36,314 bases of DNA. Source: an uncultured Rhodospirillales bacterium (GTDB taxonomy: Bacteria > Pseudomonadota > Alphaproteobacteria > Azospirillales > Azospirillaceae). Location of the stretch: NCBI GenBank assembly GCA_903931735.1, contig CAIZDL010000261.1, forward strand, positions 1 to 36,314. The letters are read 5' to 3'. The position numbers and the translations under genes were made by a program. The notes below the pieces were generated by a model, which saw nothing but the letters and a program-made list of their open reading frames with translations, made no database searches and was not told the origin of the DNA. This document shows, in pieces, positions 1-36,314 of the stretch; the stretch's first letter is position 1; each line of letters opens with the position of its first letter.

Positions 1-110
1 AACGCCGCCGGCCCCCAAATCTGCCAATGGACCGGGTTATCTTTATGCTGAAGCAGATAGGGGCTGGTTTCCCCCGCCATCTGATTAACGGCCACAGGCA
101 AATTCGACAT
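1..110 (-). CDS. YyaL/DUF255-type thioredoxin-fold protein, N-terminal fragment
   Basis: This is the first 36 codons of a gene that runs off the left edge, starting at ATG 110-108 on the minus strand. The peptide contains AGETSPYLLQHKDNPVHW, which closely matches the signature at the start of the DUF255 thioredoxin-like domain of YyaL/SSP411 (spermatogenesis-associated protein 20-like) proteins. A purine-rich GGGGAGG lies about 12 nt upstream. The family is usually 650-700 residues, with this domain followed by a glycosidase-like helical barrel. Its biochemical role is not well defined. It diverges from the ferredoxin-like gene, sharing a short intergenic region. The family call is firm from the motif, but nothing can be said about the rest of the protein. 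Confidence 0.85.
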   Translation of the reverse strand, partial: MSNLPVAVNQMAGETSPYLLQHKDNPVHWQIWGPAA

Positions 111-142
111 GACGGTTAGTTTCCTCCCCAAGATAAGCTATC

Positions 143-148
143 TATAAT
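143..148 (+). promoter_or_regulatory. Candidate -10 box (TATAAT) for the ferredoxin-mnmE transcript
   Basis: A perfect TATAAT lies 35 nt before the ATG at 183. It overlaps another possible in-frame ATG at 147, which therefore cannot easily serve as a start on a transcript from this promoter. No good -35 hexamer is visible 16-18 nt upstream, so this rests on the -10 match and its position in a divergent gap. Confidence 0.35.
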
Positions 149-182
149 GGCAGACCCTATCAGTCAACTCGGAGCCCCGGTT

Positions 183-548
183 ATGAGCGAGCCAGCCCCT
201 TACTACCGCGCCCACCTCTTCTTTTGCACCCATAAACGGGATGAGGATTATCAGCGCCGGGGCTGCGGGCACTTCGATGCCGACGCCATGGCCAAAAGCC
301 TTAAGGCGGTGGTCAAAGAGCGCGGGCTGAGCAAAGAAATCCGCGTTAACATGGCCGGCTGCCTGCACCGCTGCCGCCACGAGCCGGTGGTGGTGGTGTA
401 TCCCGAAGGCGTTTGGTACAGCTTTGGCAGTGACGCCGATCTGCTGGAGATTTTAGAGACCCATCTCATTGTGGGGAAGCGCGTGACGCGGCTGCTCCTT
501 CCCGACCGGGGCGAGGAGCCTTTGGGTCAACACCATAAGCCGAGATAG
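183..548 (+). CDS. Small (2Fe-2S) ferredoxin-like protein, thioredoxin-like fold
   Basis: A 121-residue protein resembling the short thioredoxin-like [2Fe-2S] ferredoxins. These carry a CxnC pair near the N-terminus and a second CxxxC pair in the middle. Here FFCTHKR and RRGCGH form the first pair and AGCLHRCRHEP the second, followed by VVVYPEGVWYSF, a stretch typical of the family. It is probably a cytoplasmic electron carrier; no partner is evident. I chose ATG 183 over the in-frame ATG 147. The 183 start has GGAG 8-9 nt upstream and homologues begin near this point, while 147 lies inside a TATAAT. It ends 3 nt before mnmE, so the two are probably co-transcribed. Confidence 0.8.
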   Translation: MSEPAPYYRAHLFFCTHKRDEDYQRRGCGHFDADAMAKSLKAVVKERGLSKEIRVNMAGCLHRCRHEPVVVVYPEGVWYSFGSDADLLEILETHLIVGKRVTRLLLPDRGEEPLGQHHKPR

Positions 549-551
549 GCA

Positions 552-1883
552 ATGCTGGTTGACACCATTTTTGCGCTTGCAAGCGGCCGGGGCCGGGCCG
601 CAATCGCCGTGTTGCGCCTCTCCGGGCCGGCCGCCGGGGCCGCCCTTTCGGCGCTTACCGGCCGGGTCCCGCCCACGCCGCGCGCCGCAACCCTCACCGC
701 CTTGCGCCACCCCAAGACCTTGGAGCTGCTCGACCGCGCCTTAGTGCTGTGGTTTCCCGCGCCCCACAGCCAAACCGGGGAGGACCTCGCCGAGTTGCAC
801 CTTCACGGAGGGCGGGCGGTTATCGACGGCGTGGTCGAGGCGCTCGGCGCCGAGCCGGGCCTGCGCGCCGCCGAGCCTGGGGAATTCACCCGTCGCGCCT
901 TCGAAAACCACAAACTCGATCTTACTGAAGCCGAAGCCATCGCCGATTTGGTCGACGCCGAAACCGCGTCTCAGCGCCGTCTCGCACTGGAACAACACGG
1001 CGGCACGTTGGGGCGGCTCTATGAAGGCTGGCGCGCTCGGCTGGTCCGCCTGCTCGCCCATATCGAAGCCGGAATCGACTTCCCCGAAGAAGACCTGCCC
1101 GAGACCCTCGACGCCGACGCACGGGCGGAGCTTGTGCGGTTGAGTGGGGATCTCGCAGACCATCTCAACGATGGCCGACGGGGCGAACGGTTGCGCAGCG
1201 GCCTGTCAGTGGCCATCATTGGGCCACCCAACGCCGGTAAATCCAGCCTGTTAAACGCTCTGGCACGGCGCGAGGCTGCAATCGTTTCCGCCCAATCCGG
1301 CACCACTCGCGATGTTATCGAGGTTCATTTGGATTTAGGCGGCTACCCCCTAATTGTTGCCGATACTGCCGGCCTTCGCGAAAGTACCGACGAAATCGAA
1401 CAAGAAGGCATCCGCCGAGCCCGCGACCGCGCCGCTCATGCTGACATAAAACTCGCGATATTCGATGGCGCGCTATGGCCCCACCGCGACCCGGCCACCG
1501 AACACCTCATCGACGATGCAACCTTGGTCGTCGTTAACAAGCTAGATCGGCACGGCATTGTTGCCCCCATGGTTGGGACTAAAGCTGCTTACGCGGTCTC
1601 GGTTCTCTCGGGTGCGGGGCTGCCGGAGTTAATCGCCGGCCTAACCGCCCTCGCCGCCCGTTTGGCGGACACCGGCGGGCGCCCAACTCTGACGCGAGCC
1701 CGGCATCGTCTCGCCCTCAAAGACTGCCTCGGAGCCTTGCGGCGAGCGGAAAGCGCGTCATTGCCCGAGCTTGCCGCGGAGGATGTTCGCCTTGCCACCC
1801 GCGCCCTTGGTCGCATCACCGGCCGGGTCGCGATCGACGAGGTGCTCGATGTAATATTTCGTGACTTCTGTATCGGGAAGTGA
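552..1883 (+). CDS. mnmE: tRNA uridine-5-carboxymethylaminomethyl modification GTPase MnmE
   Basis: MnmE (TrmE) is the GTPase half of the MnmE-MnmG complex, which installs cmnm5/nm5 groups at wobble U34 of certain tRNAs. The 443-residue length is normal. The N-terminal tetrahydrofolate-binding domain holds the family stretch [18 protein letters not shown]. The G domain has GPPNAGKS at 224-231 (P loop), DTAGL at 271-275 (G3) and NKLD at 329-332 (G4). The protein ends in the hallmark FCIGK, whose Cys is needed for modification. It is followed immediately by mnmG, and the mnmE stop codon abuts a parS site. Codon use is GC-rich like its neighbours, and I see nothing degenerate. Confidence 0.97.
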
Positions 1884-1899
1884 CGTTTCACGTGAAACA
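1884..1899. other. parS: parS centromere site 1 (ParB binding)
   Basis: The 14-bp core GTTTCACGTGAAAC (1885-1898) is a perfect palindrome. It matches the near-universal chromosomal parS consensus TGTTTCACGTGAAACA at 15 of 16 positions, with C replacing the first T. It starts directly after the mnmE stop codon, in the 38-nt gap before the preferred mnmG start. parA and parB lie about 3 kb downstream, which supports the assignment. Confidence 0.93.
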
Positions 1900-1921
1900 T
1901 TGTCCGGGGATCACCAACGCT

Positions 1922-3820
1922 ATGATCCGTTACGACGTGATTGTGATCGGCGCCGGCCATGCTGGCTGTGAGGCCGCGGCGGCTGCGGCCCGATTGGGCG
2001 CGCGCACCCTGTTACTCACACACCGCCTCGACACCATTGGCGAGATGTCGTGTAACCCGGCAATTGGTGGCCTGGCAAAAGGGCACCTAGTGAAAGAGGT
2101 CGACGCGCTAGACGGCCTGATGGGCCGCGCCATCGACAAGGCAGGAATTCAATTTCGCATCTTAAACAAAAGCAAAGGCCCGGCGGTGCGGGGACCTCGG
2201 GCACAAGCCGACCGCAAACTCTATCGTCAGGCAATGCGCGCGCTGTTAGATGACCAGCCCGGACTCGATATTCTCGCTGGCACGGCGGAAGATTTAGTAA
2301 CCGACGCTAGTGGAACCATCTGCGGTGTAATAACGGCAGAGGGAACCGAGATAGCCGCCGGCGCGGTGGTGATCACCACCGGGACTTTTTTGCGCGGCCT
2401 GATCCACATCGGGGCCGACACCCACCCTGCCGGTCGTATCGGCGAGCCCCCCTCGCTTGGATTGTCGGCGGCGTTGACTCGGCTGGGATTTACCCTCGGC
2501 AGACTAAAGACCGGCACACCCCCGCGCCTTTCTGGCCGGAGCATCAATTGGGCCAGCATCGAGAGCCAGCCGGGTGATGATCCGCCCCAGCCTTTTTCGA
2601 CCCTGACGGAAAAAATCACCAACCCACAACTGCCCTGCGGCGTAACCTGGACGACGCCCTCGGTTCACGCGCTTATTCGCGCCAATCTCGCGCGCGCACC
2701 GCTCTATACCGGGCAAATTACCGGCGTCGGCCCCCGTTATTGCCCCTCGATCGAGGATAAGGTGGTGCGCTTCGCCGATAAGGAGCGCCACCAGATATTT
2801 CTAGAGCCTGAAGGACTGGATGACGACACGGTATATCCCAACGGCATTTCGACCTCACTGCCCCGGGATATTCAAGAGGCCATTTTGCCGATGATCCCGG
2901 GGCTGGAGAAGGTCGTCATGCTTCGGCCAGGCTACGCGATCGAATATGATTATATCGACCCGCGCGAGCTAACGCCTTCACTAGAGACCCGCCGCGTCCC
3001 ACGGCTCTTTCTCGCCGGACAAATCAATGGCACCACCGGCTACGAAGAAGCCGCCGCCCAAGGGCTGATCGCCGGGCTCAACGCCGCAATCAGCGTTGCT
3101 GCCAGCTGGGGAACCGGGAGAACAGCCGAGCCCTTCGTTATCGACCGCGCCGAAGCCTACATTGGGGTGATGATCGATGATTTGGTTACCCAAGGCACCA
3201 GCGAGCCCTACCGGATGTTCACCTCGCGCGCCGAATATCGACTGCTGCTCCGGGCTGACAATGCCGATCAAAGGCTAACCACGCGCGGGCTCGCGCTTGG
3301 TTGCGTCGGCGCCGAACGAGCAAAGCACTTTAGCAGCTTCGCAACCGCCCTTGAATCCGCCCGCACCCGAATGGCATGGTTGGGCGGCACACCGACCGAG
3401 CTAAAACGCGCTGGTCTGGCCGTCAACCAAGACGGCATTCGACGCAGCGCCACCGACCTGCTTCGATACCCGGATATCACCCTGGCCGAGTTGGCGCGCC
3501 TTTGGCCCGATCTCGGCCAGTTCCCTGCCGCCGTCGGGGAGCAAATCGAAACCGACGGGAAATATGCCGGCTATCTGCAACGCCAGGAGACCGATATTCG
3601 CGCGTTTCGCAAGGATGAAGCGTTGGCGTTGCCTGCGACCATCGACTATAACGCCATCGGCAGCCTATCAACCGAGGTTCGGCAAAAGCTTCAACAGGCC
3701 CAGCCCGCAACGCTGGGGGCAGCGGCCCGCATTCCCGGCGTGACAGCGGCAGCCATGACGACGCTGCTTCGCCATGTGAAGCGGCGTCCGGCGCGGTTGG
3801 AGGGTTTTGATGCTTCCTAA
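1922..3820 (+). CDS. mnmG: tRNA uridine-5-carboxymethylaminomethyl modification enzyme MnmG (GidA)
   Basis: MnmG is the FAD-dependent partner of MnmE in wobble-uridine modification. With ATG 1922 the protein is 632 residues, the usual size. The FAD-binding GAGHAG is at 10-15, followed by the family signature around [15 protein letters not shown], and later [16 protein letters not shown]. An in-frame GTG at 1880 would add 14 residues, but those are encoded by the parS site and its flank. ATG 1922 gives the normal start ([15 protein letters not shown]), though its ribosome site (GGGGA about 12 nt upstream) is weak. The 3' end overlaps rsmG by 11 nt. Confidence 0.96.
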
Positions 3821-4433
3821 TCTTCTCCCCCCGCTTACCGCCGAGGCGTTCCAGACCGTGACCGGCGTTTCACGTGAAACAATGGCCCGACTCGACACTT
3901 ACCTAACGCACCTAATTAAATGGCAACCGCGAATCAACTTGGTGAGCAACGCGACGCTCCGCGACCCCTGGCGGCGCCACTTTCTCGATTCGGCCCAGCT
4001 TTTCCGCTATCTGCCGGGAGCGACGCAAACCATTGCCGACCTGGGCAGCGGCGCCGGCTTCCCCGGCTTGGTACTGGCGATTCTCGGCGTTCCCCAGGTC
4101 CATTTAGTCGAGAGTGACCAACGCAAGGTTGCGTTTTTGCGGACGGTCGCGGCGGCCACCGAGGTTAAGCCAACCCTGCACCCCGCGCGGATCGAGGCGA
4201 TTGTCGACATTCAAGCCGATGTTGTGACCGCCCGCGCGTTAGCCCCCCTTGCGCCCCTTATCGAGTATGCGCTACCATTGCTTGGTCCGAGAGGGGTTTG
4301 CCTCTTTCTCAAGGGCGGTAAGGTCGAGGGCGAGCTAGCCTGCTGCCGACGGGCAATGACCGTCGAACGGTTCGAGAGCATAGCCGATCCCTCGGGTGCC
4401 ATCCTACGCCTCAGCGCGATATCGCCCACCTAA
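3810..4433 (+). CDS. rsmG: 16S rRNA (guanine527-N7)-methyltransferase RsmG (GidB)
   Basis: RsmG methylates N7 of G527 in 16S rRNA using S-adenosylmethionine; loss of it is known to give low-level streptomycin resistance. The 207-residue protein has the family N-terminal segment with INLVSN and HFLDSAQL. The SAM-binding loop LGSGAGFPG is at 78-86, and the acidic VESDQRK follows. Start ATG 3810 has GGAGGG about 5 nt upstream and overlaps the end of mnmG; an adjacent TTG at 3807 is less likely. Codons 19-24 (VSRET region) coincide with a parS site, so this stretch is constrained by ParB binding as well as coding. Confidence 0.95.
3866..3881. other. parS: parS centromere site 2, inside rsmG
   Basis: The same perfect 14-bp palindrome GTTTCACGTGAAAC (3867-3880) appears here, again with C in place of the first consensus T and A at the last position. 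It lies in the coding sequence of rsmG and encodes part of GVSRET. It is about 2 kb from site 1 and about 600 bp before parA. I found no third copy by eye in the window. Confidence 0.93.
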
Positions 4434-4459
4434 GGCAACCGTCCGGCCAGGAGGCCACC

Positions 4460-5245
4460 ATGTCACGATGTCGTATTATCGCCGTCGCCAATCAAAAGGG
4501 CGGGGTCGGGAAAACCACTACTGCGATTAACCTCGCCACCGCTCTGGCGGCCGTGGGCAAAAAGGTGCTGGTCATCGATTTTGACCCCCAGGGCAACGCT
4601 TCAACCGGCCTCGGCATCCCGCGCAATAAGCGCAATGCCGGAAGCTATGATCTGTTGTTCGAAGATGTGAGCCTCGATGCCGTGGTGACCGCCTCGCCCA
4701 TCCCCGACTTGTGGGTGGTCACCTCTTCGGTTGAGCTTTCCGGCGCCGAAGTCGAGTTGGTCAACGTGGAAAATCGAGAATTCCGGTTGCGCACTGCGCT
4801 GCGCAAAACCAGCATCGCCTTTGATTACGTGTTGATCGATTGCCCGCCAGCGCTCGGACTGCTCACGCTGAATGCCCTCGTCGCGGCCGATGCCGTGCTG
4901 GTACCGCTGCAATGCGAGTTTTATGCCCTAGAGGGGCTTAGCCACTTGGTGCGGACCATCGAGCGTGTCAAGCGCACCTTCAACCCCGCCCTCGACATTC
5001 AAGGCGTGGTGCTCACGATGTTTGATAAGCGGAATAATCTTTCGGAGTCGGTTGCCGCCGACGTGCGCGGCTTTTTTGGGGAGAAGGTCTACGACACCGT
5101 GATTCCCCGTAATGTCCGAGTGTCGGAGGCACCGTCTTATGGCAAGCCGGCGATCATTTATGATATGCGCTGCCCTGGCAGCCAAGCCTATCTTCATCTC
5201 GCTGGTGAAGTCTTAAAACGCGAACATAAAAGGGTAGCGGCGTGA
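4460..5245 (+). CDS. parA: Chromosome-partitioning ATPase ParA (Soj)
   Basis: ParA is the deviant-Walker ATPase that binds DNA non-specifically and pulls ParB-parS complexes during origin segregation. The 261-residue size fits the short chromosomal class, which lacks the N-terminal HTH of plasmid ParAs. The deviant Walker A KGGVGKTT is at 13-20 with the signature lysine near its start. FDPQGNASTGLG (Walker A' region) and LIDCPPALGLLTLNAL (Walker B region) follow. A good ribosome site, AGGAGG, is 7-8 nt before ATG 4460. It overlaps parB by 4 nt (GTGA), so the two are translationally coupled. Confidence 0.97.
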   Translation: MSRCRIIAVANQKGGVGKTTTAINLATALAAVGKKVLVIDFDPQGNASTGLGIPRNKRNAGSYDLLFEDVSLDAVVTASPIPDLWVVTSSVELSGAEVELVNVENREFRLRTALRKTSIAFDYVLIDCPPALGLLTLNALVAADAVLVPLQCEFYALEGLSHLVRTIERVKRTFNPALDIQGVVLTMFDKRNNLSESVAADVRGFFGEKVYDTVIPRNVRVSEAPSYGKPAIIYDMRCPGSQAYLHLAGEVLKREHKRVAA

Positions 5246-6144
5246 GCGAAGACACGAAAAAGTCCGAAGGCGGCAAACGGGGCAGTCTGGGCCGGGGCCT
5301 TTCGGCCCTCTTTGGCGAAGCCAGCGAAGACTATACCTCCCTCGATCGCGCCCGGCAAACCAAACAAATTCCGGTCGAGTTTCTCCACCCCGGCCGTTTC
5401 CAGCCGCGCCGCAGGTTCGATGAAACCTCAATCGCCGAACTCACCCAGTCGGTCAAGGAAAAGGGTATTATACAACCATTACTTGTCCGCAAGCACCCCG
5501 ACCGGGCCAACGCTTTTGAAATTATCGCGGGCGAACGCCGCTGGCGCGCGGCCCAGGCCGGTGGCCTGCACGAGGTCCCGGTTGTGGTCCGCGATCTTAC
5601 CGACCGCGAGGCGCTGGAACTCTCGATCATCGAAAACGTTCAGCGCCAGGACCTCACAGCCCTGGAAGAGGCCGAGGGCTATCGTCGGTTGCTCGACGAA
5701 TTTCAACACACCCAGGAGGATTTGGCGCGCTCCCTCGGGAAAAGCCGCAGCCACATCGCCAACACGCTGCGCCTGATGGCGCTGCCCGACCAGATTAAAA
5801 CGATGCTGGACGATGGCAAACTCACCGCCGGTCACGCCCGGGCGCTGCTCACCGCCATCAACCCGGTGGCGTTGGCCGAAAAGGTGGTGGCCGATGGCTT
5901 GAACGTCCGCCAAACCGAGGCGTTGGCGAAGGCCCAGGACCTTGCCGCCGCCCGTCCCGAGTCTGTTGCATCAAGATCGGCGGCCGAGAAGGACGCCGAC
6001 TTGCTCAGCCTTGAAGACAGCCTATCGGAACAATTGGGGCTAAAGGTGCTGATCGCCACCCGTGGCAAGGGCGGCTCCCTCACCATTCATTACAAGTCGC
6101 TTGACCAGTTGGACGATGTTTTGCGCCGGCTGACCACCGACTGA
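5242..6144 (+). CDS. parB: Chromosome-partitioning CTPase/DNA-binding protein ParB (Spo0J)
   Basis: ParB binds parS, loads and spreads as a CTP-dependent DNA clamp, and stimulates ParA. The 300-residue protein starts at GTG 5242, overlapping the parA stop. The N-terminal tail has GRGLSALFGE, typical of alphaproteobacterial ParB and near the ParA-interacting segment. The CTP-binding domain carries the catalytic-type GERRWRA and ENVQRQDLTALEEA. The central HTH region includes LGKSRSHIANTLRLMALP, and a short C-terminal dimerisation domain follows. Both parS sites it would recognise lie within 4.2 kb upstream. Confidence 0.97.
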   Translation: MSEDTKKSEGGKRGSLGRGLSALFGEASEDYTSLDRARQTKQIPVEFLHPGRFQPRRRFDETSIAELTQSVKEKGIIQPLLVRKHPDRANAFEIIAGERRWRAAQAGGLHEVPVVVRDLTDREALELSIIENVQRQDLTALEEAEGYRRLLDEFQHTQEDLARSLGKSRSHIANTLRLMALPDQIKTMLDDGKLTAGHARALLTAINPVALAEKVVADGLNVRQTEALAKAQDLAAARPESVASRSAAEKDADLLSLEDSLSEQLGLKVLIATRGKGGSLTIHYKSLDQLDDVLRRLTTD

Positions 6145-6183
6145 GGACTTGCCAGCGCTGAGAGCCTGTTGCTCTAATTTTCT

Positions 6184-6243
6184 GTTTTTAGAGCGGGTCA
6201 ACGCTGCCGGGTGGGTCCCCCTTTCGCACCCCGCTCTAAAAAC
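6184..6243. terminator. Long inverted repeat between convergent parB and Tim44-like genes
   Basis: Perfect 14-nt arms GTTTTTAGAGCGGG (6184-6197) and CCCGCTCTAAAAAC (6230-6243) flank a 32-nt loop. The outer A/T ends give a U-tract in either direction, so it can act as a bidirectional terminator for the convergent genes ending at 6144 and 6295. A competing inner hairpin GGGTG/CACCC (6209-6213 with 6227-6231) shares bases with the right arm. The loop is longer than in a classic intrinsic terminator. Confidence 0.6.
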
Positions 6244-6294
6244 CGCCAGCCGCCGCCCTAACTCTGGGTGTCGGACCGCTGCTTGACTCACCGC

Positions 6295-6978
6295 TTAATT
6301 CGGAATGCGGGTTTCAACCAAAGACCAGTTGGGGTTGCCCCCCCGCGTATCCCGGGCAAAGGTCCAGATATCGATAATTTCCAGCAGCCGATCGGGATCA
6401 CCATCGATCAGTTTGCCATCTGGGCCATGAGTGGTCATGACCTGATCGCTCACAAACTTCACCGTCACCAACGCCATCCGGCCATCGACCCCGGCTTCCA
6501 GAACGTCGGCGTCTTTAACCCGCTCGATTGTGGTTTCATGCCGCTCGCCGGCCGCAACCCGCCGCTGAATTTCAGCAGCGAAGCTTTCATAAACCGGGTC
6601 GCTCAGCAAGGGACGCAACACCCCGGTATCCCCGCCAGCGTAAGCGCCGACGATCATGCTGAACGCTCCGCGCGCCCCTTGAAGGAACGACTTTTCCTCA
6701 AAGCCGGGGTCCGCCGCCTTGACCCGCGCCAACCCGGCCGCGAGTGAAAAAGCCTGATCCTGATCGGTGGCGCTCGAGTCGACCCCGCCCCGCCCCCGAT
6801 CGGGCATAGGAATGACATTATCCGGCACCCCTTCGGCGCCACGGTCGATCGCGAATGGATTGGGGCGCGGGCGCTCCTCTCCATGTCGGCGTCCGAGAAC
6901 GCTCCTTAAGCGGTAAACCAGGAAACCGGCGATCAATGCGAAGACGATAATGTCCAAACCGAAGAATCCTTCGCCCAT
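6295..6978 (-). CDS. Tim44-like (TimA) domain membrane-anchored protein
   Basis: A 227-residue protein with one N-terminal membrane segment (about residues 6-24, FGLDIIVFALIAGFLVYRL). A polar, proline- and charge-rich linker follows, then a C-terminal Tim44-like domain (about 85-225) with KSFLQGARGAFSMIVGAYAGGD and the end IDIWTFARDTRGGNPNWSLVETR. This layout matches bacterial Tim44/TimA homologues, found mainly in alphaproteobacteria and related to the mitochondrial import-motor anchor. In bacteria the role is membrane-associated and not well settled. GAGG lies just upstream of the start. It diverges from fxsA and sits close to secB, the usual alphaproteobacterial arrangement. Confidence 0.88.
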   Translation of the reverse strand: MGEGFFGLDIIVFALIAGFLVYRLRSVLGRRHGEERPRPNPFAIDRGAEGVPDNVIPMPDRGRGGVDSSATDQDQAFSLAAGLARVKAADPGFEEKSFLQGARGAFSMIVGAYAGGDTGVLRPLLSDPVYESFAAEIQRRVAAGERHETTIERVKDADVLEAGVDGRMALVTVKFVSDQVMTTHGPDGKLIDGDPDRLLEIIDIWTFARDTRGGNPNWSLVETRIPN

Positions 6979-7041
6979 AGTCCTCGTCCCAACGGGTTCA
7001 AGCTAGACCCTGCCGCAGAAGGGCTTTACCTCTAACGCACC

Positions 7042-7069
7042 GCCCCCTGCTACAGGCCCCCTGCCACAG
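7042..7069. repeat. 14-bp tandem direct repeat in the Tim44/fxsA divergent promoter region
   Basis: GCCCCCTGCTACAG (7042-7055) is followed without a gap by GCCCCCTGCCACAG (7056-7069), one mismatch between copies. It lies in the 164-bp gap between divergent genes. It could be a regulator half-site pair or a simple local duplication; no factor can be named. Confidence 0.6.
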
Positions 7070-7142
7070 GACGGCGGGACCGCCTCCAGCCGCGCTCTCG
7101 GACCCTAAATAGGCCCCGGCGCGCGAAAGAGCAAGGACAGCC

Positions 7143-7628
7143 ATGGCCCTGCGCACACCCATTCTCTTTATCATGGTTGCCGAACTGATCGTGTTCGGCT
7201 TCCTTTGTGATGTTTTCGGATTCTGGTCGGCTTTATTGCTGCTGATCGCAAGCTCGGCCTTCGGCGCGCTCCTGCTCCGGGCACAAGGCGTCACCACCCT
7301 TACCCGCATCCAACTGATGATGGAACAAGGGCAATCGCCGATTTCCGAAATCATTGAAACGCTCTGGCTTGCGGCGGCCGGTCTTTTGTTGCTGCTGCCC
7401 GGCCTGGTCACGACCCTTGCCGGGCTCGCTCTGTTGGTGCCCTTTACCCGCAGGCTGGTTGGCGGCTGGCTGATTGGTCGCTACCGCGCCTACGCTGGCG
7501 GGCAGTTTCATGTCCGCACCCAATTCAAGCAGACTGAGCCGTCACCGCCCACCAACCCCGCGCCCCCAATCGCCGACAAGCCAACCGTAATTGACGTTGA
7601 ATTTGAAGACCTGCCGCCCCGCTCTTGA
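7143..7628 (+). CDS. fxsA: FxsA family cytoplasmic-membrane protein
   Basis: A 161-residue membrane protein of the FxsA family, small inner-membrane proteins named for suppression of F exclusion of phage T7; the normal cell role is unclear. Hydrophobic segments lie at about 8-45 (PILFIMVAELIVFGF onward) and about 75-105. The family-typical GALLLRAQG sits between them, with LLLLPGLVTTLAGL later. The C-terminal 40 residues are polar and proline-rich. AAGGA lies 6 nt upstream of ATG 7143. It sits between the Tim44-like gene and secB, the common order in this class. Confidence 0.88.
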   Translation: MALRTPILFIMVAELIVFGFLCDVFGFWSALLLLIASSAFGALLLRAQGVTTLTRIQLMMEQGQSPISEIIETLWLAAAGLLLLLPGLVTTLAGLALLVPFTRRLVGGWLIGRYRAYAGGQFHVRTQFKQTEPSPPTNPAPPIADKPTVIDVEFEDLPPRS

Positions 7629-7753
7629 TGGCCCACTCGTAACGGAAGGCCCCCACTCTGGACGGGAGTCCGTTGCCGACGGCCGCCTATCCGTGCTAGC
7701 TCGTTGCGACACGTTCGTGCTTAACCGCTTACCGTCCCGGAGTTATTTGCCCG

Positions 7754-8248
7754 ATGACCACTTCATCCGACCAGCCCGACGATGGCGCTGCCAAATCCAA
7801 CGGCTCCAACGGGGCCGGGGACAGCCAACCGAGCGCGCTGCCGATCGCCATTCTTGCGCAGTATCTTAAAGACCTGTCGTTTGAAAACCCGCGCGCACCC
7901 CAAAGCCTGATGGCTGGCCAACCCGCTCCCGACGTTTCGGTTCATATCGATGTCAAGAGCAGCGCCGCCGCTGAAGGCGTCCATGAGGTGGTCCTCACAC
8001 TGCGGGTTGAAGCCAAAGCCGGCGCCGACGTGATTTTCCTCACCGAGGTGACCTACGCCGGGCTATTCCAGCTCACCGGCATCCCGGTTGAGCATCATGG
8101 CCCGGTCCTGTTGATCGAAGGGCCGCGCTTGCTGTTCCCGTTCGTGCGCAACATTGTTGCCGATGCCATCCGCAACGGCGGCTTCCCCCAGCTCTTGATC
8201 AACCCAATCGATTTTGCCGATCTCTACCGCCGCCAGCACATGCAATAG
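7754..8248 (+). CDS. secB: Protein-export chaperone SecB
   Basis: SecB is a tetrameric cytosolic chaperone that holds unfolded precursors and delivers them to SecA for export. The 164-residue protein has a polar N-terminal extension, then the core beginning ILAQYLKDLSFENP. The family stretches TLRVEAKAG, FLTEVTYAGLFQL and LLFPFVRNIVADAIRNGGFPQLLINPIDF follow. Length and motifs are normal. The ribosome site is weak (GGAG about 12 nt before ATG 7754). A strong hairpin terminator follows 20 nt after the stop. Confidence 0.96.
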   Translation: MTTSSDQPDDGAAKSNGSNGAGDSQPSALPIAILAQYLKDLSFENPRAPQSLMAGQPAPDVSVHIDVKSSAAAEGVHEVVLTLRVEAKAGADVIFLTEVTYAGLFQLTGIPVEHHGPVLLIEGPRLLFPFVRNIVADAIRNGGFPQLLINPIDFADLYRRQHMQ

Positions 8249-8268
8249 CCCATTGCGGTGGAGGAAAC

Positions 8269-8301
8269 AAAAAAAGGGGGGCCGGCGAGCCCCCCTTTTT
8301 T
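8269..8301. terminator. Bidirectional intrinsic terminator between secB and rho
   Basis: A run of seven A and six G (8269-8281) pairs with six C and six T (8290-8301) around an 8-nt loop. Because the arms end in A and T runs it works on either strand, ending both secB (+) and the hem-rho transcript (-), whose stop is at 8320. Confidence 0.9.
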
Positions 8302-8319
8302 ATGCCCCAGTCGAGTGCC

Positions 8320-9576
8320 CTATTGGTTCATCGACTCGAAGAAATCGCCATTATTTTTGGTGTGCTTCAACTTATCGACCAGGAAGTCCACCGCATCGGT
8401 AACGCCCATCGGCATCAAGATCCGCCGCAAGACCCACATTTTCGAAATCGTCGCACGATCGACCAGCAGCTCTTCTTTCCGCGTACCCGACTTGGTGATG
8501 TCGATGGCCGGGAATGTCCGCTTGTCGGAAAGCTTGCGGTCGAGAATGATTTCCGAGTTGCCAGTCCCCTTGAACTCTTCGAAAATCACTTCATCCATCC
8601 GGCTGCCGGTATCGATCAACGCCGTGGCGATGATGGTTAGCGAGCCGCCCTCTTCAATGTTACGCGCCGCGCCAAAGAAGCGCTTGGGGCGTTGCAGTGC
8701 GTTCGCGTCTACGCCGCCAGTCAACACTTTACCAGAACTCGGCACCACGGTGTTGTAGGCCCGGGCGAGACGAGTGATGCTGTCGAGTAAGATCACCACA
8801 TCGCGCTTGTGTTCCACCAACCGCTTGGCCTTCTCGATCACCATTTCGGCAACCTGAACATGGCGCACCGCCGGTTCATCGAAGGTCGAACTCACAACCT
8901 CGCCCCGAACCGATCGGGCCATATCGGTCACTTCTTCCGGCCGCTCATCGATCAGCAAAACGATCAGATAGACCTCAGGATGATTCTGCGCGATCGAGTG
9001 CGCAATGTTCTGAAGCATCACCGTCTTGCCGGTCCGCGGCGGCGCCACGATCAAAGCCCGCTGACCCTTACCGAGCGTAGCCACCAAGTCGATAACCCGA
9101 CAGGTATAATTCTTTTTTGTCGGATCTTCGGTTTCTAGCTTGAGCCGTTGTTCGGGATAAAGCGGAGTCAAATTATCAAAATTGATGCGGTGCCGAACTT
9201 TATCGGGAGTATCGAAGTTGATACTATTGACCTTGAGCAAGGCAAAATAGCGCTCGCCATCTTTGGGCGACTTGATTTGGCCTTCAACGGTATCGCCGGT
9301 GCGCAACCCAAATCGTCGCACTTGCGTGGGTGATACATAGATATCGTCCGGACCAGCAAGATAATTGGCCTCAGGCGAGCGCAAAAAGCCAAAACCATCC
9401 TGGAGAATCTCGAGTACCCCATCACCATAAATAGGGACATCGTTTTCCGCCATCCGCTGCAAAATAGCGAACATCATATCCTGCTTGCGCAGAGTGCTGG
9501 CGTTCTCAATTTGCAACTCTTCAGCGAACGCCAGCAATTCAGCCGGCGTCTTGCACTTCAACTCTTGGAGATTCAT
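8320..9576 (-). CDS. rho: Transcription termination factor Rho
   Basis: Rho is the hexameric RNA-dependent ATPase that terminates untranslated transcripts. The 418-residue protein has the N-terminal helical domain ([20 protein letters not shown]) and the cold-shock-like RNA-binding domain, with [13 protein letters not shown] at about 62-74. The ATPase has Walker A APPRTGKT at 178-185 and, further on, [16 protein letters not shown] prefer ATG 9576; the GTG immediately upstream would add one residue. A 200-nt gap separates it from hemJ, with its own promoter candidate at 9609-9614. Position downstream of hem genes is common in alphaproteobacteria. Confidence 0.97.
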
Positions 9577-9608
9577 CACGGACCTGCGACAGGAAAACTT
9601 CAGGAAAG

Positions 9609-9614
9609 ATTATA
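9609..9614 (-). promoter_or_regulatory. Candidate -10 box for rho
   Basis: Read on the minus strand this is a perfect TATAAT, 32 nt upstream of the rho start. A convincing -35 is not visible. The hemJ-rho gap also holds a small hairpin (CGCGTC at 9681-9686 with GACGCG at 9695-9700) that lacks a T-run. Confidence 0.35.
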
Positions 9615-9782
9615 AAACCGGGAGGCAGAAATAAACGCTCTGTAGCCAGTCCGAAAGCAAAACTGGAGAGACGTTCGGGCCGCGTCGCTTAGGAGACGCG
9701 CTGAGGGAGATAAGATGGCCCGCTGAGCCCATGGGTATCGGATTCCCCGCCCCAAGTCAACGGGAACTCTCGGGCGCTCCCC

Positions 9783-10214
9783 CTATTGGAATGGTTTCAA
9801 AACCACCATAAACACGATCACCAATAGGCACAGGGTGGGAAGTTCGTTGGCGATCCTGAAATAGCGCTGAGAATGAAGGTTCCGATCTTCGGCGAACGCC
9901 AACCGCCATTGGCCCATAATGTGGTGAAGCGTGGTCAGGATCGTAACAAACACCGCCTTGATGATAAACCAAGGCTCATAAAGATACGCCGGAATCAGCA
10001 CCACCAACCAGAGTCCAAAGACCCAAGTGGCAACGCTGGCGGGTCCCATGATAAACCGATAAAGTCTCCACTCCATAATCTTAAACGTTTCAGAAAGCTC
10101 CGACCCGATCACCGCATCAGCATGATAAACGAAGAGTCTTGGCAGGTAAAATAACCCGGCCATCCATGATATAACACTTACAATATGAAATGATTTTATA
10201 ACTTCGTAACTCAT
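9783..10214 (-). CDS. hemJ: Protoporphyrinogen IX oxidase HemJ
   Basis: HemJ is the membrane protein that oxidises protoporphyrinogen IX to protoporphyrin IX in many bacteria lacking HemG/HemY. The 143-residue protein begins MSYEVIKSFHIVSVISWMAG, with an early His in the first membrane segment, and shows FYLPRLFVYH and further helices (WVFGLWLVVLIPAYL; LLVIVFMVVLKPF). I set the start at ATG 10214: its ATG overlaps the hemH stop (ATGA) and GGGGAG lies 6 nt upstream. A longer frame to 10232 is unneeded. Together with hemH and hemE it supplies late steps of haem synthesis. Confidence 0.92.
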   Translation of the reverse strand: MSYEVIKSFHIVSVISWMAGLFYLPRLFVYHADAVIGSELSETFKIMEWRLYRFIMGPASVATWVFGLWLVVLIPAYLYEPWFIIKAVFVTILTTLHHIMGQWRLAFAEDRNLHSQRYFRIANELPTLCLLVIVFMVVLKPFQ

Positions 10215-11236
10215 AAAGTCTCCCCACAACATGACTGAAACCCATTTAACTTACAAAGACCAGACACATTTTTGTTCTCACTCACCACCAATTGAGCAAG
10301 GCCATCAATAAATGCCGGAGTAACGCCCACGGTCGGCGCACGCAAATAGGCGGGCACGTTAGCGTCTTCCGCCACTTTTCGATAGTCGATATCAAGTTCA
10401 ACCAATGTTTCCGAGTGTTCAGAGACGAACGCAATCGGCACTACGACCACCGCCACACCGTCCCGGCCGGCGCGAACAATTTCGTCGCTGGTTTCAGGCC
10501 CGATCCATTTTAGCGGTCCGACCCGGCTCTGATAGCAGTTCACCCAATCAAGGGACGGAATACCCAAACCCGCCACCAGCGCTGCCGCAGTCTGCTCACA
10601 TTGCCATTGATAGTGGTCACCAGCCTTGACGATCTTTTCCGGCAAGCCATGGGCGGAAAAGAGCACACGGGTCGGGCCATGATTGGCGGCGGCCTGGTAA
10701 AGCGGTTGGATCAAGCCAACCATCGCGCGAATAAAACCGGGCTCGGTGGGATAGCAACACACCGTCCGTGTCGGCTTTTTGAGTCCAACCTTTCGACATG
10801 CCCGCTGCCAATCGGTAACCGATGAGGCCGAGGTGGTGGTCGACCATTGCGGATAGAGGGGCAACAACACGATACGGTCAGGATCAAACGCCTTAACTTT
10901 TTGCACCACCTCATCCGCAAATGGATGCCAATAGCGCATAACGACGAAGGTTCGGATGCTCTCCTGCTGGCCCAGCGCTGCTTCGAGCGCATTAGCTTGA
11001 GCAAGTGAATTTTCCAATAACGGTGAGCGGCCACCAAGGTGACGGTATATTTCGGTTGCTGGCTTTGCGCGCTTTCTCGATATAAATTCCGCCAGCAAGC
11101 GACGTGGCAGGCCACTAAGCCGAATAATCGCCGGATCGTTAAAGAGATTAAACAAAAATGGTTGCACAGCGGCCAATGAATCGGGACCGCCCATTGAAAA
11201 TAATATTACCGCCAGTTTTTCTTGTGGTTTGCTCAT
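10211..11236 (-). CDS. hemH: Ferrochelatase HemH
   Basis: HemH inserts Fe2+ into protoporphyrin IX, the final step of protohaem synthesis. The 341-residue protein has the family start (LAVILFSMGGPDS), the catalytic His in FSAHGLP (His196) and the acidic metal-path motif SEHSETLVELD (Glu276 region). A C-terminal extension carries Cys328, Cys336 and Cys337, with further Cys at 160-161. This recalls the [2Fe-2S]-binding bacterial ferrochelatases described in Caulobacter and Mycobacterium. Cluster binding here is inference. ATG 11236 overlaps the hemE stop by 4 nt, and its own stop overlaps the hemJ ATG, so the three genes are translationally coupled. Confidence 0.96.
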   Translation of the reverse strand: MSKPQEKLAVILFSMGGPDSLAAVQPFLFNLFNDPAIIRLSGLPRRLLAEFISRKRAKPATEIYRHLGGRSPLLENSLAQANALEAALGQQESIRTFVVMRYWHPFADEVVQKVKAFDPDRIVLLPLYPQWSTTTSASSVTDWQRACRKVGLKKPTRTVCCYPTEPGFIRAMVGLIQPLYQAAANHGPTRVLFSAHGLPEKIVKAGDHYQWQCEQTAAALVAGLGIPSLDWVNCYQSRVGPLKWIGPETSDEIVRAGRDGVAVVVVPIAFVSEHSETLVELDIDYRKVAEDANVPAYLRAPTVGVTPAFIDGLAQLVVSENKNVSGLCKLNGFQSCCGETL

Positions 11237-12279
11237 CGACGATCAGGCCAAGACCGAATTAAATTGGAAAGCTCGGCGACCATCTCGGGTGAGGTTTCCT
11301 GGGTGACACCATGCCCAAGATTGAAGATAAATGGCCCACCACTTAATGCGCGCAAAATCGTGTCGGTCTCTATTCGCATCGCATCGCCCCCGGTTAATAA
11401 TAAGATAGGATCGAGGTTTCCTTGAACGGGGCGATGACACTGAAGCTTATGCGCGGCCCACCGGGGGCAAATTGTCGTATCCAAAGCCACCGCGTCAATT
11501 CCGGTCTCTTGCGTATACTCTTCAATCATTGCACCGGAGTTACGCGGAAAGCCAATTATCGGGATATGGGGGTAACGCGCTTTTAAAGCCGTCACGATCC
11601 GGGCCGTTGGAGCCATCACATAGCGCCTGAAATAGCTGGCCGGAAGAACGCCGGCCCAGCTATCGAATAACTGAACCGCGTTTGCGCCAGCGTCGATCTG
11701 TCGTTCTAAATATTCAATCGTCATATCGACCAGGAGATCAATCAGGCTATCAAACCCAGCTCTATCCTGGTAAGCAAAAGCCTTTACCTTATCCCATTCT
11801 TTTGAGCCACCACCTTGAACCATATAACAAGCGACAGTCCATGGTGAGCCTGCAAAGCCAATCAAACTTGTAGAAGGGGGGAGAGCCGATGATACCAACC
11901 TCACAGTTTGGTAAATCGGTGCCAAAATTTCGTGAAAATTATCTCGCTTTAGTCGCTTTAGGTCATTTGTGCATCGCACAGGCTCAAGTTTTGGCCCTTC
12001 CCCTTCCAGATAATCAAGTTTTTGGGTCAGGCCGTAGGGGACCATCAAAATATCTGAAAATAAAATAGCAGCGTCCATGTTATAGCGACGTAACGGTTGT
12101 AACGTAACCTCGCAAGCGCGTTCGGGGGATAAGCATAGATTGATGAAGCTACCAGCCTGTTGGCGTACCTTACGGTATTCAGGCAGGTAACGACCGGCTT
12201 GGCGCATAAACCAAAAGGGGGGACGGTCAAGGATTTGGCCGGCAAGGGCGGCTAAAAAGGGCTTCTCTGCATCGAGCAT
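11233..12279 (-). CDS. hemE: Uroporphyrinogen III decarboxylase HemE
   Basis: HemE converts uroporphyrinogen III to coproporphyrinogen III by four decarboxylations. With ATG 12279 it is 348 residues, the usual length. It has the conserved FMRQAGRYLPEYR at 24-36 and FSDILMVPYGL with the catalytic Asp76, plus GFAGSPWT and GNLDP. A GTG at 12291 could add four residues, but neither start has a strong ribosome site. Base composition of this gene and hemH is visibly AT-richer than elsewhere. It is the first gene left of the putative oriC, as in Caulobacter and many relatives. Confidence 0.95.
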   Translation of the reverse strand: MLDAEKPFLAALAGQILDRPPFWFMRQAGRYLPEYRKVRQQAGSFINLCLSPERACEVTLQPLRRYNMDAAILFSDILMVPYGLTQKLDYLEGEGPKLEPVRCTNDLKRLKRDNFHEILAPIYQTVRLVSSALPPSTSLIGFAGSPWTVACYMVQGGGSKEWDKVKAFAYQDRAGFDSLIDLLVDMTIEYLERQIDAGANAVQLFDSWAGVLPASYFRRYVMAPTARIVTALKARYPHIPIIGFPRNSGAMIEEYTQETGIDAVALDTTICPRWAAHKLQCHRPVQGNLDPILLLTGGDAMRIETDTILRALSGGPFIFNLGHGVTQETSPEMVAELSNLIRSWPDRR

Positions 12280-12370
12280 CACATCATCCACTGGCTAGCT
12301 TAACAAACTCTCGACCCCACGAATTAGCGACATGAAAGCCAAGTTGGTGGGGAAAACGCAATCCCCTTCT

Positions 12371-12400
12371 TACTTTCTTTTTTTTATAAAGTTTATTGTA
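12371..12400. other. AT-rich DNA unwinding element candidate
   Basis: 26 of 30 bases are A or T, including a run of nine T, in otherwise GC-rich DNA. It lies 25 bp from the first perfect DnaA box, as expected of the duplex-unwinding element. Confidence 0.65.
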
Positions 12401-12425
12401 GTGGATAGTGGATGCCTGTGGAAGC

Positions 12426-12434
12426 TGTGGATAA
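12426..12434 (-). promoter_or_regulatory. DnaA box, perfect consensus
   Basis: TGTGGATAA on the + strand, i.e. TTATCCACA on the minus strand, with all nine positions matching. It is the strong box nearest the AT-rich tract. Confidence 0.85.
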
Positions 12435-12723
12435 CCGTGAGGCGGCATTTTTGTCCCCAATTCGACTCGGTGGTTTGGCCTCATTGGAAAACTGTGGATG
12501 ATTATGAGGGTGACCGTGCCGGTAGTGAGGGTTTGCGCCCGGTTTTCGGGGGTGTGAATCCTGGGGATAACTCGGCCGTGCTCAGAGTTGCTCACAGTAT
12601 GCAAAAGAGTGGCGGGGAGATATCCCGTTGGGTACAAGAGGGGTTGGAACGTGTCGACGGGTGGGGATAAAATTTGGTCGCCCAAACTTATCCCCAGAAG
12701 CGACCGGGTTAATCACAGGGGCC

Positions 12724-12732
12724 TGTGGATAA
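12724..12732 (-). promoter_or_regulatory. DnaA box, perfect consensus, running into the ppsR start codon
   Basis: TGTGGATAA whose last base is the A of the ppsR ATG (12732-12734). DnaA bound here would block ribosome-site DNA or a nearby promoter of ppsR. I see no good Shine-Dalgarno just upstream. Confidence 0.85.
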
Positions 12733-13553
12733 TGCGAAATTTTCACGTCCATTTGATATCCGACGCAACCGGAGAAACGGTTAACAGTATTGCTCGTGCC
12801 TGCGTTAGCCAGTTTGATGATGTTCTTCCAAATGAACATTTATGGAACCTTGTTCGCACTCATAGGCAGTTGGATATGGTGCTAGAGGGTATTCGTACGA
12901 ACCCAGGGCTGGTGATGTTCACGTTGGTCGATGAGGCGTTGCGGCGGCGACTCGAAGATTTTTGCCGCGACAGCCAAACTCCGTGTGTTTCGGTGCTCGA
13001 TCCGTTGATCAGCGCGTTGGGCACGTATCTGGGCACCGAGTCCCAGCGCCAACCGGGCCGGCAGCACATGCTTGATGCCGAGTATTTCAGCCGCATGGAT
13101 GCGATGGATTTCGCGCTGGTTCACGATGACGGTCAGGCCACCTGGGAGTTGCACGAGGCGGACGTGGTGTTGGTCGGGGTGTCGCGGACCTCGAAATCGC
13201 CGACATGTATTTACCTGGCAAATCGGGGTGTTAAGGCCGCCAACGTGCCTTACGTGCCGGGCTGCCCGTTGCCGCCTGAGCTTGATCAGATTGTGAACCC
13301 GCTGGTGGTTGGCTTGACCAACGATCCAGACCGTCTGCTGCAAATTCGGCGGACCCGGCTGCGCTTGCTCAATCCCTCGGTTGAAAGCAATTATGTTGAT
13401 CACGATACCATCAAGCAGGAGGTTATCGAAGCCCGGCGGTTTTTTGCGCGCAAGGGGTGGCCGGTGATTGATGTCTCCCGCCGCTCGATCGAGGAGACCG
13501 CCGCCGAAATTTTGATGCTGCTATCTCAGCACCGCAGCACGCAGGAACCTTGA
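12732..13553 (+). CDS. ppsR: Pyruvate,phosphate dikinase / PEP synthase regulatory kinase-phosphorylase (DUF299)
   Basis: This family phosphorylates and dephosphorylates a Thr of pyruvate,phosphate dikinase or PEP synthase, setting flux between pyruvate and PEP. The 273-residue protein starts NFHVHLISDATGET and carries the family P loop GVSRTSKS at 149-156. The long open frame extends 48 codons upstream through oriC, but homologues begin at MRNFHVHLISD, so I use ATG 12732. There is no clear ribosome site; AGGGG about 12 nt away is weak. The stop overlaps maf by one base (TGATG). Whether the target is PpdK or PpsA cannot be told here. Confidence 0.92.
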   Translation: MRNFHVHLISDATGETVNSIARACVSQFDDVLPNEHLWNLVRTHRQLDMVLEGIRTNPGLVMFTLVDEALRRRLEDFCRDSQTPCVSVLDPLISALGTYLGTESQRQPGRQHMLDAEYFSRMDAMDFALVHDDGQATWELHEADVVLVGVSRTSKSPTCIYLANRGVKAANVPYVPGCPLPPELDQIVNPLVVGLTNDPDRLLQIRRTRLRLLNPSVESNYVDHDTIKQEVIEARRFFARKGWPVIDVSRRSIEETAAEILMLLSQHRSTQEP

Positions 13554-14134
13554 TGATAATTTTGGCTTCAGCCTCGGCTGCGCGTCGGCAAATGCTGGAC
13601 CGGGCCGGCGTTGCCCTAACCTCTTGCGCTGCTTTGGTGGATGAGGCGGCGGTAAAACAGTGCGCGCGCGGTGCCGATAATGATCGTGCGCTCATGGTGG
13701 CGGAAGCAAAGGCGACAGAGGTTGCGCGGCGCCACCCCGGCGCACTGGTGATTGGTGCCGACCAGATGTTGGTGTGCGAGGTGGTGTGGTTCGATAAGCC
13801 AGCCTCGGCCAAAGAGGCGCGGGAGCAGCTTTTGGCCCTGCGCGGGCGCACGCACCGGTTGATTTCGGCGGTGGTGGTCATGCGCGACGGCGCCGTGCTG
13901 TGGCGCTGCGCCGAGGTGGCCCGTTTGACGATGCGCGCCTTTAGCGAAGCGTTTCTCGATCAGTATTTGGCCGAGGTTGGCGACGAAGTTTGCCACACCG
14001 TGGGGTGTTACCGCATCGAGGGGGTGGGCTTGCAGCTTTTTTCCCGGGTCGAGGGCGACCATTTTGTGATTTTGGGAATGCCGCTTTTGCCACTGCTGGA
14101 AGCCTTGCGCGGGCTGGGGGAGTTGGAATCATGA
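13553..14134 (+). CDS. maf: Maf-like nucleoside triphosphate pyrophosphatase
   Basis: Maf proteins hydrolyse nucleoside triphosphates, including non-canonical or modified pyrimidine ones, to the monophosphate. The 193-residue protein begins MIILASASAARRQML, corresponding to the family substrate loop (S-x-x-R). It has GADQMLVCE with the catalytic-type Asp70, then LLALRGRTHRLISAVVV. ATG 13553 overlaps the ppsR stop and has AGGA 7 nt upstream; a TTG just before it is less likely. The gene ends in a 4-nt ATGA overlap with aroE, so ppsR-maf-aroE form one coupled unit reading away from oriC. Confidence 0.93.
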   Translation: MIILASASAARRQMLDRAGVALTSCAALVDEAAVKQCARGADNDRALMVAEAKATEVARRHPGALVIGADQMLVCEVVWFDKPASAKEAREQLLALRGRTHRLISAVVVMRDGAVLWRCAEVARLTMRAFSEAFLDQYLAEVGDEVCHTVGCYRIEGVGLQLFSRVEGDHFVILGMPLLPLLEALRGLGELES

Positions 14135-14967
14135 TCATTACCGGCAAGGCCAGGGTTGCTGGCGTGATCGGTTGGCCGGTCAGTCATTCCCGCTCGCCCC
14201 GGCTGCATGGCTATTGGCTGGATAAATACCAGATCGATGGCGCCTATCTGCCGCTGGCAGTGCCGCCGGATCAAATCGAGGCCGCTCTCCGGGCGCTCCC
14301 CGCCTTGGGGTTTCGCGGCGTCAACGTCACCGTGCCCTATAAGGAGGTGGCGTTTCGGCTGATGGACGAGGTGTCGCTAGACGCCAAGCTGATTGGTGCG
14401 GTCAATACCATTGTGGTTGGTGAAAACGGCAAGCTTGTCGGTCACAACACGGATCATGTTGGGTTTTTTGGGAACGTGGCCAATGGTGCCCCTGGCTGGC
14501 AAGCAAGTGCGGGACCGGCGATGGTTGTTGGAGCTGGGGGGGCTGCACGGGCGGTCGTGGCTTCATTGATATTTCTTCATGCACCTGAAATCCGCCTTTA
14601 TAACCGCACCAGGGCTAAGGCTGAGGCGTTGGCGCGGGATATTGGCGGCCCGATCCGCGTGGTGTCGGAGCCAGAGCTGGACGATGTAACCTTGCTGGTC
14701 AACACCACCAGCCTCGGCATGACCGGCCAGCCGCCTCTGGAGCTGGATTTGACCCGGCTGCCGACCAGCGCGGTGGTCACTGATATTGTTTATACGCCTT
14801 TGATCACGCCTCTGCTCGCGGCGGCACGGGCACGGGGCAACCCGATTGTCGATGGTTTGGGCATGTTGCTGCACCAAGCGGTGCCGGGTTTCGAGGCTTG
14901 GTTTGGCGTGAAGCCCGAGGTAACGCCGGAGCTGCGCGCGTTTATGCTGAGCGGTCTCGGCGCTTGA
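14131..14967 (+). CDS. aroE: Shikimate dehydrogenase AroE
   Basis: AroE reduces 3-dehydroshikimate to shikimate with NADPH in aromatic amino-acid synthesis. The 278-residue protein has the substrate-binding SHSRSPRLH near the N-terminus and NVTVPYK with catalytic Lys71. HNTDHVGF supplies Asp108, GAGGAARA at 134-141 is the NADP loop, and the typical end is GLGMLLHQAVPGFEAWFG. ATG 14131 overlaps the maf stop; an upstream extension to 13990 is spurious. Its 3' end overlaps that of convergent trmB by 26 nt. The usual alphaproteobacterial followers coaE and dnaQ are absent. Confidence 0.95.
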   Translation: MIITGKARVAGVIGWPVSHSRSPRLHGYWLDKYQIDGAYLPLAVPPDQIEAALRALPALGFRGVNVTVPYKEVAFRLMDEVSLDAKLIGAVNTIVVGENGKLVGHNTDHVGFFGNVANGAPGWQASAGPAMVVGAGGAARAVVASLIFLHAPEIRLYNRTRAKAEALARDIGGPIRVVSEPELDDVTLLVNTTSLGMTGQPPLELDLTRLPTSAVVTDIVYTPLITPLLAAARARGNPIVDGLGMLLHQAVPGFEAWFGVKPEVTPELRAFMLSGLGA

Positions 14968-15640
14968 AGCAGAGGAAGACCGGGGTGCGGCCGGCAATCA
15001 GCGCTTTTTGCTCGTAGCGGGTCTGGGGCCAATCGGCTGGCCGGGCGCGCCAGTCTTCGGCAGAACGGGCCAGCCACTCAAACGCCGGGTGGCGCCAGGT
15101 GTGCTCCAGCATCCAGGTGATCAGGCCGGGGTCGTCGCTGGCAAGACGTAGCTCGGCGCCGTCTTTCAGCACCCGCGCCAGCCGCACGAGGTTTTCGGGG
15201 CCAATGAAGCGCCGCTCCCAGTGGCGCCGCTTCGGCCACGGGTCGGCGAACAGCACAAAGCAGCGGCCAATGCTGGCGTCGGGCAAGGCATCGAGCAAAA
15301 AGCGGGCGTCGTCGGCCAGCACCCGCACCCGCCCGGTCAGGCCCTCATGGTCGATGTGGCTGAGCAGCCCGGCAACGCCGTTGATGAAGGGCTCGCAGCC
15401 GATAAACCCAATCTCGGGGTTGGCCACCGCCTGAGCCGCCAGATGCTCGCCGCCGCCAAAGCCAATCTCCAACCAAACATCGCTGACGGGAGCGTCGAAG
15501 AGGGGGGCGGGCGAAAGGCTGGTCCCCGGCTCCGGTCGCTCCAAGGCCACCTGCGGCAGCAAGGATTCGAGCAGCTCGGACCGGTGGCGGCGAAGCGGGC
15601 GGCCGTGACGGCGGCCATAGAGCTGCAAACGCTGGGTCAT
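14942..15640 (-). CDS. trmB: tRNA (guanine46-N7)-methyltransferase TrmB
   Basis: TrmB makes m7G46 in the variable loop of tRNAs. The 232-residue protein starts MTQRLQLYGRRHGRPL and has the SAM loop EIGFGGGEHL and the family signature FADPWPKRRHWERR. The C-terminal YEQKALIAGRTPVFLCFKR is also typical. I set the start at ATG 15640. A longer frame to 15679 begins inside the metK terminator and is unlikely. No Shine-Dalgarno is visible before 15640, and the terminator ends only about 20 nt upstream. Expression therefore needs readthrough or a promoter overlapping the terminator. Confidence 0.92.
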   Translation of the reverse strand: MTQRLQLYGRRHGRPLRRHRSELLESLLPQVALERPEPGTSLSPAPLFDAPVSDVWLEIGFGGGEHLAAQAVANPEIGFIGCEPFINGVAGLLSHIDHEGLTGRVRVLADDARFLLDALPDASIGRCFVLFADPWPKRRHWERRFIGPENLVRLARVLKDGAELRLASDDPGLITWMLEHTWRHPAFEWLARSAEDWRARPADWPQTRYEQKALIAGRTPVFLCFKRRDRSA

Positions 15641-15660
15641 GGGTGGAAAATCCGGGCAAG

Positions 15661-15692
15661 AAAAAAGCCCAGGAGGCACAACCCCCTGGGCC
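15661..15692 (-). terminator. Intrinsic terminator after metK
   Basis: On the minus strand a stem GCCCAGG...CCTGGGC (15691-15685 with 15673-15667), partly extended by GG/CC pairs, is followed by six U (15666-15661). It begins about 22 nt after the metK stop and ends about 20 nt before the trmB start. Confidence 0.85.
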
Positions 15693-15713
15693 TTTATTGA
15701 ACAGTTCAGGCGA

Positions 15714-16886
15714 TTATACCACGAAGGCAGACTTCAGTTCATCGACCAGATCCGTGCGCTCCCACGAGAAGCCACCATCGGCATCCGGCGCACGGCCAAA
15801 GTGGCCGTAGGCGGCGGTGCGGGCGTAGATCGGCTTGTTAAGGCCGAGATGGGTGCGGATACCGCGTGGGCTGAGATCCACCAAGCGCTGGAGAATCACC
15901 GCCAGTTTGTCTTCACAGACATTGCCGGTGCCGTGGGTATCGATATAGACCGAAAGCGGCTTCGAGACGCCGATGGCGTAAGCGAGCTGGATCGTCACCT
16001 TGTCGGCGAGACCAGCGGCCACGACGTTCTTGGCAAGATAGCGCGACGCATAGGCGGCCGACCGGTCGACCTTGGTCGGGTCCTTGCCGGAAAACGCGCC
16101 GCCGCCGTGGGGAGCAGCACCGCCGTAAGTGTCCACGATAATTTTGCGTCCCGTGAGGCCCGAGTCGCCGTCTGGCCCGCCGATCACGAAGCGGCCGGTC
16201 GGGTTGACGTAGAAGGCTTCCTCCGGGCACATCCAGCCCGCCGGCATCACGTTAAGAACGTGCGGACGAACAATCTCGCGCACTTCTTCCTGGCTCAGCG
16301 CCTCGCCATGCTGGGTGGACACCACGATGGAGGTGGCGCCAACCGGCTTGCCGTTGACGTATTGGAGCGTGACCTGGCTCTTGGAATCAGGCCCGAGCCC
16401 CGGGGCCGCGCCGGAGTGGCGGGCTTCGGCCAACGACTGGAGAATGTTGTGGGCGAAATAAATCGGCGCCGGCATCAGCACCGGGGTCTCGTTGCAGGCA
16501 TACCCGAACATAATGCCTTGGTCGCCCGCGCCTTCGTCCTTGTTGCCGGCGGCGTCGACACCCACCGCGATATCGGCGGACTGGGAGTGAACGTGAACCT
16601 GGACTTCGGCCTTTTCCCAATGGAAGCCAGCTTGCTCGTAGCCGATTTCCTTCACGGCGTGACGGGCGACTTCCTCGATCTTGGCGGGGGTGATCGATGC
16701 GGGGCCGCGAACTTCGCCGGCCAGCACGATCAGGTTGGTGGTGGTGAGCGTTTCAACCGCGACGCGGGCAAGGGGCTCAGCGGCGAGAAACAAGTCGACA
16801 ATCGCGTCGGAGATACGGTCACAGACCTTGTCCGGGTGACCTTCAGAAACCGACTCGCTGGTGAAGACGTAGTTAAGTTTGGCCAC
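15714..16886 (-). CDS. metK: S-adenosylmethionine synthetase MetK
   Basis: MetK makes S-adenosylmethionine from methionine and ATP. The 390-residue protein has the N-terminal [10 protein letters not shown] with His17. The ATP-binding signature [12 protein letters not shown] is at 119-130 and the P-loop-like [11 protein letters not shown] at 261-271, all intact. The 97-nt leader between lnt and metK shows only a weak ribosome site (GAGG about 11 nt upstream), and I recognise no SAM riboswitch class in it. Many alphaproteobacteria have an Xre-type regulator between lnt and metK; here it is absent. Downstream trmB uses MetK's product. Confidence 0.97.
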
Positions 16887-16983
16887 AGGATGCCTCGGTG
16901 CGTTGAGGGGACGATGGGGGATCGACGCGCTCCCTCGGCGTGAGCGTTCGAATCACTTCTTTTTGCAAGCTATGCAGCGCGGG

Positions 16984-18552
16984 TCAAGGGCTAATCCGCC
17001 CTCGCCGCGCAAAGACGATCAGCAATAGCCCCGAGAGCAACACCAACCCCAGCAGCACGGCGTCGCCCCAGCGGCCATAGACCGTGGCTGCGGGGAGGGC
17101 GCGGGGAAGTTCGGCGTCGAGAAAGCCGGTCTGGCCCAGCCCGAGCCGGGCGGTGATGCGGCCGTAAGCGTCGACGACGCCGGAAATCCCGGTGTTCGCC
17201 ACCCGGACCAGCGGCAGGCCTTCTTCCACCGCGCGGGTCTGGCTGATGGCAAAATGCTGGTGAGGACCCACCGACTGACCATACCACGCATCGTTGGTCA
17301 GGTTGAGCAACCACTGGGGCCGGTCGGCGCTGTCGGTCACTGCGCCGGGGAAAATTGCCTCGTAGCAAATCAGCGGGCTCACCGGGGGCAGGCCGGGCAG
17401 GCGGAGCGTGCGTGGCCCCGGCCCGGGGGAAAAGTCCGACGGTCCGGCGGCGATGGTCACGACCCACGCCGGCAACCAGTGCCGCCAGGGAAAATACTCG
17501 CCAAACGGCACCAGATGCGCCTTATCATAGCTGCCGACGATGGCGCCGGTGTAATCGAGCGCCTCCATGCTGTTCCAGAACTGAACGACGTTCCGCTCGC
17601 CCATGGTCGCCCGGGGCGCGCCGGTCAGGATCAACCCGCCCGGCGGCACGGCACCGGCCAGCGCATAGCGGTGGCGCTCATCCTGGCTGAGAAAGAAGGT
17701 GATCGCGGTTTCCGGCCAGATCACCGTTGTCGGCTGGGTGGCGCTGGGCGTGAGGCTGAGCTGGAGGTGGTGGTTGAAATTACCCTCGATGACCCGCCGG
17801 TCATATTTGAGAGATTGGGCGACGTTGGCCTGGACCAACCGGAGCCGCACCCCCTCAACCATTCCGGTATCGGAACTATCGAGCCGCGCCAAGCCCGCCA
17901 GCGCCAGCATTACAAAGAGTCCAAGCCCGCCGCCCAGCCAGCCAAGCGCGTGGCGGCGGGGCGTGGCCGGGCAGCCCAACAGCGCCGGCAGGCCAGCCAC
18001 CAGCATGGTCAGCAGGCTCAGCCCATAAACCCCGGTGACGGCAGCGGTCTGGAGCACCGGGGTCCAGGGGACCCAGCCATAGCCGGCGAGCAGCCAGGGA
18101 AAGCCGGTGAAAAGATGCCCGCGCAGCCATTCGGCCGCCGTCCATGCCAGCGCGAAGGCGATCACGCGTGGCAGCGCTGTAAGCCCCGACCACCATATCG
18201 TATACGAAACGATACCGATAAACAGCGCCAATGCGGCCGGCAAGCCGCACAGCGCCACCGGCATCAACCACCAAAACGAGGCGATGTCCACCAGCAGCGC
18301 AAAGGAGATCCAATAAAGCCCAACACCAAAAAAACCGAAGCCGAACCACCATCCGGTTTCGAACGCGGCCCGAGCGCCCTTGACGCCATCCAGCAGCCAG
18401 AGCAGGCCGGGAATGCTGATCAACAGAATTGGCACCGCGCCCACCGGCGGCTGGGCGAGGGTGGCCAGCGCGCCAAGCAGGAAGGCCAAGCCTCGCCGTT
18501 GCCAGGGCGTGGTGTTGGCGAGGCGGGTGGCCAGAAGGGCAAAATCAGGCAT
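16984..18552 (-). CDS. lnt: Apolipoprotein N-acyltransferase Lnt
   Basis: Lnt adds the third acyl chain to lipoproteins in the inner membrane. The 522-residue protein has several membrane segments in roughly its first 220 residues, then a nitrilase-like periplasmic domain. The catalytic Glu-Lys-Cys triad is visible: Glu281 in IWPETAITFF, Lys344 in YDKAHLVPFGEY, and Cys396 in PLICYEAIFPG. A final membrane helix lies near the C-terminus (VLLGLVLLSGLLLIVFA). It overlaps corC by 8 nt, and ybeY-corC-lnt is a widespread proteobacterial order. The long open frame on the opposite strand (17254-18693) is a GC-rich shadow. Confidence 0.96.
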   Translation of the reverse strand: MPDFALLATRLANTTPWQRRGLAFLLGALATLAQPPVGAVPILLISIPGLLWLLDGVKGARAAFETGWWFGFGFFGVGLYWISFALLVDIASFWWLMPVALCGLPAALALFIGIVSYTIWWSGLTALPRVIAFALAWTAAEWLRGHLFTGFPWLLAGYGWVPWTPVLQTAAVTGVYGLSLLTMLVAGLPALLGCPATPRRHALGWLGGGLGLFVMLALAGLARLDSSDTGMVEGVRLRLVQANVAQSLKYDRRVIEGNFNHHLQLSLTPSATQPTTVIWPETAITFFLSQDERHRYALAGAVPPGGLILTGAPRATMGERNVVQFWNSMEALDYTGAIVGSYDKAHLVPFGEYFPWRHWLPAWVVTIAAGPSDFSPGPGPRTLRLPGLPPVSPLICYEAIFPGAVTDSADRPQWLLNLTNDAWYGQSVGPHQHFAISQTRAVEEGLPLVRVANTGISGVVDAYGRITARLGLGQTGFLDAELPRALPAATVYGRWGDAVLLGLVLLSGLLLIVFARRGRISP

Positions 18553-19450
18553 CGGTGGACACTGACGGTTTTTGTGGAACGTTTCGGACCCGAACCCTTT
18601 TTACCCGCCGGGGATCGGCGTCGAGCACCTCGAACTCAAGGCCCGAAGGGTGCTGAAGCAACTCACCCCGCCCCGGCACGCGCCCGGCCATGAACACGAC
18701 CAGCCCGGCAAGGGTGTCGATATCCTGGCGGTCTTCGTCTTCGAGCAACCGTCCGACCCGCTCCTCGAACGCTTCGATCGAGATGCGGGCGTTAGCGATC
18801 AGGGTGTTGTCGGGCCGTTCGATCAGCGTGGTCGGCGAGGCGTCGTCGTGTTCGTCTTCGATCTCGCCGACAATCTCTTCCACCAGATCTTCGATGGTCA
18901 CCAGCCCGTCGATGCCGCCAAACTCATCGATGACCAGCGCCATGTGCTGGCGGGTTTGGCGCATTTGCAGCAGCAGATCGAGCACCGGCATACTGGGCGC
19001 CACAATCTGAACTTCACGCGCGATTTCGGAAAGGTTGAGTTGTTTGCCAAGGGCGATGCAAACCATCACGTCCTTGATATGGACAATGCCAACCACGTCG
19101 TCGAGGGTGTCGCGGTAAACCGGCAGCCGGCTGTGACCTTCCTCGGCGATGCGGGCGATCAACTCTTGGTGGGGCATCGCGATGTCAATGGCCACAATGT
19201 CGGCGCGGGGCACCATGGCGTCGATGGCGGTGCGGTCGCGGAGCTTGAGGATATTGGCCAGCAGCACTTTTTCGCCGGCATCGAGGGAGCCACCCGCTCC
19301 GCTATCCTCCTCGATTAACTCCTCGATGGCGTCGCGCAGGGTGTTATCGCCGCGCCTTCGAAGAATTCCGCGCAGCCAGCCGGAAAATTGCTGGGAGAGC
19401 GAGCCTTGATCGTCGGCCTCGTCGTCGCGACTACTGGGAATGTCGGTCAT
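18545..19450 (-). CDS. corC: CorC/YbeX-type CBS-domain protein (HlyC/CorC family)
   Basis: A 301-residue soluble member of the HlyC/CorC family, with no N-terminal membrane domain. Two CBS motifs lie at about 75-195, including MVPRADIVAIDI and VYRDTLDDVVGIVHIKDVM, then FGGIDGLVTIEDLVEEIVGEIEDEHD. A C-terminal CorC/HlyC domain (about 215-290) follows. The family was first linked to Mg/Co transport; in this gene context (ybeZ-ybeY-ybeX) a link to ribosome homeostasis is often discussed. The hemolysin label of older annotations is not supported here. Its ATG overlaps the ybeY stop by 4 nt. Confidence 0.93.
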   Translation of the reverse strand: MTDIPSSRDDEADDQGSLSQQFSGWLRGILRRRGDNTLRDAIEELIEEDSGAGGSLDAGEKVLLANILKLRDRTAIDAMVPRADIVAIDIAMPHQELIARIAEEGHSRLPVYRDTLDDVVGIVHIKDVMVCIALGKQLNLSEIAREVQIVAPSMPVLDLLLQMRQTRQHMALVIDEFGGIDGLVTIEDLVEEIVGEIEDEHDDASPTTLIERPDNTLIANARISIEAFEERVGRLLEDEDRQDIDTLAGLVVFMAGRVPGRGELLQHPSGLEFEVLDADPRRVKRVRVRNVPQKPSVSTDA

Positions 19451-19944
19451 GGTCTTTCGGGGCTGGAGGAATAGGGATCGGCGATCCCCAATTTACCCAT
19501 AAGGGCGGTTTCGAGGCGTTCCATGGTCGTGGCGTCGTCGTCGGTGTCGTGATCATGGCCCAAAAGGTGAAGCGTGCCGTGGATCACCAGATGAAGGGCG
19601 TGATTGGGCAGAGTTTTGCCTTGCTCGGCGGCCTCCCGGGCCACAGTCTCGAAGGCGAGGATAATGTCGCCCAGCAACAGCGGTGCGCCGGGGGCCCCCG
19701 GTTCAAAGTCGCCGACGGTCAGGGGGAACGACAACACGTTGGTCGGCTTATCCTGGCCCCGGTGGTCACGGTTGAGCGCTTGCACGGTTTCATCATCGGC
19801 AAGGGTGATGCCCAACTCGATGGTGTCGGCGCTGGTGGTCAGGCATTCGGCCAGCACCAAACGGGCGGCAGCGTCGAGCGCGCGCGCCAGCTCGTCCGGC
19901 CAGCCCTCGGCCTCGCGGTTGAGGACGATGTCGATGTTAGCCAT
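19447..19944 (-). CDS. ybeY: Endoribonuclease / rRNA maturation factor YbeY
   Basis: YbeY is a metal-dependent RNase needed for 16S rRNA 3'-end maturation and ribosome quality control. The 165-residue protein carries the complete zinc motif HGTLHLLGHDH (His-x3-His-x5-His). Upstream is the family stretch NRDHRGQDKPTNVLSFP. I chose ATG 19944, with GGGAGAAAG about 7 nt upstream; the frame is open a further 72 codons, but that part overlaps phoH and matches nothing. It overlaps phoH by 8 nt and corC by 4 nt. Confidence 0.96.
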   Translation of the reverse strand: MANIDIVLNREAEGWPDELARALDAAARLVLAECLTTSADTIELGITLADDETVQALNRDHRGQDKPTNVLSFPLTVGDFEPGAPGAPLLLGDIILAFETVAREAAEQGKTLPNHALHLVIHGTLHLLGHDHDTDDDATTMERLETALMGKLGIADPYSSSPERP

Positions 19945-20923
19945 GCCGCGCTTTCTCCCGTTCAAGATCGCGCTGGTCGTAGGCGCGCACGATCCGCGCC
20001 ACCAGCGGGTGCCGAACCACATCGCCGTCGCTAAAGGTAATTTTGCCAACGCCCGGCACGCCGCCAAGAATTTCGAGGGCATCGGCAAGGCCCGAGCGCT
20101 GGCCCGGCGCGAGATCAATTTGCGACAAGTCGCCGGTGACCGCCATTCGTCCGCCCTCACCCAGCCGGGTGAGGGCCATCTTCATTTGCATCGGCGTGGT
20201 GTTTTGGGCCTCATCGAGGATGACGAAGGCGTTGGCCAGGGTCCGGCCGCGCATGAAGGCCAGGGGTGCGACCTCGATATCGCCGGTGGCCAAGCGCCGG
20301 GCAACCAGATCGGCCGGCAGCATATCGTGAAGTGCGTCGTAGAGCGGCCGGAGGTAGGGGTCGACCTTTTCCCGGATATCGCCGGGCAGGTAGCCAAGCT
20401 TTTCCCCCGCTTCCACCGCCGGGCGTGACAAAATAATGCGCTCGACCCGGCCGGCGGTTAGCATCGCCACCGCTTGGGCCACCGCGAGGTATGTTTTTCC
20501 GGTGCCTGCCGGCCCAAGGCCGAACACCAGCTCATTGTCGAGTAACGCCTGGAGATAGGCCGCCTGCATCGGCGAGCGCGGGCTGATCGAGCGGCGCTTG
20601 GTGCGCACGCTCCCCTCGGGCCGGCTGAGTTGGGCAAGGGCGGTTGGCCCGGAGGCGGCGGTGCGAAGGGCGGCGTCAACCTCGCCGGTTCCCACGTCCA
20701 GCCCGTTTTTGAGGCGCTCCCACAAGGTTTCGAGGGCCGCCTTGGCGGCTTCTGCGCCGGTTTCGGGGCCGGCGATGGTCAGGCGGTTGCCGCGCGAAAT
20801 CAGCGACACCCCAAGCTGGGCTTCAATGCGGGCAAGGTGGCTGTCGTGGTGACCATAAAGCAAGGCCGCCAGCCGGTTATCGTCAAACTGAAGATCGATC
20901 CGCCGGTCGGGTGCGTCGGTCAC
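19937..20923 (-). CDS. phoH: PhoH-like ATPase (YbeZ)
   Basis: A 328-residue P-loop ATPase of the PhoH/YbeZ family, thought to act with YbeY on RNA. An N-terminal KH-like segment (about 35-75) precedes Walker A GPAGTGKT at 137-144 and Walker B FVILDEAQN at about 233-241. Next come TRLGEGGRMAVTGDLSQIDL and a C-terminal VRHPLVARIV. The start is GTG 20923, overlapping the miaB stop (GTGA), so translation is coupled. The name comes from phosphate-regulated PhoH, but nothing in the DNA suggests a Pho box. Confidence 0.95.
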   Translation of the reverse strand: MTDAPDRRIDLQFDDNRLAALLYGHHDSHLARIEAQLGVSLISRGNRLTIAGPETGAEAAKAALETLWERLKNGLDVGTGEVDAALRTAASGPTALAQLSRPEGSVRTKRRSISPRSPMQAAYLQALLDNELVFGLGPAGTGKTYLAVAQAVAMLTAGRVERIILSRPAVEAGEKLGYLPGDIREKVDPYLRPLYDALHDMLPADLVARRLATGDIEVAPLAFMRGRTLANAFVILDEAQNTTPMQMKMALTRLGEGGRMAVTGDLSQIDLAPGQRSGLADALEILGGVPGVGKITFSDGDVVRHPLVARIVRAYDQRDLEREKARHG

Positions 20924-22302
20924 GCCGGGGTCTCCGGGCAGGGTGCGGCTTCGGGCTCTTTGCTATCCACCAGCCGGCCGGAGAGGCTATTGGCGTGGGC
21001 GCCCAGAATGCGGACCGGTGCCAGCGTGCCCAGCCGCTCCCCCCCGGCCTCGGCATGAACCGACTGCATATAGGGGCTGCGTCCGAGCAATTGTCCCGCC
21101 CGTTTACCCGGCCGGTCGAACAGCACCGGCATAACCGACCCGATCAAGGCGCGATTGAAGGCGAGTTGCTGGCGGTTGACCAACTCCTGGAGGACGGCGA
21201 GGCGTTCGGTCTTGATATCGTCCGGCACATGGTCGGTTTCAAGCAGCGCTGCGGGGGTGCCGGGGCGGGCGCTGTATTTAAACGAATAGGCCTGGGCGTA
21301 CCCGACCGCCTCGATCAGCGCCAGAGTATCGGCAAAATCCTGGTCGGTCTCACCGGGGAAGCCAACGATGAAATCGGAAGAGAGGCCGATATCGGGCCGG
21401 GCGGCGCGCAGGCGCTCCACCACGCGCAGATAGTCAGCCGCTTTATGGCGCCGGTTCATTGCCGCCAAAATTAGATCCGAGCCGCTCTGCACCGGCAAAT
21501 GCACAAACGGCATCAGGGTCGGCACGTCTCGGTGGGCCTGGATCAGGTCTTCGTCCATGTCGCTGGGGTGGCTGGTGGTGTAGCGCAGGCGCGCCACCCC
21601 TTCCAATTCCGCCACTTCGCGCAATAATCGGCCAAGGCCCCACGTGCCGCCATTGGGGGCCGCCGCCTTCCAGGCGTTGACGTTCTGTCCGAGCAGGGTG
21701 AGTTCAACGGCGCCGCCCGCGAGCAGCCTTTGCGCTTCGGCCAAAATGTCGGCGGCCGGGCGGGAAAATTCGGCGCCACGGGTATAGGGCACGACGCAAT
21801 AGGTGCAAAACCGGTCACAGCCTTCCTGAATTGCCAAAAACGCGCTGATCCCCTGGCTGCCTTGTTCCTCCGGGAGAAAGTCGAACTTGGATTCAGGCGG
21901 AAATTCGGTGTCGAGCACGCCTTGGCCGGGTGCGCTGTCGGCGGCGGCGACCATCTCGGGTAGGCGGTGAAAGGTTTGCGGGCCGAACACCATATCGACA
22001 TAAGGGGCGCGCGCCATGATCTCGGCACCCTCGGCCTGCCCCACGCAGCCGGCAACGGCGATGATCAGCCGGCCCCCATTCACGGCCTTGCGGCGTTTTA
22101 GCGCCTTCAGCCGGCCAAGCTCGGAAAACACCTTATCCGCCGCTTTTTCCCGAATATGGCAGGTATTGAGAATTACCATGTCGGCATCTTCGGCCCGGTC
22201 CACCGGGTGATAACCGACAGGGGCCAGAACGTCCGCCATCCGTGCGGAATCATAGACGTTCATCTGGCAGCCCCAGGTCTTGATGAACAGCGCTTTAGCC
22301 AA
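20920..22302 (-). CDS. miaB: tRNA-2-methylthio-N6-dimethylallyladenosine synthase MiaB
   Basis: MiaB is a radical-SAM methylthiotransferase making ms2i6A37 in tRNA. The protein has the N-terminal cluster ligands Cys12 (TWGCQMNVYDS), Cys48 (LNTCHIREKA) and Cys86 (VAGCVGQ). The radical-SAM CxxxCxxC is at 162-169 (GCDRFCTYC), with a C-terminal TRAM-like domain. The start is the notable point. No ATG or GTG in frame fits homologue length, and TTG 22302, giving MAKALFIKTWGCQMN at 460 residues, is the best candidate, with only a weak purine stretch upstream. The frame remains open to 22566 but matches nothing there. Confidence 0.94.
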   Translation of the reverse strand: MAKALFIKTWGCQMNVYDSARMADVLAPVGYHPVDRAEDADMVILNTCHIREKAADKVFSELGRLKALKRRKAVNGGRLIIAVAGCVGQAEGAEIMARAPYVDMVFGPQTFHRLPEMVAAADSAPGQGVLDTEFPPESKFDFLPEEQGSQGISAFLAIQEGCDRFCTYCVVPYTRGAEFSRPAADILAEAQRLLAGGAVELTLLGQNVNAWKAAAPNGGTWGLGRLLREVAELEGVARLRYTTSHPSDMDEDLIQAHRDVPTLMPFVHLPVQSGSDLILAAMNRRHKAADYLRVVERLRAARPDIGLSSDFIVGFPGETDQDFADTLALIEAVGYAQAYSFKYSARPGTPAALLETDHVPDDIKTERLAVLQELVNRQQLAFNRALIGSVMPVLFDRPGKRAGQLLGRSPYMQSVHAEAGGERLGTLAPVRILGAHANSLSGRLVDSKEPEAAPCPETPA

Positions 22303-22375
22303 TTCCCGCCCGCCAAGCCAAGGAAAGAAGGCGCAAAGCTTAACACGATCGCGCCGCGTGGTGTCAATGGACGTG

Positions 22376-23188
22376 CTAACCAGCCACCCGGACCGGCGCG
22401 TTTGGTCGGCCGGCAACGGCGCGGGAGACGCCGGAGCGGATGACCTTAAAGCAATGCTCCGCCACTTCTTTGCGCGAGCCCACGAGGTCAACTGTAATCG
22501 GGGGGTGGAACTCGACCAACACGGTGATGCCGCCGAGCTTGGCAAACTCCCAAAGGTGAGGGCCAAGGTTCATGTCGCCATACCACGCATAAATTGGCCG
22601 CAGCAGCCGGCCAAGCGGGATGCCGTCGAGCGCGGTTGCGGTCAGGGAAACCGGCTGGACTGCAATTGCGCGATCGTCGATGCGTTGGGCCGCCGCCGCG
22701 AACAGCGCGGTTTTGAACGGCAGGACCCGATTGCCGTCGGAAGATGTGCCCTCGGGAAACAAAATCAGGCTATCGCCGCAGAGCAAGCGGTCGGTCAGCG
22801 AAACCCCCTGCTTGGCGGCGTCGCGCTTCACGGTGCGGTTGATGAACACCGTTTCTTGCAGCTTGGCGAGCCAGCCAAACAGCGGCCAAGTCGCAACCTC
22901 GGATTTAGCCACAAACGAGCCCTCGACCAGCGAGCCCAGAACCTCAATGTCGAGATAGGAGACATGGTTGGAAATATACAGCGTCGGCCTATCGGTGGAG
23001 CGCTCGCCAACCACAACCACCCGAATGTCAAAAATCCACAGGCAGACGCGGTGGTAAAGTACCGGAAGCCGTTTGTGCAGGCCCGGCCCCACCTTCAGCC
23101 ATAACGCCAAAGCTTGAACCGGCGCCAAAATGCCGGTCAATAGTAAAAACAGTGTGATGCGCGCGATCCCGAGCGTTAACGATCCCAT
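22376..23188 (-). CDS. olsA: 1-acyl-glycerol-3-phosphate / lyso-ornithine-lipid acyltransferase (PlsC/OlsA type)
   Basis: A 270-residue membrane-associated acyltransferase. A hydrophobic N-terminus (about 8-32) is followed by the PlsC-type catalytic motif NHVSYLD (His75, Asp80) and the substrate motif FPEGTSSDG (Glu146), then VQPVSLTATA. It begins at ATG 23188, 19 nt after olsB, and an upstream extension is unneeded. Because it follows an OlsB-type N-acyltransferase directly, I infer the OlsA role of O-acylating lyso-ornithine lipid. A PlsC role in phosphatidic-acid synthesis is equally compatible with the motifs. Confidence 0.8.
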   Translation of the reverse strand: MGSLTLGIARITLFLLLTGILAPVQALALWLKVGPGLHKRLPVLYHRVCLWIFDIRVVVVGERSTDRPTLYISNHVSYLDIEVLGSLVEGSFVAKSEVATWPLFGWLAKLQETVFINRTVKRDAAKQGVSLTDRLLCGDSLILFPEGTSSDGNRVLPFKTALFAAAAQRIDDRAIAVQPVSLTATALDGIPLGRLLRPIYAWYGDMNLGPHLWEFAKLGGITVLVEFHPPITVDLVGSRKEVAEHCFKVIRSGVSRAVAGRPNAPVRVAG

Positions 23189-23207
23189 GGTGGCTTTAGA
23201 CCCTTTG

Positions 23208-24032
23208 TCAGGCCGCGCCAGCGTCGCGGTTCTGGCGGTCGTAATGGCGGTAATACTTCTCGGTGACCTGATCGGTTTTGACCACGATGCACACATCGGT
23301 GGTGTTAAACTGGTGATCGATTACGGCACCATCGCCAATATAGCCGCCAAGGCGCAGATACCCTTTGATCAGCGGCGGAAGTTGATTGAGCGCTTCGCGT
23401 TTATTGATCAACTCGGGGGGCATCAGCCGCATGTCGGCGTAGCGATCCTTTAAGGCCACCGGTCGCAACTCTTCGGGCGCGAGGTGGTTGTAATAGAGGT
23501 AGGACAGCGGCAGCGCGAGGGTCTTGAGGTCTGTACCGGGCAGACTGCCGCAGCCAAACATCAGCGCGATTTTCAGCTCCCAGACATAGGCCGCGATCCC
23601 GCGCCATAATAGCTGCATGGTGCCGCGGGTGCGATAAGCGGCATCGACGCAACTGCGGCCCAACTCCAGGATCTCGCCCGGATAGGCTTCAAGCCGGCTG
23701 ATGTCGTACTCGCTGCTGGAATAAAAGGTGCCCGACCGGGCGGTTGCGGCGGCGGCCCTGCGGATCAGCCGGTAGGTGCCCACCACACCTTCGGGTCCCG
23801 AGCCCCGGTTGTGATCGATCACCAGCAGATGGTCGCAGATTTCGTCAAAATCATCGAAGTCGCGCCCGCGCGCGGCCATCTCGGCCGTCGGCTGCGCAGC
23901 CATCTCGTGATAGAAAATTTCGTAACGCAGCTTTTGAGCGGCGTCGATCTCGGCGTCTGATTTGGCAAGCCGAACTTCGAGGTTGCCAATACGCAGATCT
24001 GTCCCGATCAATGGATCCGTCGTTAAGGCCAT
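23208..24032 (-). CDS. olsB: L-ornithine N(alpha)-acyltransferase, OlsB type (GNAT fold)
   Basis: A 274-residue protein of the hemolysin-like GNAT family that includes OlsB, which transfers a 3-hydroxyacyl group from acyl-ACP to ornithine. Family features are AQKLRYEIFYHEM near residue 33, DEICDHLLVIDH, GTYRLI, ELGRSCVDAAYRTRG and LMFGCGSLPGTD. The C-terminal SYLYYNHLAPEELR is also typical. Ornithine lipids are phosphorus-free membrane lipids often made under phosphate limitation. A PhoR-type kinase lies 5 kb away, but no Pho box is evident. It is first of a two-gene unit with olsA. Confidence 0.85.
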   Translation of the reverse strand: MALTTDPLIGTDLRIGNLEVRLAKSDAEIDAAQKLRYEIFYHEMAAQPTAEMAARGRDFDDFDEICDHLLVIDHNRGSGPEGVVGTYRLIRRAAAATARSGTFYSSSEYDISRLEAYPGEILELGRSCVDAAYRTRGTMQLLWRGIAAYVWELKIALMFGCGSLPGTDLKTLALPLSYLYYNHLAPEELRPVALKDRYADMRLMPPELINKREALNQLPPLIKGYLRLGGYIGDGAVIDHQFNTTDVCIVVKTDQVTEKYYRHYDRQNRDAGAA

Positions 24033-24198
24033 GCTGGGGGGTTCGCGTTGCCTGGGTTTGATAAGCGCCCCAACCTCGGCTTTGTGCTCCGACGGGCAGG
24101 GCGAGCAGCTATTTTTTGCACCAAGCTACTAGCTACCACGCATACCATAAACTATGGGGCTAAGGTCAACCGCCTCTTTGGGTGCCTGCCGGGGATTT

Positions 24199-24229
24199 GT
24201 GGAACGGCGACCTTCAGCCGCCGTTCCAC
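24199..24229. repeat. Perfect 11-bp inverted repeat between mucR and olsB
   Basis: GTGGAACGGCG (24199-24209) and CGCCGTTCCAC (24219-24229) flank a 9-nt loop. It lies 27 nt after the mucR stop on the minus strand. Neither strand has a T-run behind it, so it is not a canonical intrinsic terminator. It may be a 3'-end protecting hairpin of mucR mRNA. The rest of the 220-bp gap shows nothing clear. Confidence 0.55.
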
Positions 24230-24255
24230 CGGCCCCTAACCGGGCATCCGTGGGC

Positions 24256-24672
24256 TTAGCCGTTGTTTTGGCGTGGCAGGGTGCCAAGTCCGATTTCTTT
24301 TGCCAGCGCACTGCGCTGCCGGGCGTAATTCGGCGCAACCATCGGATAGTCTGAAGGAAGCTGCCACCGGTCCCGGTACTCGTCCGGGGTCATGTTGTAG
24401 GCGGTTTTGAGGTGGCGCTTCAGCATTTTCAGCTTCTTGCCGTCCTCGAGGCAGATAATGTAATCGGGCGTGACCGATTTTTTGATCGGTGCTGCGGGCT
24501 GGGGCCGTTCCACCGCTGCCGGCTGTTCGGTGCCGGTGCTGACCAGGGCTTTGTGGACCTGATCGATAAGGTTGGGCAGATCGGTGATCGGCACGGTGTT
24601 ATTGCCAACGTGCGCTGCCGTGATTTCTGCCGTTAGTGACAAGAGGCCGCTGATGGAGGACCCGTTTGACAT
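24256..24672 (-). CDS. mucR: Ros/MucR family transcriptional regulator with altered zinc-finger ligands
   Basis: A 138-residue MucR-type regulator. These proteins are H-NS-like, bind AT-rich DNA, oligomerise through their N-terminus and control surface polysaccharide, motility and cell-cycle genes. The C-terminal domain TPDYIICLEDGKKLKMLKRHL...MTPDEYRDRW...YPMVAPNYARQR is unmistakable. The ligand set differs from Agrobacterium Ros: the second Cys is Asp (CLED) and the last His positions are Tyr-Asn (TAYN), leaving one Cys and one His. Zinc-poor variants are known in the family, so function can be intact. GGAG lies about 9 nt before ATG 24672. Confidence 0.92.
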   Translation of the reverse strand: MSNGSSISGLLSLTAEITAAHVGNNTVPITDLPNLIDQVHKALVSTGTEQPAAVERPQPAAPIKKSVTPDYIICLEDGKKLKMLKRHLKTAYNMTPDEYRDRWQLPSDYPMVAPNYARQRSALAKEIGLGTLPRQNNG

Positions 24673-24700
24673 CTATTAAGACTCCGAGTTATTGGAAAAA

Positions 24701-24714
24701 TCGCGCATGCGCGA
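24701..24714. promoter_or_regulatory. Perfect 14-bp palindrome in the mucR/tusA divergent region
   Basis: TCGCGCATGCGCGA is fully self-complementary and sits 29 bp upstream of the mucR start. It precedes an AT-rich stretch (TTTTTATAGTAT, 24733-24744) that may hold the promoter of the + strand gene. It is a plausible operator for a dimeric regulator. Confidence 0.45.
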
Positions 24715-24796
24715 ATTCGTTGCTTAGGACTGTTTTTATAGTATGTCATCGAACAGCCCAATGCAATACCATCGCAAAAAAGTTTATGAGGATAAA

Positions 24797-25045
24797 GTGA
24801 GCCAGAGTTCGGGGACAGAACAACACTTTCTGGATATCACGGCGTATGTGTGTCCCATGACTTTCGTTCGGGCACGCCTTGCTATGGAGCGGCTTGGCGC
24901 CGGGCAAGAGCTGGTCATCCGCCTTTCAAGTGGCGAACCTCTCGAAAACCTGCCGCGATCTCTTGCCGAATTGGGGTATCGCGTGGTTTCGTTGCTTGCG
25001 CAAGAGGGCGGCAGCGCGCATTTGCTCAGGGTTGCGAAGGATTGA
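24797..25045 (+). CDS. TusA/SirA/YedF-family sulfurtransferase-like protein
   Basis: An 82-residue protein of the TusA-like fold. These small proteins carry a Cys-Pro motif at the start of the first helix and relay sulfur for tRNA thiolation or other uses. Here it reads LDITAYVCPMTFVRARLAM, followed by GQELVIRLSSGEPLENLPRSL and GYRVVSL. I chose GTG 24797, with GAGG 5 nt before it, giving the family's usual 80-residue length. ATG 24743 and 24761 would add an unconserved lead. Which TusA subgroup it belongs to cannot be decided. It converges on rimI with a 20-nt 3' overlap. Confidence 0.82.
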   Translation: MSQSSGTEQHFLDITAYVCPMTFVRARLAMERLGAGQELVIRLSSGEPLENLPRSLAELGYRVVSLLAQEGGSAHLLRVAKD

Positions 25046-25535
25046 TCAGCCGGGCCAGCGGGCACGAAAGCACCAGCGCCGCCACACGGCCCGCTCCGCG
25101 TTGGTAATAGTGGGGCCTCCGGCCGATCTGGGTAAAGCCGCTGCCCTGGTAAAGCGCCAGCGCGGCTGGGTTGTCTTCTGCAACTTCCAGGAACAGCGTC
25201 GTGATGCCGCAGGTGGCGAGTGTGGCCTGCGCTCGCTCCAGCAGCCGCGCGCCCAGCCCCCGCCGACGCATCTCGGGCAGCACCGCCAGGGTCAGCACTT
25301 CGCCTTCGTCTGCCGCCATTCGGCAAAGAATGAAGCCTTGTGCCGGCGTTGGTGCCGGGCCGGGCGATGCTGCGGCGATGATCAGCCCGAATACGCCCGG
25401 CGACTCGAGCATGGTGGCCATCGCGTCTGCGGGCCACGGCTCTTTGGGAAAGGCGGGGGCGTGAAGCGCTGCCATAAGCCGGGCGTCGGCCGGCGTCGCG
25501 GCGCGGATGGCGGCGCCGGTCAGGATTTGGGGCAT
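25026..25535 (-). CDS. rimI: Ribosomal-protein-S18-alanine N-acetyltransferase RimI-like (GNAT)
   Basis: A 169-residue GNAT acetyltransferase. Family features include FILCRMAADEGEVLTLAVLPEMRRRGLGARLLE, the acetyl-CoA-binding beta-bulge and RRGLGA loop, followed by LEVAEDNPAALALYQGSGF and RRPHYYQRG. These match RimI, which acetylates the N-terminus of ribosomal protein S18. Its start ATG 25535 lies within the end of tsaB (16-nt overlap), a standard tsaB-rimI pairing. The residues upstream of this ATG in the open frame are a shadow of tsaB. Other GNAT substrates are possible. Confidence 0.9.
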   Translation of the reverse strand: MPQILTGAAIRAATPADARLMAALHAPAFPKEPWPADAMATMLESPGVFGLIIAAASPGPAPTPAQGFILCRMAADEGEVLTLAVLPEMRRRGLGARLLERAQATLATCGITTLFLEVAEDNPAALALYQGSGFTQIGRRPHYYQRGAGRVAALVLSCPLARLINPSQP

Positions 25536-26185
25536 GACAGCTTTGCGTCGGGTGCGCGCAAATAAAGCGGGCGCGGCGGGAGCCCCGCTCCGGCGGGGAG
25601 CGTTGCCGCGATGCGGGCAACCACGGCGGCAGAGGCTTGGCCTTGCCCGGCGGCGAACAGTGTTTCGGCCCGGTCCGCGAGGGCGGCGCGGAGGTGCAGC
25701 GCGCCATCGCCCGCCACCAGCAACGGCCCGGCCGGCAGTGTTGCCGCGCACGCCTCGGCGGTCAGCACCAGAGGCGCGCCGATCGGGATTAGGGCCGCAT
25801 CGAACCGTTGCAGAAACAGCTCGCTCCGTCGGGATTCCACCACCACCAGCAGCGTGCGCCCGGCGCGTTCCTCGGCCGGCACCGCGTGGGCGAGCGCCTC
25901 GAAGGTGGTGATGCCGACGAGGGGCGTGTTGGATGCCAGCGCCAGCCCGCGTGCGGTCGCCAAGCCGACCCGAAGCCCGGTGAAGGCGCCCGGGCCAACG
26001 GTGACCGCCAGCCGGTCCACCTCGGCGGCGCTGATCCCGGCTTCGGCGAGAACCTCCGCGATCATCGGCGCCAACAGTTCGGCATGGCCGCGCCCAATGG
26101 ATAAGAAGCGCGCGGCGATGATGGCGTCATCCCACACCGCCACCGAGCAGGCGGCGCCAGCGGTTTCCAGGGCCAAAACTTTCAC
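25520..26185 (-). CDS. tsaB: tRNA threonylcarbamoyladenosine biosynthesis protein TsaB
   Basis: TsaB is the inactive TsaD paralogue that scaffolds the TsaD-TsaB-TsaE complex making t6A37 in tRNA. The 221-residue protein begins MKVLALETAGAACSVAVW, an ASKHA ATPase fold. It has GHAELLAPMI, the signature GPGAFTGLRVGLATARGLA, and VVVESRRSELFLQ. The start is GTG 26185 with AAGG about 8 nt upstream. It is followed in an overlapping frame by rimI and diverges from the dipeptidase gene. tsaD and tsaE are not in the window. Confidence 0.95.
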   Translation of the reverse strand: MKVLALETAGAACSVAVWDDAIIAARFLSIGRGHAELLAPMIAEVLAEAGISAAEVDRLAVTVGPGAFTGLRVGLATARGLALASNTPLVGITTFEALAHAVPAEERAGRTLLVVVESRRSELFLQRFDAALIPIGAPLVLTAEACAATLPAGPLLVAGDGALHLRAALADRAETLFAAGQGQASAAVVARIAATLPAGAGLPPRPLYLRAPDAKLSCPKS

Positions 26186-26264
26186 GGTCTTGACCTTGGG
26201 CGATTGGTTTGCTTGATGCGCATGTGATCAGGCTCACTTTCCCACACTTGAGGATACACAGTCC

Positions 26265-26819
26265 GTGTTGATTGAGATCGCACCCCCGCGCTTCGATGTC
26301 GATCTCGATTTGCGGTATGCCACCGCCGATAATTTGACCGGGGCGCCAATTTACGCCCGGGCGCGGTGCTTTCTTCACGCCGATGTCGTGCCATTGCTGG
26401 TGCGTGCCGAGGCGTTGGCGCGTGGGCTCGGCTTACGGTTACGGCTGTTCGATGGGTTTCGGCCGGTGGAGGCACAATGGAGCCTGTGGCGGGCGCTGCC
26501 CGATCCCCTCTATATCGCTGACCCTCGACGCGGCTCAAATCATTCGCGCGGGGTGGCGCTCGATCTGACTTTGGCCGACAGTCTGGGGCGGCCGTTGGCG
26601 ATGGGCACTGTTTTTGACGATATGACACCTCTTTCACACCACTGGCGCACCGATTTACCGCTCACTGTGCAAACTCACCGCGCCTTGTTGGCCGGGGTGA
26701 TGGCAGGCGCGGGCTGGCAGGCCTACCCGTATGAGTGGTGGCATTACCAGATCGCGGGCGCCGATACCTATCCTTTGCTCACCGATAGTGCCTTGGGCGG
26801 CATAATGATGGCGAAATGA
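26265..26819 (+). CDS. ddpX: D-alanyl-D-alanine dipeptidase, VanX/DdpX family
   Basis: A 184-residue zinc peptidase of family M15D, which cleaves free D-Ala-D-Ala. All key positions are present: SNHSRGVALDLTL gives zinc ligands His93 and Asp100, YEWWHY gives Glu157 (base) and His160 (ligand), and GFRP supplies Arg66. No signal peptide is evident, so it is probably cytoplasmic, with a role in recycling wall D-Ala-D-Ala. There are no vanHA-type partners, so glycopeptide resistance is not implied. The start is GTG 26265 with a distant GAGG; TTG 26268 is the alternative. Confidence 0.88.
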   Translation: MLIEIAPPRFDVDLDLRYATADNLTGAPIYARARCFLHADVVPLLVRAEALARGLGLRLRLFDGFRPVEAQWSLWRALPDPLYIADPRRGSNHSRGVALDLTLADSLGRPLAMGTVFDDMTPLSHHWRTDLPLTVQTHRALLAGVMAGAGWQAYPYEWWHYQIAGADTYPLLTDSALGGIMMAK

Positions 26820-26839
26820 TGCTGTTGCACAACAGCATC
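26818..26839. repeat. Inverted repeat at the ddpX stop codon
   Basis: GATGCTGTTG (26818-26827) and CAACAGCATC (26830-26839) are perfectly complementary with two bases between them, beginning within the ddpX stop codon. No T-run follows, so intrinsic termination is doubtful. A simple GTT-repeat stretch lies shortly after (26879-26891). Confidence 0.55.
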
Positions 26840-26934
26840 GTGCGCGACGCCTCGGGGTTTACCGTTGCGCACCGGTCTTGTTGTTGTTGTTCCGCTATGT
26901 CAACACTGTTCGTCTCGGCGGATGCGGGGCGGGA

Positions 26935-27966
26935 ATGCGGGTTCGGCGGATTATTACTGGAATGGCGTTGGTTGCGTTGCTGCTTGCCTCCTGGTCGCAG
27001 GGGGTGCGGGCGGCGGCGGTCAGTGGCGCGGTCGTTTTCTCCTATAGCCGCTTTGGAGATGATCGCGCTCCCGGCGCCAGTATCCGCGTCGATCAGTTTG
27101 AGGACCATCTCGACGAGCTGAAGGATGGCGACTACACCGTGTTGCCGTTGCCCAAGGTGGTGGAGGCGTTGCTCACCGGCGGTGTGTTGCCCGACAAAAC
27201 CGTGGCCATCACCATCGATGAGGCGACCGACTCGGTATATCAATACGCTTGGCCACGGTTGAAGGCGGCGGGGCTGCCGGTGACGCTGTTTGTCGCCACC
27301 GACGCGGTGGATGCGGGCCTTTCCGGATCTATGACCTGGGCCGAGGTGCGGGAGTTGTCCAACGGCGGGGTGACCATTGGGGCGCTTTCGGCGTCGGCCC
27401 TGCCGATGCCAGGACGCACGCCGCAAGAAATCCAGGGCGATTTGGAGCGCATGAAGGCGCGTTTTAAGGCCGAACTTGGTTTTGTGCCGACGCTGTTCGC
27501 CTATCCCCACGGCGAATATAGCCTGGCGGTGCGTCGGCAGGTGGCGCAGGCCGGCTTTCGGGCGGCGTTCGGTCAGCAATCGGGGGTGGCTTACGCCGGG
27601 GCCGACCCGTTCGCCTTGCCCCGTTTTGTCATGAACGACGCCTACGGCACGACCGACCGCTTTGAAATGGCTGCCGATGCGCTGCCGCTGCCGGTGTTCG
27701 AGATTACGCCCGCCGACCCGGTGCTCAGCCGTAACCCGCCGCTGTTGGGCTTCACGGTGCCCGACACCATCGGCAACCTCGATCAACTGGCTTGTTTTGC
27801 CAGTGGCCAAGGCCGGGCCGCCTTGGAGCGGTTGGACAGCAACCGCATCGAAGTGCGCATCACCGACCCGTTTCCGCCCGGCCGGGCGCGGGTGAATTGC
27901 ACGCTGCCGGCCGAGGATGATCGCTGGCGCTGGTTCGGGGTGCAGTTCTTCATCCCCGAACCGTGA
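26935..27966 (+). CDS. Secreted polysaccharide-deacetylase-like protein lacking catalytic residues
   Basis: A 343-residue protein with a signal peptide (basic MRVRR, hydrophobic GMALVALLLASW, cleavage near VRAAA) and a NodB/PgaB-type carbohydrate esterase 4 fold. The order of family segments is clear, but the functional positions differ. The usual YH reads Y37-S38, the TFDDG motif reads TIDEA (Asp95, Glu96), and the SHTxxH motif reads ALSASA (150-155). FAYPHGEYS (188-196) remains. With no metal-binding His pair it is probably a non-catalytic, glycan-binding relative. ATG 26935 has GGGGCGGG upstream; an earlier frame start at 26878 would bury the signal peptide. Confidence 0.8.
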   Translation: MRVRRIITGMALVALLLASWSQGVRAAAVSGAVVFSYSRFGDDRAPGASIRVDQFEDHLDELKDGDYTVLPLPKVVEALLTGGVLPDKTVAITIDEATDSVYQYAWPRLKAAGLPVTLFVATDAVDAGLSGSMTWAEVRELSNGGVTIGALSASALPMPGRTPQEIQGDLERMKARFKAELGFVPTLFAYPHGEYSLAVRRQVAQAGFRAAFGQQSGVAYAGADPFALPRFVMNDAYGTTDRFEMAADALPLPVFEITPADPVLSRNPPLLGFTVPDTIGNLDQLACFASGQGRAALERLDSNRIEVRITDPFPPGRARVNCTLPAEDDRWRWFGVQFFIPEP

Positions 27967-27983
27967 GCGCCAGAGAGCGGCCG

Positions 27984-28562
27984 TTATCGCACCGCCCGGA
28001 CTTCCTGCACCTCGGGAATGAAATGCCGGAGCAGGTTCTCGATGCCGGCCTTCAGGGTCATCACCGATGAGGGGCACCCCGAACAGGAGCCGCGCAGGTG
28101 GAGATAGACCACACCGTCCTCAAAACGGTCGAAGGTGATGTCGCCGCCATCCTGGGCCACCGCGGGCCGGACCCGCTGGTCTAGCAGGTCTTTGATTTTG
28201 CGGGTGATATCATCGGTGTCTTCGTCGCCATGGGCATCGCCGCAGTGGCAATGATGGTCGCACCCCTTCGGGTCCTCATCGGCGAGCACCGCCCGGCCGG
28301 TGAGAAAATGCTCCATGATCGCGCCAACCACAGTTGGCTTGAGCACCGCCCAGGATTTGTCCGGCTGTTTGGTCACGGTAATAAAGTCGCTGCCGAGAAA
28401 CACGGCGGCAACGCCGTTTTCGGCAAACAGGCGCTTGGCCAGGGGCGACTTTTCCGCGCCTTCTGGTTCGGGGAAGTCCTGCGGCGCGCCGCCGGTCACC
28501 GGACAACCGGGCAGGAATTTGAGGGTCGCGGGATTGGGGGTTTCTTCGGTCTGGATAAACAT
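27984..28562 (-). CDS. NfuA/NifU-C-type iron-sulfur cluster carrier
   Basis: A 192-residue Fe-S scaffold or carrier protein. The N-terminal Nfu_N domain begins MFIQTEETPNPATLKFLPG, and the C-terminal NifU domain carries the cluster-binding CSGC (Cys160, Cys163) in LRGSCSGCPSSVMTLKAGIE. Between them a linker at 101-118 is rich in Cys, His and acidic residues (CDHHCHCGDAHGDED), which is not part of either domain. ATG 28562 has GGAG about 8 nt upstream, and the longer frame to 28640 is not needed. It converges on the deacetylase-like gene with a 17-nt gap. Confidence 0.94.
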   Translation of the reverse strand: MFIQTEETPNPATLKFLPGCPVTGGAPQDFPEPEGAEKSPLAKRLFAENGVAAVFLGSDFITVTKQPDKSWAVLKPTVVGAIMEHFLTGRAVLADEDPKGCDHHCHCGDAHGDEDTDDITRKIKDLLDQRVRPAVAQDGGDITFDRFEDGVVYLHLRGSCSGCPSSVMTLKAGIENLLRHFIPEVQEVRAVR

Positions 28563-28678
28563 CAAGGGGCTCCGCATCACGCCGCGGTTGAAGGGCGGCT
28601 CTAACGCAAAGTGGTCAAATCCGGGTTGATGATCAAGCACAAGCTTTGTGGGGGTATTGCCGCGCCCCGGTTGCCCGG

Positions 28679-30163
28679 CTATTCAGCCACCGGTAACCAA
28701 ATGGTGAAGCTGCTGCCCTTGCCGGGCTCGCTCTCCACGCTGAGGCGCCCGCGATGGCGGTTGAGGATGTGTTTGACGATCGCCAGCCCAAGACCGGTGC
28801 CACCCAGTGCCCGGGAGCGGGCGGGGTCGACGCGGTAAAATCGCTCGGTCAGACGCGGAACATGGCTCCGGGCAATGCCCTCGCCCTGGTCGGTAATAGT
28901 GATCGAGAGAATTTGCGCCGCCGGGCGCGGACGGCGGCCCCCGGGCGCTGAAATCAGGGTTGGGATCCCCGCCGGTGGGGAAGACCCCAAGCCGGGGCTG
29001 TCGTGGCGCAGGATGGTTATCGTAACTTCGGTTTGCTCCCGGGTGTACTTAATCGCGTTGCTGATCAGGTTGTGCAAAACCTGGGCAAGCTGGTCTGCCT
29101 CGCCAAATACGGGGGGCAGAGCCTCGTCGGCGATCACCCGCAGCCGAACCCGCCGGGCCGCTGCTTGAAGCTCGAAGGCTGCCACCGCCGCTCCCGCGCA
29201 GCGGACAATGTTGACCCGTTCGGTTGGCTGGGTGTGCTCGTCGAGTTCGATCCGCGACAGCGACAGCAGATCGTCGATCAGCCGGGCCATGCGGGTTGAT
29301 TGCTCGTGCATAATGCCGAGAAAACGATCCGAAGCTTCCCGGTCGTCGTGGGCGGGGCCGCGCAAAGTTTCAATGAAACCGATGAGGGTCGCGAGGGGGG
29401 TGCGAAGCTCGTGGCTGGCATTGGCCACAAAGTCCGCCCGTTGCTGCTCCGAGCGCTTGACGGTGGTAATGTCGTGCAGAGACAGCAGCACTTTGGGCGG
29501 TGCCACGCCCGTAGCGCCGTGATCGCGCCGAAATGGCTTAATGCGCGCCTGATAGGTGCATTCTACCGGCCCTGACAGCGTAAACTCCACCGTGCGCGCG
29601 GCGCCGCCATCCAGAACGGCGTCCACCGCTGCCGTCACTTCGGGGTGGCGCAGGGTGAGCGCCAAATCGTCGCCCCCCATGCACTCGCCCAGCAGGGTGC
29701 GTGCGGCTTCGTTCGCGAGCCGGATCTTGCGTTCCGCACCCACCAGAATCAGCGGATCGGGCAGCGCTTCCAGCAGTGCTTCGTTGCTTTTCAGGTGAAC
29801 CGCGAGTTGGTGGCGGCGCTGGGCTGCCGCGCGGTCAAGCCGGGCGATGGCGGCGGTCAACTCATGGGCGATGCCTTCGCCCTTATCTGCACTGGGGTCC
29901 GCACCGGGGTCGGGGCCCGGGTCGGGGGCGGTACCGGGGTCGAGGGTGAGTTTTTGTAGGTACTCGGTAACGATGCTGATTTCGTTGCGGTAAATCAGTG
30001 TTACCCAAAAAGCCCCGACTGGAGGCAGCGTTACCAGCGTCAGCACCACCCACGGCTCGATGGTGCCAAAAATAGCCTGGGACAGCCCCGCGCCGAGCAA
30101 CGGCGCCGCCATAAGCAGGCCGGGCAGAAGCATCCGTTCGGGCGGAATCGCGGGGGTTGTCAT
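28679..30163 (-). CDS. phoR: PhoR-type sensor histidine kinase
   Basis: A 494-residue membrane histidine kinase. Two N-terminal membrane segments (about 12-33 and 38-57) are joined by a very short loop, so there is little periplasmic sensor. A low-complexity Asp-Pro-Gly linker lies at about 75-95. A PAS-like domain (about 125-235) precedes the HisKA motif ASHELRTPLATLIGF with phospho-acceptor His251. The ATPase has NLISNAIKYT, DQGEGIA and GGTGLGLAIVKHI. Architecture and HisKA sequence match PhoR, the phosphate-responsive kinase. No phoB, pst or phoU is here, so the specific signal is inferred. AAGGA lies about 10 nt before ATG 30163; pyrD ends 12 nt upstream. Confidence 0.85.
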   Translation of the reverse strand: MTTPAIPPERMLLPGLLMAAPLLGAGLSQAIFGTIEPWVVLTLVTLPPVGAFWVTLIYRNEISIVTEYLQKLTLDPGTAPDPGPDPGADPSADKGEGIAHELTAAIARLDRAAAQRRHQLAVHLKSNEALLEALPDPLILVGAERKIRLANEAARTLLGECMGGDDLALTLRHPEVTAAVDAVLDGGAARTVEFTLSGPVECTYQARIKPFRRDHGATGVAPPKVLLSLHDITTVKRSEQQRADFVANASHELRTPLATLIGFIETLRGPAHDDREASDRFLGIMHEQSTRMARLIDDLLSLSRIELDEHTQPTERVNIVRCAGAAVAAFELQAAARRVRLRVIADEALPPVFGEADQLAQVLHNLISNAIKYTREQTEVTITILRHDSPGLGSSPPAGIPTLISAPGGRRPRPAAQILSITITDQGEGIARSHVPRLTERFYRVDPARSRALGGTGLGLAIVKHILNRHRGRLSVESEPGKGSSFTIWLPVAE

Positions 30164-30175
30164 GGCGATGGGTCC

Positions 30176-31252
30176 TTACCGCGCGTCCGCTCCCACCGCC
30201 TCGGTGATGGTCTTGAAGCCGTCGCGTTTGATCAGCTCGGGCAGGCGGGTCTTGATGTCGTGGATCAGGCGTGGCCCTTGGTAAACAAGAGCGGTGTAAA
30301 GCTGGATCAGCGACGCTCCGGCCCGAATCTTGGCGTAAGCGTCTTCAGGGCTGGCAATGCCGCCAACGCCGATCAACGGCAGCTTGCCCCGGGTGTGCTT
30401 ATAGATTTCAGCCAGAACCCGGGTTGAGAGCTGGAACACCGGCCGCCCGGAAAGGCCGCCGGTTTCGGTTGCTGCCGGCAGCCCGGTTACGTCGTCGGGG
30501 CGGGTGATGGTGGTGTTGGAGACGATCAGCCCGTCGATCCCGACCGAAAGGCTGACTTCGGAGATGGTGGCCAAATCTTCGCTGGTCAAGTCCGGGGCGA
30601 TTTTTAGCAACAGCGGCGGCGGTCGCTTTTCGCACAGGTCGGCGCGCGCTTCCAGCACCCGGCCGAGCAACTCGGTCAGCGGTTCGCGGTCTTGCAGGGC
30701 GCGCAGCCCCGGCGTGTTGGGCGACGAGACGTTGATCACCAGATAATCGGAGATCGGTCCCAGCGCGTAAACTCCGGCCACGTAATCGTGAACGGCGTCG
30801 CTGCTCTCTTTGTTGCGCCCAAGGTTGGACCCGACCACGCCCGCGCGGCGCCGACGCCGGTGCCGCCAAGCATTGAGCCGTTGAGCCACCGCCTCCAGCC
30901 CCTCGCTGTTGAAGCCATAGCGGTTGATCAGCGCCTCGCGGGCGGGAAGGCGGAAGCAGCGCGGCTGCGGATTGCCCGGCTGGGGTCTTGGCGTCACCGT
31001 GCCGATTTCAACGAAGCCAAAGCCCAGCCCCAGCAGCGGGTTGATGACTTCAGCGTTTTTGTCAAAGCCTGCGGCCATGCCCACCGGGTTGGCGAAACTC
31101 AGCCCCCATAGCCGTTGGGCCAGGATCGGGTCGTCGTTGCCGGCTTTGGCCGGCGCGAGGCCGGTGGCGAGCAAGCGTATGGTTGTTGTATGAGCGCGCT
31201 CTGGCGTCAGGCACCGCAGGAGCGGACCGGTCACGGCAAAAAGATCGATCAC
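30176..31252 (-). CDS. pyrD: Dihydroorotate dehydrogenase (quinone), class 2
   Basis: PyrD oxidises dihydroorotate to orotate in pyrimidine synthesis, passing electrons to membrane quinone. The 358-residue protein has the N-terminal amphipathic extension typical of class 2 enzymes. It also has NPVGMAAGFDKNAE, NRYGFNSEG, the active-site NVSSPNTPGLR with the serine base at 176/177, and IGVGGIASPEDAY. The start is GTG 31252. An arginine-rich patch (HRRRRR, about 131-136) is unusual and lies where the family is variable. It is followed 12 nt later by the histidine kinase, possibly on one transcript. Confidence 0.96.
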   Translation of the reverse strand: MIDLFAVTGPLLRCLTPERAHTTTIRLLATGLAPAKAGNDDPILAQRLWGLSFANPVGMAAGFDKNAEVINPLLGLGFGFVEIGTVTPRPQPGNPQPRCFRLPAREALINRYGFNSEGLEAVAQRLNAWRHRRRRRAGVVGSNLGRNKESSDAVHDYVAGVYALGPISDYLVINVSSPNTPGLRALQDREPLTELLGRVLEARADLCEKRPPPLLLKIAPDLTSEDLATISEVSLSVGIDGLIVSNTTITRPDDVTGLPAATETGGLSGRPVFQLSTRVLAEIYKHTRGKLPLIGVGGIASPEDAYAKIRAGASLIQLYTALVYQGPRLIHDIKTRLPELIKRDGFKTITEAVGADAR

Positions 31253-31382
31253 GCAGACCCACGGAGGTTGGTTTGAGCCCTGAGCTTGGCTCGGGGAGAA
31301 CTCAGTTCACCTAAGACGCTACCCGAAACCGGGCGCGGATGCCAGCCGATTGCACCGAACCTGTTCTTCGAGCCAGATTTTG

Positions 31383-31394
31383 CCCCCCCCCCCC
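31383..31394. repeat. Poly-C tract of 12
   Basis: An uninterrupted run of twelve C in the 208-bp gap between pyrD and the caspase-SUMF1 gene. It lies about 66 nt past the stop of the latter, whose transcript would read G12. Confidence 0.9.
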
Positions 31395-31405
31395 GCGATG
31401 GTGGA

Positions 31406-31423
31406 GGGTGCGACAGCGCACCC
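31406..31423. terminator. GC-rich hairpin downstream of the caspase-SUMF1 gene
   Basis: GGGTGCG (31406-31412) pairs perfectly with CGCACCC (31417-31423) around a 4-nt loop, about 38 nt after the stop of the minus-strand gene. There is no T-run, so termination by it alone is uncertain. Confidence 0.4.
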
Positions 31424-31460
31424 AACGTTCGGACCCCGCGTCGATCAGGGGGATTTGCTC

Positions 31461-33587
31461 TTACAGCGTTCTTGCCACGCGGAAACCGACGCCATCATCC
31501 CGGGTGCTGGGCGCTGCTTTGAAGCGGGTCGCCGAGCGCACCAACCGGGGGCCGTTGCCCCAGGACCCGCCTCGGATAATGCGGCTCGAACAGCCAGGGA
31601 CGGCCTTCGCGCTGCCGTCCGATGGCGCCCCGGTATACCGGTCCTGGAAGCAGTCTTCCACCCATTGCCAAACATTGCCCAGCATGTCGTAAAGCCCGAA
31701 TTTGTTGGGCTGAAAGCTTCCAGACGGCGAAGTATGGTTATAACCATCGGGGCATCGGAATGCCGCCGAGGGATCATTGGCAAAGTCTTTAGCGGAAATA
31801 TCCGTGTTGTTCAAAACATTGGCATAGTCGCAGGCATCATCGCGGCTATTGCCCCAGAAGCGGGCGCTGGTGGTGTTGGCGCGCGCCGCATATTCCCATT
31901 CGGCTTCGCTGGGCAACCGATAGGGGCCTTCGGTGCCAGCGGAAACGGTGTGAGCACCATGAACCTTGGTGTTAAGCCACTGAATATAGCGCTGCGCATC
32001 GGCATAGGAGACGCAAATCACCGGGTCACGATCGGTCTGATCAAACTGCGCGTATCGCCAGCTTTGGGACTGGTCCAATTGCGACTTGCCATCCTGGGCA
32101 ACGAGGCAGCCTATGGGGTTATAGCCGGTGGCTTGAGAAAACGTCGCGAAATCCGCCCGGGTGACGTGGACCTTACCCATCGCAAATGGCCGGGGAATGG
32201 TCACGGTGTGTTGTGGCCGCTCCAGCTTGGCAAACTGTTCCGGCACGCCTTCTCGCTCGGTCTCGGCCGGGGAGGAGCCCATTTGGAAGCTGCCTGACGG
32301 CAGCACAACCATCTCGGGACACTCGGGGCAGTCGCGGAAAACTTCACCGATGCTGCGGCTGCCCGGTGCGGGTGGGCCTGGGGGCGCCGTTACCAATGCA
32401 ATTTCGTCCCGGACAGCCGCTTTGCGGGCGATAGCTTGGGCCCGCAGCAACTCATCATCGTTGCTGTAGGGGTTCTTTTGGGAATAGGCGGTCAGAAAGC
32501 GGTCCCAGACCGCGCGCTTGACTTCCGCCCGGCCGGCAAAGCTGTCGGCTTGGTTAAACGCCGCCCGCATCGACGCCTGCCATTCCTCCCACTTTGCCTT
32601 TCCCTCCGCTTCCTGCTTGGCCAGGTCTTCCACCGTAAATGTGCTGGAGGGCGGGTGCGGCGTGATCACCGTTGGAGGTGGCGGCATTGGAGGGGTCATG
32701 AGGGGAGGTGCCACGGCCTGAGCCGCGACCACCGCAGCCGAAGCTGTCACCATCGGCGTGGCCACGACAGGAGCGGCCACCACGGGGGGGGGCAGGACCG
32801 GCGGTGGGGCCTTGGGGGGCTCCGGCGCTTCGGTGAAACGAAATTCCCCCTTCAGGGGAGAGATTGCCAGCCAGGGTTGCTGCTGGCCGTTGGTGGCGTG
32901 CTCAACCGCGTTGCCGACATCGTTGAACGTATCAAACAGGCTCAGCCCCGGCTTGCGCAAGGCCTTTGCCAGCGCCTCGGTGAAGGGCGACAAATCGCCG
33001 GTGCCGTCGAAGGCGACGTTTCCGGGCTGGGTCGCATAGCTGATCACTGTTCCCGATGGCGCCATCACTTGCGCCAGACCAGACGAAACTGCCCGGAGAC
33101 CTTTTTTCACAAATGGGTTGTTACGACAAGCATCAAGAATAACAATATTAAGGCGGTTGCCGGCGCTAGCCATTTCATCAAGCACAAATGCCACGTCGAC
33201 CAACTCGTATTTCACATCTCCCTCTCCGCTAATATTGGCGGCAACGGGGATCAGATAGTTCTCCCCCTTCACTTGAACGCCGTGGCCGGAATAATAGAAA
33301 AGCCCGACGTTTCCCCCCAACAGCGCCCGTCCGAATTCGCGGATCGCCTTTTCGATCGCGGCCTTGTCGGCGTCGATCAAGGCCTTGCCGCCAATGATCT
33401 GAAACCCGGCGGCGGTTAGTGTTTCGGCCATCAGGCGCGCGTCGGAAGGGGGGTTGGGCAACGGCGGCACGTTTTGGTATTCCCCGTTGCCGATCACCAG
33501 CGCCACTCTTCCTTCTGCAAAAGCTTGAGACGGGCTGGTAACCAGTCCCCACACCATCGCTCCCAGGACCATCAACAGCCAGCGCAT
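31461..33587 (-). CDS. Exported caspase (peptidase C14)-SUMF1/FGE-like fusion protein
   Basis: A 708-residue multidomain protein. A signal peptide (MRWLLMVLGAMVWGLVTSP, cleavage near QAFA-E) leads into a caspase-like domain (about 27-250) starting RVALVIGNGEYQ. The catalytic dyad is intact: His102 in YYSGHGVQ and Cys154 in ILDACRNNPF. A Pro/Ala/Val-rich linker (about 252-316) and a charged helical stretch (about 317-400) follow, then a SUMF1/formylglycine-enzyme-like domain (about 420-705) starting MVVLPSGSFQMGSS. It has LPSEAEWEYAAR, GLYDMLGNVWQWVED and RGGSW near residue 672. The catalytic cysteines of true formylglycine-generating enzyme are absent there, so this domain is probably a binding module. 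ATG 33587 is chosen for its signal peptide; the frame is open to 33740. Substrate is unknown. Confidence 0.88.
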   Translation of the reverse strand: MRWLLMVLGAMVWGLVTSPSQAFAEGRVALVIGNGEYQNVPPLPNPPSDARLMAETLTAAGFQIIGGKALIDADKAAIEKAIREFGRALLGGNVGLFYYSGHGVQVKGENYLIPVAANISGEGDVKYELVDVAFVLDEMASAGNRLNIVILDACRNNPFVKKGLRAVSSGLAQVMAPSGTVISYATQPGNVAFDGTGDLSPFTEALAKALRKPGLSLFDTFNDVGNAVEHATNGQQQPWLAISPLKGEFRFTEAPEPPKAPPPVLPPPVVAAPVVATPMVTASAAVVAAQAVAPPLMTPPMPPPPTVITPHPPSSTFTVEDLAKQEAEGKAKWEEWQASMRAAFNQADSFAGRAEVKRAVWDRFLTAYSQKNPYSNDDELLRAQAIARKAAVRDEIALVTAPPGPPAPGSRSIGEVFRDCPECPEMVVLPSGSFQMGSSPAETEREGVPEQFAKLERPQHTVTIPRPFAMGKVHVTRADFATFSQATGYNPIGCLVAQDGKSQLDQSQSWRYAQFDQTDRDPVICVSYADAQRYIQWLNTKVHGAHTVSAGTEGPYRLPSEAEWEYAARANTTSARFWGNSRDDACDYANVLNNTDISAKDFANDPSAAFRCPDGYNHTSPSGSFQPNKFGLYDMLGNVWQWVEDCFQDRYTGAPSDGSAKAVPGCSSRIIRGGSWGNGPRLVRSATRFKAAPSTRDDGVGFRVARTL

Positions 33588-33933
33588 GACCGCCTTTTCC
33601 CTTTTTGGCGGCGTTGCCAACCGACAAGCCGCAATCTGAACCACCGGATAAACGAAAGGGCAAAGCCCCACGGGTTTGCTTTGACTGTAACAAAATCTTG
33701 AAGACCGCACCGGGCCCTTGGCGTCGTTGACAACCGCCACCCGACGCCTGTCGCCCCCCTCGAAATGGTAGAATTGAATTCACCTCAATATACAAGCCCT
33801 CGTTGGTTCGCGCCAACCTTTTCAGTGTCCACCTTTCCATGCCCAGCGCCCTGGTCGCACACTCTTGCGTTTGTCATCGTGATCTGCGACTTCAATTACC
33901 ATAGAGTGTGTTTATTAAAATTAAATATCAAAA
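33588..33933. other. Intergenic region upstream of the caspase-SUMF1 gene
   Basis: About 350 bp holding the 5' region of the minus-strand caspase gene. I see no convincing -35/-10 pair, no tRNA and no recognisable gene. Composition becomes AT-rich from about 33770 rightward, in contrast to the conserved genes. Confidence 0.4.
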
Positions 33934-34098
33934 TCACGAATTGTTGTTATCGCCACCTAAATCCAGTCGCCATGAGTCAAGGCCGGCTCGCAGTCCATCG
34001 CGGGCTTCGATGATGAAGGCCTCGTTGGCCTCGGCCAGAATCCGTGCCCCCTGCCGCGTGGAGATCTTCATCCCCTTCATTGCCAGCCGTTTGAACAT
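33934..34098 (-). CDS. Small hypothetical protein, 54 residues
   Basis: Reading ATG 34098 to TGA 33934 gives a 54-residue basic-to-acidic peptide (MFKRLAMKGMKISTRQGA... ending LGGDNNNS) that looks helical and has no signal peptide. I do not recognise it. In its favour, the first 30 or so codons end mostly in G or C, like true genes of this genome, although the surrounding DNA is AT-rich, and AAGG lies just before the start. It could also be the surviving end of a decayed larger gene: an in-frame stop lies five codons upstream. Confidence 0.4.
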   Translation of the reverse strand: MFKRLAMKGMKISTRQGARILAEANEAFIIEARDGLRAGLDSWRLDLGGDNNNS

Positions 34099-34316
34099 AG
34101 CCTTACCGAATCACGAAACAGCGCCGGATTCGATGCCTTAACCAGACGCCGCCCAAAGCCTGTTCGGATTTTCCGCATGTTACGGAAATAGCACATAACC
34201 TGTTGTTATGAGGCCGCCTCACCCAGCTTGTGGAAAAGCGAAATAAATTGTATTTACATTTTATTAGTGTGTGCTAAACACACTTCAGAACGCAGTATCG
34301 TGCTGGAGGGCTGCCT
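34099..34316. promoter_or_regulatory. AT-rich leader of the TpsB gene with three dyads
   Basis: Three short inverted repeats occur in 120 bp: TTTCCG/CGGAAA (34170-34175 with 34183-34188), CATAAC/GTTATG (34194-34199 with 34205-34210) and AGTGTGT/ACACACT (34266-34272 with 34278-34284). The stretch 34240-34266 is strongly AT-rich and probably holds the promoter, though no clear hexamer pair stands out. The dyads may be operators or mRNA leader hairpins. Confidence 0.4.
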
Positions 34317-36107
34317 GTGGAAGAGTGCCTGGATGGGAAAAACGCTGGCGAGCAAGGCGTAAAGGGTGGCGCCCGTGATGGCAGCGCGGGCTTGAACAAG
34401 CGGGTGGCACGTCTCTGCGCCTTGGGCGTTGGCGTTTTGGGGGTGGGGTTCGGGGTGCTTTGCGGCTCCCCCGCGAGCGCTGTTGCCCAGTTTTTCGACC
34501 CGACGCTCCGGCTCCGGCAGGAGGAAAGCCGCCCGAACCTTGTTCCCGACGCCGGGCCGGGTATTACCATCCCCCGGTCAACGCCGGAGACCGCTCCGGC
34601 CGGGGCAAGCAAGCTGTTCCTTGATTTGAAGGCGGTCACCTTCACCGGGGCTTCGGTATATTCCGCAAGTGATCTGCAAGACTTATTTAGTGATGTCGTC
34701 GGGAAGCGCGTTAGCGTTGCTTCGCTGTTTGAGCGAGTCGCCGCAGTAAGTAAGCTATACCGCCGGGATGGCTATATTCTAACCAGGGCCCTGGTACCCG
34801 CACAAAAAATTGCCAATGGTGTTTTTCAAGTCCAGATTATCGAGGGCTTTGTTAAGGATGTCGCTCTTGAGGGGGACTTTCAAAGTATAGAGGGGCTGGT
34901 CCGGCAGTATACTGATCATATTGCTGAAGCAAAACCGGTCAGGATTGCGGATATCGAGCGCTACCTTTTGCTGGTTAACGACATTCCTGGGATTACAGCT
35001 AAAGGAACACTGCGTGCGGGTGCCGGTGAAGTCGGTGCATCGCAGCTTGTTGTGACCATTACTCATAAGCCTGTCGATGCTCAGTTGTCGGGAGACAATC
35101 GCGGCACGCGGTTTGTCGGCCCGATCACGGGTATGGTGAGCGTTGGGGAAAATTCGCTGGCGGGACTAGGTGAGCGGCTGGAGGCGGTTTATCTCAGCAG
35201 CGCTGATTTTCACCAGACGAGCCTGCAACAGTTTCGCTATCAGCAGAAGATCGGCGGCGATGGTCTCTCGGCGCAAATCACTGGGTCGACCTCGAGAACA
35301 CGACCCGGCTATACTTTGCAGCCCCTCAAAATAGTTGGCAATATCGTCCGGGTAGATGGTCAAATCGAGTATCCGATAATTCGTTCCCGGGATATGAACC
35401 TCAAGACCACGTTTGGTGGTGAGTACATAAATTCGTCACTGAGCGTTCTTGGCGCCAAATTCTCCGAGGATATGATTCGTACGGTCTATGGAACCGTTCG
35501 TTATGACTATCTGGATTCGTTTGGTGGTCGCACCTTCTTGGGGGCCGGGTTCAGGTACGGCCTTGATTCGTTAGGGGCGACGAGAAAGGGTGATACCCTG
35601 GCATCGCGCTTTGGTGCCGGCAGTGGGTTCACGGTCCTGAAAGGTGATTTGGCGCGGATGCAGTCCGTCGGGTCATATTTCGGTGATTTCGTGAATGTAA
35701 ACCTTCTCGTTGTGGGCACGGGACAGCATGCGCTTGATAGTTTGATGGTACCCGAGCAGTTTGCGGTTGGGGGCAATGTTGTCGGCCGTGGTTATGATCC
35801 TTCGGCGGTGACATCGGATAGTGGCTTTGCCGCCACCGGGGAAATCCAGACCAACTTCCGCACCGATTTAAGTTATCTCGCTAATGTTCAGCACTATGTT
35901 TTCGCGGATACGGCGGCCACCTACAACCGGACATCTCCCAATGGCCCCGAAAAGTTGCTGTCCTATGGCACAGGGTTGCGACTGACATTCAATGAAAATT
36001 TTTCAATGAATTTTGAAGCGGCTCGCCCTCAATGGCGGCTGACAACACAGCCAAAGGACCAAGCCCTTCCTTGGGTTGGTTTTATCTCCGCAGCTCTTCG
36101 TTATTAA
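34317..36107 (+). CDS. Two-partner secretion outer-membrane transporter, TpsB/ShlB/FhaC type
   Basis: A 596-residue Omp85-superfamily transporter. TpsB proteins export a large TpsA passenger across the outer membrane through a 16-strand barrel. A signal peptide (KRVARL, then LGVGVLGVGFGVL, cleavage near ASAVAQ) follows an unusually long 26-residue lead. A proline-rich linker, a first POTRA domain (about 103-178) with LYRRDGYILTRALVP and a second POTRA come next, then the barrel. The barrel includes VVGRGYDPS (VRGY-like loop-6 motif), and the protein ends in ALRY, an aromatic C-terminus for Bam insertion. The start is GTG 34317 with GGAGGG 6 nt upstream; TTG 34392 would give a short classical signal peptide. 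No TpsA gene is visible within the window. Confidence 0.88.
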   Translation: MEECLDGKNAGEQGVKGGARDGSAGLNKRVARLCALGVGVLGVGFGVLCGSPASAVAQFFDPTLRLRQEESRPNLVPDAGPGITIPRSTPETAPAGASKLFLDLKAVTFTGASVYSASDLQDLFSDVVGKRVSVASLFERVAAVSKLYRRDGYILTRALVPAQKIANGVFQVQIIEGFVKDVALEGDFQSIEGLVRQYTDHIAEAKPVRIADIERYLLLVNDIPGITAKGTLRAGAGEVGASQLVVTITHKPVDAQLSGDNRGTRFVGPITGMVSVGENSLAGLGERLEAVYLSSADFHQTSLQQFRYQQKIGGDGLSAQITGSTSRTRPGYTLQPLKIVGNIVRVDGQIEYPIIRSRDMNLKTTFGGEYINSSLSVLGAKFSEDMIRTVYGTVRYDYLDSFGGRTFLGAGFRYGLDSLGATRKGDTLASRFGAGSGFTVLKGDLARMQSVGSYFGDFVNVNLLVVGTGQHALDSLMVPEQFAVGGNVVGRGYDPSAVTSDSGFAATGEIQTNFRTDLSYLANVQHYVFADTAATYNRTSPNGPEKLLSYGTGLRLTFNENFSMNFEAARPQWRLTTQPKDQALPWVGFISAALRY

Positions 36108-36225
36108 GCCCGAGGCCGCCATCTAAACTTTAGTTTGGAGCAAGAAAATTATGGCACGCTCGAAAAAGCCCCTGGAGCGAGTTGCATAATTCACGATGAG
36201 ACTGATTTTAGGGCTATGTGAGCGT
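36108..36225. other. Gap between the TpsB gene and a probable insertion element
   Basis: It contains a 12-codon open frame (ATG 36151 to TAA 36189, MARSKKPLERVA) with GGAG about 10 nt upstream. It may be the 5' end of a gene broken where the element at the right edge begins, or chance. No element terminal repeat can be confirmed with only one end in view. Confidence 0.3.
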
Positions 36226-36314
36226 TCATGCTGTTCGATTTTCAGGTTTCAACGCCCGAAGAATTTGATCGACAGTGAGCGCGAGCATTCCGAACATGAG
36301 GTGACACTTGACCT
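36226..36314 (-). CDS. C-terminal fragment, probable transposase
   Basis: The minus strand reads in one frame from the window edge to TGA 36228-36226, giving VKCHLMFGMLALTVDQILRA and then LKPENRTA. A short hydrophobic helix with HLMFGMLAL...DQILR just before the stop is reminiscent of DDE transposase C-termini, but 29 residues cannot settle the family. It would be the 3' end of an insertion sequence lying mostly beyond the window. Confidence 0.45.
   Translation of the reverse strand, partial: VKCHLMFGMLALTVDQILRALKPENRTA

Follow-up and report, generated by a model that had tools for sequence, protein, structure and literature searches.

Caspase–FGE-sulfatase fusions have been known since 2012, when Asplund-Samuelsson described the class and a combination of proteolysis with formylglycine formation was suggested for it (PMC3501461); MaOC4 of Microcystis belongs to the same class (PMC5756287). 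Here we examine a stretch of 36 314 nucleotides from an uncultured Rhodospirillales bacterium (the window), in which one open reading frame, P0001, is a further member of this known class, with an N-terminal Peptidase_C14 domain and a C-terminal FGE-sulfatase (SUMF1) domain in one chain (Table 1). Our preferred reading, held with moderate confidence, is that P0001 is an exported cysteine protease of the caspase family with a MALT1-like fold, that a flexible tether joins it to a non-FGE, PvdO-type SUMF1 tail which would bind an envelope or extracellular ligand, and that the protein was formed by tail exchange.

Table 1. Features of the caspase–SUMF1 gene and its divergent neighbour (window coordinates).
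Feature	Position	Strand	Basis or remark
P0001 caspase–SUMF1 fusion ORF	31461..33587	-	708 aa, ATG start, no internal stop
Signal-peptide-like N-terminus, residues 1-24	33516..33587	-	predicted cut after AFA24; no lipobox
Peptidase_C14 caspase domain, residues 27-246	32850..33509	-	Pfam, AF2 model, Foldseek to MALT1
Putative catalytic His102 in YYSGHG	33282..33284	-	sequence
Putative catalytic Cys154 in LDACRNN	33126..33128	-	sole cysteine of caspase half
Pro/Ala/Val tether, residues 260-323, without Lys/Arg	32619..32810	-	sequence and AF2 model
Helical stretch, residues 319-400	32388..32633	-	AF2 model, moderate confidence
SUMF1-fold (PvdO-like) domain, residues 422-706	31470..32324	-	Pfam, Foldseek; no FGE catalytic pair
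Hypervariable SUMF1-family segment, residues 677-700	31488..31559	-	site of catalytic cysteines in true FGEs
TpsB/ShlB-type transporter gene	34317..36107	+	divergent neighbour, judged outside the system

Domains, active site and compartment

The two halves are the only Pfam domains of P0001 (Peptidase_C14 with E 1.2e-36 and 127 bits against a curated cut-off of 21.4; FGE-sulfatase with E 4.4e-64, far over its cut-off), and the death and Ig domains of the type I paracaspase MALT1 are lacking. An AlphaFold2 (AF2) model built from a 31-row alignment is confident in both domains (pLDDT mostly >90), and Foldseek leads from the front half to MALT1 (TM 0.78 by target length, caspase-only chain 3v4o) and from the back half to PvdO, which bears out the two domains of the original prediction. 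Orthocaspases have a p20 part without a p10 domain; in P0001 the model goes on with a strand at 180-184, helices at 201-231 and a strand at 239-242, with 238 columns aligned to the MALT1 caspase chain. The dyad of His102 and Cys154, earlier described as intact, is indeed so. In a sequence alignment D49, D152 and D194 pair with acidic residues of MALT1, whose Asp365, Asp462 and Glu500 form the S1 pocket for arginine; because these acids are retained, cleavage after Arg or Lys would be anticipated for P0001, which is probably active as a protease. The long Pro/Ala linker likewise held up, as a 64-residue Pro/Ala/Val tether that is free of charged residues over 260-319 and disordered in the model (pLDDT <50 over residues 270-317). 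The idea that its lack of Lys and Arg might serve as a shield against self-cleavage was dropped, as such runs are not consistent among other fusions.

The N-terminus, MRWLLMVLGAMVWGLVTSPSQAFA/EGR, resembles a Sec signal peptide, with AFA/EGR directly ahead of the first caspase strand. The signal peptide that had been predicted was thus recovered, by a simple rule-based test rather than SignalP; of 64 caspase ORFs the rule picks out 50, and of 20 caspase–SUMF1 ORFs 18, against a control rate of 3% (9 of 286) for windows taken from the interior of these proteins. Eight cysteines lie in residues 409-708 as opposed to a single one, Cys154, in the caspase half, and an oxidising compartment would fit P0001 because its cysteines are gathered in the tail while the caspase half keeps only the catalytic one. 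Some related fusions carry PG_binding_1 or SH3, which are cell-wall modules, between the halves. An exported protease whose tail is a binding module is our best reading of these features. It is conceivable that P0001 is instead a protease that acts in cell death from within the cytoplasm, a role proposed for many prokaryotic caspases, with the N-terminus serving as a membrane anchor and the domain facing inward, for which there is precedent in the literature on caspase roles as well as a weak PADLOC ‘caspase’ match. However, the AFA cleavage motif directly ahead of the caspase domain, the cysteine distribution and the cell-wall modules of related fusions argue against such an orientation, which we regard as quite improbable. 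A defence system was also considered and set aside, as PADLOC gave the weak caspase match only.

The SUMF1 tail and its variable segment

In true FGEs the segment that follows the GGS motif contains both catalytic cysteines. In P0001 this segment reads RGGSWGNGPRLVRSATRFKAAPSTRDDGVGFR, with both cysteines absent, and the two-cysteine signature of FGEs is missing from the tail (RGGSWGNGPRLVRSATR), there being no cysteine after Cys666 up to the C-terminus; the SUMF1 fold without catalytic cysteines that had been read from the sequence is thereby confirmed. We collected 30 caspase–SUMF1 ORFs (21 + 9), and among the 22 fused domains in which the segment is readable (13 + 9) none has the pair, with a single cysteine occurring in one (L133). 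The pair is detectable by this test, because the standalone SUMF1 protein L040, our positive control, shows it (KGGSFLCSPDFCARF). Judged by its residues, the SUMF1 domain of P0001 is not a formylglycine-generating enzyme, and FGE function was rejected for the absence of both defining cysteines. A protein that joins proteolysis to sulfatase activation through formylglycine generation, as speculated in 2012, has in its favour the Pfam family name, FGE-sulfatase, and the suggestion in PMC3501461, but with both cysteines gone from P0001 and the pair missing in 22/22 readable fusion domains we consider this reading almost certainly wrong. The absence of the pair in the sampled fusions therefore argues against the combined idea of PMC3501461, at least among the relatives sampled. 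Caspase–FGE fusions are annotated and discussed as formylglycine makers; because the pair is missing in every readable fusion tail, the tail would be something else.

The first Foldseek match of the tail, ahead of FGEs, is PvdO (TM 0.92 by target length), which is also the closest solved structure, at 38% identity in the structural alignment. Mutants in pvdO accumulate dihydropyoverdine, and PvdO is needed for an oxidation step even though it lacks the cysteine pair (PMC6206403). By analogy, P0001 could be a two-enzyme protein, in which the SUMF1 half would be a non-heme oxidase, PvdO-like or otherwise, and would be regulated by the caspase half or have its substrate processed by it. Such a pairing appears unlikely to us, as the tail scores 223.8 bits against the cut-off of 500 for the PvdO equivalog (NCBIfam), the SUMF1 family varies most in the FGE active-site segment, and purified PvdO is inactive, with no detectable cofactor (PMC6206403).

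This variability is sharply placed. Across 108 SUMF1 domains, framework positions R672, G673, R684, R688, R703 and others are nearly invariant, whereas of the 30 columns that vary most, 13 fall in the 24-column segment 677-700 (hypergeometric p ~1e-7, for a segment chosen after viewing the data). FGE-type C-lectin folds are known ligand-binding scaffolds, and in other bacteria retroelements diversify them at this same site (PMC5006420, PMC10907252). Variability of the segment that holds the catalytic cysteines in FGEs would fit recognition, although loop variability can also arise without binding, and the tail of P0001 most likely serves as a binding module. One might also envisage a sensor whose hypervariability is generated by a retroelement (DGR), as with FGE-type C-lectin domains elsewhere, since the fold resembles Treponema TvpA, the variable segment lies at the right place, and DGR targets with caspase domains are known (PMC7517822). 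Yet in the genome of P0001 (an assembly of 291 contigs) we detected neither a reverse transcriptase nor a template that copies the gene's 3′ end, the best other match being 32 bases; on these grounds a DGR variable protein was rejected, and we give this explanation next to no chance.

In our preferred reading, then, a bacterial caspase-family cysteine protease would be exported from the cytoplasm, its SUMF1 tail would bind an envelope or extracellular ligand on a flexible tether, and the ligand-bound tail would bring the protease to its substrate, to be cut after Arg or Lys; the computations themselves show the ORF, its domains and predicted folds, the intact dyad, the missing FGE cysteines, the tail exchange and, at the surveyed loci, the lack of TpsB linkage, whereas export, activity, ligand binding and substrate are what we infer. 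On this reading P0001 itself arose through an exchange of tails in a caspase subfamily whose members bear many different ones.

Locus context and tail exchange

As noted in the original prediction, a TpsB gene (ShlB and POTRA_2 by Pfam) adjoins the caspase gene divergently, 729 bp away. This adjacency might suggest that P0001 is an effector that exits through the two-partner transporter next to it. However, P0001 has no Pfam match to an N-terminal TPS (haemagglutinin-activity) domain such as TpsA substrates carry, no TpsB-like or FHA-like gene was found near the other caspase–SUMF1 loci (all surveyed, with flanks of ~1.5-7 kb, a limited survey), both other TpsB genes of the same genome adjoin FHA-like TpsA genes, and the TpsA partner of the neighbour may lie past the contig end, 207 bp downstream of tpsB (36108-36314). 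Export by this route is highly improbable, and the partnership was rejected because the surveyed fusion loci, with their short flanks, have no TpsB or FHA-like gene. Genus mates carry no close TpsB, only one 33% homologue elsewhere in the sister genome G002, and third-position GC (tpsB 0.576 < caspase gene 0.698 < pyrD 0.783) is lower in tpsB, which would be in keeping with a separate history. The surveyed context is random across relatives as far as TpsB is concerned, and the proposed tie falls, on the missing TPS domain, the divergent orientation, the other fusion loci, the genus mates and a prophage-like region at the site in G002; the TpsB gene looks like a chance neighbour. The protein itself is unaffected: what survives of the prediction is a protease of extracytoplasmic type that has its dyad in place, resembles MALT1 in fold, keeps the acids of the S1 pocket and carries a non-FGE SUMF1-fold tail, best read as a recognition module.

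In G002 the pyrD side is syntenic (pyrD 85% identical), and a phage-like region, so read from ORF inspection rather than a profile search, replaces the caspase and TpsB genes; the segment that had been called accessory-looking is accessory, on the strength of this replacement. Other genomes of the genus have different genes at the site. The phage-like genes of G002 (L154:1-12081) lie directly upstream of pyrD, at the place of the caspase and TpsB genes in the window, and this side of pyrD may be a hot spot for insertions. Between the caspase and tpsB genes is a 54-codon ORF (33934-34098, - strand; MFKRLAMKGMKISTRQGARILAEANEAF...), perhaps a gene remnant.

Within the order, the nearest caspase halves carry DUF4189-type tails, with matches of E 1e-90 or better in 24 of 82 genomes, its own included; 18 of the 19 newly fetched ORFs have such a tail and none has SUMF1, and the full-length gene was found in a single genome, with no ortholog among the order's 82 genomes. 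In a caspase tree with class-wide relatives the sister of P0001 is the Sel1-tailed L211 (66% identity, support 99/88), and the 13-member clade around it (100/99) includes DUF4189, SH3, SH3 plus rhodanese, LCCL and one other SUMF1 tail. Descent from a DUF4189 paralog was dropped, as a first tree had set P0001 beside the DUF4189 clade and the class-wide relatives moved it beside the Sel1-tailed protein. The SUMF1 label undergoes at least six changes on well-supported branches of the caspase tree, and on the SUMF1 tree the label ‘fused to caspase’ changes 13 times, about as often as a shuffled label (mean 13.4), the tail of P0001 being closest to free-standing SUMF1 proteins (L041, 55%). Because mixed tails occur in one caspase clade and the fusion label is scattered on the SUMF1 tree, tail exchange in this clade is well supported, which applies to the exchange itself and not to its direction.

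It is tempting to extend this picture to a periplasmic system of caspases with exchangeable sensors, in which the protease would be recombined with SUMF1, Sel1, DUF4189, SH3 and LCCL tails, the former active-site loop of SUMF1 would have become a diversified ligand-recognition surface, and the products might serve outside the cytoplasm to sense or counter invaders or damage to the envelope; we offer this as a tentative possibility. That the gene is instead a decaying or unexpressed relic of gene shuffling, without function, would agree with its accessory site and with its presence in a single one of the order's 82 genomes. This is improbable, as the frame is full, the dyad, S1 acids and SUMF1 framework are conserved, and a purine-rich stretch lies ahead of the ATG.

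Several other regions deserve mention. Tandem caspase gene clusters, with SUMF1 tails on some genes and not on others, occur at L249:2687-9411 (G365) and also in L066, L067, L071 and L092, and caspases with an SH3 domain and two successive SUMF1 domains at L068:2943-6137 and L238:535-3765. The genome of P0001 has eight Peptidase_C14 matches in total, and on its contig C192 a WD40-caspase gene and a caspase-DUF4384 gene are adjacent (L140:3181-8352). Elsewhere in the window there are 11 DnaA-box matches (TTATCCACA, at most one mismatch), a number reached in the whole window by 0 of 100 shuffles, and six of them fall within 307 bp (12426-12732); cumulative GC skew has its minimum at ~12 kb, and rho, hemH and hemE stand beside the cluster. 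The region 12292-12735, which adjoins hemE (11233-12291), looks like a chromosomal replication origin.

Comparison with known systems

MALT1 and P0001 share the caspase fold, the DxCR motif and the acidic S1 residues, and P0001 may, like MALT1, have p20 and p10-like parts in one piece; P0001 differs in its signal-peptide-like N-terminus and in lacking death and Ig domains, and is 24-26% identical to MALT1. Caspase–DUF4189 proteins of the same order are of the exported type and 55-64% identical in the caspase half, but end in DUF4189 where P0001 ends in SUMF1. With PvdO of Pseudomonas aeruginosa (5hha) the tail has in common the SUMF1 fold, the DCxxCPEM motif, a periplasmic type and the lack of an FGE cysteine pair, and differs in being fused to a protease and in falling far under the PvdO equivalog cut-off; with FGE (SUMF1) it shares the fold, without the catalytic cysteines. 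DGR variable proteins of the FGE/C-lectin type (TvpA, Mtd) match P0001 in fold and in the position of the variable segment, a likeness limited to fold and surface because no reverse transcriptase or template repeat was found in its genome.

The closest systems are the described caspase–FGE-sulfatase fusions (PMC3501461, PMC5756287), which have the same domain order, an intact dyad in many cases and, for Microcystis, a suggestion of domain swapping. A testable question follows, namely what exported caspases bind and whether they cut it, and the swapped tails of one caspase clade provide a natural set of proteins for binding and cleavage tests. Compared with the described fusions, P0001 has a tail of PvdO type with neither FGE cysteine, and its caspase half comes from a clade in which other tails prevail; what our analysis adds to the known class is that the sampled fusions lack the cysteine pair, that one segment of the SUMF1 family is hypervariable and that tails are swapped.
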